Shown one piece after another: positions 1-64,000 of a DNA stretch of 64,000 nt. A program made the position numbers and the translations under genes. The notes below the pieces were generated by a model. It was not told the origin of the DNA and did not search any database. It saw nothing but the letters and a program-made list of their open reading frames with translations. Origin of the DNA: Eubacteriaceae bacterium (lineage in GTDB: Bacteria > Bacillota > Clostridia > Lachnospirales > Lachnospiraceae); the NCBI GenBank assembly GCA_910574895.1, contig CAJTDQ010000005.1, positions 124,001-188,000 of the forward strand, read 5' to 3'. The stretch's first letter is position 1. Each line of letters begins with the position of its first letter.

Positions 1-448
1 CTAAAACATCTGTAGGAAAATGAACATATAAATATAATCTGGAAAAAGCAATTCCTGCTGCAAGTGGAATTACTATCCATCCCCACTCTTTTCTATAAAG
101 CGTTATAATTGTTGCTGCTATCACAGATGCCTGTGTATGCCCCGATGGGAATGAATAATCTTTTGGCACAGATATTAACATATTAAATTCTGTGTCAAGC
201 CAGCACGGTCTTGGTCTTGCCACCAGATTCTTCAAAATTCCATTGCCAATAATCAATCCAAGCAATAACCCTACAAGGACTAAAAACCCTATTTTACGAT
301 GTTTCTTACTTATCAGCAAAACAACACCTATTACTATCCATATAGCACCGGCATTTCCTAACATAGTGATTCTTGGCATAAGCCAATCCATAAATCCACT
401 ACTTAGCATACTTTGTATTTTATCTAATATTGTCCAATCAATCGCCAT
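1..448 (-). CDS. PAP2-family membrane phosphatase (3' end missing)
   Basis: Only the N-terminal 149 residues lie in the window; the gene runs off the left edge. It shows the three-part acid-phosphatase signature of the PAP2 superfamily: K73 to RP at 79-81, PSGH at 101-104, and SR at 136-137 with H143 six residues further. Hydrophobic segments around 36-48, 53-72, 104-117 and 123-136 place it in the membrane. Family members dephosphorylate lipid phosphates such as undecaprenyl pyrophosphate or phosphatidate; the substrate here cannot be told. The ATG at 448 is preceded by AGGAAA. The motifs are complete up to the point where the sequence ends. Confidence 0.85.
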   Translation of the reverse strand, partial: MAIDWTILDKIQSMLSSGFMDWLMPRITMLGNAGAIWIVIGVVLLISKKHRKIGFLVLVGLLLGLIIGNGILKNLVARPRPCWLDTEFNMLISVPKDYSFPSGHTQASVIAATIITLYRKEWGWIVIPLAAGIAFSRLYLYVHFPTDVL

Positions 449-540
449 AATCATTTCCTGTTTCGTTATTTCTTGTCATTCTACAATATATTTCTTATTA
501 TATTAAAACATAATCTGCAATATTTGTCCATTAAGGAAAA

Positions 541-570
541 AAATCGCAGGCACTAAAATGCCTGCGATAA
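541..570 (-). terminator. Intrinsic terminator of the surface-protein gene
   Basis: A perfect 10-bp inverted repeat (543-552 with 559-568, core CGCAGGCA/TGCCTGCG) has a 6-nt loop. On the minus strand it is followed by a run of T. It lies just beyond the stop codon at 582. Confidence 0.85.
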
Positions 571-581
571 AAAGTTGTTTT

Positions 582-2720
582 CTATTTTTTTATTTTAATA
601 CGCTTTGGTTTTGACCAGGCACCTTCATAAGTTTTTCCTGATACAACCCTAACCGCCTTTACTCTTACATAAAGCTTCTTTACTTTCTTTATCTTCTTGC
701 TTGATAATTTTACAGAAACTTTTTTAACAGTTTTATTTACGAGAACTCTTTTAAAATTCTTTTTATTAGAAACTTGAATTTTATATTTTGTAGCTCCTGT
801 TACCTTCTTAAACTTAATGTTTACTTTCTTTGCATTTTTCTTTTTCACTGCACTCTTTACAGATACTTTTCCCACCTTAATATTATTTTTCGGTGCAATA
901 GTACTCTTTGGTTTTGCTGTTGTTGGGTTTGTAACTGACGGCTTACCTGTAGGAGTTTCAATCTCCTTCGTTGTCTGAACAATAACAGTTGTCTGTATAT
1001 CGTCGCCCTTTGTTGTCTCTACACTACCACCTGTTGTTTCCACCGAATTTACAGTTGTTTCATCTGCGTCATTCGTGCTTTCTATCTGTTGTCCAGTTGT
1101 CTCAATCTCCTGATATTCCTGATATGAAGGGTCTGCCAGTTCTGCTGGTGTCTTTGTGTCCAATCCCGGATCTGCAGCCACTGTAATCGTTTTTGACAAT
1201 CCAAAAGATTCTACATTATTACTTGTATACTGTGATCTGACTTCCACAGTATAAGTTCCTGATGCCAGCCTGTTTTCATAATAACTTGGCTCATTTCCAT
1301 TTATCCCACACTTAATACACACACCATCTACAAACAGGTTCAATTTCTGCCCTGTGAAATCTGAATCTGATGACCATGCCACTGTGAATCCATATTGAAT
1401 TCCTTCTGTTATAATTGTAAGTCCTAATGGCAATGTTGGCTGGTTTGGTTTATCAAATGACTGTGCATTATCTATTTTTTCACCCTTTACTGTTACTTTC
1501 GATGACTGTCCAAAAGAAGGTGCTGCAAAAGCAGATTCTTCTCCCTCAGCATTCACTGCTGATAGAAATACCAAGTATGTTCCTGAAGAAACACTCTCTA
1601 AAATCACATTAGAAGTAGAAGCTCCATCAATATATGCTCTACGGTAAGGTGTTCCTGTTGCTGCATCAAAAATGTATAAGTTATATCCTACTACACTCGG
1701 ATCATATGCAGGAATATCTGACTGTGAAGACGGTGCCCACGCAACTCCCAGTTTATTATCTGCCTGTGCAGGATTATCTGCCGGTACTTCCGGGTTCCCT
1801 GTGATAAGGCTTAATCCGTTAGGTGTCTTTGGTCCTACACAATTTTTTGGATATGCATAATTTAATGTATCTCCAGTAACGGTAAACTCTTTTGCTTCTG
1901 ATAATGGTCCCTCTCCTTTGGAATTTACATTGGCAGCCTGCGCCGTATAATTTCCTGCAGAAAGTCCTCCAACAACACCACCATTCGTAGCGTTTCCAAT
2001 TTTTGTTACCAGTGTCCCATCCTTATAAATATAAATTACTGCTGATGTTACAGATGGATCATAACCATCTACGTTATCAGGATTGTCTGCCCCTGCCCAT
2101 GCAAACATTACTGCATTATCAATTTTATCAGTACCACTGACTGTTGCTGTATCTAATCCTAACAGTTTCTTTGGTACTGATGATGCTGCCTGTGCTGTAG
2201 TTGTCTGTACCGGAGCTACTGTCGTCTGTCCCGGCTGTGTTGTTTTTTGTTCTGATGTTGTATCAGTCTCTCCTGAGCCTGTCGGTATTTCACCACTGGA
2301 AGTTGGATTACCCTTCTTAATTACATATTCTGATGTTCCCTTTGATGACGTAATTGTAATTAATGTATAAGAATTATCTGCAAATTTTTGCGGATTTATT
2401 TTTACAATATTATTTCCTAATTCTATTACTCTTTCATCACTCTTTGTAACATTCTCCCCATTTAATTGTAGTTTGACATTCTCATTTGTTGCTGCAAAAG
2501 CAAACTGTAATGTCATCCCCCCATCTAACAACAACGGTGAATCTGGACTCATCCCCTCAATTCCATCTGATAATCTGCTAAATGCAACATTATCTCCTAA
2601 AGTTTTGTAAGTCAGCGAATCATATGACTCCGCTCTTGCATTACTTGGGTAAAACACTACAGAAGTTACCACCAATGCAATTGCGCAAATCACTGCGCTG
2701 ATTTTTCTTAAAAGTTTCAT
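582..2720 (-). CDS. Secreted fibronectin-like surface protein with Thr-rich linkers
   Basis: 712 aa with an N-terminal signal peptide (basic start, hydrophobic core 8-23, likely cleavage after A30). About residues 150-180 and 530-610 are Thr/Gln/Pro-rich linkers. Between them are three repeated beta-sandwich-like units at about 185-285, 295-415 and 425-515, with recurring VAWSSDS/FAWAGAD-type strands and NxD loops, resembling fibronectin type III folds. The last ~95 residues are very lysine-rich and end in a WSKPKRIKIKK tail, a common C-terminal module of Lachnospiraceae surface proteins. No LPxTG motif is seen, so wall attachment may be ionic. A good SD (AAAGGAG) precedes the ATG. Its partner or substrate is unknown; an adhesin or wall-binding role is inference. 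Confidence 0.7.
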   Translation of the reverse strand: MKLLRKISAVICAIALVVTSVVFYPSNARAESYDSLTYKTLGDNVAFSRLSDGIEGMSPDSPLLLDGGMTLQFAFAATNENVKLQLNGENVTKSDERVIELGNNIVKINPQKFADNSYTLITITSSKGTSEYVIKKGNPTSSGEIPTGSGETDTTSEQKTTQPGQTTVAPVQTTTAQAASSVPKKLLGLDTATVSGTDKIDNAVMFAWAGADNPDNVDGYDPSVTSAVIYIYKDGTLVTKIGNATNGGVVGGLSAGNYTAQAANVNSKGEGPLSEAKEFTVTGDTLNYAYPKNCVGPKTPNGLSLITGNPEVPADNPAQADNKLGVAWAPSSQSDIPAYDPSVVGYNLYIFDAATGTPYRRAYIDGASTSNVILESVSSGTYLVFLSAVNAEGEESAFAAPSFGQSSKVTVKGEKIDNAQSFDKPNQPTLPLGLTIITEGIQYGFTVAWSSDSDFTGQKLNLFVDGVCIKCGINGNEPSYYENRLASGTYTVEVRSQYTSNNVESFGLSKTITVAADPGLDTKTPAELADPSYQEYQEIETTGQQIESTNDADETTVNSVETTGGSVETTKGDDIQTTVIVQTTKEIETPTGKPSVTNPTTAKPKSTIAPKNNIKVGKVSVKSAVKKKNAKKVNIKFKKVTGATKYKIQVSNKKNFKRVLVNKTVKKVSVKLSSKKIKKVKKLYVRVKAVRVVSGKTYEGAWSKPKRIKIKK

Positions 2721-2885
2721 TTTATTCTCCTTTCGAATTATGTAATAAAGTTACAACTGAAAGTATAATTAAATATAATATTAATTATAAGTATTTGTTT
2801 TTTAGTGAAGGTGTGATATTTTTGTAGACCAACACTTTTTTATAATAAAATTTATATAGCATATAAGAAATATGAAACGGGGTAC

Positions 2886-2981
2886 AGTCGTCCGGTGGAC
2901 GACTCTCCACGAAGTGGAGAAGCACCGACCGAGCCGGCAGGCGAGAAATCGAACCTGTTCGAGCCCCGTGGGCTCGTTTTT
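2886..2981 (+). other. GC-rich chain of short hairpins ending in a terminator-like stem
   Basis: Four or five consecutive small inverted repeats are packed into about 95 bases. These are 2886-2893/2897-2904 (8 bp), 2904-2910/2914-2920 (7 bp), the GCCGGC palindrome at 2933, CGAA/TTCG at 2950-2961, and 2960-2966/2970-2976 (7 bp) followed by five T. The block is much richer in GC than its flanks. The final stem plus T-run reads as an intrinsic terminator on the plus strand, so a plus-strand structured RNA or a REP-like repeat are both possible. Long reading frames through it overlap the tRNA gene and look spurious. Confidence 0.4.
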
Positions 2982-3027
2982 ACAATAAAATGGGTACCTA
3001 CTAAAGGTACCCATTTTATTGTAAAAA
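2977..3027. terminator. Long perfect hairpin downstream of tRNA-Gly
   Basis: A 22-23 bp inverted repeat centred on a GGTACC-flanked loop (3000-3004), with A/T tracts on its outer arms. The A-tract, GC core and T-tract arrangement can terminate in both directions. It should end the minus-strand tRNA transcript and isolate the hairpin chain to its left. Confidence 0.7.
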
Positions 3028-3031
3028 AATA

Positions 3032-3103
<72 letters not shown>

Positions 3104-3281
3104 ATTGTTGCGTTTCACACGCAAGAAATATAATACTATAAGCATTCATTTTTGTCAATACGTTTTTCTAAAAATTTTTAGGCGGGTGATATTCACGTTT
3201 TTAAATAAATTTTTCTATCTGAGAAAAATCATTTTCCCAATCCCCTGCTTTATGTTTTTCTTCCATATTACGTATTTTTAT

Positions 3282-3310
3282 TTGCCATTTTTTCCTTTAC
3301 CATATATACT
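3282..3310 (+). promoter_or_regulatory. Promoter of the EamA transporter gene
   Basis: TTGCCA (3282-3287) and TATACT (3305-3310) are separated by exactly 17 bases, about 40 bp upstream of the start codon at 3353. This matches a housekeeping sigma-A promoter. Confidence 0.6.
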
Positions 3311-3352
3311 ATTTCTTGAATATTATAACGATACGAAAGCAGGACATTTCAT

Positions 3353-4279
3353 ATGAAATCAATCAAAGTAAAACATTCATTCTTTCTTGCCTTAGCAGCA
3401 TTTATATGGGGAACAGCTTTTGTTGCCCAAAGCATTGGCGGGGATAATTGCGGACCTTACACATTTAACTGCATCCGTTCCATCTTAGGCGGACTGATTT
3501 TAATTCCTGTTATTTTTATTTTAAATAAAAGCGGGCTTTCAAAAAATGTTCCTAAAACAAAAGAAAACAGAAAAACATTAATTGTCGGCGGAATTTTATG
3601 CGGTCTCTGTCTCTGCCTCGGAAGTAATGTACAGCAGTTAGGATTATATCTTGGTGCCTCAGCCGGTAAAGCAGGATTTCTTACTGCCTGTTATATTTTA
3701 ATTGTTCCGATACTTGGATTATTTTTAAAGAAAAAATGTGGAATCAACATATGGATTGGTGTAATATTGACACTGGCAGGACTGTATTTATTATGCTTTG
3801 ACGGAACACTGTCATTTAAAACAGCCGACCTGTTACTACTTGCCTGTGCATTTTTCTTTGCACTGCATATTTTAGTAATTGACTACTTTTCTCCAAAAGT
3901 AGATGGTATCAAACTTTCCTGTATACAATTTTTCGTATGCGGAATCATTACTGCCATTCCAATGTTTTTATTTGATATGGAACATTCATTAACGAATCTC
4001 AATGTCTGGACAAGTTCTTTTACATCACTTTCCACTTGGATCCCTTTATTTTACGCAGGATTCCTATCTTGTGGTGTGGCATACACATTGCAGATTGTCG
4101 GACAGGTTGGAATGAACCCTACTGTTGCTTCCTTAATCCTTAGCCTGGAGTCGGTATTTGCAGTACTTTCCGGCTGGGTTATATTAGGAGAAACTATGGG
4201 TGTAAAAGAGTTAATTGGATGTGGACTCATTTTTGCGGCAATAGTCCTTGCACAGATGCCGGCAAAATCCAATACATAA
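3353..4279 (+). CDS. EamA/DMT-family transporter
   Basis: 308 aa, the usual length for the drug/metabolite transporter superfamily. About ten hydrophobic helices form two EamA repeats (roughly 8-145 and 150-300). The N-terminal WGTAFVAQS motif and the second-repeat GVAYTLQIVGQ and SLESVFAVLSGW motifs are typical of the family. Members export amino acids, metabolites or drugs across the cytoplasmic membrane; the substrate is not predictable here. AGGAC precedes the ATG. The gene is monocistronic and converges on the HAD gene with only 2 bp between stop codons. Confidence 0.85.
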   Translation: MKSIKVKHSFFLALAAFIWGTAFVAQSIGGDNCGPYTFNCIRSILGGLILIPVIFILNKSGLSKNVPKTKENRKTLIVGGILCGLCLCLGSNVQQLGLYLGASAGKAGFLTACYILIVPILGLFLKKKCGINIWIGVILTLAGLYLLCFDGTLSFKTADLLLLACAFFFALHILVIDYFSPKVDGIKLSCIQFFVCGIITAIPMFLFDMEHSLTNLNVWTSSFTSLSTWIPLFYAGFLSCGVAYTLQIVGQVGMNPTVASLILSLESVFAVLSGWVILGETMGVKELIGCGLIFAAIVLAQMPAKSNT

Positions 4280-4281
4280 AC

Positions 4282-4929
4282 TTATAATAATTGTTGATAT
4301 GATGAAATATACAAATCTGCTATTTCTCTGATTTCTTCAGAATAATATGCAGATTTTTCATCTTCTACTGCAACGACCTGAAAACCTCCCGATTTTGCGC
4401 CCTTAATTGCAGTAATAATATCTTCAAAAACGACACACTGTCTCACAGGAAAATCAATTCGCCTTGCCGCTTCTATGTAAATATCAGGAAACCCTTTTCC
4501 CCGCTCTACCTCATTTACCGTAACAATATCATTGAAATAATCTAATAGTCCCTCTCTTTCCAAAGTCGGAATAAAAAGCTCTCTATCTGAAGAAGTCGCA
4601 ATGACAAGCTTCTTTCCCTGAGAATACATCTTTTTAATAAATCTCTTCGCATCCGGTTTGCAGACTACCTTATCCCGATACTCAACCTTTGCCATATCAA
4701 ACCACTCTCTTACCAACTCTTCCGGTTTCTCGTTATATAAACCAAATCTCTCTATGGTGTACACAGCAGCTTTCTCCGCTCCCATCGGCGAGATTGCTTC
4801 CACATAATCGTCCGGCACTTCAAAACCTCTGTCCCCTAGAAATTTTATATCAACTTTATCCCAGACCCATGAACTGTCGAGTATCGTTCCATCTAAATCA
4901 AAAATTATTCCTTTAATATCTTTTAACAT
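4282..4929 (-). CDS. HAD-superfamily phosphatase (beta-phosphoglucomutase-like)
   Basis: 215 aa with all HAD motifs: DLDGT at 11-15 (nucleophile D11, acid/base D13), ATSSD near 110, a lysine in the RGKGFPDIYIEAA segment, and FEDIITAIKGAKSGG near 172. The helical cap between motifs I and II marks subfamily I, as in beta-phosphoglucomutase and phosphoglycolate phosphatases. It is a soluble cytosolic enzyme; the sugar-phosphate substrate is unknown. It is convergent with the EamA transporter gene and has no operon partner. Confidence 0.85.
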   Translation of the reverse strand: MLKDIKGIIFDLDGTILDSSWVWDKVDIKFLGDRGFEVPDDYVEAISPMGAEKAAVYTIERFGLYNEKPEELVREWFDMAKVEYRDKVVCKPDAKRFIKKMYSQGKKLVIATSSDRELFIPTLEREGLLDYFNDIVTVNEVERGKGFPDIYIEAARRIDFPVRQCVVFEDIITAIKGAKSGGFQVVAVEDEKSAYYSEEIREIADLYISSYQQLL

Positions 4930-5065
4930 TTACTCTATCCTTACTTTCTTTTGTTTCTACTTTATTTTATTGTCTTGACGGAATCTTTCTGCCGTTTTAA
5001 AATACATTTCGGGTACATACTAACCTTATAGATTATAATACATTGCACATATGAAGGAGATTACC

Positions 5066-6022
5066 ATGATTGATATGACTGTACTGATTCATCAGTTGAT
5101 ACAACTTTTTATAATAATATGCATTGGATTTCTTGCATTTAAAGTAAATATACTGAACGAAAAATCTATCCACGCACTAAATCGTTTTGTTTTAGATATC
5201 ACATTACCTTTGATGATGATAGATTCTGTGTTATCAATGAAACAGCGTCCTGAAGGTTCCGAAGTTGCAACTCTTTTCGGTGCCTCCATTACTTTTTATC
5301 TGATTATGCCGATAATTGCTTTTATTATTGTAAAAACTATGGTCAAAACAATAAATATTGTACGTTCCAGACAAGGTGCATACATGTTTATGCTTGTATT
5401 CTCCAACGTAGGGTTTATGGGCTTTCCTATTTTGCAGGCTGCCTGTGGTGCCCAGGGAGACACCGCCGTATTTTATGCTGCTGTTTTAAATATTTTCTTT
5501 AACCTCAGCGCATTTACTTATGGTGTAGTTATGATTGGTTATGGCGAAGCAAAAAAGACAGCCCTTAACCTAAAATCTCTTCTGACACCAGGTATTATTA
5601 GTGCAGTTCTTGCCATTATTATCTACGTGTCAGACATTCATTTTCCTTCTACGATTGAAGATGTAGTAGGCACTGTCGGCGGACTTACCTCTCCTCTTGC
5701 AATGATACTGGTAGGTGCTACCCTTGCCACCATTAAACTCTCAGAAGTATTTAATGAATGGAAAATTTATGTTTTTTCTATAATAAAACAGTTCATTCTT
5801 CCAATATTGCTGTATCCTGTATTTCGTTTCTTCTTAGGAAACAGTCTGCTATTTAATGTTTTATTTATTGAATTCCTTATGCCGATTGCCAATACAGCCC
5901 TGATGCTGTCAGATGAATATGGTGCCGATACAAAATTTGTTTCAAAGACAATTTTTATATCAACTGTAATGTCATTAATAACAATACCACTGACAATCTA
6001 TTTATGCGGAATTATATATTAA
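5066..6022 (+). CDS. AEC-family permease
   Basis: 318 aa membrane protein of the auxin-efflux-carrier (AEC) family. It has about ten helices in two five-helix halves, with FVLDITLPLMMIDSV, FSNVGFMGFPIL and LTSPLAMILVGATLA motifs in the expected places. Bacterial members move malate, malonate or other small organic acids. The start at 5066 is preferred over the upstream ATG at 5051 because AAGGAG lies 6-7 bases before it. A second, divergent AEC gene lies on the other side of pepF at 7889-8836. The TATAAT near 5035 could be the -10 element. Confidence 0.85.
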   Translation: MIDMTVLIHQLIQLFIIICIGFLAFKVNILNEKSIHALNRFVLDITLPLMMIDSVLSMKQRPEGSEVATLFGASITFYLIMPIIAFIIVKTMVKTINIVRSRQGAYMFMLVFSNVGFMGFPILQAACGAQGDTAVFYAAVLNIFFNLSAFTYGVVMIGYGEAKKTALNLKSLLTPGIISAVLAIIIYVSDIHFPSTIEDVVGTVGGLTSPLAMILVGATLATIKLSEVFNEWKIYVFSIIKQFILPILLYPVFRFFLGNSLLFNVLFIEFLMPIANTALMLSDEYGADTKFVSKTIFISTVMSLITIPLTIYLCGIIY

Positions 6023-6042
6023 ACACGAATATATTATGTAAT

Positions 6043-6069
6043 ATAGTTTCTGCTGACTGCAGAAACTAT
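6043..6069. terminator. Hairpin between convergent AEC and pepF genes
   Basis: A perfect 11-bp stem (ATAGTTTCTGC/GCAGAAACTAT) with a 5-nt loop sits between the stop codons at 6022 and 6083. There is no good T-run on either strand, so terminator function is likely but not certain. Confidence 0.5.
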
Positions 6070-6082
6070 GAACTCACTTTAC

Positions 6083-7861
6083 CTATATAATCGTCTCTAT
6101 CTCATCCAAAAGATTTTCAAACAGCTTCAATGCCTGTACGATAGGCTCCTTATCAGTCATATCTACTCCTGCCAGTTTTAGTAAATCAATCGGATCTTTT
6201 GAACCTCCACCGGTTAAGAATTTCATATAATCTTTCACACCGGCTTCGCCTTCTTTCATTATCTTTGCGGAAAGTGCTATCGCTGCTGAAATTCCTGTTG
6301 CATACTGATATACATAAAACGGATTATAAAAATGTGGGATTCTTGCCCATTCCAAAGCAATATCGTCATCTAATACAATATCATCCCCAAAATAAAATTT
6401 ATTTAAATCATAATAAACTTTGCACAATACATCACTTGTTAAAGTCTCACCTTTTTCTACCATGTTGTGTGTAATTTTTTCAAACTCGGCAAACATTGTC
6501 TGTCGATACAGTGTTCCCTTAAACTGTTCCAGGAAATGATTTATCAGATATGCTCTGGTTTCCTCATCCTCTGTTTTATTCAGCAAATCATGAATGAGCA
6601 AAAACTCATTGCATGTGGATGCCACCTCTGCCACAAAAATCTTATATCCTGCATTGATATACGGCTGAGCCTCATCAGAATAATAAGAATGTAGTGCATG
6701 CCCCATTTCATGTGCCAATGTAAAAACATGATCTAAAGTTCCCTGGTAATTTAACAGTACATAAGGATGCGTGCCATATGCTCCCCATGAATAAGCGCCG
6801 CTTCTCTTCCCTTCATTTTCATAAATATCAATCCAGCGGTTATCAAATCCCTCCTGCAACTTTTCAAGGTAGGCTTCACCCATTGGCGCCAGACCTGCCT
6901 TTACCATATTCTTTGCCTCATCAAATGTATATTTTTTCTCCGGTGTTTTTGCAATCGGTGCATAAATGTCATACATGTGTAGTTCATCTACACCTAAAGC
7001 TTTCTTTCTTATTTTTACATAACGATGCATCAGATGTATATGCTCATGAACCGAATCTATGAGATTATCATAAACACTTTCCGGCACATTACTGCCATCC
7101 AGATACATTGCTCTCGTAGAAGAATATCCCCTCACATCCGCATAAAAGCATGCCTGCTCTACATTTGCATTAAAAGTAGCTGCGATTGTATTTTTCATCT
7201 TGTCATATGTGCTGTATAACGCATGAAAAGCTTTTCTACGCAATTCTCTGTCTGTTCCTGACAAAATAGGAACAAAATTTCCGTGAGTGATTTTAATTTC
7301 TTCTCCGTCACTGTCCGTAATCACAGGAAAATCAATATCCGCCCCATTATACATCGCATAAATATTATCTGCAGCACTTGCCATCCTTTTACTTTTTGCC
7401 AGAATCTCCTCTGTCTTTTCATCTAATGTATGCTTTTTACTTCTCAATACTTCACTGACATACCTTCTGTAATCTGCAAATCTTTCATCTTCCATCCAGT
7501 CAAGAAGTGTACTCTCATCAATGCTCAAAAGTTCCGGTTCCACAAAAGCAGAAACACTTCCAATATCTACAACCAGTTTTTGCGCCTTACCTGAATATTT
7601 CTGATACTTCGCATTCGCCATATCCTGATGATATTTCTGATTGGAATAAACATATAGACGTTCCGCAAGCAGATTAACCTCATCATTAAATTTAAAATAG
7701 GTTAGCAAATTTTCTTTATTCTCTGAAATCTTTCCAGGATACTTTGAATATTCATCCACGAGACCGATTGCCGTTTCTAACTCCTTTTCCCAAACTTCAT
7801 CACTCGGAAATAAGTCTTCCATCTTCCATGTATCTTTTATATTTTGTTCTTCTCTCTTCAT
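6083..7861 (-). CDS. pepF: Oligoendopeptidase F (M3 family zinc peptidase)
   Basis: 592 aa cytosolic metallopeptidase. The HEMGH zinc motif is at about residues 384-388, followed by EVASTCNEF carrying the third ligand Glu about 25 residues later. The N-terminal 110 residues are the helical oligopeptidase F domain. The FNPFYVYQYATG segment near the end is also typical of M3B peptidases. It degrades short peptides (about 7-17 residues in characterised homologues) for peptide nutrition and turnover. The ATG at 7861 follows GGAGG with 5-base spacing; a longer frame from TTG 7873 would place the SD inside the gene. It lies 27 bp downstream of an AEC permease gene, probably in one transcript. Confidence 0.93.
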   Translation of the reverse strand: MKREEQNIKDTWKMEDLFPSDEVWEKELETAIGLVDEYSKYPGKISENKENLLTYFKFNDEVNLLAERLYVYSNQKYHQDMANAKYQKYSGKAQKLVVDIGSVSAFVEPELLSIDESTLLDWMEDERFADYRRYVSEVLRSKKHTLDEKTEEILAKSKRMASAADNIYAMYNGADIDFPVITDSDGEEIKITHGNFVPILSGTDRELRRKAFHALYSTYDKMKNTIAATFNANVEQACFYADVRGYSSTRAMYLDGSNVPESVYDNLIDSVHEHIHLMHRYVKIRKKALGVDELHMYDIYAPIAKTPEKKYTFDEAKNMVKAGLAPMGEAYLEKLQEGFDNRWIDIYENEGKRSGAYSWGAYGTHPYVLLNYQGTLDHVFTLAHEMGHALHSYYSDEAQPYINAGYKIFVAEVASTCNEFLLIHDLLNKTEDEETRAYLINHFLEQFKGTLYRQTMFAEFEKITHNMVEKGETLTSDVLCKVYYDLNKFYFGDDIVLDDDIALEWARIPHFYNPFYVYQYATGISAAIALSAKIMKEGEAGVKDYMKFLTGGGSKDPIDLLKLAGVDMTDKEPIVQALKLFENLLDEIETII

Positions 7862-7888
7862 TATAACCTCCAAGATACTATATTATTT

Positions 7889-8836
7889 TTACAAATATCC
7901 CATACTTCTCAGTACAAATATAATTGCTGTAATTGTAAATGCAGAAAATAAAGTTGTCAGCACAATCACGCTGCTGGTCAATGTCCCTTCCGACTTCATA
8001 TTTTTTGCCATTATGTAACAGCTTGGCGTAGTTGGTGAACCCAGCATAATCACCAATGCCATTAGCTTTGCATCCCGAAATCCCATTGCAACTGCTATCG
8101 GTAAAAATATTATTGGCCATCCTGCCAGTTTTAATACAGTGGCAATCACTGATGGTTTTACTTTTTCAATTGCTTTTCCTATTTCAAAACTTCCTCCAAT
8201 CGCAATCAAAGCCAATGGCGTGGTTATTTTTGCAAGGCTGCTGATTGTATTATCCACCATCTGTGGAAGCTCTACTCTCAATGCAGAAAAAATAACTCCT
8301 ATCACTATGCCTAGAATAATGGGATTTGTTACAATTCCTTTGAGTGTTTTCATTATTGTGTGATTACGCTCAGTGTCCTGAGACGGACATTCTATCGTAA
8401 GTATTGCCACCGCATAAATGTTATATAGCGGTACTGCTCCCACAATCATAAGGGGAACCATTCCTGTGTTTCCATAAATATTTAATACAAATGCTGTTCC
8501 TAGAACTGCGGCACTGCTTCGGTACGATGCCTGAACAAACTCTGCTACTATAGATTTATCTTTTAAAAATAATTTTGCACCAATCGTTGTTCCGATAAAA
8601 CATACTGTTGTAACAATAGCACAATAAAGTATGTACTTTAGCTCAAACTCCTGCAAAAAATCATTACTCATCATATCCTGTATCAAAAGTAACGGGAGTG
8701 TAATCGTAAATGTAATTTTATTTGCAGATTTTATAAATCCTTCATTTATCCAGCCAAGCCTTTTAAAAATATAACCTGCCACAATTACCAGAAAAACCGG
8801 AACTGTGGCATTCAAACTATATATTAAATTATCCAT
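7889..8836 (-). CDS. AEC-family permease (second copy)
   Basis: 315 aa, about ten transmembrane helices, second AEC family member in the window. Family features are ITFTITLPLLLIQDM in helix 2, ITTPLALIAIGGSF at the start of the second half and MLGSPTTPSCYIMAKNM near the end. It is only distantly similar to the permease at 5066-6022, so this is not a recent duplication. The ATG at 8836 is chosen because AAGGTGA precedes it by about 8 bases. It precedes pepF by 27 bp, suggesting co-transcription with the peptidase. The substrate, probably a small organic acid or amino acid, is inference. Confidence 0.82.
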   Translation of the reverse strand: MDNLIYSLNATVPVFLVIVAGYIFKRLGWINEGFIKSANKITFTITLPLLLIQDMMSNDFLQEFELKYILYCAIVTTVCFIGTTIGAKLFLKDKSIVAEFVQASYRSSAAVLGTAFVLNIYGNTGMVPLMIVGAVPLYNIYAVAILTIECPSQDTERNHTIMKTLKGIVTNPIILGIVIGVIFSALRVELPQMVDNTISSLAKITTPLALIAIGGSFEIGKAIEKVKPSVIATVLKLAGWPIIFLPIAVAMGFRDAKLMALVIMLGSPTTPSCYIMAKNMKSEGTLTSSVIVLTTLFSAFTITAIIFVLRSMGYL

Positions 8837-8902
8837 TCTGTACAATCACCTTCTTTTTATAAAATAATGTACTCCTCATTTTGAGATGTATAAATTTTAC
8901 AA

Positions 8903-9808
8903 CTATCTGCTATTTCTTAAAATTATATTTTGTAACTCAGGATTAAATTCACCTTTGCGAATCATTTCAATCTCATATTTATATGGCGCATATGACTTTT
9001 TCTTATCATCCGGATCCTTGATATAAGGTGTCTCCAAAATCTTAGGAATATTCTCAAAATCTTTCATATATACAATTTCTTTTAATGTATCAAATCCAAT
9101 ATTACCGAACCCGATATTTTCATGTCTGTCCTTCCCTGCCCCACAAGGATTTTTACTATCATTAATGTGAAAAACAGCAATCTGTTCTGTTCCAATAATT
9201 TTGTCAAACTGCTCCAACGTTCCACTAAGGTCATTTACTAAATCATATCCACTATCGTTCACATGACAGGTATCAAAACATACACGAAGTTTTTCATTAT
9301 ATTTCACACCATCATATATTTTTGCCAATTCTTCGAAACTTCGTCCAATTTCACTGCCTTTTCCTGCCATTGTCTCTAATGCAATATATACGTCTGTGTC
9401 CTTTGTCAAAACATTATTAATGCCTTTTACAATCTGTGCGATTCCCGCCTCTGTTCCTGCTCCAACATGGGCACCCGGATGCAGCACCATGACTCTGCTT
9501 CCCATTGCACTGCTTCGCTCCAATTCACTCGCCAGAAATGTTTCTGCAATCTCATACGTTTCCGGTTTAATCGTATTTCCCAAATTAATGATATAAGGAG
9601 CATGAATAATAATATCTTCAATTCCATTTACTTTCATATATTCATGAGCCTCATCAATCCTCAATTCACTAACATCTTTTCTTCTCGTATTCTGTGGCGC
9701 TCCTGTATAAACCATAAACACATTTGCACCATAAGACTTGGCTTCCTTCGCCGAGCCTAACAGCATCTCTTTCCCACTCATTCCTACATGTGAACCAATT
9801 TTAAGCAT
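8903..9808 (-). CDS. nfo: Endonuclease IV (AP endonuclease)
   Basis: 301 aa TIM-barrel zinc enzyme that cleaves abasic sites in base-excision repair. Metal-site motifs appear in order: [66 protein letters not shown]. Their His, Asp and Glu residues match the three-zinc site of Nfo. The length is near the family norm (about 280). The start MLKIGSHVG at 9808 follows AAAGGAG; an upstream ATG would add 18 residues without homology. It stands alone between the AEC permease and a GNAT gene. Confidence 0.93.
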
Positions 9809-9884
9809 ATACTTCTCTCCTTTATATCTATTCATAGCAATCCCTATAAATATAGCACACATACTATATTTTTTCTATTGACTT

Positions 9885-9893
9885 TGTTATAAT
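9885..9893 (+). promoter_or_regulatory. Extended -10 promoter of the tandem GNAT gene
   Basis: TG-T-TATAAT (9885-9893) is an extended -10 element about 20 bp upstream of the ATG at 9913. No good -35 hexamer is visible, which fits the extended -10 class. Confidence 0.5.
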
Positions 9894-9912
9894 CCAAAAG
9901 AGGTATTATATC

Positions 9913-10671
9913 ATGAAATCGAATTATATTTTTTCTAAAACAGTACAATTAAATAATACATTAAAACTGCAATGTGATGATTTATATAACAGATGCTGCA
10001 ACAATGACAACTTGAAACATTCCTATTGTCTGGAAGATGAATTTGATATTCTTCCAGAAGCTCCCCGATTATATTATGTGAATTCAAACGAACAATTATT
10101 AGGTTTTTTATCTGTTTATATCATTGATTCAAACAGCGTAGAAATCAGTATTTTTGTACACCCTGATAGAAGACATGAACACATTGGACAACAGTTATTC
10201 AACAGCTTTTCAAAAGATTATAAAACTTTCAATATAGAAATATCTGTTCAGCCGAATAACCGAATCGGAATCTATTTTCTACAGAAAAATAACTTTTCTT
10301 ATGTCTCTACAGAATTGTTAATGCATGTCCAATTAAACACATTCAAACCTCCTGAAAATTCAGGCAGCTTTGAACTTATCACAGACAATTCATCTGAATA
10401 TTATTATATCCATGAAGGATTAGAAATAGTATACTGCAGAATTTCTAAATTTAATGATGACTTTATTTTTATATCCGATGTAGAAACTCTTAAAGAATAT
10501 CGTGGCAAGGGATATGGATATCAGTTTTTACAGGAACTTCTTTATAATTTATCTCATCTATATACCGGTGCCTTACTACACGTAAGTAAAGAAAACATTC
10601 CGGCATACAATCTATACAGAAAATTAGGATTTGAAATAAAAGACTCCTCTATAACATATACTTTACACTAA
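9913..10671 (+). CDS. Tandem-domain GNAT acetyltransferase
   Basis: 252 aa, about twice the length of one GNAT domain. Two acetyl-CoA-binding signatures are visible. The first is FVHPDRRHEHIGQQLF near residue 77 with a degenerate R-x-x-G-x-G motif. The second, VETLKEYRGKGYGYQFL near residue 195, is canonical and is followed by NIPAYNLYRKLGFE. The N-terminal half is therefore probably structural and the C-terminal half catalytic. The acceptor substrate is unknown. GAGGT precedes the ATG, and a long hairpin follows the stop codon. Confidence 0.8.
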   Translation: MKSNYIFSKTVQLNNTLKLQCDDLYNRCCNNDNLKHSYCLEDEFDILPEAPRLYYVNSNEQLLGFLSVYIIDSNSVEISIFVHPDRRHEHIGQQLFNSFSKDYKTFNIEISVQPNNRIGIYFLQKNNFSYVSTELLMHVQLNTFKPPENSGSFELITDNSSEYYYIHEGLEIVYCRISKFNDDFIFISDVETLKEYRGKGYGYQFLQELLYNLSHLYTGALLHVSKENIPAYNLYRKLGFEIKDSSITYTLH

Positions 10672-10672
10672 T

Positions 10673-10731
10673 AAAAAAGGTAATTATTCAAATTTCACTG
10701 AATCCATCAGTAAATGAATAACTACCTTTTC
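10673..10731. terminator. Bidirectional terminator between GNAT and lepB
   Basis: A long imperfect inverted repeat (AAAAGGTAATTATTCA with TGAATAACTACCTTTT) encloses a smaller ACTGA/TCAGT hairpin. A/T tracts on both sides allow termination of both converging genes. Confidence 0.75.
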
Positions 10732-10734
10732 CAT

Positions 10735-11457
10735 TTAATATGTTACTTTGTCAAACATTTCTAAATCGATTTTTTTATTTGACCAATATTTAAATTCGGC
10801 CTTTGCCAGAATTTTATCTCTCTTTACAAAAGTATTTGTCCAGAATCTTGCATCATTAGAATTATTACGATTATCTCCTAACATAAAATAACAATCCTTT
10901 GGCACTTTATATTCTAAGACCTCGTCTTCACCATTAACATATAACCACTCCTCCGGCAGATAAGACTCATTTAATGGTTTTTCAGAATCGTTAATATATA
11001 TCTTTGCATTTTTAATAACCACTTTATCTCCCGGAAGTCCAATAACACGTTTTACGTAATATTTGTCTTCTGCCAGACTTCCATTCTCATTGTAGTCAGG
11101 ATTTTCAAAAATAGCAATGTCTCCTCTTTCCGGGTCTGTGAACCAGTAAGCTGTTCTAAGACCTATCATTCTGTCTCCTTTTAAGATCGTGTTCATCATC
11201 GAGCCTGAAGGTACATTTGCATTCATAATAATGCAATTATTCACAACAAAGGCAATGACTACTGCAATAATAAAAATCTTAATCCAGCTGAAAATTTCTT
11301 TTTTCAAACTAAATTCTTCTTTCTCGCCTTTATTTTTCCTGAGCTTTTTCTTTTTTTCCTTTTCTTCATCCTGAACTTGAGGCTCAATATATGTATTCTC
11401 TACTTCTTCTTTGTTCTCCTCATTGATATATTCATTCTCTAAATTATTCTCTTCCAT
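10735..11457 (-). CDS. lepB: Type I signal peptidase
   Basis: 240 aa membrane-bound serine/lysine protease that removes signal peptides from secreted proteins. After an unusually long, highly charged cytoplasmic N-terminus (about 55 residues rich in Glu and Lys) there is one membrane helix at about 57-78. The family boxes follow: PSGSMM with catalytic Ser about residue 86, KRVIGLPGD with catalytic Lys about residue 136, and GDNRNNSNDAR. The ATG at 11457 is preferred over the one five codons upstream because AAAGGA lies 6-7 bases before it. A strong promoter lies at 11498-11526. Surface proteins in this window are likely clients. Confidence 0.93.
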   Translation of the reverse strand: MEENNLENEYINEENKEEVENTYIEPQVQDEEKEKKKKLRKNKGEKEEFSLKKEIFSWIKIFIIAVVIAFVVNNCIIMNANVPSGSMMNTILKGDRMIGLRTAYWFTDPERGDIAIFENPDYNENGSLAEDKYYVKRVIGLPGDKVVIKNAKIYINDSEKPLNESYLPEEWLYVNGEDEVLEYKVPKDCYFMLGDNRNNSNDARFWTNTFVKRDKILAKAEFKYWSNKKIDLEMFDKVTY

Positions 11458-11497
11458 GTCATGTCCTTTCATTTACTGTCTTTCATTACCAAGTAAT

Positions 11498-11526
11498 AGT
11501 ATAAACGCTCATCTGAATATATGCAA
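11498..11526 (-). promoter_or_regulatory. Promoter of lepB
   Basis: On the minus strand TTGCAT (11526-11521) and TATACT (11503-11498) are separated by 17 bases, about 40 bp upstream of the lepB start. lepB can therefore be transcribed apart from the flavoprotein gene. Confidence 0.6.
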
Positions 11527-11564
11527 TAAATGTTTTGTGATATTTTGATGAAATCTTTATGTCT

Positions 11565-12185
11565 TTACCGAATAAAATTGGTTTTTATCTTAACCTCTTC
11601 CTCAGGATGTACAATCCCATTTTCTTTCCCGATTTCGATACATTTTAAAATCCATGCCATATTTCTGGCAATATTTCTTACAATCTGTAATCCCTCTTCA
11701 TCCTTCATAACATCTTCCGGAGTATTTCCATGAACCATTGGCCAATAATTTCCGTTAATTAATGGCATATGATAAAATTCTGGAACTTTTGCAATCTCGT
11801 CAAGAGCGCTGGTTGTTCCTGCTCTTCTGGCGCTGACAACCATTGCCGCCGGCTTATATTTCAGATATTTGCCTGCACTCCATGCCAATCTGTGCATAAA
11901 TCCCATCATATTGCCACTAACCGATGCATAATGAACCGGACTGCCAAATACAACACCGTCTGCTTCCTGTAATTTCTTTGCAGCTTCTACAACTTCTCCA
12001 CCATATACACATTCTCCGCTTTCACTACAGCCACAGCACCCCATGCAGCTACCCTGAGGACTGGCGCCTACATGCATAATTTCTGTTTCTATACCTTCTT
12101 CATTTAATATCCTTTCCATCTCATCCAAAGCAGTATATGTACACCCCTTTGCTTTGGGGCTTCCATTAAACATTAAAACTTTCAT
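11565..12185 (-). CDS. Flavodoxin-fold FMN reductase / iron-sulfur flavoprotein-like
   Basis: 206 aa. FMN-binding signature FNGSPKAKGCTYTAL at 6-20 and VFGSPVHYASVSGNMMGFMHR around 96-114 are typical of NADPH-dependent FMN reductase and iron-sulfur flavoprotein families. A cysteine cluster CMGCCGCSESGEC at about 48-60 could hold an Fe-S cluster, as in methanogen and clostridial iron-sulfur flavoproteins. It is a cytosolic electron carrier or oxidoreductase; the redox partner is unknown. AAAGGAAG precedes the ATG. It follows the Gfo/Idh oxidoreductase gene by 21 bp, suggesting an operon. Confidence 0.8.
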   Translation of the reverse strand: MKVLMFNGSPKAKGCTYTALDEMERILNEEGIETEIMHVGASPQGSCMGCCGCSESGECVYGGEVVEAAKKLQEADGVVFGSPVHYASVSGNMMGFMHRLAWSAGKYLKYKPAAMVVSARRAGTTSALDEIAKVPEFYHMPLINGNYWPMVHGNTPEDVMKDEEGLQIVRNIARNMAWILKCIEIGKENGIVHPEEEVKIKTNFIR

Positions 12186-12206
12186 ATCTATCTTCCTTTC
12201 TATCTC

Positions 12207-13181
12207 CTAATCTTCAAAGGGATACTTTACTCCCATTTTTTCTCTTATCTCATCCATAACTTCCATCATCTTTATCGTCTGCTCATGTGTCATTTCAGGA
12301 CATTCTGTTTTCCCCTGCTGTACCGCTTTTACACAGGCTTCTACTTCATATTCATACCCGCTAATCTGCCCTTCTTGTCTTAAATCTTCTATAACATTCC
12401 AGTTACCATCATACACCTTAATCCTCTGTATACAATTAACTCCCTCTACTAATATATGTCCCGAAGTACCATATATCACAGCGCTTCCATCACCGAAAGA
12501 ACACATTCCCGAATTTAGATCCGCCATTGTTCCGTTTTTGTACCGAATGGTATACTGTCCCATTTTGTCCATACCTTCATCCGTCAGTATCGCTGTAGCA
12601 CTGACATCATCAATTTCATCTCCCATTACGATAGATGCCATCGTTAACGGATAAATTCCCACATCCAAAAGTGCTCCTCCTGCAAGTTCAGGACTCATCA
12701 GCCTTTCTTTATGCATCATAGGAAAATTCAGATTCGCAGTCATAAAAGTAACATCACCAATAACTTTCTGTTCCAATAACTGAACCAGTTTCTTCGTTAA
12801 TGGCATGAATCTTGTCCACATAGCTTCCCCTAAAAACAAACCTTTTGCTTCAGCTATCGCAATCAGTTCTTTTGCCTGCTTTGCATTTGCCGTAAATGCT
12901 TTTTCACACAATACATGTTTTCCATATTCTAAACACATCTTCGCATGCTCGTAATGTAGCGAATGCGGCGTTGCAATATAAATTACATCAACGTTATCAT
13001 CTCTGGCTAATTCCTCATAAGAACCATATGCCTTTTCCATTCCATATTGTTCTTTATAAGTTTCTGCCTTCTCTAAATTTCTGGATGCAACTGCATACAT
13101 CTGAACATCTTTCATCTGTACAATCGTACCAGCCATCGCATGGGCGATATGACCCGCTCCCCAAATCCCAAACTTTACCAT
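12207..13181 (-). CDS. Gfo/Idh/MocA-family NAD(P)-dependent oxidoreductase
   Basis: 324 aa. The N-terminal Rossmann fold begins FGIWGAGHIAHAM (dinucleotide motif GxGxxA at 7-12). It is followed by DVIYIATPHSLHYEHAKMC and the catalytic-type lysine in GKHVLCEKAF near residue 93. The C-terminal half has GGALLDVGIYPL near 175, the typical D-x-G-x-Y-P signature. Family members oxidise or reduce sugars, inositols or trans-dihydrodiols with NAD(P). The substrate is unknown. An inverted repeat of about 19 bp lies 32-91 bp upstream and may be an operator. The flavoprotein gene follows closely. Confidence 0.85.
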   Translation of the reverse strand: MVKFGIWGAGHIAHAMAGTIVQMKDVQMYAVASRNLEKAETYKEQYGMEKAYGSYEELARDDNVDVIYIATPHSLHYEHAKMCLEYGKHVLCEKAFTANAKQAKELIAIAEAKGLFLGEAMWTRFMPLTKKLVQLLEQKVIGDVTFMTANLNFPMMHKERLMSPELAGGALLDVGIYPLTMASIVMGDEIDDVSATAILTDEGMDKMGQYTIRYKNGTMADLNSGMCSFGDGSAVIYGTSGHILVEGVNCIQRIKVYDGNWNVIEDLRQEGQISGYEYEVEACVKAVQQGKTECPEMTHEQTIKMMEVMDEIREKMGVKYPFED

Positions 13182-13212
13182 TTTTACTCTCTTTCCTCTT
13201 TGTATTTTATTT

Positions 13213-13272
13213 GCACAAACAAATTATAACCCATATCAAACGCTCTATAACAGGTTATAATTCATTTGTGTT
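13213..13272. promoter_or_regulatory. Inverted repeat upstream of the Gfo/Idh gene
   Basis: Arms 13213-13231 and 13253-13272 (ACAAAcaAATTATAACC and its near-complement) match at all but about two positions, around a 21-base spacer. Each arm contains a TATAAT-like stretch, so the repeat overlaps a possible promoter. It could be a regulator binding site. Confidence 0.4.
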
Positions 13273-13370
13273 AATTTATTTTTTCATTTAAAGTCATTCT
13301 ACCATATCTACAGCAATATTTCATCTTTTCACAATTTTTATAAATATAACTTCCTACTCTACTATAATCA

Positions 13371-13919
13371 TCAGCACATTTTCACTGCTGCCTGTAACAG
13401 CATTATATGGTACTCCTCATCCTGAATAATTCTATGCAGAACCCGATTAACATGGATATCCTGTATCATCTGCATATGCATTTTGTATTGCTGAATAGCT
13501 CCCCTTTCTCCTTCTATATCCTGCTGTATCATTTTTTCAATATTATCCGAAGTTTTCACAGAAGACGGTGTCCACATTCTCTGCTGTCCATTCTGCTGGC
13601 GTGCCACAAAATCCACACTTCCACCTAGCAGCCAGATAAGTTCAGCTAATTTTTGTAAATGAATCATTTCTGCCATCGCAATTCCCAAAATCACTTTTGC
13701 CAAAGCACATCGCTGACCGGACATTCTGCTTTCATGATTAATATATTGTGTAATGGCTGTCATTTCTGATACGCCTCCACAATAATCCATTGTAAGCAGA
13801 TTCGCATATTTCAGATTTTGTCCTGTTACCTGAAGTTCAGGATACGGCAACTCCATCATCGCCGGTTTCACAGATGCAAAATTACATTGATTGCTTATAA
13901 CTTGTTTGTTTTCACTCAT
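13371..13919 (-). CDS. Ferritin-like diiron-fold protein
   Basis: 182 aa, all-helical. Four-helix-bundle ligands are visible in order: E52 in SEMTAITQYINHE, E84-x-x-H87 in AEMIHLQKL, E138 in EGERGAIQQY, and E168-x-x-H171 in DEEYHIMLL. This is the paired E/ExxH pattern of ferritin-like and rubrerythrin-like di-metal sites. No rubredoxin domain is present. The layout also recalls the spore-coat/manganese-catalase CotJC group. A role in peroxide or metal handling is inference. SD AAAAGAG precedes the ATG. It lies directly downstream of the gltBD terminator and is probably a separate unit. Confidence 0.75.
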   Translation of the reverse strand: MSENKQVISNQCNFASVKPAMMELPYPELQVTGQNLKYANLLTMDYCGGVSEMTAITQYINHESRMSGQRCALAKVILGIAMAEMIHLQKLAELIWLLGGSVDFVARQQNGQQRMWTPSSVKTSDNIEKMIQQDIEGERGAIQQYKMHMQMIQDIHVNRVLHRIIQDEEYHIMLLQAAVKMC

Positions 13920-14009
13920 TATTTACTCTTTTCATAAATACATCCTCATAATATTTTATTAATATATTTTGAAATACATGATTGCAATATTTTTTTATAG
14001 AACAAAAAA

Positions 14010-14044
14010 GAAATAGAAAAATGCACAAGCACCTTTTCTATTTC
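14010..14044 (-). terminator. Terminator of gltBD
   Basis: An 11-bp stem (14010-14020 with 14034-14044, GAAATAGAAAA/TTTTCTATTTC) is followed by six T on the minus strand, 29 bp after the gltD stop codon. Confidence 0.85.
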
Positions 14045-14072
14045 TCCTTTTTCCTTACACAGCTTATTCCTC

Positions 14073-15563
14073 TTACAGTGTTGTATATCCCATCAACGCT
14101 TTATCTACTTCTCTGGCACAGTCTCTTCCTTCTCGAATTGCCCAAACAACCAGCGACTGCCCTCTATGAGCATCTCCTGCTACAAATACATTTTCTGCAC
14201 TTGTTGCGTACTTACCCGGCATTGTCGCAATGTTTGTTCTTGGATCAGTGTCTACTTTAAATGCCTTTGTCACATAGTTTTCTGTTCCAAGGAAACCTGC
14301 CGCAATCAAAACCAACTGACAATCTACTTCATATTCTGAGCCTTTGATTTCTACCATATTCATACGGCCTGTCTTTTCATCTTTCTTTGATTCTAACTTT
14401 ACAAGCACAAGTTTACATAAGTTTCCGTCTTTATCTTTCACAAACTCTTTTACTGTCGTCTGATATACACGAGGGTCCTCACCAAACATCGCAATTGCTT
14501 CTTCCTGTCCATAATCCGTCTTGCAGACTCTAGGCCATTCCGGCCAAGGATTACTCTCCAATCTTTCATCCGGAGCCTTCGGCATCATTTCCAGCTGTAG
14601 CACACTCTTTGCACCATGACGGATAGATGTTCCGACACAGTCATTTCCTGTGTCACCACCTCCGATAACGACCACATCTTTATCCTTTGCTGAAATAAAA
14701 GTACCCTCTGCTAACTTTCCATTATTATCAAGCAGCGCTTTTGTCGTTGATGTCAAAAAATCTACTGCAAAATAAATCCCCTTCGCATCACGGCCGGGTG
14801 CTTTAATATCTCTTGCATTTCTTGAACCGCAGGCAAGAACTACCTTATCATATTCTTTCAGGAGCTGTTCTGCTTTGATATCTTTTCCAACGTTGACACC
14901 GGTAATAAACTCTACACCTTCTTCTTTCATGATATCGACTTTTCTATCAATGATATGCTTTTCCAATTTCATATTTGGAATACCATACATCAAAAGTCCG
15001 CCGATTCTGTCATCACGTTCATAAACAGTAACACTGTGTCCTCTCTTATTTAACTGATCTGCCACTGCAAGTCCTGACGGACCGGAACCAATTACTGCAA
15101 CTTTCTTTCCTGTGCGGACGGATGGCGCCTTTGCTCCCGCAAATCCTTTTTCATATGCATTTTCAATAATCAAATGCTCGTTTGCCCTGACAGAAACTGC
15201 CTCGCCATTTAACCCACATGTGCATGCCTTCTCACAAAGTGCCGGACATACACGCGAAGTAAACTCCGGAAAGTTGTTTGTTTTATGAAGTCTGTTATAT
15301 GCCTGCTCCATATTTCCCATATACAATAAATCATTCCATTCCGGAATCAGATTGTTCAAAGGACATCCTGATACCATACCCGAAATCACCTGGCCGTTCT
15401 GGCAAAATGGCACACCACACTCCATACATCTGGCAGCCTGACATTTCTGCTTTTCCATCGACAGAGGCTCATGGAACTCATTAAAGTTTTTAATTCTTTC
15501 CTTTGGAGAAAACGCCTTTGCGTCTTCTCTTTCATAATCTAAAAATCCTGTTGGTTTTCCCAT
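14073..15563 (-). CDS. gltD: Glutamate synthase (NADPH) small subunit
   Basis: 496 aa. It passes electrons from NAD(P)H through FAD and 4Fe-4S clusters to the large subunit GltB. Cysteine-rich segments CQAARCMECGVPFC at about 37-50 and CPALCEKACTCGLN at about 107-120 bind the clusters. The FAD-binding GSGPSGLAVADQL is near 155-170, and the NADPH-binding GGGDTGNDCVGTSIR near 296-310. The C-terminal VFVAGDAHRGQSLVVWAI is typical. It sits 11 bp downstream of gltB, sharing its promoter and leader; a strong terminator follows. Confidence 0.95.
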   Translation of the reverse strand: MGKPTGFLDYEREDAKAFSPKERIKNFNEFHEPLSMEKQKCQAARCMECGVPFCQNGQVISGMVSGCPLNNLIPEWNDLLYMGNMEQAYNRLHKTNNFPEFTSRVCPALCEKACTCGLNGEAVSVRANEHLIIENAYEKGFAGAKAPSVRTGKKVAVIGSGPSGLAVADQLNKRGHSVTVYERDDRIGGLLMYGIPNMKLEKHIIDRKVDIMKEEGVEFITGVNVGKDIKAEQLLKEYDKVVLACGSRNARDIKAPGRDAKGIYFAVDFLTSTTKALLDNNGKLAEGTFISAKDKDVVVIGGGDTGNDCVGTSIRHGAKSVLQLEMMPKAPDERLESNPWPEWPRVCKTDYGQEEAIAMFGEDPRVYQTTVKEFVKDKDGNLCKLVLVKLESKKDEKTGRMNMVEIKGSEYEVDCQLVLIAAGFLGTENYVTKAFKVDTDPRTNIATMPGKYATSAENVFVAGDAHRGQSLVVWAIREGRDCAREVDKALMGYTTL

Positions 15564-15574
15564 TGTTATACCTC

Positions 15575-18500
15575 CTATCTTGTTGCCTCGTAGAATGCTT
15601 CTATCTGTGCCTGCTCCGGATTGAGCCCCTTCTGCTCCATCTTTGCAATCGTCTCCAGCATCTTCTTATAATCATACGGAATAATCTTTTTGAATTTAGG
15701 CAAATACTCTTCAAATTTATCTAAAATTAATTTTCCCTTCTCAGAATCTGTGTATTTCACATGCTCCTCAATCATTCCTTTTAATTCCAGAACATCATAC
15801 TTATTCGATATTTCTTCCGTCGATACAAGCGACTTATTTGTCTTTCTATACAAATCATTATTCTCATCCAGTACATAAGCGACACCACCGCTCATACCAG
15901 CTGCAAAGTTCTTTCCAACTTTTCCGATAACCGCCACGCAGCCACCTGTCATATATTCACAGCCATGGTCTCCCACACCTTCAACAACTGCTGACATACC
16001 GGAATTTCTAACACAGAATCTCTCTCCGGCCACACCGTTAATATAAGCCTTACCACTCGTTGCTCCATAAAATGCCACATTACCGATAATAATATTTTCA
16101 TCCTGCTTAAATGTTGACTCCTTTGGTGGTTTCACAATAATTTTACCACCGGACAAACCTTTGCCAAGATAGTCATTGCTGTCACCAGTTAATTCCATTG
16201 TCATTCCATTAGGAATAAATGCACCAAGACTCTGTCCTCCGGCACCGAAACATTTCACTGTGTACATATCATCTTCTAAGGTATCATCATATCTCTTTGT
16301 AATTTCAGATCCAAAAATTGTTCCAAGTGAACGATCAATATTTGTAACATTCACTTCTACTGTTGCCGGCTTTCTGCTGTCCAGCGCTTTTTTCATCTTT
16401 GGAAGCAGAACTTCCAAATCCTTTGTCTTTTCTAATTCAAAATCATATTCATTCTTCTTCAGATACTGAACTCTCTCCTCTGCAAAATCAGTATTTAAAA
16501 TCTTATTTAAATCGACCTCAGCAGCTTTCTTAGCATCAATACCTTCTTTTACTTTCAGTAAATCAGCACGACCTACTAATTCATCTAATGTTCTAACACC
16601 TAATTTTGCCATATACTCACGAAGTTCTTCTGCAATAAACTTCATAAAGTTTACGACATATTCCGGTTTTCCTTTAAAGTTTTTGCGAAGCTCCGGATTC
16701 TGTGTAGCTACACCGACCGGACAGGTATCCAGATTACATACACGCATCATCACACAGCCCATCGTTACCAGTGGCGCTGTAGCAAATCCGTACTCCTCTG
16801 CTCCTAGCATTGCCGCAATCGCAACATCTCTTCCACTCATCAGTTTACCATCTGTTTCCACAACAACTTTATGTCTGAGACCATTCGCAATCAATGTCTG
16901 ATGTGCTTCTGCAAGACCCAACTCCCATGGAAGACCTGCGTTGTAAATAGAATTCTCAGGAGCTGCACCTGTACCACCATCAAATCCTGATACAAGAATC
17001 ACCTGTGCTCCTGCTTTTGCCACACCTGCTGCTACTGTACCAACACCTGCCTCTGATACTAACTTGACAGATATTCTGGCATCGCGGTTTGAATTCTTCA
17101 GATCATAAATCAACTGTGCCAAATCTTCAATCGAATAAATATCATGATGTGGCGGCGGTGAAATCAAACTTACACCTGGTGTGGAATGTCTTGTTTTCGC
17201 TACCCAAGGATAAACTTTCTTTCCTGGAAGGTGACCGCCTTCACCCGGCTTTGCACCTTGTGCCATCTTAATCTGAAGTTCTTCTGCACTTACCAGATAT
17301 CTGGAAGTTACACCAAAACGTCCGGATGCCACCTGCTTAATCTTAGAACATCTGTTGAGGCCATCTTCTCCCACAGTCAATCTTTCTATAGACTCGCCAC
17401 CTTCACCGGAATTGGAACGTCCGCCAATCATATTCATGGCAATTGCCATCGTCTCATGTGCTTCCTGAGATATTGAACCATAAGACATTGCTCCGGTCTT
17501 AAATCTCTTCATAATGGATTCAGCACTCTCTACCTCATCAATGGAAATACCACCATTTTCCGGATAGTTGAAATCCATCAATCCACGCAGATGGAATGGT
17601 GCCATTTCTTCGTCAATCATATGCGTATACTGTTTAAACAACTGATAATTATCTGTCCATGTCGCCTGCTGCAAGGTGTGGATTGTTGCAGGATTGTATT
17701 TGTGCTGTTCCTTACCACTTCTCGCTTTATGTTCTCCATTGCTCTCCAATGTCAGATCAACATCCAGCCCCAGTGGGTCAAAAGCTTTCGAATGAAGTTC
17801 TTCCACACTGTCTTCAATGTCCTTCATTGTGATACCTTCTACACGACTGACCGTTCCTGTAAAATATTTATCAATGACTTCTTTTGAAATACCAATCGCC
17901 TCAAATATCTGTGAACCCTGATAAGACTGAATTGTAGATATACCCATTTTAGAAGCAATTTTTACAATTCCACCGAGTATTGCTTTATTGTAGTCATCAA
18001 TCGCAGCATATGGGTCTTTATTTATCATTTCTTCTTCCACCATCTGCTTGATTGTCTCATGTGCCAGATATGGATTAATTGCACTCGCACCGTAACCTAA
18101 AAGCGTTGCAAAATGATGTACATCTCTTGGCTCACCACTCTCTAAAACCAGAGACAATGTCGTTCTCTTCTTTGTCCGAACCAGATACTGATGTACTGCC
18201 GACACAGCAAGAAGTGATGGAATCTGTACGTGATACTCGTCAACACCTCTGTCTGACAGGATGATAATGTTTGCTCCATCTTTATGTGCTTTATCCACAT
18301 CCACAAATACCTGTTCAATGGCTTTTTCAATACTAATTCCTTTATAATAAACAATCGGAACAACTGCCGATTTGAATCCCGGCTCATTTATATTTTTCAA
18401 CTTCAGAATATCTGTATTCGTAAGTATTGGATGATTTATTTTTAATACATTACAATTCTCCGGCTGCTCCTCTAATATATTTCCATCATTACCAATATAA

Positions 18501-20122
18501 ACTGATGTTGAAGTTACAATCTCCTCACGAATTGCATCAATCGGAGGATTCGTTACCTGTGCGAACAGCTGCTTGAAATAATTAAATAACGGATGATTTC
18601 TTTCACTTAAAACTGCCAATGGTGTATCCTTACCCATAGCCTTTGTAGCCTCAATTCCATTGTTTGCCATCGGAATAATACGTTTTAAGTCTTCAAAAGT
18701 ATATCCGAAGTTCTTCTGAAGCCTCTGGCGTTCTTCTTTCTCAAAACTCTCAACTCTGACATTTGGTATATTGATATCTTTCAAAGAAACTAAATTATTA
18801 TTGAGCCATTCACCATATGGTTTTCTTGCTGCATAGCTTTCCTTTAGTTCATCATCATCAATTAATTTTCCATTGACCGTGTCAACTAATAACATACGTC
18901 CCGGACGGAGACGCTCTTTTACAACAATCTTTTCCGGTGCAATATCTAAGACCCCCACCTCTGATGAAAGAATTAACTGGTCGTCATCTGTAATATAATA
19001 TCTCGAAGGACGAAGTCCGTTTCTGTCAAGAATCGCTCCCATATAATCACCATCAGTAAACAGTATAGACGCCGGTCCATCCCAAGGTTCCATCATTGTC
19101 GCATAATACTGATAAAAATCTCTCTTTGTCTGGCTGATTGTATCATTTTTCTCCCACGGTTCCGGAATGCACATCATAACTGCTAATGGCAGTTCCACCC
19201 CATTCATTACTAAGAACTCTAATGTATTATCTAACATCGCAGAATCTGAACCATTCACATCTACTACCGGCATAACTTTCTGCAGTGAACTCTTCATATA
19301 TTCACTGCTCATAGACTCTTCACGGGCCAGCATATTATCTGCATTTCCACGTATTGTATTAATCTCTCCATTATGAACAATGAATCTGTTCGGATGAGCT
19401 CTTTTCCAGCTCGGCTGTGTATTCGTCGAGAATCTGGAGTGAACCAGTGCAATAGCAGATTCATAATTCTTATCCATTAAATCTGCAAAAAACGGGCCTA
19501 ACTGGTCTACCAGAAACATTCCCTTATATACAATTGTTCTACTGGACATAGAAACCGTGTATGTTCCAGCATTACTATGTGAAAAAACTCTTCTTATAAT
19601 ATAAAGCTTTCTGTCAAACTCTAATCCCTTTTCTACATCCTCAGGTTTTTTAATAAAGCACTGTATAATACGAGGCATACATTCCAATGCCCTGCTTCCA
19701 AGTACTTCCGGATTCACCGGAACCTCTCTCCAGCCAAGGAATTCTAATCCCTCTTTCTCAGTAATGATTTCTAACATTTTCATCTCACTTTTACATGTCA
19801 GATCATCCTGTGGCATAAAGAACATGCCGACACCATATTCTCTCTCTTCGCCGATATGTATGCCTAACGGCTTTGTAACTTTTTTAAAAAATTTATGTGA
19901 AATCTGCAACATAATACCTACACCATCACCGGTCTTGCCTTCGGCATCTTTTCCGGCACGATGCTCTAAATTCTCAACAATCTTTAAAGCGTTAATTACT
20001 GTTTCATGACTCCGTTTCCCTTTGATATTTACAACTGCACCAATACCGCAGTTATCATGCTCAAATCTGGAATCATATAATCCATTTTCCTCAGCCTTTT
20101 TGAATAATATATTTTGTTCCAT
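15575..20122 (-). CDS. gltB: Glutamate synthase large subunit
   Basis: 1515 aa, the family's full length. Residues 25 onward (CGIGAVVNIKG) form the class II glutamine amidotransferase domain; C25 should become the N-terminal nucleophile after removal of a short propeptide. The central and FMN-binding synthase domains follow (KRFKTGAMSYGSISQEAHE near 880, GGRSNSGEGGE, SPPPHHDIYSIEDL, GGTGAAP). The 3Fe-4S cysteines are in the CVMMRVCNLDTCPVG segment. The C-terminus is a GXGXG beta-helix (GAGGQSLGAF, GKGLSGGKI, GATSGKAYINGVAGERF). With GltD it makes two glutamates from glutamine and 2-oxoglutarate. AAGGAGG precedes the ATG. Expression probably depends on the leader described separately. Confidence 0.96.
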   Translation of the reverse strand: MEQNILFKKAEENGLYDSRFEHDNCGIGAVVNIKGKRSHETVINALKIVENLEHRAGKDAEGKTGDGVGIMLQISHKFFKKVTKPLGIHIGEEREYGVGMFFMPQDDLTCKSEMKMLEIITEKEGLEFLGWREVPVNPEVLGSRALECMPRIIQCFIKKPEDVEKGLEFDRKLYIIRRVFSHSNAGTYTVSMSSRTIVYKGMFLVDQLGPFFADLMDKNYESAIALVHSRFSTNTQPSWKRAHPNRFIVHNGEINTIRGNADNMLAREESMSSEYMKSSLQKVMPVVDVNGSDSAMLDNTLEFLVMNGVELPLAVMMCIPEPWEKNDTISQTKRDFYQYYATMMEPWDGPASILFTDGDYMGAILDRNGLRPSRYYITDDDQLILSSEVGVLDIAPEKIVVKERLRPGRMLLVDTVNGKLIDDDELKESYAARKPYGEWLNNNLVSLKDINIPNVRVESFEKEERQRLQKNFGYTFEDLKRIIPMANNGIEATKAMGKDTPLAVLSERNHPLFNYFKQLFAQVTNPPIDAIREEIVTSTSVYIGNDGNILEEQPENCNVLKINHPILTNTDILKLKNINEPGFKSAVVPIVYYKGISIEKAIEQVFVDVDKAHKDGANIIILSDRGVDEYHVQIPSLLAVSAVHQYLVRTKKRTTLSLVLESGEPRDVHHFATLLGYGASAINPYLAHETIKQMVEEEMINKDPYAAIDDYNKAILGGIVKIASKMGISTIQSYQGSQIFEAIGISKEVIDKYFTGTVSRVEGITMKDIEDSVEELHSKAFDPLGLDVDLTLESNGEHKARSGKEQHKYNPATIHTLQQATWTDNYQLFKQYTHMIDEEMAPFHLRGLMDFNYPENGGISIDEVESAESIMKRFKTGAMSYGSISQEAHETMAIAMNMIGGRSNSGEGGESIERLTVGEDGLNRCSKIKQVASGRFGVTSRYLVSAEELQIKMAQGAKPGEGGHLPGKKVYPWVAKTRHSTPGVSLISPPPHHDIYSIEDLAQLIYDLKNSNRDARISVKLVSEAGVGTVAAGVAKAGAQVILVSGFDGGTGAAPENSIYNAGLPWELGLAEAHQTLIANGLRHKVVVETDGKLMSGRDVAIAAMLGAEEYGFATAPLVTMGCVMMRVCNLDTCPVGVATQNPELRKNFKGKPEYVVNFMKFIAEELREYMAKLGVRTLDELVGRADLLKVKEGIDAKKAAEVDLNKILNTDFAEERVQYLKKNEYDFELEKTKDLEVLLPKMKKALDSRKPATVEVNVTNIDRSLGTIFGSEITKRYDDTLEDDMYTVKCFGAGGQSLGAFIPNGMTMELTGDSNDYLGKGLSGGKIIVKPPKESTFKQDENIIIGNVAFYGATSGKAYINGVAGERFCVRNSGMSAVVEGVGDHGCEYMTGGCVAVIGKVGKNFAAGMSGGVAYVLDENNDLYRKTNKSLVSTEEISNKYDVLELKGMIEEHVKYTDSEKGKLILDKFEEYLPKFKKIIPYDYKKMLETIAKMEQKGLNPEQAQIEAFYEATR

Positions 20123-20141
20123 GACTTTCCTCCTTGAAATA

Positions 20142-20234
20142 TTAACATATGCAGCGATTTAGAAAACTCTGACTGACTGCTTTGATATCTGCAAAAAGAA
20201 GGGTACAAAAACGAATGGAGCTATCCATGTACAT
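20142..20234 (-). CDS. Possible 30-aa leader peptide upstream of gltB
   Basis: A minus-strand frame starts at ATG 20234 and reads MYMDSSIRFC... to a TAA at 20142, ending in Arg-Cys-Ile-Cys. An AGAAGGG Shine-Dalgarno lies 7 bases before the ATG, but it is inside the left arm of the 14-bp hairpin at 20196-20249. The stop lies just before the gltB SD. The arrangement resembles a leader-peptide attenuator. No homologue is recognised, and it may be coincidental. Confidence 0.35.
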   Translation of the reverse strand: MYMDSSIRFCTLLFADIKAVSQSFLNRCIC

Positions 20235-20249
20235 CTTTGTACCCTTCTT
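20193..20249 (-). promoter_or_regulatory. Terminator-like hairpin in the gltB leader
   Basis: A perfect 14-bp stem (20196-20209 with 20236-20249, AAGAAGGGTACAAA/TTTGTACCCTTCTT) encloses an ATGGA/TCCAT stem-loop and is followed by five T on the minus strand. It begins about 8 nt after the start site predicted from the promoter at 20264-20292. It should therefore be transcribed as the gltB leader and could act as an attenuator. Acting only as the rpoD terminator is the alternative. Confidence 0.65.
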
Positions 20250-20263
20250 AATCTCTACTTAAT

Positions 20264-20292
20264 TTTATAAACTATTTTAGTGTTTTTGTCAA
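20264..20292 (-). promoter_or_regulatory. Promoter of gltBD
   Basis: Consensus TTGACA (minus strand, 20292-20287) and TATAAA (20269-20264) have 17-bp spacing, placing the start site near 20257. That is 135 nt upstream of the gltB ATG and just before the leader hairpin. Confidence 0.7.
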
Positions 20293-20391
20293 ATAAAATT
20301 AAGTTTAATATATAATTTTCTTGTTTTATTAAACAAACCGTAATATTTGAATATCAATTTTCATCATTTCATTAACTAAATAAAGAAATAA

Positions 20392-21642
20392 TTATTCACC
20401 TAAAAAATCCTTAATCTTTTTACTTCTGACAGGATTTCTTAATTTTCTTAAAGCCTTTGCCTCAATCTGTCTGATACGCTCCCTGGTAACACTAAATATC
20501 TTTCCTACTTCTTCTAATGTTCTAGGATGTCCGTCTCTCAATCCAAATCTAAGAATTATGACCTCACGCTCTCTATCCTTTAAATCCTGTAATAATACAT
20601 CTATATGCTCTCGAAGCATCACTGATTCAATATTTGCTTCCGGAGTAACTGCGTTATTGTCTGCTACAAAATCCCCAAGGTTTGAATCGTCCTCTTCTCC
20701 AATAGGAGTCTCCAATGATGCCGGCTCTCTCGCAATCTGCATTATTTCCAAAACTTTTTCCTCTGTCATATCCAGTGCCTGCGCCAACTCTTTTGTAGAT
20801 GGCTCATATCCTAATTCGAGGGTCAGTTTTCTTTGCATTTTTGACATTCTGTTAATTGTTTCAACCATATGAACAGGTACACGGATTGTTCTGGCATGAT
20901 CTGCCAATGCTCTTGTAACCGACTGTCTAATCCACCATGTAGCATATGTACTTAACTTAAAGCCCTTTGTATACTCAAATTTTTCAACACCTTTTATCAG
21001 ACCTAGATTTCCCTCCTGAACTAAGTCTAAAAAGCTCATGCCACGCCCTGTATATCTCTTTGCAATACTAACTACAAGACGCAAATTTGCCTCTATTAAC
21101 TTTTCTTTTGCAACGGGATCCCCTTCTGTCTTACGTTTTGCAAGCTCCAGTTCTTCCTCTGCCGTCAACAAAGCTACTGTACCGATTTCTTTCAAGTACA
21201 TACGCACCGGATCTTCTGTTCCCACACCCTCGAGCAAATCTACGGCATCTAACTCTACCGTTTCCTCTTCATCGTTTTCAAAATCCTCGTCTGCGGGATC
21301 CAATAAATCCTCCTCGTCCGCTGCAACAGAAGCAATATCTTCGTCCGTTGGCTCAATGACATCTGTGATTAAATCTACTTTAATCTCAACCATTTCCTCA
21401 CCATCTTCGTTTACGAATACTTCTTCTGCGGAATCTGCACTATCAGAATCTGCATCTTTCTCAGATAAAACTACAGTAATATTATTTTCCTGAATTTTTG
21501 AGAATAGCGTTGTCTCCTGTTTTGCAGTGAGACTGTCTTCTGCAAAAAATTTCTTAATTTCATCTGTAGTTAACTGACCATCTTTGTTCTGACCAATTCC
21601 AACTAATTCTTCAATTTTTTGATTAAAATCTTGTTGTTTCAA
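20392..21642 (-). CDS. rpoD: Primary RNA polymerase sigma factor (sigma-A/RpoD)
   Basis: 416 aa. The acidic N-terminal region 1.1 (about 30-150) is Asp/Glu-rich. Region 1.2 is [12 protein letters not shown]; region 2 has [41 protein letters not shown] and [14 protein letters not shown]; region 4 has LREHIDVLL to [23 protein letters not shown]. It directs core polymerase to TTGACA/TATAAT promoters, several of which are seen here. The TTG at 21642 is chosen because AAAGGA sits 7 bases before it and the product then starts MKQQDFNQK; upstream residues look like untranslated leader. The gene precedes gltB but the latter has its own promoter. Confidence 0.95.
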
Positions 21643-21712
21643 TACAGTATCCTTTCTAAAATCGAAACATAAGTTTCTTTTTAAGTATCTGTCGGTCCAA
21701 CATATATTATAC

Positions 21713-21745
21713 ACAAAAAATAGCCAGTGTAAACCGACTATTTTA
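21713..21745 (-). terminator. Terminator of the CDF transporter gene
   Basis: An AATAGTC/GGCTATT stem (one G-T wobble) is followed by six T on the minus strand, about 55-90 bp after the stop codon at 21800 and upstream of rpoD. Confidence 0.65.
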
Positions 21746-21799
21746 AAAAAATGCACTTTTTTGTTGAAAATCACTAGATATTATCAATTTATATGTTTT

Positions 21800-22696
21800 T
21801 TATGGTAATTTCTTATGTTCATAACCTGCCGGATTTACATGCACCGTACAATGTTTTACATCAGCAAACTGTTTTTCAATATTGTCATGGACTGCTTCTG
21901 CTATTTCATGAGACTGTTTTAAAAGCAAATCTCCATCAGCACTTATCTCAATATCTACATACATTTTTGTACCAAACATGCGTGTCTTTATTAAGTCCAG
22001 ACCTTCTACACCTTCCACATTCAAAACAAGTTCTTCCATCGCCCTGACAGTCTCATCATCACATGCTTTATCTACCATTTTATCTACAGCTTCTTTTACA
22101 ATATCATAAGAAACCTTAATGATAACCAATCCGATAATTCCCGCCATAACCGGATCTAATATTTTCACACCAAGCATAGCACCTGCCACACCAATCAAAC
22201 TTCCTATGGAAGACAAAGCATCCGACCTGTGATGCCACGCCTCTGCCCTTAATGCATCGGAATGAATCTTATCTGCAGCAATTTTTGTATACCAGTACAT
22301 TCCCTCTTTTGCCACAATAGAAACAATCGCTGCAATCAGAGCAATCGTTCCCGGTGTACTAATATCCTCACCTACATATATCTTTTTTATTCCTTCATAT
22401 ATTAAAAGCGTACCTGTCAAAAACAATATTGCTCCCAATGCAAGCGATGCAAGACACTCCATTCTGTCATGTCCATATTGATGATCCCTATCTTCTTCTT
22501 TTTTTGACATCTTTACACCAATAATTACAATAATCGAACCAAATACATCCGACAAAGAATGAATTGCATCTGAGAGCATTGCCATAGATCTTCCCACAAT
22601 TCCCGCTATTAATTTTAACAAACTCAATATAATATTGGATATAATACTAACGGTGGAAACCCTCACTGCTGTTTTTACTACCATCTTATCATCCAT
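21800..22696 (-). CDS. Cation diffusion facilitator metal transporter
   Basis: 298 aa. Six hydrophobic helices span about 12-210, then a cytosolic C-terminal domain. The first metal site is DAIHSLSDVFGS near residue 42 (Asp and Asp of the CDF HxxxD/DxxxD motif). DHQYGHDRMECLA near 72 is the family signature, and the second site is AEAWHHRSDALSS near 150. Members export Zn, Mn, Fe or Co in exchange for protons. The Asp/His pattern does not settle the metal. AGGAGG precedes the ATG, and a terminator lies downstream at 21713-21745. Confidence 0.9.
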   Translation of the reverse strand: MDDKMVVKTAVRVSTVSIISNIILSLLKLIAGIVGRSMAMLSDAIHSLSDVFGSIIVIIGVKMSKKEEDRDHQYGHDRMECLASLALGAILFLTGTLLIYEGIKKIYVGEDISTPGTIALIAAIVSIVAKEGMYWYTKIAADKIHSDALRAEAWHHRSDALSSIGSLIGVAGAMLGVKILDPVMAGIIGLVIIKVSYDIVKEAVDKMVDKACDDETVRAMEELVLNVEGVEGLDLIKTRMFGTKMYVDIEISADGDLLLKQSHEIAEAVHDNIEKQFADVKHCTVHVNPAGYEHKKLP

Positions 22697-22754
22697 ACCA
22701 GCCTCCTATTATTCATAACATATATTTCTGAAAAATTTATGTACATAGAAATAC

Positions 22755-22779
22755 AAGGCTGAAAATATTTTTCAACCTT
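22755..22779 (-). terminator. Possible terminator after the small membrane protein gene
   Basis: An 11-bp stem (AAGGTTGAAAA/TTTTCAGCCTT, one wobble) has a 3-nt loop, 43 bp past the stop codon at 22822. The following T content is modest. Confidence 0.5.
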
Positions 22780-22821
22780 TGCATCTGCGATTTCCTAATA
22801 TATAAATATGTTGTTTTTATA

Positions 22822-23193
22822 TTACTGTTCCAAATCATCCGGCGAAACCAAAGGTGACCAACCATCGTTTTCTCCAGGATACGCCTCTGACTCTTTATCT
22901 TTTTTATTTCTCTTATTTTTTTTCTTTGTTGTCTCCTCAACAACATCAATATTATCAAAATAATTTGTAGTAGATTTGTTCACTGCTTCTGTCTCTGGCG
23001 GTATTGTTACATAATTCTCATCACCAGACTTCGTCTGATTATCTGTTACACTCTGATTTTGTTCTACTGCAGTTGTCTCTGCTGCTTTGTTTTTATCATT
23101 TTTGCTCACATTAACTTTAACAGCGATAATAACCGCTGTAATGATAATTAAAATTATCAAACCACCTATAATTGTTTTTGTCTTTTTATTCAT
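22822..23193 (-). CDS. Small membrane-anchored protein of unknown function
   Basis: 123 aa. Residues 7-27 form one hydrophobic helix after a basic N-terminus, so it is probably an N-in signal-anchor protein. The rest is hydrophilic and low-complexity: Asn/Thr/Glu-rich to about residue 85, a Lys/Arg cluster KKKNKRNKKDKE near 88-100, then an acidic C-terminus. No catalytic motif is seen and no family recognised. The ATG follows AGAAGG that lies inside the end of the upstream HAD gene (1-bp gap), so the pair is co-transcribed and probably translationally coupled. Confidence 0.6.
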   Translation of the reverse strand: MNKKTKTIIGGLIILIIITAVIIAVKVNVSKNDKNKAAETTAVEQNQSVTDNQTKSGDENYVTIPPETEAVNKSTTNYFDNIDVVEETTKKKNKRNKKDKESEAYPGENDGWSPLVSPDDLEQ

Positions 23194-23194
23194 T

Positions 23195-24034
23195 CTATAA
23201 CCTTCTTTCTATATCGTTTATTATCGCTGCAATCGCATGGTCCTTATTAGAAACAGTAACTCTGTCAGCAATACTCTTTACACTGTCAATAGCATTATCT
23301 ACTGCATATCCTATATCTGCACACTCTAATAATGTTATATCATTTTCATAATCACCTACACCAATTGTCGTATGTATATCTGTGTCCAGGTGCGTTTTCA
23401 TATATTCAACCGCCACACCCTTACCACTGTCTATAGCTTGTATCTCCAGACCTTCCGGCCAACTGGTATCAAATCGAAAACTCTGCCCGAATTTCTCTTT
23501 TAAATCTGCCTGCAGTTTTAAAATAACCTCCGCATTCCCTGCAATCACCATTTTGAGCATTTCACAAGGAAATTCTTCTAATGCTTTTTTCAAACTGTCA
23601 TCCTCCGACCTATGCTCAGAAAGATTATAGCTGATGCTGCCAAAAGTTCCATCCGCCAAAACTCCATTTACCCAGAAATCATGTAACTTATCATACGACT
23701 CTTTCACATAAGATAATAACTCGTAACATTGTTCTGTAGGCAATCCCCACTTATTAATCATAGTACCATTATTAACATCATATAATAATGTTCCATTTAA
23801 AGAAACCATAGGAGCGTTTATTTGAATTTTATCTCTAAACAAATCAACATGGTCTGGAAAACGTCCTGTCGCCAGAGTGAAAAGTCCTCCTTCTTCCTGA
23901 AAATATTTAATTGCTTTTGCATTCTCATCTGATACCTTGCCCGGCTCATATGTCAACGTACCATCGCAGTCTGTACAGATAAGATATCCTGTAAATTTTC
24001 CCATAATTAAATCAACTTTCTTTTCCGTTTGCAT
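23195..24034 (-). CDS. Cof-type HAD phosphatase
   Basis: 279 aa. HAD motif I reads CTDCDGTL at about 20-27 and motif II is TLATGRFPD near 57. The lysine and motif IV are DSGKGVAVEYMKTH and GVGDYENDITLLECADIGYAV in the C-terminal third. The large alpha/beta cap between motifs II and III marks the Cof (subfamily IIB) class, which dephosphorylates sugar phosphates, FMN-like cofactors or pyridoxal phosphate. The start is uncertain: ATG 24034 and ATG 24004 (MGKFTGYL) both lack a strong SD. Its 3' end abuts the next gene. Confidence 0.85.
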   Translation of the reverse strand: MQTEKKVDLIMGKFTGYLICTDCDGTLTYEPGKVSDENAKAIKYFQEEGGLFTLATGRFPDHVDLFRDKIQINAPMVSLNGTLLYDVNNGTMINKWGLPTEQCYELLSYVKESYDKLHDFWVNGVLADGTFGSISYNLSEHRSEDDSLKKALEEFPCEMLKMVIAGNAEVILKLQADLKEKFGQSFRFDTSWPEGLEIQAIDSGKGVAVEYMKTHLDTDIHTTIGVGDYENDITLLECADIGYAVDNAIDSVKSIADRVTVSNKDHAIAAIINDIERRL

Positions 24035-24099
24035 TACAATTAATTCTACAATAAGAAGGTTTGTTTTTCAATGTTTGCGTTATATTTATGTGCAAAATT

Positions 24100-24426
24100 C
24101 TATAGCAATTCCCGGAGCTTATCCAAAAAAGCTTCCTCTCCCCATGTATTCACTTTAAAAAACATTGCCTGACTACCACCTGCTGCAATTGCTGAAATAT
24201 GTATATTTCCACTTTCTCCCTGAAATAAGGTTACATTCAAACTCAACCTATTTCCCCCAGTATAACTGTATCGTTCAAACACCCGCACGCTACACCGGGA
24301 ACTTCCATCCCTAAAATCACTGGATTCTTCTAACTTTGCTGACATACTTCCACTTATAATGCCAGTTTCAATGCGTTTTAATATCGCATCAAAATTTCCT
24401 CTTAAATTCTTTTCTAACTTTGCCAT
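24100..24426 (-). CDS. Small conserved cytosolic protein (DUF6054-like)
   Basis: 108 aa with no signal or membrane segment. The pattern AKLEKNLRGNFDAILKRIE, an SxSAxLEESSD segment, a VRVFERYSY strand, alternating beta strands and a C-terminal amphipathic helix resembles the small DUF6054 family as I remember it; this is not confirmed. Function is unknown. A strong SD (GAAGGAGAAAA) precedes the ATG. It lies at the edge of the accessory block of small genes and is transcribed in the same direction. Confidence 0.65.
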   Translation of the reverse strand: MAKLEKNLRGNFDAILKRIETGIISGSMSAKLEESSDFRDGSSRCSVRVFERYSYTGGNRLSLNVTLFQGESGNIHISAIAAGGSQAMFFKVNTWGEEAFLDKLRELL

Positions 24427-24520
24427 CTCGTTTTCTCCTTCAATCTATGTTTTTTGCCACATAACGATGATAATAAGTTTTGCAGTATTCATCGAATAAT
24501 TAGGGTTATTAACGAAATAA

Positions 24521-25036
24521 TTACAAATCAATATTTATTTTATACTCATCATCAATAAGAATATAATTTACACCATTTTCTTCTACCTGTTCTAATACTC
24601 TTGCATTATCCTCTAACACACTTTCCAAAGTACAATACTCATCATCTAAACGGTCTTCAATTGTACTCGCATATTTTTTTATATCATCAAAATGATTTTT
24701 AATATAGTTTTCACTCATAATAAGACAATAGTATCTTATATCATCAAGATAATCGTTCTCAAAATCCTTTTCCCAGTCAAATGGAATATAACATCCCTCT
24801 ACAATGAGATTTTGTTTATTCTCTATCGCTGTCTTTATCATTTCACGTACAATCGGCCATAAATAATCTGTCAGTTCCTTATCATCACTCAAAGGTGTAA
24901 GTGTCGTATTTCCACTGCGAATAAGTCCCATTTTTAAGTGGTCTATGGATAGATACGGATATTTATATTTTTCTAGTAATTTTTGAGCAAGCACTGTCTT
25001 TCCTGTGTGCGATGCTCCTGCTATTAAAACAATCAT
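24521..25036 (-). CDS. P-loop kinase-like ATPase
   Basis: 171 aa. A Walker A motif GASHTGKT at residues 7-14 is followed by LSIDHLKMGLIRSG near 30-43, the layout of small-molecule kinases such as adenylylsulfate or 2-phosphoglycerate kinase-like proteins. VEGCYIPFDWEKDF near 90 could be the substrate-site strand. No Walker B aspartate pair of transporters is seen. It is a soluble protein and its substrate is unknown. The SD GGAGGAG overlaps the end of the upstream broken phosphotransferase gene, which may once have formed an operon with it. Confidence 0.7.
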   Translation of the reverse strand: MIVLIAGASHTGKTVLAQKLLEKYKYPYLSIDHLKMGLIRSGNTTLTPLSDDKELTDYLWPIVREMIKTAIENKQNLIVEGCYIPFDWEKDFENDYLDDIRYYCLIMSENYIKNHFDDIKKYASTIEDRLDDEYCTLESVLEDNARVLEQVEENGVNYILIDDEYKINIDL

Positions 25037-25040
25037 GTAA

Positions 25041-25554
25041 CTACTCCTCCAATTTTATAACTATCGAACTAGTCTGTGGTTTAATTGATACTCCATTCCA
25101 CATTGTTTCCGGTTCAACATTATCCATGTCAACCAAACCATTTTTCAACATTACGACGTGCTTCCTTTAGTCGTTCATCAAGTCTGCTAACTTTTTGTGG
25201 ACAATCGTCAACGTTGACATTCCAAAGCTGTTTTATTCCCTCTGACACATATCTTATCATTTTTGCAAAATTAGATAAAAACTCTTCATCGCACAACATT
25301 TTTCCATTGACTCTTGTCATAAGCGTATATGCAGTTTCATTTTCTACGCAATATTCTAATATCTGTGGAACAGATATGCGACCATTCAACCATGCAGCAA
25401 TGTCTCTTTCATTATCCGTTTCAACTGTATGCTTCTGTATTTTTAATACATACTTTGAAAATATAAGTACATCCGATTTTGACATTTCTATTTCATTTCT
25501 CGTATAAATCTGATTATCCACTATTTTCTTGATTTTTTCTGGAATATATAACAT
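25041..25554 (-). pseudogene. Frameshifted, truncated aminoglycoside-phosphotransferase-like gene
   Basis: From ATG 25554 the frame encodes about 141 residues resembling the N-lobe of APH(3')-type kinases: SDVLIFSKYVLKI, a DNERDIAAWLNGRI helix, a YTLMTRVNGKMLCDEE hinge, and LDERLKEARRNVEKW. It stops at TGA 25129. Shifting one base restores LVDMDNVEPET, which continues the family pattern (NVExxLVDxDxVEPET), and runs to TAG at 25041. The C-lobe with the catalytic HxD and DxD motifs is absent. The product cannot be an active kinase. Confidence 0.7.
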
Positions 25555-25661
25555 ATTTTATCTTCACTATCGTTTTTAACTTTACATTTATAATCAAGCA
25601 CGTTAGCACAATTAACTTATTTCGGCAAACTTCGATTTTTCTAGTTCTAAAACTGTAATTG

Positions 25662-26075
25662 TTATTTCCGATTTGGTTTTCTTTTGATAGCCAACAATTT
25701 CATGTAATCATCAATATCAGCCGTATTGATTGGTTCAAACATAACCCATTTCCCGTCATGATAGATTTTTGCCCCATCATACTGCCTACAAACATCATTA
25801 GAAAGAGTATCCCTTATAGCTTCAAATTTTGCTCTTTCATCCTTTCCAAAAATAATCATGAAACCAACGCAACTACTTTTTGCGTATAAGCTGCAAAGGG
25901 TTTTTCCACCTCTGCGATACTTATACTCATAAGTCCAATTCTTACCACCAGTATTCCACAACTGTTCCATATCATATTTTCCATCAATAGCCGTACATAA
26001 CGCTTTCCAAACTTCATACAAGGACTGTCCAAGTAATTCAGTCATATTTGATTGAGATGGTATATTTTCAAGCAT
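25662..26075 (-). CDS. DUF3788 family protein
   Basis: 137 aa soluble protein. Segments WTYEYKYRRGGKTLCSLYA, FMIIFGKDERAKFEA and a C-terminal YHDGKWVMFEP followed by a basic helix match the DUF3788 pattern. Biochemical function is unknown. GGAGGAG lies 5 bases before the ATG. A perfect 16-bp palindrome (26087-26102) abuts the SD on its upstream side. It belongs to the co-oriented accessory gene block and has no obvious functional partner. Confidence 0.75.
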   Translation of the reverse strand: MLENIPSQSNMTELLGQSLYEVWKALCTAIDGKYDMEQLWNTGGKNWTYEYKYRRGGKTLCSLYAKSSCVGFMIIFGKDERAKFEAIRDTLSNDVCRQYDGAKIYHDGKWVMFEPINTADIDDYMKLLAIKRKPNRK

Positions 26076-26086
26076 AATATCTCCTC

Positions 26087-26102
26087 CGCAACTTCGAAGT
26101 TG
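26087..26102. repeat. Perfect 16-bp palindrome before the DUF3788 gene
   Basis: GCAACTTCGAAGTTGC reads the same on both strands. It lies in the 43-bp gap between a small membrane protein gene and the DUF3788 gene, directly against the SD of the latter. It could be an operator, an mRNA hairpin that hides the SD, or a recombination scar. Confidence 0.5.
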
Positions 26103-26118
26103 CCTATTTCTTACTCTT

Positions 26119-26439
26119 TTATCGATTCTGTAATATCAGATATGTAATTCCTATACTACAAATCATTGTTACAACATATATTATCATATTACTTTTTCTC
26201 TTTTGCAATAAAACCACACATATCCCTGTCACTATCAACCAGAATATTCCCATAACATATCCCAAAGGTATCAAACTAGAATCTTCTATCCAATCCCGCT
26301 CCCCTGGACTAGAATCTGGAAACATCATCGCTATTGCCAGCACAATCCACCAAAAACTCATAACGCCGTAGAATATACTACTAATAAAAAGTGTAATCTT
26401 TTTTAATACAATTGCCATTATCTGTTTTTTATCTTCCAT
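26119..26439 (-). CDS. Small three-helix membrane protein
   Basis: 106 aa. Hydrophobic segments lie at about 9-39 (probably one long or two short helices), 56-78 and 84-102, joined by an acidic loop PDSSPGERDWIEDSS. No motif or family is recognised. GAGG precedes the ATG by 7 bases. It sits inside the accessory block directly upstream of DUF3788, so the two may be co-transcribed. Function is unknown. Confidence 0.6.
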   Translation of the reverse strand: MEDKKQIMAIVLKKITLFISSIFYGVMSFWWIVLAIAMMFPDSSPGERDWIEDSSLIPLGYVMGIFWLIVTGICVVLLQKRKSNMIIYVVTMICSIGITYLILQNR

Positions 26440-26465
26440 ATTTATGCCTCACAAATTTCTTATGT

Positions 26466-26531
26466 TTATTCCTTTATAAATGCTAGATTTGTTGCTGGAA
26501 CTCCATTTTCATCAGACACATATCGTTCTAA
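26466..26531 (-). pseudogene. Short open remnant of a lost gene
   Basis: The minus strand between two intact genes reads 21 sense codons (containing YVSDENGVPATNLAF) to a TAA, with a stop immediately upstream and no start or SD. It looks like the C-terminus of a deleted gene. The family is not recognised, and the reading could be chance. Confidence 0.25.
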
Positions 26532-26567
26532 TCAAAACTTCCTCTACTTAAATCTATCAAATATAAA

Positions 26568-27077
26568 TCAGCGGTTAACTACATAGCGATTATGTGGCAT
26601 AGCCACACCTCTATAATGTTTCGTCCAACGATCCACAACAACCATGTTATTTCTAACAGCTACATTTTGAGATGCAACATTCGTATCTCTGATAATAGAA
26701 CAAACTTCATTCGCATCCAGAACTTCAAAAGCATATTTCTTACATGCTTTCGCTGCTTCTGTTGCATAACCTCTATGCCAATATTTTCTTTGAAAAAGAT
26801 AACCTATCTCTAATACTTCTTTGTCCTTCCATAGTTGCATTGTAAGACCACATTGTCCAATCATTTCATCCGTTTCCTTTAGCACTACTGCCCATAAACC
26901 AAAGTCCCACTTATGATAACGTGAAATCTGTCTATCAAGCCACTCCTGTACTTCTTCATCATTAAATGCTCCCTCGTAAGCATACATAGTTTCTTCATCT
27001 TGCAATATTTTAGATAAAGCTTTAAAATCAGACTGGTTCATTTCCCGTAAATATAGTCTCTCTGTTTCAAATATCAT
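26568..27077 (-). CDS. GNAT acetyltransferase, RimJ/RimL-like
   Basis: 169 aa. It starts MIFETERLYLREMNQSDF, the characteristic opening of the RimJ/RimL-like Acetyltransf_3 group. The acetyl-CoA site is LEIGYLFQRKYWHRGYATEAAKACKKYAF near 90-118, with the RGYATEA loop intact. NVASQNVAVRNNM follows, as expected. Members acetylate ribosomal protein N-termini, aminoglycosides or other amines; the substrate is unknown. ATG 27077 follows GAGGAA by about 9 bases, preferred over GTG 27086. It is 29 bp downstream of the chloramphenicol-acetyltransferase-like pair. Confidence 0.85.
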   Translation of the reverse strand: MIFETERLYLREMNQSDFKALSKILQDEETMYAYEGAFNDEEVQEWLDRQISRYHKWDFGLWAVVLKETDEMIGQCGLTMQLWKDKEVLEIGYLFQRKYWHRGYATEAAKACKKYAFEVLDANEVCSIIRDTNVASQNVAVRNNMVVVDRWTKHYRGVAMPHNRYVVNR

Positions 27078-27105
27078 ATTGGTCACTTCCTCATCTTTCG
27101 ATTTT

Positions 27106-27729
27106 CTATATCCTTAAATCTCTTATTTCTTTCTGCAAAATCTCAAGGAACTGTGCTGCCTGTCCACCATCCATTTGTGTATGATGAAACTGGAAAGACA
27201 TTTTAAGATACGATCTTAAAAACTTTCTTTTATATCTGCTCCACACAATAAAAGGATTATTATAAAAGCCTGCATAAATATTCACTGCACCATCAATATC
27301 ATATTGAACAAGAGCAGATGTCCCTATTACCATATAGCCGTCTCCTAAATTAAACGCTTGGCCAGTATCATGTACCTGCTTGGTTAAAGTCATATAATCT
27401 TTATTAAATTGTTCCAGTTCCTCGGAAAAAGGAATATCGCATGTATTAATATCCCCATCCTTGGTTGCAATAACTGTATTTACAGCAAGACTATCATATT
27501 GTACCAGTTTCTGTCCCACTGGCAATAAATAAAATTCTTCTACCTGCGTAGCCGCCTTACCAATGCACCAACACATCAACATATTAAACTTATAGCCATA
27601 CTTTCTGCTTAATCTAATAAGATTTGTAACATCAAGAGATTTAAAAAATGTTACCATAGGCATTGGTGCGCTCATCCACAAATCAAATGCTGCTGCTCGT
27701 TTTGTTTGCTTTGGGTCTATTTCTTTCAT
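27106..27729 (-). CDS. Chloramphenicol-acetyltransferase-like protein A
   Basis: 207 aa, close to the ~215 aa of type A chloramphenicol acetyltransferases. The C-terminal FQFHHTQMDGGQAAQFLEILQ matches the catalytic HHxxxDG motif, with His as general base and Asp structural. Central strands (NTVIATKDGDINTCDIP, a YDIDGAVNIYAGFYNNPF segment) fit the fold. Active enzymes transfer acetyl from acetyl-CoA to chloramphenicol; many homologues act on unknown substrates. The SD AAGGAG precedes ATG 27729; an ATG five codons earlier overlaps that SD. It lies 34 bp after a second, diverged family member. Confidence 0.8.
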   Translation of the reverse strand: MKEIDPKQTKRAAAFDLWMSAPMPMVTFFKSLDVTNLIRLSRKYGYKFNMLMCWCIGKAATQVEEFYLLPVGQKLVQYDSLAVNTVIATKDGDINTCDIPFSEELEQFNKDYMTLTKQVHDTGQAFNLGDGYMVIGTSALVQYDIDGAVNIYAGFYNNPFIVWSRYKRKFLRSYLKMSFQFHHTQMDGGQAAQFLEILQKEIRDLRI

Positions 27730-27762
27730 TTTAGGCTCCTTCATAAGTTGGATGTTGATAAA

Positions 27763-28413
27763 TTATCTTTGTACAAATGATTCTATTTCTTGTTGCAGTA
27801 GGCGAAACACATTTGCGACCAAATATCCATCTGCAATCGCATGGTTGAGACGAACGCTTACGGGCATAACAAGTCTGCCGTTTTCCTCACGATACCTTCC
27901 CCAGTTAATGATAGGCGCAAAAAACAAATGCCCATCCGGAAGTTCAATATTCAGTGAATCATATGAAAGCCAAGAGATGTATGATGCGTCAAACCAATTC
28001 GGATGGTTAAGCATATCAAGACCATACTCTCTTGTTTTCTTGGCGCATTCTACATCTTCATTCGCATTGTTATAAAAAGTTTTATAGTCCTCGCTGTATT
28101 CCGTATAAACGGGAGTGCAAGTTTCGGTATCATCGTGAAAAACGTATTGAGTAGGATTGATAACATCGTAACAAATCAATTCATCTGTCTTCCATAGATA
28201 ACCCATTCTATAGTCTTCACGAGAGTTCATTACTTTCGAGAGGATATACAGAAAATTGAGATAAAATTTAGTTCTTGTCTTTCTGGAATATGACACAAGG
28301 TCAGTAACATCAATCCTTGCCGTCATAGAAGTCGAACATTTACAGTCTTCAGAAAAGTGGCGAAAAACTCCTTTGCGATAGTAGTTTTTTCTATCAATAA
28401 TCTTATAGTTCAT
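27763..28413 (-). CDS. Chloramphenicol acetyltransferase, type A family
   Basis: 216 aa, full family length. The opening MNYKIIDRKNYYRKGVFRHF corresponds to the cat N-terminus. The substrate region FDASYISWLSYDSLNI and FFAPIINWGRY resemble chloramphenicol-binding segments. The catalytic motif is present as RLNHAIADGYLVANVF: His and Asp are kept, but the usual HH pair is NH. The protein would form a trimer. Chloramphenicol resistance is plausible but not certain. A strong SD (AAAGGAGAG) precedes the ATG. The next gene is a diverged homologue, giving a tandem pair. Confidence 0.82.
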   Translation of the reverse strand: MNYKIIDRKNYYRKGVFRHFSEDCKCSTSMTARIDVTDLVSYSRKTRTKFYLNFLYILSKVMNSREDYRMGYLWKTDELICYDVINPTQYVFHDDTETCTPVYTEYSEDYKTFYNNANEDVECAKKTREYGLDMLNHPNWFDASYISWLSYDSLNIELPDGHLFFAPIINWGRYREENGRLVMPVSVRLNHAIADGYLVANVFRLLQQEIESFVQR

Positions 28414-28462
28414 ATAGTAAAACTCTCCTTTCCAAATCCTACTTTTTCTTTTTCCATGCTAT

Positions 28463-28906
28463 TTACAGTTCATACTTTTCAAATATTTTCAGAATATCTG
28501 TACTAAAAAAGCCGTTTGTAATCAACTGCCTTTTCGGTATTTTCATTTCTTTCGCCATGGAATGAATTGCACAAACTGTATCTGGGTAAAGGAGTGGTTC
28601 CCCACCAAAAGTCATAAGCGAATCAATTTGATATTGCTCTGCAACACTTTTTACTAATACCCTTGCTTTTTCATCATCAATGTGTTCTCCTAATGCAGTA
28701 TGTTCCCCCTCCATTAATTCTGCAATTGTGATTTTTAATTCTTCACACAAACTTTTAACAACAGCATAATCTGGCATACATTTTCCTGTTTCCCATTTAG
28801 AAATTGTTTTATTAGACACACCTATCTTTTCTGCCAGTTGTTCCTGTGTCAAATTCTTCTTTTTCCTTTTCTGCGCAATAAACTTTCCTATAACCAATTG
28901 ATTCAT
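28463..28906 (-). CDS. HTH regulator fused to a radical-SAM fragment
   Basis: 147 aa. Residues 1-70 are a Cro/CI-type HTH domain (KFIAQKRKKKNLTQEQLAEK, then SNKTISKWETGKCMPD). From about residue 90 the sequence changes to a piece of a radical-SAM protein: SLMTFGGEPLLYPDTVCA, where GGEP is the SAM-binding motif, and PKRQLITNGFFS. The CxxxCxxC cluster motif that should precede GGEP is missing, and the protein stops soon after. A deletion probably joined two genes in frame, so it cannot be an active radical-SAM enzyme. The HTH half may still bind DNA. GGAGG precedes the ATG. Confidence 0.65.
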   Translation of the reverse strand: MNQLVIGKFIAQKRKKKNLTQEQLAEKIGVSNKTISKWETGKCMPDYAVVKSLCEELKITIAELMEGEHTALGEHIDDEKARVLVKSVAEQYQIDSLMTFGGEPLLYPDTVCAIHSMAKEMKIPKRQLITNGFFSTDILKIFEKYEL

Positions 28907-29046
28907 TTCGCTATACCTCCATTTACTTGATAGACCAAGAATAGCCTTGTTCTATATAAAACAACATCCTCTATTTGGAGATTTTGAGTGGAATTTGCAT
29001 ATAAGATACGGTCAGCATTTATTTTTCTATCATTGTTATTCATCAT
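28903..29046 (-). CDS. Possible 47-aa small protein overlapping the HTH chimera
   Basis: A minus-strand frame begins at ATG 29046, 5-6 bases after GAGGAG, encodes 47 residues (MMNNNDRKINADRIL...), and ends in a TGA that overlaps the ATG of the HTH gene. The good SD and ATGA overlap suggest a real, translationally coupled small gene. The sequence is hydrophilic at the start and then mixed (LQIEDVVLYRTRLFLVYQ). No family is recognised. It could also be the remnant of a longer gene. Confidence 0.4.
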   Translation of the reverse strand: MMNNNDRKINADRILYANSTQNLQIEDVVLYRTRLFLVYQVNGGIAK

Positions 29047-29155
29047 AACATTCTCCTCAAATTGTATCCCAACCTCCATAAACTCTACATTCAGATTGGT
29101 CTTTAAGTTTAAATTCTATTTACATTCATCTACTGTAATTTATATATAAAATTCC

Positions 29156-29362
29156 TTAATCAATCTTATTAAAAGTAACCGTTTGTTCTTTCATAGATAT
29201 TTTCCCGACTTCATAACCATATTCTATAAGTTCCTTTTTGTATTTCAAAAAAGAATGGTCTATTGGTACACCTACAACATCTTGTATTTCTTTAAATGTC
29301 AACTTAAAAGATTGATTTCTATTACTTTGTACATATTTCCATAAAGAGTCATACTTACTCAT
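29156..29362 (-). CDS. Small conserved hypothetical protein
   Basis: 68 aa, soluble, charged. The pattern SKYDSLWKYVQSN, FKLTFKEIQDVVGVPIDHSFLKYKKEL suggests a winged-helix-like or small alpha/beta fold and recalls the short DUF7662-type proteins (from memory, unconfirmed). Function is unknown. AAGGAG-like bases precede the ATG. It is flanked by a GNAT gene and the HTH chimera, all on the same strand. Confidence 0.6.
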   Translation of the reverse strand: MSKYDSLWKYVQSNRNQSFKLTFKEIQDVVGVPIDHSFLKYKKELIEYGYEVGKISMKEQTVTFNKID

Positions 29363-29404
29363 TGTGTTTTACTCCTTTCAAATTTTAATTCTCCATACCA
29401 TAAG

Positions 29405-29890
29405 CTATATATTTTCTACCATCAATTCTCTACACTTCCATTCTTCTCCCAAAACACAATATGTTTCAGTAGTATCAAGAACCACGTCGCCAAATCCTAC
29501 TGCTTTATAGCAATAGTAAGCTGAAAGGTTATTTTCAAAAACACCCAATGATGCTCTTTTCGCACCATATATTTCAAACACAAACTTTAGCCCCAATCGA
29601 AGCATCTCTTTTCCATAACCTTTTCCTCGCTTGTCAGGATTTACAATAACAAATCCAAAGCGTAATTCATCCAGCAATTCACTAGGATTTCTCAACGTAA
29701 AGAAACCAACGATTCCTGATTCATCAAATGCAGTAAACGGCATAAGGGACTCAACAGCACAAAATTCATTTTGTGTTATAGGATAATTGCCAAGTATTCC
29801 TGCTGTCCACTGATAAAATGCCTTTTCGTCTTGGCACCACGATAATATTGTATTAGCATCCATGGCTTTATATGGTCTTATTCTAATCAT
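29405..29890 (-). CDS. GNAT-family N-acetyltransferase
   Basis: 161 aa single-domain GNAT. It opens IRIRPYKAMDANTILSW; the core strand is FGFVIVNPDKRGKGYGKEMLRLGLKFVF near 79-106, with the R-G-K-G-Y-G acetyl-CoA loop complete. LGVFENNLSAYYCYKAVGF follows, as is usual. The acceptor is unknown. SD GGAGAG precedes the ATG. It belongs to the accessory block and is distinct from the RimJ-like GNAT at 26568. Confidence 0.85.
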   Translation of the reverse strand: MIRIRPYKAMDANTILSWCQDEKAFYQWTAGILGNYPITQNEFCAVESLMPFTAFDESGIVGFFTLRNPSELLDELRFGFVIVNPDKRGKGYGKEMLRLGLKFVFEIYGAKRASLGVFENNLSAYYCYKAVGFGDVVLDTTETYCVLGEEWKCRELMVENI

Positions 29891-29949
29891 ATACTTCTCT
29901 CCAATGTAAACTTTTCATTCCCTGTCAATCTAAAAGAAATTGTCTTATT

Positions 29950-30462
29950 TCAATTACTATTGCTTTTCATCCACGCATCCAACTGTTTCTGATTTCTGAT
30001 TACAATTGTTTTATCAGCATACTGAGAAAGAACATTCTTATAGCGCTCTTTGTTACTTTTATCTCTGCCCTTATGTAACACCCACCAGATAAACTCAACA
30101 TCCAACTTTTCGTTGCAACCTTTTCCCATATCAGGACGTGTTTTATCTTTAAATTTTTTATATCGTTTCACAACACGATGTAAACATGAAATACGATTAA
30201 AAAGTAGCATAATAATCATATCTGATTCTTCCATACGTCGCTCATAAAAAAGTTTTGAATAATTGCCATCTATGACCCATGACTCATGCGAATCTAAAAA
30301 TTCTTTTGTTATTCGCTGTTTTTCTTCTAACTCCCTAATTTCCCAACCAGGCAAGAATTGTACTGAATCAAAGTGTAAAACATCAATGTTATATATTTTT
30401 CCAAGTTTCCTTGCAAGCGTTGACTTTCCTGCTCCACTATATCCAATGATTGATATTTTCAT
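29950..30462 (-). CDS. P-loop NTPase, FlaR/adenylate-kinase-like
   Basis: 170 aa. Walker A GYSGAGKST lies at residues 7-15. LHFDSVQFLPGWE near 29-41, WVIDGNYSKLFYERRMEESDMIIML near 62-86 and a basic RVVKRYKKFKDKTRPDMGKGC stretch match the small NTPases annotated as DNA topology modulation protein FlaR or adenylate-kinase-like. The true role is probably nucleotide or small-molecule phosphorylation; the FlaR name carries little functional evidence. AAAGGAC precedes the ATG. It lies 34 bp downstream of the VOC gene. Confidence 0.78.
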   Translation of the reverse strand: MKISIIGYSGAGKSTLARKLGKIYNIDVLHFDSVQFLPGWEIRELEEKQRITKEFLDSHESWVIDGNYSKLFYERRMEESDMIIMLLFNRISCLHRVVKRYKKFKDKTRPDMGKGCNEKLDVEFIWWVLHKGRDKSNKERYKNVLSQYADKTIVIRNQKQLDAWMKSNSN

Positions 30463-30496
30463 ATCTTGTCCTTTCTTAACCTATCTAAACTGGAAT

Positions 30497-30919
30497 TCAT
30501 CGCTCTGTTTGCTCGGTCATAATTCCCCAACGGATTCCAAACCTATCAACAAAAACAACTCGGCAAGAACTGTAGGGCGTTGCTTCCAGTGGATATATTG
30601 TCTTGCTTCCTTCTTTCATGATTTCATATGCTCTTTGCACTTCTTCTTTTGTATCATACATAATAGTAAGAAAATTGGAATAGCACGTTTGAAATTCAAT
30701 ATCCACATGGTCACTCATGATAATTCTTTGATTTTCCAATACAAGTTCCGAATGGTATATATAATTTTTTTGATTTTCCTTAAGCAACGGAATATATGCA
30801 GGGTCATTCGCCTCTTCATATGTAATCATACAACTGATTTTTCCATTAAATGCCTTTTCATACATTTGAATTGCTTCCCGGCAGTTTCCTCCAAAATTTA
30901 GTGTCGGTACTATCTGCAT
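30497..30919 (-). CDS. VOC-family (PhnB-like) protein
   Basis: 140 aa vicinal-oxygen-chelate fold. It starts QIVPTLNFGGNCREAIQMYEKAF, the typical PhnB/3-demethylubiquinone-methyltransferase-like opening. IIMSDHVDIEFQ, a TMYDTKEEVQRAYEIM helix and VVFVDRFGIRWGIM at the end complete the two beta-alpha-beta-beta-beta units. Such proteins bind metals or small hydrophobic compounds; some confer drug resistance. A specific function cannot be assigned. SD AAAGGAG precedes the ATG. Confidence 0.85.
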   Translation of the reverse strand: MQIVPTLNFGGNCREAIQMYEKAFNGKISCMITYEEANDPAYIPLLKENQKNYIYHSELVLENQRIIMSDHVDIEFQTCYSNFLTIMYDTKEEVQRAYEIMKEGSKTIYPLEATPYSSCRVVFVDRFGIRWGIMTEQTER

Positions 30920-30961
30920 TTTTGTTCTCCTTTTCCATCAAATCTCAATTTTACGTTTTAT

Positions 30962-31774
30962 CTAAAACTCCATTTCCAATCCCACTCTCAACTGATTCAC
31001 CACATCTCCCAGTTCTTCTTTTAAAATCTTATAAGATGTTTTTCCAGTACAGTGTCCTGTATATACATGCTTCACTCCCGTCTCTTTGAGTCTCTTCGCA
31101 AAATCACGTACTACTTCTTCTGATTTATTATACAGATGAAATCCGCCAATGAAAGCAAGAACCTTTTTGTCCGGAAATGTAGCTGTAACTTCATTGATGA
31201 TATTATCCGCACCACCGTGGGAACAACTATTAAAAATAACCAAACCATCCGGCGTGTCAAATACAAGACTTTGCTCATGGGAAAAGTCATCCGGTCGCCA
31301 TCTATTACCTTCTCTCAAATACATATTTTCTCTTTTGCCAATCAACGCTAATTCTTGTGTTTTATGAGGAATCAGACTAACACCTTCTGCGATGGTGTAA
31401 TCCCCTGGGGCAAGCACAATTCTATCCTTATACTCTTCCAGAACTCCCTTTGGCAAACCAATATATTTTTTTAGAGTCCACTTTTTCTTATAGCAATTTT
31501 CTCTACAACCATCCCGCAAATAAAATTTTGCACGATTATTTATCCTAAAAAATTCTTTCATACCATTTGCATGGTCATAATGACCGTGGGACAATACAGC
31601 ATACTCCAGTTTTTCCAATGGAATATTCATCTTCTTTGCATTCTCAAGAAAAAGTCCAGATGCTCCTGCATCCAGCAATATTTTCTCATTCTTATATTCA
31701 ATGTAAATACAAAGTCCCCATTCACCTTTTAATTCATCATTACCTATATTGTCCACTACAACTGTTGCCTTCAT
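30962..31774 (-). CDS. Metallo-beta-lactamase-fold hydrolase
   Basis: 270 aa. The zinc motif LSHGHYDHANG gives H63, H65, D67 and H68. Later ligands are in the SLVFDTPDGLVIFNSCSHGGADNII segment (NSCSH) and VYTGHCTG near the end. The opening MKATVVVDNIGNDELKGEWGLCIYIE resembles the 7,8-dihydropterin-6-methyl-4-(beta-D-ribofuranosyl)aminobenzene-5'-phosphate synthase-like/MBL group found in clostridia and methanogens. A cytosolic hydrolase with unknown substrate is the safe call. ATG 31774 follows AGGAGG; a longer frame from 31834 would contain that SD. deoC lies 79 bp upstream. Confidence 0.82.
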   Translation of the reverse strand: MKATVVVDNIGNDELKGEWGLCIYIEYKNEKILLDAGASGLFLENAKKMNIPLEKLEYAVLSHGHYDHANGMKEFFRINNRAKFYLRDGCRENCYKKKWTLKKYIGLPKGVLEEYKDRIVLAPGDYTIAEGVSLIPHKTQELALIGKRENMYLREGNRWRPDDFSHEQSLVFDTPDGLVIFNSCSHGGADNIINEVTATFPDKKVLAFIGGFHLYNKSEEVVRDFAKRLKETGVKHVYTGHCTGKTSYKILKEELGDVVNQLRVGLEMEF

Positions 31775-31853
31775 TTTTCCTCCTGTTATCTGTATTGCTC
31801 CTGTTATCATTAATGCTATCTCTTCAAGAAGCATTATAAAATTTAAAGTCTAT

Positions 31854-32525
31854 TTATAAATTAACTTTGGAGCCATTTATTTCTTTTATTATCTTGACAA
31901 TCCTGCTGGTTCCCAATCTGTCTGCACCGAGTTCTATAAACTTTTGTGCATCTTCTATTGAACTGATTCCACCTGCTGCCTTTATCTTTGTTCCTTCAGA
32001 AATATGCTCTGCAAATATCTCTATGTCCTCAAACGTTGCTCCACTCGTAGAAAATCCGGTCGAAGTTTTAATAAACTCGGCATCCGATTCTGAGACAATC
32101 TCTGCCATCTTTATTTTTTCTTCTTTTGTCAACAAACAAGTCTCAACAATGACCTTTAGTAACTTTCCATGACACGCCTCTTTTACTTGGTTAATCTCAT
32201 TGAGAATCATTTCAAACTTTCCTTCCTTTACCCATCCGATATTAATAACCATATCAATTTCTGATGCGCCATTATTCACTGCATCTTCCGTTTCTGCACA
32301 TTTTACAGCCGTTGTGGAATACCCATTTGGAAACCCAATCACTGTGCATATCGGTAATCTGTCCTGTATATAATCTGCTGCCTGTTTCACAAAAGATGGT
32401 GGTATACACACAGATGCTGTTCCATATCTCATACCATCATCGCATATTTCTTTAACCTGTTCCCATGTTGCTTCCTGGGTTAATATCGTATGGTCTACTT
32501 TGCTCAGAATTTCTTTTATATTCAT
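31854..32525 (-). CDS. deoC: Deoxyribose-phosphate aldolase
   Basis: 223 aa TIM-barrel class I aldolase that splits 2-deoxyribose 5-phosphate into glyceraldehyde 3-phosphate and acetaldehyde. The Schiff-base lysine is K153 in [14 protein letters not shown], and K182 in IKAAGGISS is the second catalytic lysine. D91 ([11 protein letters not shown]) completes the proton relay. [13 protein letters not shown] is also family-typical. Length matches the family. SD AGAGGAA precedes the ATG. It diverges from the Cu/Zn superoxide dismutase family gene across 59 bp and is followed by the MBL-fold gene. Confidence 0.95.
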
Positions 32526-32584
32526 ATTATGTTCCTCTTTTCTATCATCTGCATATAATATACTAAAAATTCTGGAATCTCACA

Positions 32585-33073
32585 ATGACAAATCGGAAAC
32601 TAAATTTTTTAGACATTTTACAATATTGCTGCCCTGATGCTTATGCAGATATTCACGGAAATGATCAATATCCCTATCTTCACGGTAAAGCATATTTTCA
32701 TAATACCATTTATGGCGGAACACTCATTGAAATAGAAGTGCATAACTTACCACTTTTGTCAGAACAGGCGCCAGATGCTTTCTATGGTATGCATATACAC
32801 GAAAAAGGCAACTGTACTCCACCTTTTGACCAAACCGGTAATCACTATAATCCAGACGATTCTCTTCACCCTATGCACCTAGGTGATATGCCCGTTCTAT
32901 TAGGAAATAATGGATATGCTTATAGCGTATTTTATACAGAGAGATATGATGTAGCAGATATTATCGGGCGCTCTATTGTTGTTCATTTGTTACCGGATGA
33001 CTTTATCAGTCAGCCTTCCGGAAATTCCGGAGAAAAGATTGGATGCGGAGTTATAAAGAAATGTTGTAGATAA
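32585..33073 (+). CDS. Cu/Zn superoxide dismutase family protein
   Basis: 162 aa. Copper ligands H70 and H72 (GMHIHEKGNC), bridging H87, zinc ligands H95, H98 and D101 (SLHPMHLGDMP), and copper ligand H134 (VVHLLPDD) are all present and correctly spaced. C77 and C154 can form the conserved disulfide. The residue before C154 is GC preceded by Lys-Ile, where the classical enzyme has the active-site Arg (R-I-A/G-C), so full activity is uncertain. No signal peptide or lipobox is seen, although family members are usually exported. It is monocistronic with a clear terminator. Confidence 0.85.
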   Translation: MTNRKLNFLDILQYCCPDAYADIHGNDQYPYLHGKAYFHNTIYGGTLIEIEVHNLPLLSEQAPDAFYGMHIHEKGNCTPPFDQTGNHYNPDDSLHPMHLGDMPVLLGNNGYAYSVFYTERYDVADIIGRSIVVHLLPDDFISQPSGNSGEKIGCGVIKKCCR

Positions 33074-33087
33074 TATTCATATAACAA

Positions 33088-33118
33088 AGAGCAATGTGCT
33101 GCGAAAACACATTGCTCT
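33088..33118 (+). terminator. Terminator of the superoxide dismutase family gene
   Basis: A perfect 11-bp stem (AGAGCAATGTG/CACATTGCTCT) with a 9-nt loop lies 15 bp after the stop codon; a T-rich stretch follows. Confidence 0.8.
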
Positions 33119-33142
33119 CTATTTAGATTTTTATCAGACTTC

Positions 33143-34003
33143 TTAATATCCCTCACCAACGACTTTCCATTTTCCCTTCACTAAACGTAATCTAATGGAG
33201 CGGTCAGGATTCTGTAGTACACCACCTTTTTTGACTCTTGACCGAAACACAATTTTATTTTTACTTTGTTTTTTTACCTTCAGGGAAATCAACTTAAAAA
33301 CTGTTTTTCGATAGTAATTTTTTGCAACTTTTTTTGCTCTATTTTTTGATTTTTTACTTAAACTAGTTATAGAACCATTTTTACCCGTTAAAATTTTTCT
33401 CGGAATTGCTTTACTATCTGCACGCTTTATAAAATCATCATCTTTTTTAATTTTATAATCACCAAACACTGCAAAAAATCTTCCATTATCCTGCAAATGA
33501 ATCTTTATTGCTTTAACAGTTTTTTCTCCATTCAAAAATGAAATTTCCATAACAATGACATCTTCTCTTAAATTTTGAGAAAGCGTAGCAATTTTGCTTT
33601 CTCTATTATCTGTCAATTCTTTGATTGTGGCATTCGGCATCCAATCTATCGTCAAATATGCATACTCTTTTTCATCTTCTCCGTAATCAACTGTAAAGTT
33701 CTTTGCTTCTCCATATTCATCCCTTTTTTCTTTCCAGTTTCTAAAATCAATCATTTGGTTCTTACAGGAAAACCGCACATTTTTAATTTTTTTCCCAGAA
33801 AGATAAAACATTAATGGATGCCCTGTCATTTCTCCGTTGTCTGTAATGATTCCACTGGTAATCGTAACTCCTATCTCTGTAATTTTTTCATTTGTTCCAT
33901 AAGCATATGCTTCCACAATCATTTCCTTTGGCAAAGAAAAAATATATATTCCTCCTATCACGATACATATCGCCATGCCCGCTGCTATCATCAATCGCTT
34001 CAT
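33143..34003 (-). CDS. Membrane-anchored protein of unknown function
   Basis: 286 aa. Residues 4-24 form a hydrophobic segment after KR, likely an uncleaved anchor or signal peptide. The next 190 residues alternate short beta strands (VEAYAYGTNEKITEIGVTI, EYAYLTIDWMP, DVIVMEISFLNG). About residue 215 begins a lysine-rich region, and the end IRLRLVKGKWKVVGEG resembles the SnoaL/NTF2-like or DUF4878-type termini used in extracytoplasmic proteins. No family is confidently recognised. The start lacks a good SD. Confidence 0.55.
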   Translation of the reverse strand: MKRLMIAAGMAICIVIGGIYIFSLPKEMIVEAYAYGTNEKITEIGVTITSGIITDNGEMTGHPLMFYLSGKKIKNVRFSCKNQMIDFRNWKEKRDEYGEAKNFTVDYGEDEKEYAYLTIDWMPNATIKELTDNRESKIATLSQNLREDVIVMEISFLNGEKTVKAIKIHLQDNGRFFAVFGDYKIKKDDDFIKRADSKAIPRKILTGKNGSITSLSKKSKNRAKKVAKNYYRKTVFKLISLKVKKQSKNKIVFRSRVKKGGVLQNPDRSIRLRLVKGKWKVVGEGY

Positions 34004-34084
34004 TGTATTGTTAAAATGTATTCTTCGTTTTTCCTGGGGCAGATAATCTTCAGCCTCTTCAATATATCTTGTTTCCTATTATAT

Positions 34085-34214
34085 AAAAAAAGCGGAAGGA
34101 TTAAATCCCTCCGCCACAATTATCACTCGGTCAGTTTTTATTTTTTGACGAGTCAGAACCGTCACTCGTCTCATCGCGATGAATAAATACATTGTATATT
34201 TATTACCTTTATAT
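34085..34214 (-). ncRNA. Possible ~130-nt small RNA
   Basis: An extended -10 element TG-G-TATAAT lies at 34229-34221 on the minus strand. The predicted transcript contains a TCATCGCGATGA palindrome (about 34177), a GACGAGT/ACTCGTC hairpin (about 34150-34173) and ends in a GCGGAGGGAT/ATCCTTCCGC stem followed by seven T (34085-34114). There is no reading frame. The mid hairpin may instead be a copy of a dispersed repeat. The terminal stem is a convincing intrinsic terminator. Confidence 0.45.
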
Positions 34215-34381
34215 TATGCTATTATACCATAAACACCAAGATTCTTTTATATTCTATATATAATATATTATAGCAATCGTGCATTGTCAACATATTGTTT
34301 TTATTTTCATCATTTTGCATATATTTTATAATATAATTTATTTTATTACTTCTGTCTTCGTTCTCTGCTCCACTCCCGCAG

Positions 34382-34539
34382 GATGATGAGGAAATGCGTA
34401 AACAGAAGAAAGTTTTAACGGACAACATCCAACGTTTACTATATTATGCCATTTAACTGCTGGTCAAACAACAATTCTTCCTGAAATCATTAATACTTGT
34501 AGTAACAAAAATCTTGGCTATTCTGAAATGACATTTTAA
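34382..34539 (+). pseudogene. Decayed coding fragments
   Basis: On the plus strand 34382-34456 reads 24 sense codons (DDEEMRKQKKVLTDN...) to TAA. A second frame at 34450-34539 continues with protein-like sequence (TAGQTTILPEIINTC...) to TAA. This looks like the end of a gene broken by a frameshift; no start, SD or family is recognised. Confidence 0.3.
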
Positions 34540-34575
34540 AATAGCCAGACTCCTGCCTTAGAGCCTGGCTATTTT
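34538..34575. terminator. Terminator of the DUF1846 gene, with alternative pairing
   Basis: Arms 34538-34548 and 34565-34575 (AAAATAGCCAG/CTGGCTATTTT) pair perfectly and carry A/T tracts for both strands. A third segment at 34515-34522 (TGGCTATT) can pair with the left arm instead. Confidence 0.7.
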
Positions 34576-34587
34576 TTATATACAATT

Positions 34588-36078
34588 TTACTGCTTATGA
34601 TATTTTCTGTCGTCTTCCTCATACTTCGGTTCACATGTCAACTGTATCCCCAATTTCTTGAACATCTTCTCATCTACTGATGACAAAAGCACAGTCGAAT
34701 GTGCATCACATCCTTTCAGAAGTGGTATCTGATTCATTGCATGTCTGGCATTCTCATTATGCGCCGCTGTAGAAGACAATGCAATTAATATTTCATCGGT
34801 ATGAAGTCTTGGATTTTTACTTCCAAGATAGTTCGTCTTGAGTGTCTGTATCGGCTCAATTGCTTCCGGTGCAATTAACTTTATTTCATCATCAATCCCA
34901 CCTAAAGTCTTTAATGCATTCAAAAGTACTGCAGCAGATGCTCCAAGCAAATCTGTCGTACGTCCGGTTACAATCCTTCCATCCGGAAGTTCAATCGCTG
35001 CAGCCGGCTTATTTTCTGTAGCCTTTTCTTTTTCTATTGCAGCAACTGCAACTGCTCTGTCATCCAAAGTAACGCCTGCCTGTTTCATCAGAATTTCCAA
35101 TTTTGAAATACTGTCCTTTGTTGTTCCCTTACGTCTTTTTTCACAGACAGCTTTATAATATCTTCGAACAATTTCCTGCTCAGATGCCCTGCAGCATGCC
35201 TCATCATCAAAAATACAGTTTCCTGCCATATTAACGCCCATATCTGTCGGTGATTTATATGGACTCTCTCCTGAAATCAATTCAAACATCGCATTTACTA
35301 CAGGGAATATCTCTATATCTCTATTATAATTTACAGTAGTCTCTCCATAAGCAGCCAAGTGGAATGAATCAATCATGTTCACATCATTCAAATCTGCTGT
35401 AGCAGCCTCATAAGCAAGGTTTACCGGATGTGCCAATGGAATATTCCAGATAGGAAATGTCTCAAACTTAGCATATCCCGCATCCACACCTCTTTTATGT
35501 TCGTGGTATAACTGTGAGAGACAGGTTGCCATCTTACCACTACCCGGTCCCGGTGCTGTAATAACTACTAAAGGTCTCTCTGTCTCAATATAATCATTCT
35601 TGCCATATCCTTCATCACTTACGATGTAATTCACATCGCTTGGATATCCCGGTATCTTATAATGTCTGTACGACTTAATTCCCAAAATCTCCAATCTTTT
35701 CTGGAATAACTCTGCTGCCGGCTGTCCTGAAAACTTTGTCAGGCAGACACTTCCTACAAACAGCCCGATAGACTGAAACTCATCAATCAATCTTAACACG
35801 TCCATATCATATGTAATACCATAATCTCCACGAACCTTGTTATCTTCAATATCTTCTGCACTGATAACAATAACAATCTCTGCCTTGTCCTTCAGCTGCA
35901 ATAACATCTGTAATTTTGAATCCGGCTCAAACCCCGGCAGAACTCTTGATGCATGATAATCATCAAATAACTTCCCACCAAACTCCAGATATAGTTTATT
36001 TCCAAACTGTGCGATTCTCTCACTAATATGCTCTGACTGCATTTTTAAGTATTTTTCGTTATCAAATCCTTTTTTCAA
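34588..36078 (-). CDS. DUF1846 family protein
   Basis: 496 aa, the full length of the DUF1846 family, common in Firmicutes. Recognisable stretches are GFDNEKYLKMQSEHI at the start, LYLEFGGKLFDDYHASRVLPGF, TAPGPGSGKMATCLSQLYHEHKRG (a P-loop-like Gly-rich turn) and GVNMAGNCIFDDE. A nucleotide-binding fold is known from structure of family members, but no reaction is established. The TTG at 36078 gives MKKGFDNEKY and has GAGG 9 bases upstream; the ATG five codons earlier lacks an SD. A terminator follows at 34538-34575. Confidence 0.85.
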   Translation of the reverse strand: MKKGFDNEKYLKMQSEHISERIAQFGNKLYLEFGGKLFDDYHASRVLPGFEPDSKLQMLLQLKDKAEIVIVISAEDIEDNKVRGDYGITYDMDVLRLIDEFQSIGLFVGSVCLTKFSGQPAAELFQKRLEILGIKSYRHYKIPGYPSDVNYIVSDEGYGKNDYIETERPLVVITAPGPGSGKMATCLSQLYHEHKRGVDAGYAKFETFPIWNIPLAHPVNLAYEAATADLNDVNMIDSFHLAAYGETTVNYNRDIEIFPVVNAMFELISGESPYKSPTDMGVNMAGNCIFDDEACCRASEQEIVRRYYKAVCEKRRKGTTKDSISKLEILMKQAGVTLDDRAVAVAAIEKEKATENKPAAAIELPDGRIVTGRTTDLLGASAAVLLNALKTLGGIDDEIKLIAPEAIEPIQTLKTNYLGSKNPRLHTDEILIALSSTAAHNENARHAMNQIPLLKGCDAHSTVLLSSVDEKMFKKLGIQLTCEPKYEEDDRKYHKQ

Positions 36079-36247
36079 CTTCCTTAACCTCATCCGTATT
36101 TTTTACCATCAATTATTTTACACTACTTTTTGTTATTTTAAAATAGTTTTATGCTCTTTCTTTTTATTTTTTTCTACCCTAAATTTTTGCTGCTATAACA
36201 CTGTCTCGTAAACAAACACTGTCACATAACTTTTTAAATATGTAATC

Positions 36248-37891
36248 TTATTGTTCTGCCTGTAAAACATTCATCATGGCAGGAATTAACTGTTTTTTCC
36301 TTGATACGATTCCCTGTAAAACACATGCACTGTCCTCAATATTCAAACCAAATGCATTTCTTATCACATCTGCTGTACCCTCGCCATAACAAATCAACTC
36401 TGTAGACTCATCTAATATGTTCGTAAGCATAAAGAAAACCATCTGTACACCGTGCTTTCCACACTCATATTTTAAATGCGGCTCCAGTCGTTTTTTAATT
36501 AGTTGTAATTCATCTGTCGCCATAGAACTAATCTGTCCAACACCAAAGACAACATCACCGGCAATAAATTTCTTAAAGTCCTGATAAAATATCTCTTCTG
36601 TTGTCTTTTCTGACAGATTACTACCCGACTTAAACATATCCGTTGCAAACTTTTCAATATCTATTCCTGCAGTATCCGCCATTTCCTTTGCAGTCATCTG
36701 ATCTAATGGCGTGCATGTAGGTGAACGGAATAATAAGGTATCCGAAACAATTGCTGCACATAAGAGACCTGCAATATCTTTCGGAACCTCTACCCCCTTT
36801 TCATAATACATTTGTCTGACAATCGTTGCAGTACATCCTACCGGCTGATTTCTGAATGTGATGGGATATTTTGTCTCAATTGTTCCAATTCGATGATGAT
36901 CTACAATCTCCATAATCTCCGCCTGCTCTATATTATCTACAGCCTGAGACAACTCATTATGATCCACCAAAATCACTTTCTTCTTTTCAATGTTCAAAAA
37001 ATTTCTACGCGAGACTGTTCCTACATATTTTCCATACTTATCAACAATCGGAAAATTTCTAATTCTTGTTTTTCCCATAACCGTTTTGATTTTATCTGTG
37101 AAATCGTCCATATTAAAAGTAATCAAATTTTCCGATACCATCAGCGCTCTTACAGGAATACTCTGCTCAATCAGTCTGGCAACAGCAAAAGAATCATGTG
37201 GCGTTGTAATAATAACAGTACCCTTATCTCTTGCATAACTCTGTATAGCTTCGGACACCGGCACACCCATGCCAATAACCATACAACTCGCCTGCATGTC
37301 TACTGCATTCAGATGATCTTCCGGTCTGTCCCCTAATATAACCAAATCTCCCGGTTCAATATATTTTTTTACAAGAGATGGATTAAATGCCCCAATTAAA
37401 ACCTTGCCTTTGCAAAAAACAGAATTCTCATTCCCTACCAATATTTCTCCATCCAAAGTCTCTGCGATATGTTTAAAAGGAGTTTTTGCCTTTGACAGTG
37501 ATGTTGGATTGTGCCGCATCATATTATTCGTAATATCCGACATGGAAATAATGCCCTCAAGATTATTTTCTTCATCAGTTAATGGCAATGTAATCGCATT
37601 ATTTTCCTGCATAAACTCCCATGCCTCTTTTACCGAAATTTCTTTTGACATTCCTGGAAGATGTCTCACTTCCATATCCTTTACCTGTGTACCTACATTT
37701 GGCAGATAACCCGGAGTATGCGCCTTAAAATATTTTAAGACATACTCTGTCTCCTCATTAATCTGACCTGCTCTTTTCGCTACAAACTTTCCTTCTTCTG
37801 TTTGGTTTTTCAGATATGCTAAGGCAACAGCCGAACATATAGAATCAGTATCTGGATTTTTATGTCCGATAATATAATTTCTTTTCTGCAT
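36248..37891 (-). CDS. Mn-dependent inorganic pyrophosphatase with CBS and DRTGG domains
   Basis: 547 aa, the long regulated form of family II pyrophosphatase. The N-terminal DHH domain begins IIGHKNPDTDSICSAVA. A first CBS unit (about 75-125) is followed by a DRTGG-like insert (about 130-245) and a second CBS unit (about 248-305). The DHH domain then resumes with ILVDHNELSQAV and EIVDHHRIG, and the DHHA2 domain ends the protein. It hydrolyses PPi to drive biosynthesis; CBS domains of related enzymes bind adenine nucleotides and alter activity. AAGGAG precedes the ATG, and a TTGCAA-17-TAAAAT promoter lies at 37929-37957. Confidence 0.93.
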   Translation of the reverse strand: MQKRNYIIGHKNPDTDSICSAVALAYLKNQTEEGKFVAKRAGQINEETEYVLKYFKAHTPGYLPNVGTQVKDMEVRHLPGMSKEISVKEAWEFMQENNAITLPLTDEENNLEGIISMSDITNNMMRHNPTSLSKAKTPFKHIAETLDGEILVGNENSVFCKGKVLIGAFNPSLVKKYIEPGDLVILGDRPEDHLNAVDMQASCMVIGMGVPVSEAIQSYARDKGTVIITTPHDSFAVARLIEQSIPVRALMVSENLITFNMDDFTDKIKTVMGKTRIRNFPIVDKYGKYVGTVSRRNFLNIEKKKVILVDHNELSQAVDNIEQAEIMEIVDHHRIGTIETKYPITFRNQPVGCTATIVRQMYYEKGVEVPKDIAGLLCAAIVSDTLLFRSPTCTPLDQMTAKEMADTAGIDIEKFATDMFKSGSNLSEKTTEEIFYQDFKKFIAGDVVFGVGQISSMATDELQLIKKRLEPHLKYECGKHGVQMVFFMLTNILDESTELICYGEGTADVIRNAFGLNIEDSACVLQGIVSRKKQLIPAMMNVLQAEQ

Positions 37892-37928
37892 CCATCTTCT
37901 CCTTATATTCTAATCAAATCCTGTACTT

Positions 37929-37957
37929 ATTTTACCTTTATCACTACTACATTGCAA
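37929..37957 (-). promoter_or_regulatory. Promoter of the pyrophosphatase gene
   Basis: Minus-strand TTGCAA (37957-37952) and TAAAAT (37934-37929) are 17 bases apart and about 38 bp upstream of the ATG. Confidence 0.5.
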
Positions 37958-38025
37958 TCCCATTCCCCAAATTGAAGAATTTTATATATTTTCTTATCTA
38001 AAAAAAGTTTTAAAAAACATTGTTT

Positions 38026-39000
38026 TTAATTCTGCATTCTGATCTGCTGTTTATTTACTATCGGATAAACTATCAGCCTGTTACTATTTAAATCTTCTCT
38101 ATGCATATCTACACCGGTAATCTGATTATTCTCATATGTCGTATAGTAATAAATTCCCTTATCCGTATTACAACAGGATGTATAAAGCGTCACCTCATAT
38201 TTATCTTTTCCAAGAACCACACAGCCTCTTTGCTGCTCTACAGAACCTAATATATGAAAAAACTGGCTGATGCTTTCTGACTCTGAATCTCCTGAACACG
38301 AATTCATTTTCGTAAATGCTGCTTTTACAAACCGTGACATGGAGGATAAATCTCCCGGAAGTCCTATTGCCCCCATCCCCCGGCTATATGCGTCTAATTG
38401 TAATGATGGTGCAAAATTATTTACCGGATTCCCTTTTGATAAACTCATATAATTATTTAAATTAAACATTTGAGATTCAAAAGGAGGATTGTTCGTTAAT
38501 ATCCCAACCGGATTATCATATATTTTCAATCCCTCCTTCACAGACTCTATTGTAATAGACCGCTCTTTATCACTGATAATCCAATGCAACGGTGCCAGTG
38601 GAAGTTCAGAATTAAAGCAGGTGTTTATCAGATTCATATTAATCATAACATTCTTAGCTTCTTCTACATTCGCACATTGTCCTAAAATCCATGGAATAAA
38701 TTCATATGGCGTAACATTATCCATTCCTTTTTTCTCTTCTTTATAATCAGCATTTCCCGGAAAATTCAATCCTGCCATACTTAGTCCTTCTTCATTTGTT
38801 CCATCAAAATAAAGCGGATAACCATCTACAACTGTTGCTACACCTATCATCCCGTAATGAGTTTTCATATCTTTTACTTTCAAAAAGTCCAACAAAAAAT
38901 TACGGGGTGTTATCACTACCCGCTCTCCATACGAAATTTCATAATCTAAAGTTCGTCCAAAATAATGATCTTTTGTTTTATATGTTGCTGCTGTACACAT
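38026..39000 (-). CDS. Choloylglycine hydrolase family (bile salt hydrolase / penicillin V acylase-like)
   Basis: 324 aa Ntn hydrolase. Starting at ATG 39000 the protein is MCTAATYKTKDHYFGRTLDYE: C2 becomes the N-terminal nucleophile, with R16 and D19 in the expected active-site positions. LYFDGTNEEGLSMAGLNFPG, LHWIISDKERSITIES, NPVGILTNNPPF and GLPGDLSSMSRFVKAAF are all family signatures. Bile salt hydrolases release taurine or glycine from conjugated bile acids in the gut; penicillin acylase or N-acyl-homoserine-lactone activity are alternatives. GGAGGTGAT directly precedes the ATG; a longer frame from 39069 would bury the nucleophile. It is divergent from ytaF. Confidence 0.9.
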   Translation of the reverse strand: MCTAATYKTKDHYFGRTLDYEISYGERVVITPRNFLLDFLKVKDMKTHYGMIGVATVVDGYPLYFDGTNEEGLSMAGLNFPGNADYKEEKKGMDNVTPYEFIPWILGQCANVEEAKNVMINMNLINTCFNSELPLAPLHWIISDKERSITIESVKEGLKIYDNPVGILTNNPPFESQMFNLNNYMSLSKGNPVNNFAPSLQLDAYSRGMGAIGLPGDLSSMSRFVKAAFTKMNSCSGDSESESISQFFHILGSVEQQRGCVVLGKDKYEVTLYTSCCNTDKGIYYYTTYENNQITGVDMHREDLNSNRLIVYPIVNKQQIRMQN

Positions 39001-39150
39001 AAAATCACCTCCTAAAAAAAATATATAATTATCATATACAGAAATGTTTCTAATTATAATATTCAACACTTTTAACTTTCTCTTTTTTATTTTTATCTTA
39101 CACTGTCCGAAATTAATACAGTGAATATAATAGAAAAAAAGGCCTTTTGT

Positions 39151-39774
39151 ATGCTGCTTAATATTATTCTTCTTGTATCTGCATTATGTATAGATATTTT
39201 TGTTGCGAGTATTGCCTATGGTACCAATCAAGTTCATATGTCTCGGATGCAAATACTTCTTGCTAATGGTATCTGCAGCCTTTTTCTTGGAATTTCACTC
39301 TCCTTTGGAGTTCTGCTAGACAGCTGGATACCAGAAACATTTACAAAAAAAATATGTTTTTTCAGCCTTCTGCTATTAGGTTTATGGAAGTTTTTTGACT
39401 TTGTTATAAAAAGATATGTAAGAAAGCATAAAAACACCCAGAAAAAGATATATTTTCATCTATCAACAATAAAATTTGTCATCAACATATACTGTAATCC
39501 CCTGGAAGCCGATGCAGACAAAAACAAAAAACTATCATTTAAAGAAGTCGTTTTCTTTTCCATCGCAATGTCCATTGACAGTTTAATTGCAGGAACAATG
39601 GCCGCCTTTCTAAAAATATCGGTCCCTCTAACTGTGCTTTCTGCCTTTATTTTAGGAAATATTTTTACCTGTATCGGACAGTTTCTCGGACAGCGTATCA
39701 GCATTAAGTCCTCCATGGATTTATCATGGATTGGTAGCATCCTATTTATTATTCTCGCATTTACTAAATTATAA
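39151..39774 (+). CDS. YtaF/MntP-like membrane protein
   Basis: 207 aa with six hydrophobic helices in two three-helix repeats. The first repeat has SALCIDIFVASIAYG and the second FFSIAMSIDSLIAGTMAAFL, each with an intramembrane aspartate, as in the MntP manganese exporter and the sporulation membrane protein YtaF. The hydrophilic loop LEADADKNKKLSFKEVVFF between repeats is typical of YtaF. A metal-efflux role is inferred. ATG 39151 has AAGG 8 bases upstream; a GTG at 39121 would add ten charged residues. Confidence 0.8.
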   Translation: MLLNIILLVSALCIDIFVASIAYGTNQVHMSRMQILLANGICSLFLGISLSFGVLLDSWIPETFTKKICFFSLLLLGLWKFFDFVIKRYVRKHKNTQKKIYFHLSTIKFVINIYCNPLEADADKNKKLSFKEVVFFSIAMSIDSLIAGTMAAFLKISVPLTVLSAFILGNIFTCIGQFLGQRISIKSSMDLSWIGSILFIILAFTKL

Positions 39775-39779
39775 AAAAA

Positions 39780-39834
39780 TGTTATATGATACCTGACAAG
39801 TGAATATATCACTTATTGTCAGATATCATATAAC
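39780..39834. terminator. Long hairpin between convergent ytaF-like and M24 peptidase genes
   Basis: A stem of about 23 bp (TGTTATATGAT...TGACAA paired with its near-complement, one wobble and a small bulge) lies between the stop codons at 39774 and 39852. It probably terminates both genes. Confidence 0.65.
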
Positions 39835-39851
39835 AACCATTTATTATAATA

Positions 39852-41675
39852 TCATATGTTCTTTAATTTCTTTTCAATACTTCTTGTCTGACTCTTAAGC
39901 CATTTTTTTTCAGGCGCATTCACATATAACTCTAGTTTTTCATACACCACTGCATGATACCAGTTCAATAATCGAATTTCCCTATCAGTCATCATCTCAG
40001 GCAAAATTGCTTCTCTGTCATAAGGAACCATAGTCATCATTTCAAATCCCAAAAATTTTCCATAATTTGTTCTATTTCTTTCCTGACACAACATCAGATC
40101 TTCAATACGTATTCCATACTCTCCTTCCTTATAATATCCTGGCTCATTGGAAATCAGCATACCCTCTTCCAAAACTACTCCTGTACTTCCATCAGGTTCC
40201 TTTAAACGTATTCCAACCGGCCCTTCATGAACATTTAACAAATAGCCTACACCGTGTCCAGTGCCGTGTTTAAAATCTAATCCCATTTCCCACAAAGGCC
40301 CACGGGCAAGACAATCTAAATTTGTACCCGTACAACCATAAGGAAAAATTGCTGCAACCAGATTTAAATGCCCACGAAGAACTGCTGTATAATGTTCCTT
40401 TTGCTCCCTTGTTAATTCTCCAAGCGCAACTGTTCTCGTAACATCTGTTGTCCCATACAAATAATGTCCACCAGTGTCTAATAATACAAATGTATTCTCC
40501 TGTAAAGGAATATTCTTTTTTTTCGTAGGTGCATAATGAACAATTGCTCCGTTGGCTCCTGCTGCTACAATTGGAGCAAAACTTTGCTGCAGATATCCTT
40601 CTCCCATCTGACGGAAAGATTCTAATTTTCTGCATACTTCCCATTCCGTGACCTTATCAATTTTACCAGCCCTATATCTTTTTTTAAGCCAATAAATTAA
40701 TTTCGTAACAGCCACTCCATCCAGAAGATGTGCCCGCCTTTCATTTTCCATTTCCGTATTATTTTTCTTTGTCTTCGCCAAAGTAGTCGGATTCATTTGA
40801 TTTATCACATATACATCTTTAGGAATACTATTCCTCAAAGATACATTAACTGTCTTTTCATCTATAAGCAAAGTAAGTTCTTTTAATTTTTTTATATCTT
40901 CATAAATTTGAGAATATGGTGCTATTTCTATATTATCTTTTTCAAATTCTTTAATTATTTGCTTCCCGATGGACTTTTCATCCCTATACAAAACGGCCCT
41001 ATCCTTATACACAATCGTATACGATAATGCCACCGGGCTATATTTTATATCATTACCACGTAAATTATAAAGCCATGCAATATCATCCAGTGAGACAATT
41101 AAACTTGCATCAACTCCAATACGATTCATTTCATCTCTTAAATATTTCAATTTCTGTTTTCTAGATTTTCCTGCATATTTCTTTTTCAAAAGCCAGATAG
41201 GTTCATTTGGAAACTCTGGCCGCTTTCTCCAGATAACACCAATCAAATCAATATCTTCTTTATATTCAATATTTTTCTCTGCAAGAGCTGTCTTAATAGA
41301 ATTTGCATAATCAGACCTAATAGTTCTTCCATCATACCCAAGACACTCGCCATCGTGCAAAATGTCAGCCAAATATTCCTGTACAGTCAATACACCTTTC
41401 TCACCCATCTTCATTAAAGCAATTTCGGAACCTTTTAATTGTTCCTTCGCCTGAATAAAATATCTTCCATCTGTCCACAATTTTGCTTCTTCCTGTGTCA
41501 CAATAATCGTACCAGCTGACCCCGTAAATCCGGATATATACTCTCTGCATTTAAAATAGTCACAAACATATTCCGAACCATGAAAATCATCACTGACTGT
41601 CAGATATGCTGTTACTCCCTCTTCTCTCATCTTCTCACGAAGCTTTTCAATTCTCCCTTTTATAACATTCTTCAT
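39852..41675 (-). CDS. Xaa-Pro aminopeptidase (M24 family)
   Basis: 607 aa, the long three-domain form of aminopeptidase P. Two N-terminal creatinase-like domains (about 1-130 and 150-295) lead into the C-terminal pita-bread domain. Metal ligands are in VLLDTGGHYLYGTTDVTRT, HGTGHGVGYLLNVHEGP, LISNEPGYY and GIRIEDL, in the order Asp, Asp, His, Glu, Glu. It removes N-terminal residues that precede proline, with two Mn or Co ions. The start at 41675 (MKNVIKGRIEKLREKM) fits homologues, though its SD (AGAGTGA) is weak; an in-frame ATG 23 codons upstream is less likely. Confidence 0.9.
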   Translation of the reverse strand: MKNVIKGRIEKLREKMREEGVTAYLTVSDDFHGSEYVCDYFKCREYISGFTGSAGTIIVTQEEAKLWTDGRYFIQAKEQLKGSEIALMKMGEKGVLTVQEYLADILHDGECLGYDGRTIRSDYANSIKTALAEKNIEYKEDIDLIGVIWRKRPEFPNEPIWLLKKKYAGKSRKQKLKYLRDEMNRIGVDASLIVSLDDIAWLYNLRGNDIKYSPVALSYTIVYKDRAVLYRDEKSIGKQIIKEFEKDNIEIAPYSQIYEDIKKLKELTLLIDEKTVNVSLRNSIPKDVYVINQMNPTTLAKTKKNNTEMENERRAHLLDGVAVTKLIYWLKKRYRAGKIDKVTEWEVCRKLESFRQMGEGYLQQSFAPIVAAGANGAIVHYAPTKKKNIPLQENTFVLLDTGGHYLYGTTDVTRTVALGELTREQKEHYTAVLRGHLNLVAAIFPYGCTGTNLDCLARGPLWEMGLDFKHGTGHGVGYLLNVHEGPVGIRLKEPDGSTGVVLEEGMLISNEPGYYKEGEYGIRIEDLMLCQERNRTNYGKFLGFEMMTMVPYDREAILPEMMTDREIRLLNWYHAVVYEKLELYVNAPEKKWLKSQTRSIEKKLKNI

Positions 41676-41812
41676 ATTTTCACTCTTATTTTCTGTTCTT
41701 CTACTTTTATTTTCTATTATATTATTTACATAGCCATTATGCAAAATTTATATTATTATTTATATTTGTCAAACGCCCTCAAAATAATCAGCATCTAATA
41801 CAAAAAAGAAAA

Positions 41813-41847
41813 CCTCTATCATTATTTTTTTCACATAATGATAGAGG
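41813..41847 (-). terminator. Terminator of ppdK
   Basis: A perfect 12-bp stem (CCTCTATCATTA/TAATGATAGAGG) is followed by a T-rich tract on the minus strand, 46 bp after the ppdK stop. Confidence 0.8.
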
Positions 41848-41892
41848 AATATCTTTAATAAATTTTATTCAATTCTTCACTATCTCATGATT

Positions 41893-44520
41893 CTATTTGT
41901 TAGCAATTGCTGCCTGTGCTGCTGCAAGTCTTGCAATAGGAACACGGAATGGTGAACATGATACATAGTCAAGACCAATCTTATGGCAGAACTCTACAGA
42001 AGATGGATCTCCACCGTGCTCACCACAGATACCTACGTGAAGGTTTGAGTTAACTGGCTTACCAAGCTTAATAGCTGTTTCCATTAACTTACCAACACCT
42101 GTCTGGTCTAACTTAGCAAACGGATCATTCTCGAAAATCTTAGCATCATAGTAAGCATCTAAGAACTTACCAGCATCATCTCTTGAGAATCCATATGTCA
42201 TCTGTGTTAAGTCGTTTGTACCGAAGCAGAAGAAGTCTGCCTGTTCTGCAATCGCATCAGCTGTAAGAGCAGCTCTTGGGATTTCGATCATAGTACCAAC
42301 TTCATATGCAAGTTCTACACCTGCTGCTGCGATTTCAGCATCAGCTGTTGCTACTACCATATCCTTAACATATTTTAATTCCTTAGAATCACATGATAAC
42401 GGAATCATGATTTCTGGTTTTACTGTCCAATCAGCATGTGCTTTCTGAACATTGATAGCTGCACGAATAACAGCCTTTGTCTGCATCTTAGCGATTTCCG
42501 GATAAGTTACAGCAAGACGAAGTCCTCTGTGACCCATCATAGGGTTAAACTCATGAAGTGATGTGATGATATTCTTGATATCTTCAACACTCTTGCCCTG
42601 AGAATCAGCTAATTTCTTAATATCATCTTCCTCTGTAGGAACGAATTCATGAAGAGGTGGATCTAAGAATCTGATTGTAACTGGGTTTCCTTCTAATGCT
42701 TCATAAAGAGCTTCGAAGTCTCCCTGCTGATATGGAAGAATCTTTTCAAGAGCAGCTTCTCTTTCTTCTACTGTATCAGAACAGATCATTTCTCTGAATG
42801 CTGCAATTCTGTCTTCTTCGAAGAACATATGCTCTGTACGGCAAAGACCGATACCTTCAGCACCAAGCTCTCTAGCCTTCTTAGCATCAGCTGGTGTATC
42901 AGCATTTGTTCTAACCTTAAGTGTTCTATATTTATCAGCCCATCCCATGATACGTCCAAATGTACCGGCAATCTGAGCGTCAACTGTTTCGATGATACCA
43001 TCATAGATATTACCTGTAGAACCATCGATTGAAATATAATCTCCTTCGTGGAATTCTTTTCCACCTAATGTGAACTTCTTGTTTTCTTCGTCCATAGCGA
43101 TATCACCGCATCCGGATACACAACATGTACCCATACCACGTGCAACTACGGCTGCGTGAGATGTCATACCACCACGTACTGTTAAGATACCCTGAGAAGC
43201 CTTCATACCTGTAATATCTTCCGGAGATGTTTCAAGACGTACAAGTACAACCTTTTCTCCTCTTGCATTCCAAGCTTCAGCATCATCAGCTGTAAATACT
43301 ACCTTACCACAAGCAGCTCCCGGTGAAGCACCAAGACCTTTACCCATTGGTGTAGCAGCCTTTAATGCTGCTGCATCAAACTGTGGATGAAGTAATGTAT
43401 CTAAGTTTCTAGGATCAATCATAGCTACAGCTTCTTCTTCTGTTCTCATGCCTTCATCAACAAGGTCACAAGCAATCTGTAAAGCAGCCTGAGCTGTTCT
43501 CTTACCATTTCTTGTCTGTAACATATAGAGTTTTTCATTTTCAATAGTAAACTCCATATCCTGCATATCTCTGTAATGATTTTCAAGTGTTGAACAAACT
43601 TCCTTGAACTGAGCAAATGCTTCTGGAAATTCTTCTTCCATCTGAGCGATTGGCATTGGTGTTCTAACACCGGCAACAACGTCCTCACCCTGAGCGTTCT
43701 TTAAGAACTCACCCATAAGCTTCTTCTCTCCTGTAGCAGGATCTCTTGTAAATGCAACACCTGTACCACAGTCATCACCCATGTTACCAAATGCCATTGA
43801 CTGTACGTTGACAGCTGTACCCCATGAATAAGGGATATCGTTGTCACGACGGTAAACATTTGCACGAGGGTTGTCCCATGATCTAAATACGGCCATTACT
43901 GCTCCCATTAACTGTTCCTTAGGATCATCCGGGAAGTCTTCACCGATTTTTGCTTTATATTCTGCCTTGAACTGACCAGCTAATTCCTTTAAGTCATCTG
44001 CTGTAAGTTCAACGTCCTGTGTAACGCCTCTATCAGCTTTCATTTTGTCGATAAGTTCCTCAAAGTACTTCTTACCAACTTCCATAACTACATCAGAGTA
44101 CATCTGGATAAATCTTCTGTAGCAGTCCCAAGCCCAACGAGCATTTCCTGATTTTTCAGCAATTGTGTTAACAACTGTTTCGTTAAGACCAAGGTTAAGA
44201 ATAGTATCCATCATACCTGGCATAGAAGCTCTAGCTCCTGAACGAACAGATACAAGTAAAGGATTTTCCTTATCACCGAATTTCTTTCCTGTGATTTCTT
44301 CCATCTTTACAATGTACTCGTTAATCTGTCCCTGAATTTCATCATTAATTTTTCTGCCGTCCTCATAATACTGAGTACAAGCTTCTGTTGTGATTGTGAA
44401 TCCCTGAGGTACCGGAAGTCCTAAACTTGTCATTTCTGCAAGGTTAGCACCTTTACCACCGAGGAGTTCACGCATGTCAGCATTACCTTCACTGAAAAGG
44501 TATACCCATTTGTTTGCCAT
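41893..44520 (-). CDS. ppdK: Pyruvate, phosphate dikinase
   Basis: 875 aa, full length. It interconverts ATP, Pi and pyruvate with AMP, PPi and phosphoenolpyruvate and serves in PPi-linked glycolysis or gluconeogenesis in anaerobes. The N-terminal ATP-grasp domain has LLGGKGANLAEMTSLGLPVPQGF. The phosphohistidine domain has GGMTSHAAVVARGMG with the swivelling His near residue 454. The C-terminal PEP/pyruvate barrel has GLCRTEHMFF, GTNDLTQMTYGFSRDD and NLHVGICGEHGGDP with the catalytic Cys. AGGAGG precedes the ATG. It has its own promoter at 44690-44717 and a 160-nt leader. PPi made here would meet the pyrophosphatase encoded at 36248. Confidence 0.97.
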   Translation of the reverse strand: MANKWVYLFSEGNADMRELLGGKGANLAEMTSLGLPVPQGFTITTEACTQYYEDGRKINDEIQGQINEYIVKMEEITGKKFGDKENPLLVSVRSGARASMPGMMDTILNLGLNETVVNTIAEKSGNARWAWDCYRRFIQMYSDVVMEVGKKYFEELIDKMKADRGVTQDVELTADDLKELAGQFKAEYKAKIGEDFPDDPKEQLMGAVMAVFRSWDNPRANVYRRDNDIPYSWGTAVNVQSMAFGNMGDDCGTGVAFTRDPATGEKKLMGEFLKNAQGEDVVAGVRTPMPIAQMEEEFPEAFAQFKEVCSTLENHYRDMQDMEFTIENEKLYMLQTRNGKRTAQAALQIACDLVDEGMRTEEEAVAMIDPRNLDTLLHPQFDAAALKAATPMGKGLGASPGAACGKVVFTADDAEAWNARGEKVVLVRLETSPEDITGMKASQGILTVRGGMTSHAAVVARGMGTCCVSGCGDIAMDEENKKFTLGGKEFHEGDYISIDGSTGNIYDGIIETVDAQIAGTFGRIMGWADKYRTLKVRTNADTPADAKKARELGAEGIGLCRTEHMFFEEDRIAAFREMICSDTVEEREAALEKILPYQQGDFEALYEALEGNPVTIRFLDPPLHEFVPTEEDDIKKLADSQGKSVEDIKNIITSLHEFNPMMGHRGLRLAVTYPEIAKMQTKAVIRAAINVQKAHADWTVKPEIMIPLSCDSKELKYVKDMVVATADAEIAAAGVELAYEVGTMIEIPRAALTADAIAEQADFFCFGTNDLTQMTYGFSRDDAGKFLDAYYDAKIFENDPFAKLDQTGVGKLMETAIKLGKPVNSNLHVGICGEHGGDPSSVEFCHKIGLDYVSCSPFRVPIARLAAAQAAIANK

Positions 44521-44683
44521 GTTTTTTTCCTCCTAATTAATTAGTATTTAATTTATGTCATGAGCTATAGAATGGCCATCTTTAGTAGCTCATACACTCA
44601 TATACTGGCGCTGCCATTTTAACGTTAGTTGACATAATTTTGTCTCATAAAATCACACGTAAAAAGGGCGCAACCGCACCTAC
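44521..44683 (-). promoter_or_regulatory. Structured 5' leader of ppdK
   Basis: From the predicted start near 44683 the leader runs about 160 nt. At its 5' end GCAC-TGTAG-GTGC can compete with GGTGC-GGTT-GCGCC (44667-44680), the latter followed by CTTTTT, which is a short terminator-like stem. Further down ATGAGCTA and TAGCTCAT enclose a TGGCCA palindrome. No known riboswitch core or leader peptide is recognised. Confidence 0.4.
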
Positions 44684-44689
44684 AGTGCA

Positions 44690-44717
44690 ATTATAACATA
44701 AGAAGTCTTTTAGTCAA
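44690..44717 (-). promoter_or_regulatory. Promoter of ppdK
   Basis: Minus-strand TTGACT (44717-44712) and consensus TATAAT (44695-44690) are separated by 16 bases. This is one of the strongest promoters in the window, as expected for a central metabolic gene. Confidence 0.75.
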
Positions 44718-44728
44718 TAAGAAAAGGG

Positions 44729-46105
44729 TTATTTTTCCACAATAAATGTAGTAATAGAGTGCGGAGGCATTTCTGTATTCATTCCTTTTCCATCAATCGC
44801 TAATGCAATCCTATTTCTCTTGTTCAGTTCATTCTGAACTACCACTACAATCTGTCCATCAGGATTTTTATAAGCTACTGAATAAATGCCTTTATCTGAA
44901 TCATTCAGACAAAGTACTCTTTTTGCACCTGGCTTAATATATCTTGAAAAATGACCGATATAAAAATAGGATACATTATATGTAATTTTATTTGTCTTTG
45001 TATTTACCATAATTGGCGCTTCACAATAATTTCCCGCATAGTTTGGACCTCCCTTTTCATCTAAAACAAGATTCCAGTCTACCCATGCCTCTGTATGATT
45101 ATTAAAATCTTTTATCATGTTACGTCCATAAGTCTCTCCATGTTTCCATGCCCCAATTCCTGCTGTTGAACTTGTACTTCCCGAATTATTCACAAGTTCC
45201 ACACAGCCTTCTGTAAATATCAAATGCTGTTTTGGGTAAATATCATGTGCCATGGCAAGAATCTCTGACTTATCAGAACCATACCAGTGATAAGCAATTC
45301 CCCATACAATTTCTTTTGCGTTTTTATATGCCAGAGTTTCACGCACACGCCTGAACATAATATCCCGGTTATGATCTAAAATAACAATCTTAATTCTCTC
45401 TTCAAGACCTGCTGCTTTTAACTCTTCATAAATATAGTCTACAGCCAGCATGGCCTCTTCTGTAGGGTCGTATTTACAAGACGCCCATAACTGCTTTGCT
45501 TCCGGTTCATTCTGAACACTAACAGTTCTTATATTAATTCCCCTCTCAAGCATCCCCTGAATATACTTAACCATATATTTTGCCCAGGTACCATAATATT
45601 TTCTAAGAAGTCTCCCCCCATGATTCATGTCTTTATTATTTTTCATAAAAGCAGGCGGACTCCACGGCGCACATAAAATACCAATATCTTCTCCTGCTTC
45701 TTCTCCTGCCTGCTTAATAAATGGAACAACATATTTATCTTCTCTTTCCATATTAAATGTTTTTAAGTCAGCATCCCCGTCTTCTACATATACATATGGG
45801 TCGAGAGAAAAATCACAACCATTAATAGATGTACGTCCCAAATTGTATGCCAATCCTGATTCTTTATTAAAATATGCCTTAATAATGTCTGCTCTGACTT
45901 CTTCACTTGCATTCGCCATAACATATGCAGCAGATTCCGTAAAAGCTCCACCAAATCCTAAATGTGTTTGAAACTCCTGACTGCTGTCTACTACAACAGT
46001 ATCCATTCTAAAGCTAAAATAATCTCTCAATTCTAAAGAGCCTAAATCTCTCCACTTAACTTCATCTCCCTGAGCTGTCTGTATTATTCTTATCACTGGT
46101 TCCAT
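44729..46105 (-). CDS. Glycoside hydrolase family 30 (glucosylceramidase-like)
   Basis: 458 aa, no signal peptide, so intracellular. GFGGAFTESAAYVM near 50-63 is the GH30 signature. NLGRTSINGCDFSLDPYVY, CAPWSPPAFMKNN, SVQNEPEA with the acid/base Glu, and LIFTEGCVELVNN with the nucleophile Glu follow in order. The C-terminal beta-sandwich ends in PPHSITTF. Family members cleave beta-glucosides, beta-xylosides or beta-1,6-glucans. ATG 46105 (MEPVIRII) follows GAGG; the longer frame from 46276 adds 57 residues that lie across the promoter. An operator-like inverted repeat covers that promoter. Confidence 0.9.
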   Translation of the reverse strand: MEPVIRIIQTAQGDEVKWRDLGSLELRDYFSFRMDTVVVDSSQEFQTHLGFGGAFTESAAYVMANASEEVRADIIKAYFNKESGLAYNLGRTSINGCDFSLDPYVYVEDGDADLKTFNMEREDKYVVPFIKQAGEEAGEDIGILCAPWSPPAFMKNNKDMNHGGRLLRKYYGTWAKYMVKYIQGMLERGINIRTVSVQNEPEAKQLWASCKYDPTEEAMLAVDYIYEELKAAGLEERIKIVILDHNRDIMFRRVRETLAYKNAKEIVWGIAYHWYGSDKSEILAMAHDIYPKQHLIFTEGCVELVNNSGSTSSTAGIGAWKHGETYGRNMIKDFNNHTEAWVDWNLVLDEKGGPNYAGNYCEAPIMVNTKTNKITYNVSYFYIGHFSRYIKPGAKRVLCLNDSDKGIYSVAYKNPDGQIVVVVQNELNKRNRIALAIDGKGMNTEMPPHSITTFIVEK

Positions 46106-46231
46106 GCTATACCTCATTCCATAATAAAAGCACAATCCATCCGAATTATGCATCTTTAATTTTCTTATTAAATTTAGTAAATAACAACACTCTCTAATAT
46201 CGTTCAATTTCGCTCTTTTTCCCATATTATG

Positions 46232-46268
46232 ATTATAACATGTTACTAATAAATGTATATAGTAACAT
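46232..46268 (-). promoter_or_regulatory. Extended -10 promoter and overlapping operator for the GH30 gene
   Basis: A perfect 9-bp inverted repeat, ATGTTACTA (46240-46248) and TAGTAACAT (46260-46268), has an 11-bp spacer. Its proximal half runs into a minus-strand extended -10 (TG-T-TATAAT, 46240-46232). A repressor bound there would block polymerase, as expected for a sugar-responsive glycosidase gene. Confidence 0.55.
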
Positions 46269-46388
46269 TTACACAAAGATAATTTGTTTTTTTATGAAAG
46301 TTGATGAATGTTATATAAAATCGTTTCAATATATGATTATATAAGGACTTCCTTTATTTTTATTTTGTATAATTTTCGACTCTTATAA

Positions 46389-46430
46389 AACAAAGGCTAT
46401 TCCCTTTATTTATCGGGAATAGCCTTTGTT
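46389..46430. terminator. Terminator of the leucine-rich-repeat protein gene
   Basis: A perfect 16-bp stem (AACAAAGGCTATTCCC and its complement) with a 10-nt loop lies 34 bp beyond the stop at 46464, with T tracts on both strands. Apart from this and the GH30 promoter, the 358-bp gap 46106-46463 shows nothing else. Confidence 0.85.
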
Positions 46431-46463
46431 TTGTTAACTATTTCTATCTATTACTCAACCTAG

Positions 46464-47750
46464 TTACTTGCTTAAAATCATTTTTTCGCTCCACTTGCCA
46501 TATGATTTTTTCTTATTCTTTAATTCTTTATACGGTCTAACCGTCACATAAGCCGGTTTTCCTTCTACTTTAGCCGTATATTTGCCTAAATCATAACTAA
46601 ATTTTACATTGTATGTTCCCTTTAATGCCTTTGGTGTTTTTATATTAAAACTGTTCTTTGTAGTGAAATACTTATATACTTTGCTGCCCTTTTTAATCTG
46701 TACCTGATAACCCTTGGCTCCGGCTAGTTTACAGAATTTCACACTGACTTTTTTGTTAGTAATCTTTGCACTTGTCACTACTGTTTTTGATTTTTTCAAA
46801 CTCTTTGTAGAATAGATTTTTACTTTTGATTCAAATGCTGCCGGTTTTATAGCCACGCTGCTCTTTAATGTTGCTTCCTTTAATTTTGTTCTTGCAAATG
46901 CACACCTTCCGATTGTCTTTAGGTTTGAATTTGTAATTATTTTTGACACATATGAATTATAAAACGCATATTCTCCGATTGTTTTAACATTTTTTCCTAA
47001 TGTTACATCTTTAATATTTTTCTGATAAAAAGCTGCCGGTTTAATTGTTATAACTGCATCTGGTATTGTTACTTTATTTTTACCTGAGACATAATAATAT
47101 ACAGTTTTACCATCTGCTGACATCAAACAGCCGTTAGAGATTTTACATGCTGTATTATTTTTTGAAATAGTAACTGAAAAATCATCATATTCGTATACAC
47201 CCGCTAAAGCATATCCCAGTGAATCTGCTGTTCCGCCAACTTCAATTTCATCTGCTCCGTTACCCAGTGCTGCATATGCATAATTTTTCATATCTCCCTG
47301 AACCACAATCTTTTTTGCCCAACGAATTGCATTTGTTTCAACTTTTGTTACAGATGCCGGGACAACAAACGTTCCATTTATTTCGTTAAACGCTTCGCTC
47401 TTTATTGTGCTTACTGTGTCTGCTATCTCTACTTTTTCTACACGATATAAATCACAGAAACTCGAACTTCCAATAGATGTTATCCCTTTATTAATTACTA
47501 TTGTTTTCGTATCTCCCAAACTTTTAGCAAATCCTGTGTCATCCCACATTTCTCCGGTTCCATTGATTGTCAATGTCTTTGTGTCTGTGTCGTAGCTATA
47601 CGTTGCACTATCTCCACAACGCCCCTCTGTTACTTTTTCCTCTGCCATAACTGTTGTACCAGTTATATCTGCCGGCATTACCATAGGTACCGCCATTGTC
47701 ATTGCCATTGTTGTTGCTGTTAACACAGCTAATAATTTTGATTTTCTCAT
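46464..47750 (-). CDS. Secreted BspA-type leucine-rich-repeat surface protein
   Basis: 428 aa. A signal peptide covers about residues 1-37 (MRKSKLLAVL, hydrophobic core, cleavage near VMA/EE). Then come BspA/LRR_5-type repeats of about 23 residues (ITSIGSSSFCDLYRVEKVEI, VITIKPAAFYQKNIKDVTL, VKTIGEYAFYNSYVSKII, LKTIGRCAFARTKLKEATL). The last ~105 residues are a lysine-rich fibronectin-like domain ending YGKWSEKMILSK, similar in style to the end of the surface protein at 582. Such proteins bind host or other bacterial surfaces; the ligand is unknown. ATG 47750 has GGAGG 8 bases upstream. Confidence 0.82.
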   Translation of the reverse strand: MRKSKLLAVLTATTMAMTMAVPMVMPADITGTTVMAEEKVTEGRCGDSATYSYDTDTKTLTINGTGEMWDDTGFAKSLGDTKTIVINKGITSIGSSSFCDLYRVEKVEIADTVSTIKSEAFNEINGTFVVPASVTKVETNAIRWAKKIVVQGDMKNYAYAALGNGADEIEVGGTADSLGYALAGVYEYDDFSVTISKNNTACKISNGCLMSADGKTVYYYVSGKNKVTIPDAVITIKPAAFYQKNIKDVTLGKNVKTIGEYAFYNSYVSKIITNSNLKTIGRCAFARTKLKEATLKSSVAIKPAAFESKVKIYSTKSLKKSKTVVTSAKITNKKVSVKFCKLAGAKGYQVQIKKGSKVYKYFTTKNSFNIKTPKALKGTYNVKFSYDLGKYTAKVEGKPAYVTVRPYKELKNKKKSYGKWSEKMILSK

Positions 47751-47914
47751 CTTCATATCCTCCATTTGTTTTGTTTTATACATATTAAACGGAGGGTTCT
47801 GGAAAAATATTGCAAAACATTTAAAATTTTTTTAAATATATACATAATAGTTCAGCCACCAGCTCGAATTCGCAGGTAAACCTGCTCCTTCTCTCTTTTT
47901 TTGTTTAGCACATA

Positions 47915-47976
47915 CAAAAAAGAACAAGAATTCAAATTCCTGCAAACAGTCCTTATAAATTCTTGCTCTTTTTTTG
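47915..47976 (-). terminator. Terminator of glyS
   Basis: An 18-bp stem (CAAAAAAGAACAAGAATT with AATTCTTGCTCTTTTTTTG, one wobble) has a 25-nt loop and a T-run on the minus strand, 19 bp after the glyS stop. Confidence 0.75.
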
Positions 47977-47994
47977 TCCATTGCTGAACTATTA

Positions 47995-49392
47995 TTAAAA
48001 TTCCATTTTTTCCTCAAAATATGCTTTCAAATCTTCAATCTTAATACGTTCCTGTTCCATTGTGTCACGGTCACGTACTGTAACTGCTCCATCCTCTTCA
48101 GAATCAAAATCGTATGTTACACAGAAAGGAGTTCCAATTTCGTCCTGACGACGATATCTCTTTCCGATAGCTCCTCTGTCATCATATTCACAGTTATAAT
48201 ATTTGCTGAGCTCTGCAAACACTTTTTCTGCACCTTCATTCAATTTTTTTGACAGTGGAAGAACTCCAATCTTAACCGGTGCAATCGCCGGATGAAAATG
48301 AAGAACTGTACGGGTGTCAGGCTTTTCTTCTGTTCCGATTTCTTCTTCATCATATGCTGCACAAAGGAATGCAAGTGTTACTCTGTCAGCACCGAGGGAT
48401 GGTTCAATAACATATGGAACATATCTCTCATGTTTTTCATCATCAAAATATGTTAAATCTTCTTTGGAAGTATTAATGTGCTGTGTCAAATCATAATCTG
48501 TTCTATCTGCAATTCCCCAAAGTTCTCCCCATCCAAATGGGAATAAGAACTCAATATCAGTTGTTGCTTTTGAATAGAATGACAATTCTTCCTTGTCATG
48601 ATCTCTCAGTCTCATTTCATCTTCCTTAATTCCAAGACTTAATAACCAGTCACGGCAGAATCCTCTCCAGTATTCAAACCATTCTAAATCTGTATCCGGC
48701 TCGCAGAAAAATTCTAATTCCATCTGTTCAAATTCTCTTGTTCTGAATGTAAAGTTTCCCGGTGTAATTTCATTTCTGAACGACTTACCAATTTGTCCAA
48801 TACCAAACGGAATTTTCTTTCTGGAAGTTCTCTGAACATTCTTGAAGTTAACAAAAATACCCTGAGCAGTCTCCGGTCTCAGATAAACCGTATTCTTTGC
48901 ATCTTCTGTTACACCCTGAAATGTTTTAAACATCAGGTTAAACTCACGGATATCTGTAAAGTTATGCTTTCCACACGAAGGACAGCAGATATTTTTTTCT
49001 TCTATGTAAGATGCCATCTGTTCATGTGACCATGCATCTACAGATTCTTCTATCGCAATACCATTTTCATCCATATAATCTTCAATTAATTTATCTGCCC
49101 TGAATCTCTCATGACACTCTTTACAATCCATTAACGGATCAGAAAAACTGCCAAGATGTCCGGATGCAACCCATGTCTGTGAATTCATCAGTATTGCGCA
49201 GTCAACACCTACATTATATGGATTTTCCTGAATGAATTTTTTCCACCATGCTTTTTTTACATTGTTCTTCAACTCAACACCTAAATTTCCATAATCCCAA
49301 GTGTTAGCAAGACCTCCATAAATCTCTGACCCCGGGTATACAAATCCCCTGCTTTTTGCTAATGCTACAATTTTGTCCATTGTCTTTTCCAT
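47995..49392 (-). CDS. glyS: Glycyl-tRNA synthetase (homodimeric class II type)
   Basis: 465 aa single-chain alpha2-type enzyme, as in many Gram-positives. Motif 2 is [17 protein letters not shown] near 218; motif 3 is [20 protein letters not shown] near 328. A zinc-like [11 protein letters not shown] and [10 protein letters not shown] region is inserted at about 91-145. The C-terminal anticodon-binding domain starts near 365 ([14 protein letters not shown]). It charges tRNA-Gly, one of which is encoded at 3032. No T-box fits in the 62-bp gap to the upstream lipoprotein gene. AAGGAGAG precedes the ATG. Confidence 0.96.
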
Positions 49393-49454
49393 AATTTCTC
49401 TCCTTCTTTTTACATATACAGGCTTTCCTGCTATTTATCAAAACATTTTTTCCT

Positions 49455-50087
49455 CTAATAGATAATATAACTTAAACCATCCTCTGCTTTTGCAGTTATA
49501 ATCATTCCTTCCTTATCTACCTTGCAATTATCACTGATATATTTTATATCACTGTCTATCTGAACAGAATACTGACCATTTAATATTAAAATTTCACTAT
49601 CACCCATTTCCTTGATATCACTATCTGTCAGTTTTTTCTTCTTATCCGGTGAAACAAAGTCCCCTTTAATTTTGACATCTCCTCTGTCTCTAATCTTACC
49701 GGCAAAGAAATTGGTCTCTTCTTTATTATAGTCTTTTATATACTCATTAAAATCATATACCGTAGCCATCTTTAAAACCAGATATGCCACTTTATCTTCC
49801 ACATCAAATCTGTCTACCTGAATTGCATTATCTACAGACGCTGCATCACTGGCATTATAATCTTTAACTTCTTCATTAATATAATTTTCTAATGCCTCTT
49901 CATCATAGTCGCCACTTTTGAAACTCTCACCTACACCATAGGTTACTGCTCCATCCTCATCTATATAAATAGCATTTGTTCCTTCTTTCAATTCAATATC
50001 TCCTACCTTGTTACCACAGCCTGTAAGCCCTGCTGCCATCACAAGGACAAGGGAAAATATTAAAATGTTTCTTAAAATGTACTTCAT
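49455..50087 (-). CDS. Lipoprotein of unknown function
   Basis: 210 aa. A lipoprotein signal peptide ends in the lipobox LTGC (C24 lipidated), so the protein is anchored to the outer face of the membrane. The mature part is Asp/Glu-rich with segments NAIYIDEDGAVTYGVGESF and DSEILILNGQYSVQIDSDIKYISDNCKV. A similar arrangement recurs in Lachnospiraceae but no function is recognised. AGGAGG precedes the ATG. It lies between recO and glyS; a TTGCCA/TATACA pair near 50170-50200 could be its promoter. Confidence 0.75.
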   Translation of the reverse strand: MKYILRNILIFSLVLVMAAGLTGCGNKVGDIELKEGTNAIYIDEDGAVTYGVGESFKSGDYDEEALENYINEEVKDYNASDAASVDNAIQVDRFDVEDKVAYLVLKMATVYDFNEYIKDYNKEETNFFAGKIRDRGDVKIKGDFVSPDKKKKLTDSDIKEMGDSEILILNGQYSVQIDSDIKYISDNCKVDKEGMIITAKAEDGLSYIIY

Positions 50088-50232
50088 TCAATCTCCTCCT
50101 GTTTATCGGCATAACATACCTAATTAATAATTTTAAACTCAATGGACTTTAATTTCAATACAAATTTTACATAAAACTTGTATATTATTTGTATAATTTC
50201 ATGGCAATCTGGCTACCGCCTTCAAAATAACA

Positions 50233-50964
50233 TCATAGAAAGTCCAAAGAATTAAATTTTTTATCCACTACTTTTTTTATGTATTGTCCGATAATATTCT
50301 CCATTTGCTCTAACACTGTTTCTTTTACCTGAAAAGTATATAATTTATTGATTGGTGATGTAATAATATATTGAAGTGCATAGATTGTCGATGCATCCAA
50401 TAAATTTTCCTGTTTGATACTTCCATGACACTGTCTGCACATTACAGAATTATGGTTCAAGTCAAAATAATCTAAATTATCTTTTGCTCCACACATACCA
50501 CACTCAAAAACATTAGGGTACTCTCCATTTAACACCAATGTCTTTAGTTCATAAATGCACCGAACCAGTCTGTTCGATATATTACCTTTGCTCAACGCTT
50601 TCATGGAAAGATACAGCAGTTCTAAAGTATCTCTTGCTTCAATGCCCTCTCTTCCATAATAATCAGCCAGTTCCAGAAAATACATTCCTAAATACATGCT
50701 GTCAATATCACTCATGGAATTGCTGAAATAATCGCTGATCTTCATTCCTGTTACAGTATAAGCATTTCGCCCACGATACAATGTAAACTCACCAAAAGCC
50801 ATCGGCTGGCTGCCTCCGAGATACTGACTTGTCGGCTTTCTTGCCCCTCTGGCAAACGCTGTTATTTTTCCAAATTCTTTAGTCAGAATCACAAGACGCT
50901 TATCATATTCACTTATAGGTGTCCCGGAAATTACCATTCCGACTGCTGTCATCGTCTCTACCAT
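50233..50964 (-). CDS. recO: DNA repair protein RecO
   Basis: 243 aa. The N-terminal OB fold reads GMVISGTPISEYDKRLVILTKEFGKITAFARGARKP. The C-terminal helical domain holds a zinc-finger of the type CGMCGAKDNLDYFDLNHNSVMCRQC (about 157-181). RecO loads RecA with RecR in recombinational repair of gaps. AAGGCG precedes ATG 50964, which lies inside the end of the yqzL-like gene, giving a 56-bp overlap. It belongs to the conserved era-yqzL-recO order. Confidence 0.93.
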   Translation of the reverse strand: MVETMTAVGMVISGTPISEYDKRLVILTKEFGKITAFARGARKPTSQYLGGSQPMAFGEFTLYRGRNAYTVTGMKISDYFSNSMSDIDSMYLGMYFLELADYYGREGIEARDTLELLYLSMKALSKGNISNRLVRCIYELKTLVLNGEYPNVFECGMCGAKDNLDYFDLNHNSVMCRQCHGSIKQENLLDASTIYALQYIITSPINKLYTFQVKETVLEQMENIIGQYIKKVVDKKFNSLDFL

Positions 50965-51094
50965 CTCTATCGCCTTCTATCTTAGAAATAAAGTTCTCTC
51001 TTGCTTCGTTTACCTTTTTCTCCTGTGCATATTTTAAATAATCTTCTACCTTGCCCGTCGTTTCAAACACTCTCCAGCTGCCTAAATTATCCAT
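50909..51094 (-). CDS. YqzL-like small protein
   Basis: 61 aa starting MDNLGSWRVFETTGKVEDYLKYAQ. The W-x-V-F-x-x-T-G-x-V-x-x-Y-L core is that of Bacillus YqzL, a tiny protein encoded between era and recO. Here it sits in exactly that place. The C-terminal third is charged and overlaps recO in another frame. AAGGAGG lies 5-6 bases before ATG 51094. Function is unknown. Confidence 0.8.
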   Translation of the reverse strand: MDNLGSWRVFETTGKVEDYLKYAQEKKVNEARENFISKIEGDRDGRDDDSSRNGNFRDTYK

Positions 51095-51208
51095 CTTATC
51101 CTCCTTGTAATTCAATCTATCTATATAATTTCCAAGGATGGATATTGTATGCATGATATTTCCTTTAAGAAAATAATGGAAACTGTTTAAAGATACCGGC
51201 AGATTTCA

Positions 51209-52111
51209 TTATTTGTCTTCTTTATATCCATAATTTTTCATCAATAATTCGCTGTCTCTCCAGTCTTTTCGCACCTTTACCCAAATCTGAAGATTCACTT
51301 TTGTATCCAGCTGCTGCTCGATTTCATACCTTGCATTGGTACCTATTTTTTTCAACATACTACCCTGTTTGCCAATAATAATTCCTTTATGAGAATCTCT
51401 CTCACATACAATCGTTGCCTCAATATCATAAATATCTTTGTGACGTCTTTTTTTCATCCGTTCAATGGTTACTGCAATACCATGAGGAATTTCCTCATCC
51501 AGTGCATGTAATGCTTTTTCCCGAATCAGCTCTGCCACAATCTGTCGCATCGGCTGGTCTGTAACTGTATCTTCATCATAGTACATCGGGCCTTCTGGAA
51601 GATATTTAAATATCTGTTCCACTATGGTATCTACATTCTTCCCACGAAGTGCTGATGCCGGAATAATCTCATCGAAATCTAAAATTTTTCTATATGCATC
51701 TATAAATGAAAGAACCTCATCCTGTTTGACTGTATCTGTTTTGTTAATCACCAAAATAACCGGCACCTGAATACCTTTTAACTGCTCTGCAATATGCTGC
51801 TCTCCTGCCCCGATAAATGTATCAGGCTCAACCAGCCACATAATCAGATCTACTTCCTTTAAAGTCTTTTCTGCAACACTGACCATATATTCACCCAGCT
51901 TATTTTTTGCCTTATGAATCCCCGGTGTATCAAGAAATACAATCTGACCCTCATCACAAGTATAGACTGTCTGTATTTTATTTCTAGTGGTCTGTGGCTT
52001 CTTTGATGTAATCGCAATCTTCTGACCGATAATCTGATTCATCAATGTTGATTTTCCTACATTCGGTCTGCCGATTAATGCTACAAATCCTGACTTAAAT
52101 CCTTTTTCCAT
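51209..52111 (-). CDS. era: GTPase Era
   Basis: 300 aa. G-domain motifs are GRPNVGKST (G1), TTRNK (G2), DTPGI (G3), NKTD (G4) and SALRG (G5). The C-terminal KH domain contains the IIGKQGSMLKKIG loop. Era binds 16S rRNA 3' end and assists 30S assembly. ATG 52111 (MEKGFKSGFVALIGRP) has GAGG 8 bases upstream; a further ATG nine codons earlier lacks an SD. It is followed by the yqzL-like gene and recO, and preceded by the M16C peptidase gene 58 bp upstream. Confidence 0.96.
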   Translation of the reverse strand: MEKGFKSGFVALIGRPNVGKSTLMNQIIGQKIAITSKKPQTTRNKIQTVYTCDEGQIVFLDTPGIHKAKNKLGEYMVSVAEKTLKEVDLIMWLVEPDTFIGAGEQHIAEQLKGIQVPVILVINKTDTVKQDEVLSFIDAYRKILDFDEIIPASALRGKNVDTIVEQIFKYLPEGPMYYDEDTVTDQPMRQIVAELIREKALHALDEEIPHGIAVTIERMKKRRHKDIYDIEATIVCERDSHKGIIIGKQGSMLKKIGTNARYEIEQQLDTKVNLQIWVKVRKDWRDSELLMKNYGYKEDK

Positions 52112-52169
52112 GTATTTATCCTCTATTTCTTTCTTCATGTACAGCTTACTGCTTTTCTTTATTCAGTGC

Positions 52170-55094
52170 TTATCCTAGTTCCTTAATTTCATTGAATAAT
52201 TCTTCATCACTTGTAATAGCACTCTTTCCACCAACCACGCAGATGTGATTCTTTTCCAATGCTTTTTTAAACTTCGGTGCAAGACTTCTGATTTTTGCCA
52301 CATCTGTTTTCAATACGTCTTCTCTTTCTCTTTTTAGTATTTCATAACTGGTTCCACTCATATACTGGGTAAATTCTCTTCCACTTCTGTCAGCAGCACT
52401 CAATGGTGTGTCCATGTTACTGATTGTTCCGATAATATACTTTCTCATCTCACGCTCGCTGGCATCAAACTGTGCAATATACTCAGGTGCGTTCAAATAA
52501 ACGTCACTGGTTCGTTTCAGATTCGGGTCCCGGTATGAGGAAAACATTACATCTCCACTGCGGGTTACTGAACAATTACAGCCATACGCCCCTCCAAGTA
52601 CTCTGATATTATTCCACAAATATTCACTACTCATAATATTAGACAATACCTGCATGCTGCCATCAAAAAATTCCGACTGATCGTCTTTATAATTTCCACA
52701 TCTTGATACATACTGCACCTGACCGGATGTAATAAATCCTTCATTTTTTTCTGTCGGCTCAAATTCCCATCCGTTAAAATGCGGTTTAAAATCTACTGAC
52801 TCATACATACATTCCTGTAATTTTGCAATATATGTTTTTACCTTTTCATAACTTTCTTGACTTCCGGCATAATTAATTATCATATTGTCTTTTCTAAAAA
52901 TATACTTGATTGTGTCAGATAATTTATTCATGACTTCTATTTTACATGTATCATAATTTTCCAGTATATCCTCAACAAATTTATAAAAATCAATACCGGA
53001 TGTCTGTTCTCTAATATAATAATCCTCTGAATAATCTGATACGGCACGCATTCTGCTTGCAATATTGCCCGATTGTATAATAGTTTTATTTAACCTGGAT
53101 TTTGTTTCTTCTAATATTTCTTTCAGCCGCTTTTCATCTGAGAAATCTGTCTTTGTGATAATCTCCTGAATAATGCTGATAGCTTTTTTCAGCTTGTTAT
53201 CCATCGCCTTTGTATGAACTTCCACCTGATACTTTGCCGTCTTCTCAAGACTATTTACATAAATCCCGGAACTGAAAAGCAAACCTCCCAAATTCATATC
53301 AATGTCCGTATTTAACTCTGTATATCTTCTATCTGTATCCATGAAACTCAATACATATTTTAATAGTCCCACATATGGAACATATTCCATTGGCAATGTG
53401 CTGAAATCAAAGGCAATATCCAGATATCCGATTCCATTGGTAAAGAGTTCATTATAAATGGCTGTATATGCAGGAAGTTTTTCTTCCTTGTAGATAAACG
53501 GCTTAGGATTCTTCTCAATATCTTCTATCTCCAATAACGGAATTGTTTCCAGTTCCTCGTCTGTAGAAGGTGTCTCCTGATATTCTTTTAACTGCTTCGT
53601 ATCTGCAATTAAATTTTCCAGTTCTTCTTCCGTCATACTATTTTTTAAATCTCTTAATTGTTCTGCCAGTACAGATTCTTTTTCCTCTGTAAGACCTTTC
53701 TTTGGCTGCATGATTACAGTAGAACGATGCGTATTTTTTAACAGATATTTTTCTATCAGACTTTCAAAATAATCTGTATCAATTTTTTCTCTCAATGTAT
53801 CAAAAACCTTATTTGTCTCAAGAGAAGCAAATGGTTGTTTCTCATCATATAGCCATGTACTCATAAGATTCAGTCCCCATATTAATCCTTTAGGAAAACC
53901 GCCAAAATCTGCTTCTTTCACAGAGAACTCCAAGCTGTTCAAACCTGCTCTTAACGCATCTTTATGAATACCATTTTTCACAATTTCTCTTAATGTTTTA
54001 TCTATCAAATCATTGAACTTGTCTGCATCCAGCTCATTCGCATACTTTGCTGTAATACTGTATATCGGTTGTAATATATCATCTTCGTATGCTCCGATAA
54101 TATCCTTTCCGATTTTTGCATCAATTAATGCCTGTTTTAGAGGTGCTCCAGGAATTTTCATAATGGCATATTCGAGTATCTGAAATGCAATATTCAATTC
54201 CACATCCAAGCTATCTCCAATAACAAAATTTGAAACTAAAACAGCACTCTCTTCTTCCTTTTCGCTGTCAGATATTGCATATTCTTTTTTGACAGTACAT
54301 GGTTTCTCTAATGATTTCTGCATCCTGATTTCAGAATCTACCTGCAGATAATCATAATGGGATAAATATTTCTTATCAAGCCATTCCAAACGTTCCACCA
54401 CATCCATATCTCCGTATAAATAAATATAGCTATTGGACGGATGATAATATTTTCCATGGAAATCTAAATACTGCTGGTAAGTTAATTCAGGAATGAAGTC
54501 TGGGTCTCCACCCGACTCACTACTGTAACCATTATCTGGAAAGAGCGACTGCAAAGACACTCTTGATGCCATTCCGTCAACAGATGAAAACACACCTTTC
54601 ATTTCATTATAAACGACACCATTAATGGTAATGTCATCCTCTTTACTATCTAATTCATAGTGCCAGCCTTCCTGTTTAAAAATATTTTCTTCTTTATATA
54701 TATTAGGATGGAATACAGCATCCATATAAACGTGCATCAAATTTTTGAAGTCTTTGTCATTGTAACTTGCCACCGGATAAACTGTTTTGTCCGGATATGT
54801 CATAGCATTTAAAAATGTATTTAATGAACCTTTTACCAATTCCATAAATGGCTCTTTTACCGGGAACTTATCAGAACCACAAAGCACCGTATGTTCAATA
54901 ATATGAGGCACTCCTGTATCATCTGTAACTGGTGTACGAAATCCAATATTAAAAACTTTATTGTCATCATCATTGGATAACACAACAATTCTTGCCCCTG
55001 TTTTTTTATGTTTTAATAAGTATGCATCAGAATTTACTTCTTCTATATGTTTATTGATAATCACTTCGTATGATTGTAATTCTTTTATTTCCAT
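52170..55094 (-). CDS. M16C insulinase-family metallopeptidase (presequence-protease-like)
   Basis: 974 aa, the length of one-chain four-domain M16C enzymes. The inverted zinc motif HIIEH lies at about residues 64-68 (H-x-x-E-H) in the typical TPVTDDTGVPHIIEHTVLCGS context. EMKGVFSS near 160 carries the third ligand. The enzyme forms a clamshell that degrades peptides. No signal peptide is seen, so it acts in the cytosol. ATG 55094 (MEIKELQSYEV) is 12 bases from AAAGGA, and an ATG four codons earlier is too close to it, so the start is slightly uncertain. Confidence 0.9.
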   Translation of the reverse strand: MEIKELQSYEVIINKHIEEVNSDAYLLKHKKTGARIVVLSNDDDNKVFNIGFRTPVTDDTGVPHIIEHTVLCGSDKFPVKEPFMELVKGSLNTFLNAMTYPDKTVYPVASYNDKDFKNLMHVYMDAVFHPNIYKEENIFKQEGWHYELDSKEDDITINGVVYNEMKGVFSSVDGMASRVSLQSLFPDNGYSSESGGDPDFIPELTYQQYLDFHGKYYHPSNSYIYLYGDMDVVERLEWLDKKYLSHYDYLQVDSEIRMQKSLEKPCTVKKEYAISDSEKEEESAVLVSNFVIGDSLDVELNIAFQILEYAIMKIPGAPLKQALIDAKIGKDIIGAYEDDILQPIYSITAKYANELDADKFNDLIDKTLREIVKNGIHKDALRAGLNSLEFSVKEADFGGFPKGLIWGLNLMSTWLYDEKQPFASLETNKVFDTLREKIDTDYFESLIEKYLLKNTHRSTVIMQPKKGLTEEKESVLAEQLRDLKNSMTEEELENLIADTKQLKEYQETPSTDEELETIPLLEIEDIEKNPKPFIYKEEKLPAYTAIYNELFTNGIGYLDIAFDFSTLPMEYVPYVGLLKYVLSFMDTDRRYTELNTDIDMNLGGLLFSSGIYVNSLEKTAKYQVEVHTKAMDNKLKKAISIIQEIITKTDFSDEKRLKEILEETKSRLNKTIIQSGNIASRMRAVSDYSEDYYIREQTSGIDFYKFVEDILENYDTCKIEVMNKLSDTIKYIFRKDNMIINYAGSQESYEKVKTYIAKLQECMYESVDFKPHFNGWEFEPTEKNEGFITSGQVQYVSRCGNYKDDQSEFFDGSMQVLSNIMSSEYLWNNIRVLGGAYGCNCSVTRSGDVMFSSYRDPNLKRTSDVYLNAPEYIAQFDASEREMRKYIIGTISNMDTPLSAADRSGREFTQYMSGTSYEILKREREDVLKTDVAKIRSLAPKFKKALEKNHICVVGGKSAITSDEELFNEIKELG

Positions 55095-55299
55095 AATTTT
55101 CTTCATTCCTTTCCCACTGACAATTTTCTTTTATGTTATATAGTTTGTTGCGGAATCTTTGATTTTTACTTAACATTGTTTATCTTACCATATTTTTACT
55201 TTTCTATCCATATTGTTAAAACTATGATTTGTTTTCTTTACTATATTTTCTATGAAAATTATTCATAGTTTAACATAATACAAAGGGTAATAAAATACC

Positions 55300-55334
55300 A
55301 AAAGCCAATTACACTTATTTGTGTAACTGGCTTT
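55300..55334 (-). terminator. Terminator overlapping the end of the DUF1284 gene
   Basis: A stem AAAGCCAGTTACAC/GTGTAATTGGCTTT (one mismatch) spans the last codons and stop of the DUF1284 gene and is followed by a T-rich tract on the minus strand. Confidence 0.65.
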
Positions 55335-55701
55335 CACATATATCAGACCAACGACATACGTCGCAAACCTGTTTTAATTTATTTTTGTCTATAATATTCC
55401 TATATACTAATTGCGTCAAATCTTTCCATGTTTGTTCTTCCTTTAAACTACTTTTAATCATTTCATATGTACGCTTATCGTTTCCCGATACTGAAGCTTC
55501 TTTACTACACTGTCCATGTTCATTATTAGGACAATTTTTACATATATCATCTACACCAGATACAATGTTAATTACTGGATTTTTCTGTAAAAGCTGCTCT
55601 TGTATCTCTGCCATATGTTTTACAAACTCTCCACTATATCCTTTTCCTTCAAAAAACTGCAGGCATAATAAATGATGAGGTCTAATTGAAAATCTGCACA
55701 T
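55315..55701 (-). CDS. DUF1284 family protein
   Basis: 128 aa. The pattern RPHHLLCLQFFEGKGYSGEFVKHM, VDDICKNCPNN and two more Cys pairs near the end (CDVCRWSDIC) match DUF1284, a Cys-rich family that may bind a metal or Fe-S cluster. Biochemical role is unknown. The ATG lies 20 bp inside the bioY gene, so the two are translationally linked and co-regulated. The C-terminal codons form part of the terminator hairpin. Confidence 0.8.
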   Translation of the reverse strand: MCRFSIRPHHLLCLQFFEGKGYSGEFVKHMAEIQEQLLQKNPVINIVSGVDDICKNCPNNEHGQCSKEASVSGNDKRTYEMIKSSLKEEQTWKDLTQLVYRNIIDKNKLKQVCDVCRWSDICESQLHK

Positions 55702-56251
55702 ATTTCTTTAACCTGTTTATAATAATAATTGCCACTGCTATCTTAACCAAATCAGGTATAATGAATGGAATAACACATAAAGTTAAGGAACTTACCAAAT
55801 TCATCTCTGTCACAAACATAAACCAGATTGTGCCAAAAATATAGTAAACTACAACACCTAAAATCATTGCAGCTGCCATCACCACTATCTTTTTCATTTC
55901 ATTTTTTTGTTTCACAATTTTTGTACTGAATCCGACAATTAATGCTGTAAAAATAAATCCAATCAAATACCCTGCTGTCGGTGAAGCCAATACACTAAGT
56001 CCACCGGCAAAACCTGCAAAAACCGGTGCACCGGCAAAACCAATCAACAAATATACAATAACTGCAAGTGTTCCTCTCTTTGCACCTAAAATTCCTGCAG
56101 CCACAAACACTGCAAAGGTCTGAAGTGTAAATGGAACCTGTCCTGCCGCTGCCGGAATCGTAATCCATGAACAGACAGAAATTAATGCTGTAAAAACCGC
56201 AACTAATACCATGTCCTGTACCGTTAAATAATGTTTCTTTGTCTCGCTCAT
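55682..56251 (-). CDS. bioY: Biotin transporter BioY
   Basis: 189 aa, five to six helices, the substrate-binding S-component of ECF-type biotin uptake. PFTLQTFAVFVAAGILGAKRG near 35-55 and GYLIGFIFTALIVGF are BioY signatures. No ecfA/T genes are adjacent, so a shared energising module elsewhere is expected. SD AGGAGG precedes the ATG. A TTGACA-17-TATTAT promoter overlaps a BirA operator, so biotin should repress it through BirA. The DUF1284 gene follows with an overlap. Confidence 0.93.
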   Translation of the reverse strand: MSETKKHYLTVQDMVLVAVFTALISVCSWITIPAAAGQVPFTLQTFAVFVAAGILGAKRGTLAVIVYLLIGFAGAPVFAGFAGGLSVLASPTAGYLIGFIFTALIVGFSTKIVKQKNEMKKIVVMAAAMILGVVVYYIFGTIWFMFVTEMNLVSSLTLCVIPFIIPDLVKIAVAIIIINRLKKYVQIFN

Positions 56252-56336
56252 TTGTACCTCCTAATTATTCATTTCTTTTCATTTTCTAAAAATAAAAATT
56301 TAATTTTGTAAATATTTTACATTTACACGTAAAATT

Positions 56337-56365
56337 ATAATACGTAATTTATCACAAATTGTCAA
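56337..56365 (-). promoter_or_regulatory. Promoter of bioY
   Basis: Minus-strand TTGACA (56365-56360) and TATTAT (56342-56337) are 17 bases apart. The -35 hexamer lies within the left half of the BirA operator, so bound BirA would exclude polymerase. Confidence 0.75.
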
Positions 56366-56390
56366 CCTTATTTTTTTGTAGGTTGACAAT
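56358..56390. promoter_or_regulatory. BirA operator
   Basis: A perfect 10-bp inverted repeat, ATTGTCAACC and GGTTGACAAT, has a 13-bp T-rich spacer. This matches the BirA-binding pattern known in Firmicutes (TTGTNAACC...GGTTNACAA) and lies between bioY and birA. Confidence 0.85.
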
Positions 56391-56404
56391 CAATCTCCTT
56401 TATC

Positions 56405-56433
56405 TTGAATTCATACTATTTCAATGATATACT
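56405..56433 (+). promoter_or_regulatory. Promoter of birA
   Basis: TTGAAT (56405-56410) and TATACT (56428-56433) are 17 bases apart, 35 bp upstream of the birA ATG. It lies 15 bp beyond the operator, so birA may be less tightly repressed than bioY. Confidence 0.6.
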
Positions 56434-56467
56434 ATCAACTATATTTGTTTAATAGAAAGAGAAAATA

Positions 56468-57439
56468 ATGAGCGTTAAAGATGAAGTTTTAAAACAATTA
56501 GAAAATAATAAAGGAAATTATATCTCCGGTGGACAATTAGCAAAAACTTTAGATGTCAGCCGCAATTCTGTCTGGAAAGCAATAAAATCCTTAGAAAAAA
56601 GTGGTTATCAGATAGATGCCGTTCCAAATCGTGGATACTGTCTTGCTGAAAAAAGTGACATTCTTTCTTCTTACAGTATTGGTCAATATTTAAAAAACAA
56701 ACTGGATATTCATGTATATCCAATTGTCTCATCAACTAACACTGTTTTAAAAGAAATGGCTGAACAAGGTGCTTCTGAGGGCACTGTAGTAATTGCCGAA
56801 GAGCAAAATGCCGGTAAGGGAAGGATGGGTAAATCTTTTTATTCTCCTTCAAAAACCGGAATTTATGTAAGCATCCTGCTTCGTCCTTCGATTTCTGCCG
56901 AAGAATCTTTATTTCTCACCACGTCTGCTGCTGTGGCCACTGCCAGAGCAATCGAGGATGTGTCTGACAAAACCGCTGACATTAAATGGGTCAATGATGT
57001 TTATATCAACAACAAAAAAGTCTGTGGTATCCTGACAGAAGGTGCATTTAATGCAGAAACCGGACAACTGGATTACGCCATTGTTGGAATTGGAGTCAAT
57101 GTATGCTTTCCTGAAGGCGGATTTCCTGCAGAAATTGAAAACGTTGCTACTGCTGTTTTTGATAAACAGACGGATTCAACGAATAAACGCAGCATGCTTA
57201 TTGCACATCTTCTGGATTATTTTATGGAAAATTATAAAGAACTAACTTCCAAAAAATTTGTAAAAGAATATATCGAACGTTCAATGATTCTCGGAAAAGA
57301 AATTCTTTTAATTGAAGGAAATAATACTATTCCGGCAACTGCTATGGAAATTGATAAAAAATGCCGTCTCAAAGTAAAACTTAAAGATGATACTACCAGG
57401 TGGCTTTCTTCAGGTGAAGTCAGTATTCGTATAAACTAA
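56468..57439 (+). CDS. birA: Bifunctional biotin-protein ligase and biotin repressor
   Basis: 323 aa. Residues 1-60 are a winged-helix DNA-binding domain (GGQLAKTLDVSRNSVWKAIKSLEKSGYQID). The catalytic domain follows with STNTVLKEMAEQGASEGTVVIAEEQNAGKGRMGKSF (the GKGRMG loop binds biotinyl-AMP), KWVNDVYINNKKVCGILTE and GIGVNVCFP. The small C-terminal SH3-like domain ends the protein. It attaches biotin to carboxyl-carrier proteins and, when these are saturated, represses bioY through the operator at 56358-56390. The SD (AAAGAGA) is weak. Confidence 0.95.
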   Translation: MSVKDEVLKQLENNKGNYISGGQLAKTLDVSRNSVWKAIKSLEKSGYQIDAVPNRGYCLAEKSDILSSYSIGQYLKNKLDIHVYPIVSSTNTVLKEMAEQGASEGTVVIAEEQNAGKGRMGKSFYSPSKTGIYVSILLRPSISAEESLFLTTSAAVATARAIEDVSDKTADIKWVNDVYINNKKVCGILTEGAFNAETGQLDYAIVGIGVNVCFPEGGFPAEIENVATAVFDKQTDSTNKRSMLIAHLLDYFMENYKELTSKKFVKEYIERSMILGKEILLIEGNNTIPATAMEIDKKCRLKVKLKDDTTRWLSSGEVSIRIN

Positions 57440-57498
57440 CCAAAAGTACATTTATATTAACTTGTAGTAAGACAATTTCCGCTGACAATACAGAATAT

Positions 57499-57867
57499 TT
57501 ATTGATAAATAGCACATTTCCTAGTGGTTATTTTTCCTTGTCTGCCATTTGGGTATGAAAATTTTTCTGTTACCAGCACATCCAACATTCCTTCTTTAAA
57601 ATCAACTCCCATCACCTCTATTTGCAAATCACCATTACTAGAAATACTAGTACACATGTTTTGCACAAAATATGCCACCATTTCTTTGTCCGAAGTAATA
57701 TTGTTCTGATTATAAATCTGACTTTCTTTTACTGTCTGTTTCACTGCTGCCGATACTACTCGATCCAACTCATCTTTCCTGTCTGTCCTGCTTTCCACTG
57801 ACAGCATAGTCAGAGACACCAACAGAATTAATACTGCAATCCCAATCATTATCATTACCTGTTTCAT
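57499..57867 (-). CDS. Pilin/pseudopilin-like protein of the Tad-like locus
   Basis: 122 aa. One hydrophobic helix at 3-22 (VMIMIGIAVLILLVSLTML) directly at the N-terminus leads to an amphipathic helix and a beta-rich end containing two Cys (CTSISSNG near 71, RKCAIYQ at the end). This is the layout of Tad-locus pseudopilins (TadE/F-like), though no glycine-type prepilin site is obvious. Its ATG overlaps the TGA of the beta-helix gene (ATGA), so translation is coupled. It is the last gene of the operon in the minus direction. Function is inferred from context only. Confidence 0.55.
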   Translation of the reverse strand: MKQVMIMIGIAVLILLVSLTMLSVESRTDRKDELDRVVSAAVKQTVKESQIYNQNNITSDKEMVAYFVQNMCTSISSNGDLQIEVMGVDFKEGMLDVLVTEKFSYPNGRQGKITTRKCAIYQ

Positions 57868-60386
57868 AATCCCAACTTTCCAACTACACTTTTGTTCATT
57901 TCATGATTAATGTTGTAGTTATTGCCTTTTATATTATTTTTTATTTCCATAATATTTTCCTTTGAAATATTAATTTTATAAACACTATTATCTTTTTTGC
58001 GTAAACTTGCCAATAATTTGCTTTTCAATCTTTTATTCCATTTTGAAGAAATGTCTAAAGTACGAAAAAAATCATAGGAAATAAACCTTATCTGCCCGTT
58101 GGATAAATCTCTATTTAAAACATATACCTCCATTTTAGCACTGGATTTTACACCGCTTACATAATCTGTTGCCTCCACTGTTAGTATATATTCATTCATC
58201 AAATCTGTACTTATATAATTTTCTGTAGTAATATCATCGCCTTTTGCAATATTAATATTGTCAATTTTGTCTATTCTCGTCACCCGCAATTTATAAGACT
58301 TCCCTGTATGTAAATCATCATCTGTAGTTACTTTTTTTAGTAATTCCTTTGAATTTAAAATAATTCTCTGATTTATAGCATAATACCGGTTTACTGTATT
58401 TATATATATTTCCTTTATGGCATTCCTTTTCCATATAGCATACAATGTTATATTTCCATTTCCTCTATAGATTTCTCCTGGATAGTATACTGTTCCATTT
58501 CCCTGACTTTTTGTATTCCAATGTTTATCGTCCTCTAAAATGTAACCTTCTCTTGTTACACGGTTTTGACTTAAATTTATATTCTCATTCCAATACTTAA
58601 TCTGGTCTGCTGGCGTGTTTATTACGGCATCTACTGTATTTTTTTCATAATGTATCTTATATTTTTCACTAATAATAATCCAATTTTTTTCATATCCATT
58701 CACATTATTGCTAGGACGGAGCAATTGCGACTGCGACATACTGATACATTGATATCTCTCACTATTTTTCCCATTCTCATAATATAATTCTCCATGACCA
58801 TTGCCGCCATTATAATTCGCTCTCACTAATCTTGTTCCATTTTCATTAATCTGAGATTTAATTTTAGCAATCAAACCTGCTGTCCTATATAGCTTTCCTA
58901 TTACATCAATATATGTTCCTCTGGTAAGGTAAACTTCATTATTTTTTTCTACATAAGCACTCTCTTTCAGTTTAAAACTTCCCGCAACATAAACACCATG
59001 ACCATTTTGACCACTTTGATTTCCTGTAACCATCCCACTATTTATCTGTAAAGTTCCATTATTAATGTAAATTCCTCCACCATTCATCTTACTATAATTT
59101 TTGCAAATAGAACTATTAATAACAATAACTGACCCATCTACTTGTAGTCCACCGCTGTTTTTGTCTGTTTTGTTTCCCTGTATTTCACAATCTGTTATGT
59201 ATACCTCATTCGAGGAAATCCCAACTGCACTTGCGGGAATACGCATTCCTCCAATACCTTCTTTTCCACTATTATTTTCAATATGCATGTTCTTTATATA
59301 TATTTTTGAAGCACTGCTGGTACTTGCCGGACCACAGGAAAGTCCGCCTGTATTTTTCCCTGCTATATTGTTTGAAATGCAACCACCATAAAAATGACTT
59401 GTCCCTCCACTATTATTTCCAGAGCCACCATTACAGCGAATACCGCCGCCAATAGTTTCTGCATAATTGTTTATAATTTGAGGTCCTGTTCCATCCTCTT
59501 TTCCAATAACAATTGCAGCACCACCTCCAGAAAAAACTCCACCTCCAGTTAGTCCGGCCTTATTATCTACAATGTTACCTGAAACAATTTGACACTTTGA
59601 TTTTCCTGATACAAAGATGCCCCCTCCCTCTTCTTTTGAAACACAGTCTCGAATTGTCCCACCATTCATTTCAATATTACAACCTTCTATTCCAAAAATA
59701 CCTCCACCTTCTGTAGCTGAAGAACAATTATGAATATCTGCGGACTTTTGAATATAAAGTTTTCCTTTCTTTATTCCAATAGCACCTCCATCTGTGCCGT
59801 CACAATGACTAATTTCTCCATTTACAGTCAGACTTCCTACGCTAAAAACAGCAGTTCCCCCCTTTTCACTCTTATTATTTTTAACATTCGTAAGTACTGC
59901 TCTTTTATCAATAGTTACATGAGCTTTCTCACCAACATATAAAAAACCCGAGCTTTTCTTTTTTCCTGAGAAACTTGATTTATTACCATTTAATATTAGT
60001 TGATTACTACTTCCCTCGTATCCAAAAACTACATGTGCATTACCATTGACAATCATGCAGTATTTAGGATTTCCTTGGTTATTTACCAGATCACTCATAT
60101 CTCCTGAACGCATTAACGTTCGTCCTGCTCCTTTTGCATATAATCTAAATTTCCCACTATTAATCGTAATTGTTTTTCTAATAAAAATTTTACTATTTAC
60201 TTCTATGTACTTCCATTTGCTTTCATTTTTTGTAGTTAATATCTCACGAAGCTCTGTTTCTTTTGTTATTACGTAGGGCTTATCTTTCGTTCCTTTTCCT
60301 GTATATCCCTGCACATAACTTTTGTTTGCAAAACATATAATGCATAAAAATACCAAAATGAATAAACACTTTATTTTACCTTGCAT
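57864..60386 (-). CDS. Large secreted beta-helix protein in the Tad-like locus
   Basis: 840 aa. A signal peptide covers about 1-27. Residues about 60-470 are imperfect 20-25-residue repeats with GGGIF, GGGIYINNG and GGAIGI turns and N-[ST]-[AG] asparagine ladders, as in right-handed parallel beta-helices and chlamydial polymorphic membrane proteins. About 590-640 is an InlB B-repeat-like unit (ending GNITLYAIWK). About 650-745 looks Ig/cadherin-like (ILTVEATDYVSG). The last 90 residues are basic with no LPxTG or membrane anchor. Context suggests an adhesin or tip component displayed by the pilus; this is inference. The start overlaps the upstream gene by 11 bp. Confidence 0.7.
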   Translation of the reverse strand: MQGKIKCLFILVFLCIICFANKSYVQGYTGKGTKDKPYVITKETELREILTTKNESKWKYIEVNSKIFIRKTITINSGKFRLYAKGAGRTLMRSGDMSDLVNNQGNPKYCMIVNGNAHVVFGYEGSSNQLILNGNKSSFSGKKKSSGFLYVGEKAHVTIDKRAVLTNVKNNKSEKGGTAVFSVGSLTVNGEISHCDGTDGGAIGIKKGKLYIQKSADIHNCSSATEGGGIFGIEGCNIEMNGGTIRDCVSKEEGGGIFVSGKSKCQIVSGNIVDNKAGLTGGGVFSGGGAAIVIGKEDGTGPQIINNYAETIGGGIRCNGGSGNNSGGTSHFYGGCISNNIAGKNTGGLSCGPASTSSASKIYIKNMHIENNSGKEGIGGMRIPASAVGISSNEVYITDCEIQGNKTDKNSGGLQVDGSVIVINSSICKNYSKMNGGGIYINNGTLQINSGMVTGNQSGQNGHGVYVAGSFKLKESAYVEKNNEVYLTRGTYIDVIGKLYRTAGLIAKIKSQINENGTRLVRANYNGGNGHGELYYENGKNSERYQCISMSQSQLLRPSNNVNGYEKNWIIISEKYKIHYEKNTVDAVINTPADQIKYWNENINLSQNRVTREGYILEDDKHWNTKSQGNGTVYYPGEIYRGNGNITLYAIWKRNAIKEIYINTVNRYYAINQRIILNSKELLKKVTTDDDLHTGKSYKLRVTRIDKIDNINIAKGDDITTENYISTDLMNEYILTVEATDYVSGVKSSAKMEVYVLNRDLSNGQIRFISYDFFRTLDISSKWNKRLKSKLLASLRKKDNSVYKINISKENIMEIKNNIKGNNYNINHEMNKSVVGKLGL

Positions 60387-60720
60387 ATCCTTCTATCACC
60401 CCCTGTTTATTAAACTTATCTCCAAATAATTCAAACACCGGAATCATTACACAATATTCCAGTTTTACAAATTTGCTGGGTTGTTCATTATATATCGTCA
60501 AATCCTCTACTTCTAGATCATATCCTTTTTCTTTTGCTTCCTCGACACATTGATTAATTACCTCATTATTACAATTGCTATCTTCAATCCGGTTAACTAC
60601 CACATTATAAAAGTCTCTTGCATCACACACCTGATTATTACTGCTGATAATTGATGCAAACAGAATACAACCTATTGTAATCGCAATAATCATTGAAAAC
60701 ATCTCTATTGCCAACTTCAT
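60376..60720 (-). CDS. TadE-like pseudopilin
   Basis: 114 aa. The N-terminal hydrophobic helix at 3-25 (LAIEMFSMIIAITIGCILFA) has a Glu at position 6, reminiscent of the Glu+5 of pilins. About 85 soluble residues follow with two or three Cys and a C-terminal strand pair (LEYCVMIPVFELFGDKF). This matches minor pilins of Tad loci in Lachnospiraceae in size and shape. GGAG precedes the ATG. It lies 4 bp after the 134-aa protein gene and overlaps the beta-helix gene. Confidence 0.6.
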   Translation of the reverse strand: MKLAIEMFSMIIAITIGCILFASIISSNNQVCDARDFYNVVVNRIEDSNCNNEVINQCVEEAKEKGYDLEVEDLTIYNEQPSKFVKLEYCVMIPVFELFGDKFNKQGVIEGYAR

Positions 60721-60724
60721 ACTT

Positions 60725-61129
60725 TTACTCCACTATTACATTTATATACTTTGTACTCGCTAATTGATTTTCTGACATTACAACACATCTCAATTGATAA
60801 ATTCCTCTCCTGAAGGTATCAATTTTTCCATATATTCTCACATCATCCGAAATATCTCTTCCAAGATAATCTTTTGCCTTAATAAAATCTCTACAGTTAA
60901 AATTTTCTGTTTGATACTCAGCATATATAATTTCATCCACCTCAATTATTGGATATTTATCTTTATTCTGCTTTCGAAAACTCTCACTGTTTTTGCTTAC
61001 CATTCTTTTATAATCCGGTGTCATATCTTTCCACTTATTCTCACAAATAAAACTTATTAACATAACTACTGTCAAACCAATAACACCATAAATCAATACC
61101 TCACCATGCTCTCCTAAAAAACTGTCCAT
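60725..61129 (-). CDS. Membrane-anchored Ig-like (DUF5011-like) protein
   Basis: 134 aa. Residues 1-30 are MDSFLGEHGEVLIYGVIG plus a hydrophobic helix; this start closely resembles the two tiny proteins encoded just upstream. A basic linker (40-57) leads to a beta-sandwich-like domain: VDEIIYAEYQTENFNCRDF, DYLGRDISDDVRIYGKIDT, GIYQLRCVVMSE, YINVIVE. The D-x-x-G-x-D-I-[ST] and G-x-Y-x-[LV] pattern is that of DUF5011/bacterial Ig-like domains. It may be a modular pilin with an Ig head. The SD TGGAG overlaps the end of the preceding gene. Confidence 0.6.
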   Translation of the reverse strand: MDSFLGEHGEVLIYGVIGLTVVMLISFICENKWKDMTPDYKRMVSKNSESFRKQNKDKYPIIEVDEIIYAEYQTENFNCRDFIKAKDYLGRDISDDVRIYGKIDTFRRGIYQLRCVVMSENQLASTKYINVIVE

Positions 61130-61131
61130 TT

Positions 61132-61275
61132 CTACTCCATTCCTGAAATAGAAGCTATCGTATAAGCTTCCATCTTTCCTACTACTGCCACTACTATAAA
61201 AATAATGGCTAACAAAACAACTGATATAATTGCACTCATTAATACTCCACCATGCTCTGATATAAACTCCTCCAT
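61132..61275 (-). CDS. 47-aa single-helix pilin-like protein
   Basis: MEEFISEHGGVLMSAI followed by a strongly hydrophobic stretch to about residue 33, then a short polar tail (KMEAYTIASISGME). SD AAGGAGG lies 6 bases before ATG 61275, and the stop is 2 bp before the next ATG. Small hydrophobic proteins at this position of Tad operons are usually the major Flp pilin, but the usual cleavable basic leader and G/xxxxEY site are missing here. The SEHG motif is shared with the next gene. Confidence 0.65.
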   Translation of the reverse strand: MEEFISEHGGVLMSAIISVVLLAIIFIVVAVVGKMEAYTIASISGME

Positions 61276-61348
61276 TTCTACCTCCTTATATCTTTTTTAA
61301 TATTCACTTCCCAATTTACATATTTTCTCATGTCAAAAGCATGTACTA

Positions 61349-61453
61349 TTATCTGGTAACCACATTCAATAATTCATAAAATCCCCCTATTAAAATAAGA
61401 AATATTATTCCATAGATAATGCACTGCCCCAATTCTGATAATAAAAATTTCAT
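61349..61453 (-). CDS. 34-aa single-helix membrane protein
   Basis: MKFLLSELGQCIIYGIIF and a hydrophobic stretch to about residue 26, ending LLNVVTR. SD GGAGGG lies 5 bases before ATG 61453, one base after the TadC-like gene's stop. Its start (F-L-L-S-E-L-G-x-x-I-I-Y-G) aligns with the 47-aa and 134-aa neighbours (E-H-G). Pilin-like or assembly-factor roles are both possible. Confidence 0.6.
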   Translation of the reverse strand: MKFLLSELGQCIIYGIIFLILIGGFYELLNVVTR

Positions 61454-61454
61454 T

Positions 61455-62771
61455 TTACCCTCCATTAATTACGTTGGAAACAGATGAGGTAAATACAACA
61501 ATCATCAATATCATATCCACCATTATTTTAGCTACCCCCAGTACCATAGGAATCGCTGAAAACATTGTTGAAGCACCAATCTTATCACTATTTTTCATCT
61601 CCTCTGCCTGACTTATCATTTTGTTATTTCTATCAATAATAGCATTTATCTGCTTATCCGACTGCCATTTTCCTAACTCGTTGATAGAATAAAACATTTT
61701 TACTGAAGATTTTATTTCGTCTAAATCAAATTCTTTTAAAAAATTATCGTAAGGTTCTATACCTATCGGAAACTTTTCAAAATCCACTAGCAACTTTCTC
61801 ACCGGTCTTTTTAGCACAAATGGCAGCTTCCCATAAGATTCTTCTATTGCGGACTGTACTGTCTCGTTTTGAAGATTAATTGCTACATCACGAATCCAGT
61901 CTGGAAACACCTTTTTTATTTCTTTTTCCAATGTACGCTTTGCTTTTTTATATGACATTTTCTCCAACACAGATAATGAACTATAATTGTTATATGCCTT
62001 TTCTGTCAGAACATAATATTTTACAATCATATTATTTGGTAAGGTCTGTCTGTCCAAAATCCAGTCAATATTCATCTTTTTATGAACAAACAAATATGAT
62101 GCTAACATCAGTATTATCATTGTCGTAGTGCAGATCTGATAAATGAAATGTTCAGTATATCTATATTCTCCGGGAATAAGATATGCCATAAAACCACAAG
62201 TAACCAATGTTGAAATAATAGAAATTAATACATTTCTTTTTATTCTGTCAACACTTTTTATATATAATGAAACTCTATCTCCCCACTCTTTGATATCTTC
62301 TAAAAGAATATCTATATAATTCTCATAATCCCCTCCATGCTTTTCGATTTTAATAATAAACTCATGTAACGACCATAATCTTTTACAATCATATTCGCTT
62401 TTAAGAACCTCTAAAGATTCTTCATATATGTTCTCTGTCATTTTAGAATCAATATTTAAAATAACCTCTTCTATCATTTCTTTCATATGATTTGAACATA
62501 CCTTCTGTGCATCCGACAATGCCATTCGAATCTTAGGCTGTTTTTTAAAAGAATATATCATCTGTTCCATATACAAAACCACATCATGAAACTTATCAAG
62601 ATATTTCTTTCTAATCTTCTCTTCTTTTTCAAAAAATATTTGAAAGATAACTGCTCCAAGCACACAAATAAAAATACTGAATATATTTAATTTGTATATC
62701 AGGCATATTAACAATACTAACACCAATATCTTCACTGAATCTCTCAACACATTCAAAATTTTACTTTTCAC
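61455..62771 (-). CDS. TadB/TadC-like inner-membrane platform protein
   Basis: 438 aa. Helices lie at about 12-45, 180-200, 208-225 and 410-432, with large cytosolic helical regions between them (VVLYMEQMIYSFKKQPKIRMAL, HGGDYENYIDILLEDI). This four-helix, GspF-like plan is that of Tad platform proteins that couple the ATPase to pilin extraction. Sequence is diverged and no strict motif is seen. GTG 62771 is preferred over TTG 62789 because AGGGAG precedes it by 7 bases; that SD overlaps the stop of the ATPase gene. Confidence 0.7.
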   Translation of the reverse strand: MKSKILNVLRDSVKILVLVLLICLIYKLNIFSIFICVLGAVIFQIFFEKEEKIRKKYLDKFHDVVLYMEQMIYSFKKQPKIRMALSDAQKVCSNHMKEMIEEVILNIDSKMTENIYEESLEVLKSEYDCKRLWSLHEFIIKIEKHGGDYENYIDILLEDIKEWGDRVSLYIKSVDRIKRNVLISIISTLVTCGFMAYLIPGEYRYTEHFIYQICTTTMIILMLASYLFVHKKMNIDWILDRQTLPNNMIVKYYVLTEKAYNNYSSLSVLEKMSYKKAKRTLEKEIKKVFPDWIRDVAINLQNETVQSAIEESYGKLPFVLKRPVRKLLVDFEKFPIGIEPYDNFLKEFDLDEIKSSVKMFYSINELGKWQSDKQINAIIDRNNKMISQAEEMKNSDKIGASTMFSAIPMVLGVAKIMVDMILMIVVFTSSVSNVINGG

Positions 62772-62775
62772 TAAT

Positions 62776-63786
62776 TCACTCCCTGACAAATGGATTTTCT
62801 ATTCCTGCCATCTTAAATTTTCTCATGATATCTTCCGGAAGATTTTCTGTTAAAATTTTTCCATCCTCATATATCATAACCTTTTCATTCTTCTCTTCAT
62901 TTCTTGACAGACACATTACCTGAACAATCTTCCGTTTTATCTTTTCTCCTTGTTTTACAACTGACTGTAACTGTACACCAATATCAACAAAAGAATATAC
63001 ATCATTTTCATTAATGTTCTGTCCCATATTTCGCAAACGATCAGGGATTTTGCCGGCATCATCCAGATGAATGGTTGTAAGGCAATGTACTCCTGCTGAA
63101 ATATTTTCCAAAAGATACTTTACCTCCTCACCTCTGGCTTCTGCCAGCAACACCCATGTAGGCAACTGTCTCTTACTGGCTTTTAAGGCTTCCGCATATC
63201 CAAAATTTTCACTAACTTTAATTTCTACGCAGTCTTTACCTGGATTTATTGCAGAATATCTTAATTCCAAATTATCTTCTATCGTATAAACTCTTTCATA
63301 TGCCGGAATGTAATTTGTTAAATATTTAATATATTCTGTTTTTCCTACTCCCGGTAATCCACCTACAATCACGGTGCAGTGTGCTCGTATGGCATTTTGC
63401 ATGAAAGCATCAATTTCCTCCGTACAATATTCATCACGAATCAATCTGTCCTTCCTAATTCTTCGAACTGCCGGAGTCTTTCGAATGCTAATACTAATTC
63501 CGGTATTTGTAACAGAATCATGTAGTATGGATATCCTTAAACTATCTGTTTCCGCCTCTAGAAGAGGATAATTCTGATTAAACTGTATATTCATCAAATT
63601 ACTAATACGTGTATAAAACTGCTGGATAAAAACATCTTTCAAAACAAAACCTTCTACTTTATACCTGCCTTTTTCCAGATCATTTATCCAAAGTCCCCCA
63701 CTCCAATTAATATCTGTTATATTTTCATCTAATATATATGTTAATAAGTCACCAAAAGCTCTGTCCGGCAAAGCCAACTTCCTCAT
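62776..63786 (-). CDS. CpaF/TadA-family secretion ATPase
   Basis: 336 aa. Walker A GLPGVGKT lies at about 143-150; an Asp box DNLELRY follows, then Walker B WVLLAEARGEE (Glu near 216) and the His box GVHCLTTIHLDD. The N-terminal domain is short compared with typical CpaF (about 450 aa). Such hexameric ATPases power assembly of Flp pili. ATG 63786 follows GGGAGAG; a longer frame would add 32 residues of unlikely sequence. It precedes and overlaps the platform protein's SD, and a pilin-like gene lies upstream. Confidence 0.88.
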   Translation of the reverse strand: MRKLALPDRAFGDLLTYILDENITDINWSGGLWINDLEKGRYKVEGFVLKDVFIQQFYTRISNLMNIQFNQNYPLLEAETDSLRISILHDSVTNTGISISIRKTPAVRRIRKDRLIRDEYCTEEIDAFMQNAIRAHCTVIVGGLPGVGKTEYIKYLTNYIPAYERVYTIEDNLELRYSAINPGKDCVEIKVSENFGYAEALKASKRQLPTWVLLAEARGEEVKYLLENISAGVHCLTTIHLDDAGKIPDRLRNMGQNINENDVYSFVDIGVQLQSVVKQGEKIKRKIVQVMCLSRNEEKNEKVMIYEDGKILTENLPEDIMRKFKMAGIENPFVRE

Positions 63787-63853
63787 GTGCTCTCTCCCTG
63801 TCGTTTCAATAAAATAATTGTTATGTTTAACACAAATACAAAACTGTTTATTC

Positions 63854-64000
63854 CTATTTTCCTGCCGGAATCTTACCGGCAATAGAATCGAATGTCACAG
63901 ACGAGGAATAACTGTCCACTACATCCTTAACCGCATTACTAATAATGGGTCCAATAACATAAGCAACACCTACTAACAGCAAAATACATACTGCAATAAA
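63854..64000 (-). CDS. C-terminal part of a pilin-like membrane protein
   Basis: The last 48 codons of a gene that enters from the right edge. They encode a hydrophobic helix (FIAVCILLLVGVAYVIGPII) and a short polar tail ending in KIPAGK, then TAG. This resembles the single-helix proteins of the locus or the end of a larger membrane component. The start is outside the window. Confidence 0.55.
   Translation of the reverse strand, partial: FIAVCILLLVGVAYVIGPIISNAVKDVVDSYSSSVTFDSIAGKIPAGK

Follow-up and report, generated by a model that had tools for sequence, protein, structure and literature searches.

The window, a stretch of 64,000 nucleotides, ends on the right in a minus-strand operon whose products include a secretion ATPase, a membrane platform, several small pilin-like or pseudopilin-like proteins and a large secreted protein (Table 1). 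The first-pass annotation had recognized the genes for the ATPase, the platform and the 34-, 47-, 134-, 114-, 840- and 122-aa proteins, and all lie on the minus strand as it placed them. Its description of them as tightly spaced fails at one junction, a gap of 73 bases between the 34- and 47-aa genes; at all others the genes overlap or are at most 4 bases apart. The operon reaches 36 bases past the window, and its first gene, S0, lies only partly inside it; S0 begins at a TTG codon, and the aligned codon of 17 close relatives is TTG or ATG. It is separated from the ATPase gene by 67 bases. A scan for promoters and terminators did not rise above chance level.

Table 1. Genes and features of the operon, with positions in the window.
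Feature	Position	Strand	Basis
S0, 60-aa Flp-like protein, first operon gene	63854..64036, in window to 64000 (L007:7855-8037)	-	Flp profile match
ATPase, 336 aa from its ATG, CpaF/VirB11-type secretion ATPase	62776..63786	-	PF00437
Membrane platform, 444 aa, single polypeptide with two T2SSF-like halves	61455..62789	-	
S1, 34-aa protein, one membrane span, S-E-L-G in window copy	61349..61453	-	
S2, 47-aa protein, one membrane span, E-H-G	61132..61275	-	
M, 134 aa, E-H-G membrane anchor and outer part, weak Ig-like match	60725..61129	-	
TE1, 114-aa pseudopilin-like protein	60376..60720	-	AlphaFold2, homologues
840-aa secreted protein: N-terminal signal-like segment, probable beta-helix repeats (by eye), InlB-like repeat, C-terminal module	57864..60386	-	
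Flg_new (List_Bact_rpt) repeat, residues 576-650 of 840-aa protein	58437..58661	-	sub-threshold
C-terminal RFIS...SxW module of 840-aa protein	57888..58175	-	
TE2, 122-aa pseudopilin-like protein, last operon gene	57499..57867	-	homologues

The ATPase matches PF00437 (E 3.2e-18), which identifies it as a secretion ATPase of the PilB/CpaF/VirB11 type. Its best relatives in the PDB are 2oap ('Type II secretion system protein', 1.5e-32) and CpaF (2e-29), with VirB11 and FlaI also represented, and identity across 20 relatives is 38-63%. The platform is an integral membrane protein of the T2SSF type, encoded by one gene. Its N half has a match to TadB but none to TadC, and an archaeal-type unsplit platform, in which the N half is TadC-like, is unsupported on that account; the C half shows no clear preference between the two. 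Scans of the platform and TE1 alignments against Pfam and NCBIfam returned, besides T2SSF, only stray single-member matches, and TE1 matches no family consistently. The Ig-like match of M (PF16403, 0.005) is below the cut-off for that family. An AlphaFold2 model of TE1 (pLDDT 88.4) contains a helix at residues 2-47, a second at 52-65 and three strands, such that the predicted 46-residue N-terminal helix and small alpha/beta head would have the outline of a pilin, while PDB and fold searches with TE1 gave no significant match.

Conservation and distribution of the gene set

Comparison of gene order with other loci, which the first-pass annotation had proposed, reveals a shared order and a shared set, whole or partial, across 95 non-redundant loci. 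The recurring components are the small Flp-like protein, the ATPase, the two-half platform and the proteins of about 34 and about 47 aa, alongside a protein with a membrane anchor, a pair of pseudopilin-like proteins and a large protein that is secreted. The ATPase gene is followed within 150 bases by the platform gene in 87 of the 92 non-redundant loci that have both, and the S0, S1 and TE1 families are also present in 64 of these 92. All six small or minor families were found in 27 of the 92 by automatic calling, which leaves some out, such as the window's own 34- and 47-aa genes. Homologues of TE1 occur in 89 of 91 loci, of TE2 in 70 and of M in 68. The operon is thus real, and its genes co-occur beyond chance. 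Median dN/dS, computed from unsaturated pairs only, shows that the small genes evolve as proteins (0.043 for the 60-aa, 0.325 for the 34-aa and 0.452 for the 47-aa gene).

Most carriers are Lachnospiraceae, with a few labelled otherwise, and those with names include genomes of Roseburia, Agathobacter (A. ruminis, L166), Lactonifactor (L. longoviformis DSM 17459, L116), Anaerostipes and Faecalicatena; within the family the machine was found in 30 of 250 genomes. Two similar operons from different families share a single 245-base match by blastn. No description of this gene set was found in the literature searched, which took in few subscription papers and no preprints.

Small pilin-like proteins and their possible processing

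The candidate for the main pilin is S0, with its 60 aa, and not the 34- or 47-aa protein. Of 20 canonical Flp pilins found, five were tried against a profile of the S0 family, and each scores higher than any of the 69 controls, which are real N-terminal membrane segments; the first-pass proposal of small pilin-like proteins is in this respect borne out. That annotation had also reported the absence of a canonical Flp pilin and of a prepilin peptidase. No Flp pilin with the Glu+5 signature is present at the locus, but a Flp-like protein, S0, straddles the edge of the window; similarly, the peptidase family A24 is absent from the locus but is encoded by two genes elsewhere in the genome. Extension to the right, a check that the first-pass annotation had proposed, yields neither a normal Flp pilin nor a prepilin peptidase: no A24 match was found in the 6.2 kb that remain before the contig ends, and inspection by eye there revealed no Flp-like frame besides S0.

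Among the sequences collected, 80 of 84 for S0, 72 of 79 for S1 (from 78 loci) and 62 of 65 for S2 (from 59 loci) have a Gly-type anchor at residue 9. The S1 motif is S-E-L-G in the window and E-E-Y-G in many relatives. Glutamate at +5 from the anchor is absent from S0 (0/84) and present in one of 75 anchored S1 and eight of 65 S2 sequences (Gly-1/Glu+5). Among the Glu residues located at +2 to +16 after Gly9, nine of 16 sit exactly at +5; the corresponding binomial p, 2e-7, overstates the significance because there are near relatives among the nine proteins. The residue immediately after the anchor Gly of S0 is Pro in 8 and Lys in 27 sequences, together 35 of 84, although many of the Lys cases come from close relatives. 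A cut after the anchor Gly of S1 would give a mature pilin of 25 residues.

Type 4 filaments are commonly divided into a small number of bacterial kinds, and a prepilin peptidase and Glu5 of the pilin are thought to be required. This machine of gut Lachnospiraceae tests both rules, with no peptidase in the locus and no Glu5 in the main subunit. None of the 95 loci of the system contains A24, as against all 21 canonical Tad loci. At the level of whole genomes, A24 is present in every machine-bearing entry of two samples (30/30 and 50/50), which amount to 73 distinct genomes, seven of the 80 entries being judged repeats from their identical A24 coordinates and 48 of 80 named loci having been included; no machine-bearing genome without A24 was found among the 73. 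Processing in trans, by an A24 peptidase encoded elsewhere, is therefore possible. Co-occurrence with A24 or with a canonical Tad locus was dropped as a pointer on processing because both are near-universal in the family background, with A24 in 247 of 250 genomes and a canonical CpaF match at 1e-40 in 243 of 250.

A more doubtful alternative is that the small subunits are never cut, and that a type 4 filament forms from pilins 'born mature', with as few as 34 residues. It is similarly tentative that, in such pilins, a conserved N-terminal E-Y-G at a fixed distance from Met1 would replace both the peptidase cut and Glu5. The lack of A24 in the 95 loci, the lack of Glu+5 in the 84 S0 sequences and the Pro or Lys after Gly are pointers in this direction. 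Leaderless pilins are nevertheless disfavoured as the main reading, because the nine small proteins with Glu at exactly +5 and the resemblance to Flp fit a cut after Gly9.

The large secreted protein and a possible filament

The presence of a large secreted protein inside the operon, reported by the first-pass annotation, is confirmed and is usual in related loci. Its 840-aa representative in the window is probably a beta-helix protein, judging from a repeat pattern seen by eye and a Listeria-Bacteroides repeat just under threshold (E 7.8e-6; 26.4 bits, cut-off 27); a sequence search of the PDB with it gave no match. The C-terminal RFIS module, present in 57 of the 95 loci, tracks the machine across genomes: it occurs in 22 of 30 machine-bearing and one of 220 other genomes (Fisher 6.7e-24), with a profile that was built from machine loci, to which 46 of 89 large proteins contributed. 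In two draft genomes, G038 and G122, the module carrier is on a different contig from the machine. None of 29 module members has a Pfam match at 0.01, and the module points to a surface-protein partner of the machine.

The reading we lean towards, as probable though far from secure, is that of a compact machine of the type 4 filament kind, separate from the Tad pilus also encoded by the same cell, that would display the adhesin-like large protein. The ATPase would drive the single two-half platform protein, which would push small Flp-related subunits out of the membrane, mainly S0 together with S1 and S2, while M, TE1 and TE2 may be minor subunits at the tip or the base. Any processing of the subunits would take place after Gly9, by an A24 peptidase whose gene is at another place in the genome. 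The large protein would be exported by means of a signal peptide of its own, and a short filament would keep it at the cell surface, where it may bind as an adhesin; attachment through the conserved RFIS module is proposed because the large proteins of most loci have no LPXTG-like end.

The same components could instead constitute a secretion pseudopilus, a one-membrane counterpart of type II secretion that drives the large protein across the thick cell wall, with RFIS as a recognition tag and no surface filament. Very short subunits, two pseudopilin-like proteins and a single secreted partner bearing a conserved C-terminal tag would all be at home in such a system, as would the location of the partner on a separate contig in G038 and G122. 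The large proteins, however, resemble surface proteins by eye rather than released enzymes, four of them have sortase-like ends, and S0 is closest to Flp, which is a filament subunit; we consider a pseudopilus unlikely.

Plasmid relatives, Tad loci and other type 4 filaments

The nearest relatives found outside the Clostridia are in plasmids, and the closest among the plasmid matches examined are in a Lactococcus plasmid (L199) and a pLS20-type conjugation operon (NZ_CP070845, L200). We take NZ_CP070845 to be pLS20, in agreement with the paper on its adhesin p34. The L200 ATPase scores 219.7 bits with the profile of the system and 130.1 with the Tad profile, and is located on the same side of the ATPase tree as the system ATPases, with long branches. 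The best match of the platform N half is a 267-aa protein of L200, and that of the C half is to TadC-like proteins of L199 and L200; the pLS20-type set has two or more separate platform genes, whereas the platform of the system is joined. TE1 and TE2 profiles select L200 proteins of 120 and 126 aa, with modest scores (E about 1e-4 among 13 proteins). L200 also encodes two identical 47-aa proteins that lack Gly9, a weaker pointer to uncut pilins, as their kinship with S0 is unsupported: 5 of the 69 membrane-segment controls score higher, even though against 167 antisense controls the 47-aa protein ranked sixth, below five Flp pilins only. The plasmid set adjoins a thioester-domain protein, an adhesin next door that lacks a sortase signal according to its description (PMC8092201); it was rejected as an RFIS carrier, the module not being found in it.

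These plasmid relatives might suggest a device for DNA transfer or uptake, kin to the conjugation genes of pLS20. We regard this as very improbable, since no relaxase, VirD4 or VirB4 family member was found among the nine flanking proteins scanned at the window locus, and since in pLS20 it is the neighbouring adhesin, p34, that is shown to be important for mating in liquid, in passages that do not discuss the machine genes (PMC8092201). That text states the attachment of p34 to the cell as an open question (PMC8092201), and it is p34 that the pLS20-type relative of the machine adjoins.

The genome of the window also has a canonical Tad locus (L008, contig C4) with a normal Flp pilin, and the operon could be a degenerate or simply divergent extra copy of such a locus. 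Its ATPase is homologous to CpaF (P 99.9), its platform N half is like TadB, S0 is related to Flp, and the leaders ending in E-E-Y-G or E-H-G have their counterpart in E-E-D-G or D-E-S-G of canonical Tad. Nonetheless, 28 system ATPases form one group (support 100/98) apart from the Tad CpaF clade, with support of 100/99 for the split from Tad plus VirB11 and of 94/76 for the 13 Tad/CpaF sequences alone, in a midpoint-rooted tree with few outgroups and program-flagged long branches, whose true root is not fixed. Canonical TadB and TadC profiles have no match at 1e-10 in the 95 loci, and the single two-half platform gene takes the place of TadB plus TadC. Besides A24, TadZ separates the two, occurring in 21 of 21 canonical loci and in one of 95 system loci (L159, a weak match at 2.9e-5), which is not that of the window. 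A Flp pilin with Glu at +5 (G|xxxxE, Gly or Ala at -1) is present in 20 of 21 canonical loci, in contrast to S0. The system also has extras, the two proteins of roughly 34 and roughly 47 aa and, in 57 of 95 loci, the RFIS-tagged protein, and purifying selection and conserved order speak against decay; an extra Tad copy is thus quite improbable. The first-pass label of a divergent Tad operon was right in that the locus is unlike the textbook Tad and encodes a machine of the type 4 filament kind, but it sets the two too close.

Similar to the system are the clostridial, tad-like 'no Flp' loci of Gram-positive bacteria, in which no prepilin signal was recognized, as described by Imam et al. 2011 (PMC3244431). 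They are reported there with tadV and tadZ homologues, and are set apart by that description from the system, with A24 in 0/95 loci and TadZ in 1/95. The best reading of these sequence comparisons is that the machine is not a Tad locus and probably represents a separate type 4 filament lineage. MSHA, with its ordinary pilins, provides a further comparison. MSHA is described as derived from T4aP, and its loci contain no prepilin peptidase, so that one from another system may serve instead, according to Denise et al. 2019 (PMC6668835); MSHA is thus a precedent for a type 4 filament locus without a prepilin peptidase of its own.

Architecture and distribution of the operon

The operon at the right end of the window is a real and conserved member of the type 4 filament superfamily and is not a Tad locus; as far as the literature searched shows, it is undescribed. 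Its subunits are unusually small, and 57 of 95 loci also encode a secreted partner that bears a tag. Assembly of a filament, processing of the subunits, and display of the large protein are putative. The window (positions 124001-188000 of contig C5) ends 6.2 kb from the contig end, and the operon is flanked on both sides by ordinary genes of opposite direction, a biotin ligase and an endonuclease III-like gene. The genes listed in the first-pass annotation are right, but S0, which is cut by the window edge, was missing from it. Beyond that edge (L007:9829-13811, in the flank of the window's locus) a ParB-like and PAPS-reductase/DUF3440 gene pair and an Mrr-type restriction endonuclease suggest a stretch of mobile or defence genes.

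Genes of the operon, from just beyond the right window edge to position 57499, and the canonical Tad locus of the same genome (labels S0, S1, S2, M, TE1 and TE2 were coined in this analysis)
Feature	Location	Strand	Length	Remark
S0		-	60 aa	first gene of row, cut by window edge
ATPase		-	336 aa	
Platform		-	444 aa	
S1		-	34 aa	
S2		-	47 aa	
M		-	134 aa	
TE1		-	114 aa	
Large secreted protein		-	840 aa	
TE2		-	122 aa	row ends at 57499
Canonical Tad locus	L008:2066-11137 (G000 contig C4)			gene names partly assigned by eye

Of 250 family genomes searched with the platform, 30 gave a match, and a platform profile run against 391 genomes of the class identified four, two from outside the family. 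When named genomes were scanned with the ATPase alignment, 486 stretches with an ATPase relative of any kind emerged, of which the best 80 were retained. Removal of 8 duplicates from 103 loci left the 95 analyzed, and direct inspection gave the gene order of 20 relatives as well as of the nearest named relatives. The platform gene starts no more than 150 bases from the end of the ATPase gene in 87 of the 92 loci having both, and S0, S1 and TE1 are additionally present in 64 of these 92. The full set of S0, S1, S2, M, TE1 and TE2 was called automatically in 27 of the 92, a procedure that is incomplete and missed, among others, the window's own S1 and S2; profile searches of the 91 loci with candidate frames recovered TE1 in 89, TE2 in 70 and M in 68. 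Across 18 close relatives the small genes differ in length by no more than a few residues, and median dN/dS values, taken from the unsaturated pairs among 153, are 0.043 for S0 (35 pairs), 0.325 for S1 (90), 0.452 for S2 (111) and 0.040 for the ATPase (26).

The machine occurs twice in some genomes, as in Clostridium sp. C105KSO13 (L143 and L146, on two contigs) and in G224 and G103, each with platform matches on two contigs. L056 and L178, whose genomes belong to different families of the class, have similar operons with ATPases close in the tree, a resemblance that suggests horizontal transfer; blastn between them returned a single short match only. The operon is also present in a metagenome-assembled genome labelled Muribaculaceae (L153), with small proteins near-identical to those of a Blautia sp. 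(L152), and this assembly is probably mislabelled or a mixed bin.

Large secreted proteins and the RFIS module

The large proteins vary between loci in length and body, with a C-terminal module common to many of them: RFIS-x-x-Y-x-x-T-L-x-x-x-S-x-W, in which Arg, Ser and Trp are invariant among 29 aligned members, none of which has a Pfam match at 0.01. The module is detected at E < 1e-3 in the 57 loci, a count that includes by construction the 46 of 89 large proteins from which the profile was built. It occurs in 23 of the 250 family genomes, and 22 of these fall among the 30 with the machine (Fisher 6.7e-24), as judged by a profile derived from machine loci that distant carriers elsewhere could escape; the sole module-bearing genome lacking a machine match is 74% complete. 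In two draft genomes (G038 and G122) the carrier and the machine lie on different contigs. From this association, the large protein is likely carried by the machine, as cargo or passenger, and its repeats hint at an adhesin. Four loci (L111, L115, L118 and L123) differ in that the large protein encoded downstream of the platform has a C-terminal P-x-T-G-like motif, membrane span and basic tail, a sortase-type anchor in place of the RFIS module.

Small subunits and their probable kinship with Flp

S0, S1 and S2 have in common a short polar N-terminus, E-[YHFL]-G in most members, and then one membrane span, with the Gly anchor at residue 9 in 80 of 84 S0, 72 of 79 S1 and 62 of 65 S2 proteins. 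S0 is present in 81 of the 95 loci, downstream of the platform in nine of those, and is absent nearby in 13; one further locus (L112) is truncated at the end of its contig. In one locus (L056:1861-2257) S0 is present as a tandem pair of identical genes, each of 56 aa.

Canonical Flp pilins from the same bacterial family have leaders ending in EEDG, DESG and similar, and in 20 of 21 loci they carry Gly or Ala at -1 and Glu at +5. The canonical Tad locus of the source genome, with TadZ-like, CpaF, TadB, TadC, Flp, TadE-like, A24 peptidase and FHA-like genes, encodes such a pilin of 56 aa (G|MGVIE). The Glu at +5, thought to pair with the N-terminus of a neighbouring pilin (PMC10191384), is found in none of 84 S0 proteins. 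The 204 distinct small proteins contain, however, 16 Glu residues between +2 and +16, nine of them exactly at +5, several being from related loci. Against the S0 profile, the five canonical Flp pilins tried also outrank each of 69 real N-terminal membrane segments and of 167 antisense frames. These two observations make kinship with Flp the most likely reading of the small proteins, with Gly9 the presumptive old cleavage site.

The TE1 model (pLDDT 88.4) comprises two helices, the N-terminal one of 46 residues, and three strands, and the predicted fold is that of a pilin in outline; no PDB chain matched it significantly, and Pfam and NCBIfam gave stray single-member matches only.

Prepilin peptidase and comparison with known systems

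With a profile built here, an A24 prepilin peptidase is found in none of the 95 system loci (5.9-19 kb long) and in all 21 canonical Tad loci, on part of which that profile was trained. All 73 distinct machine-bearing genomes tested (30 of 30 and 50 of 50 handles) encode one outside the locus, but as 247 of the 250 family genomes have such a gene, this speaks neither for nor against processing in trans. Besides the one in its Tad locus, the source genome has an A24 peptidase of 151 aa that stands alone (L009:8096-8551, contig C1), with no pilus genes recognized beside it by eye. MSHA loci, which likewise have no peptidase in the locus, provide a published precedent (PMC6668835).

By profile matches, the nearest known relative of the machine lies on a pLS20-type plasmid of B. 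subtilis natto, whose conjugation operon encodes an ATPase, two platform proteins, and proteins of 120 and 126 aa that match the system profiles. This uncharacterized gene set adjoins a thioester-domain adhesin (L200:5389-9447). The pLS20 counterpart of that adhesin is p34, for which host sortases are reported not to be required and whose attachment is termed an open question in print (PMC8092201); the text of that paper mentions neither Tad nor CpaF. We offer the suggestion, from profile comparison, that the neighbouring machine may hold p34.
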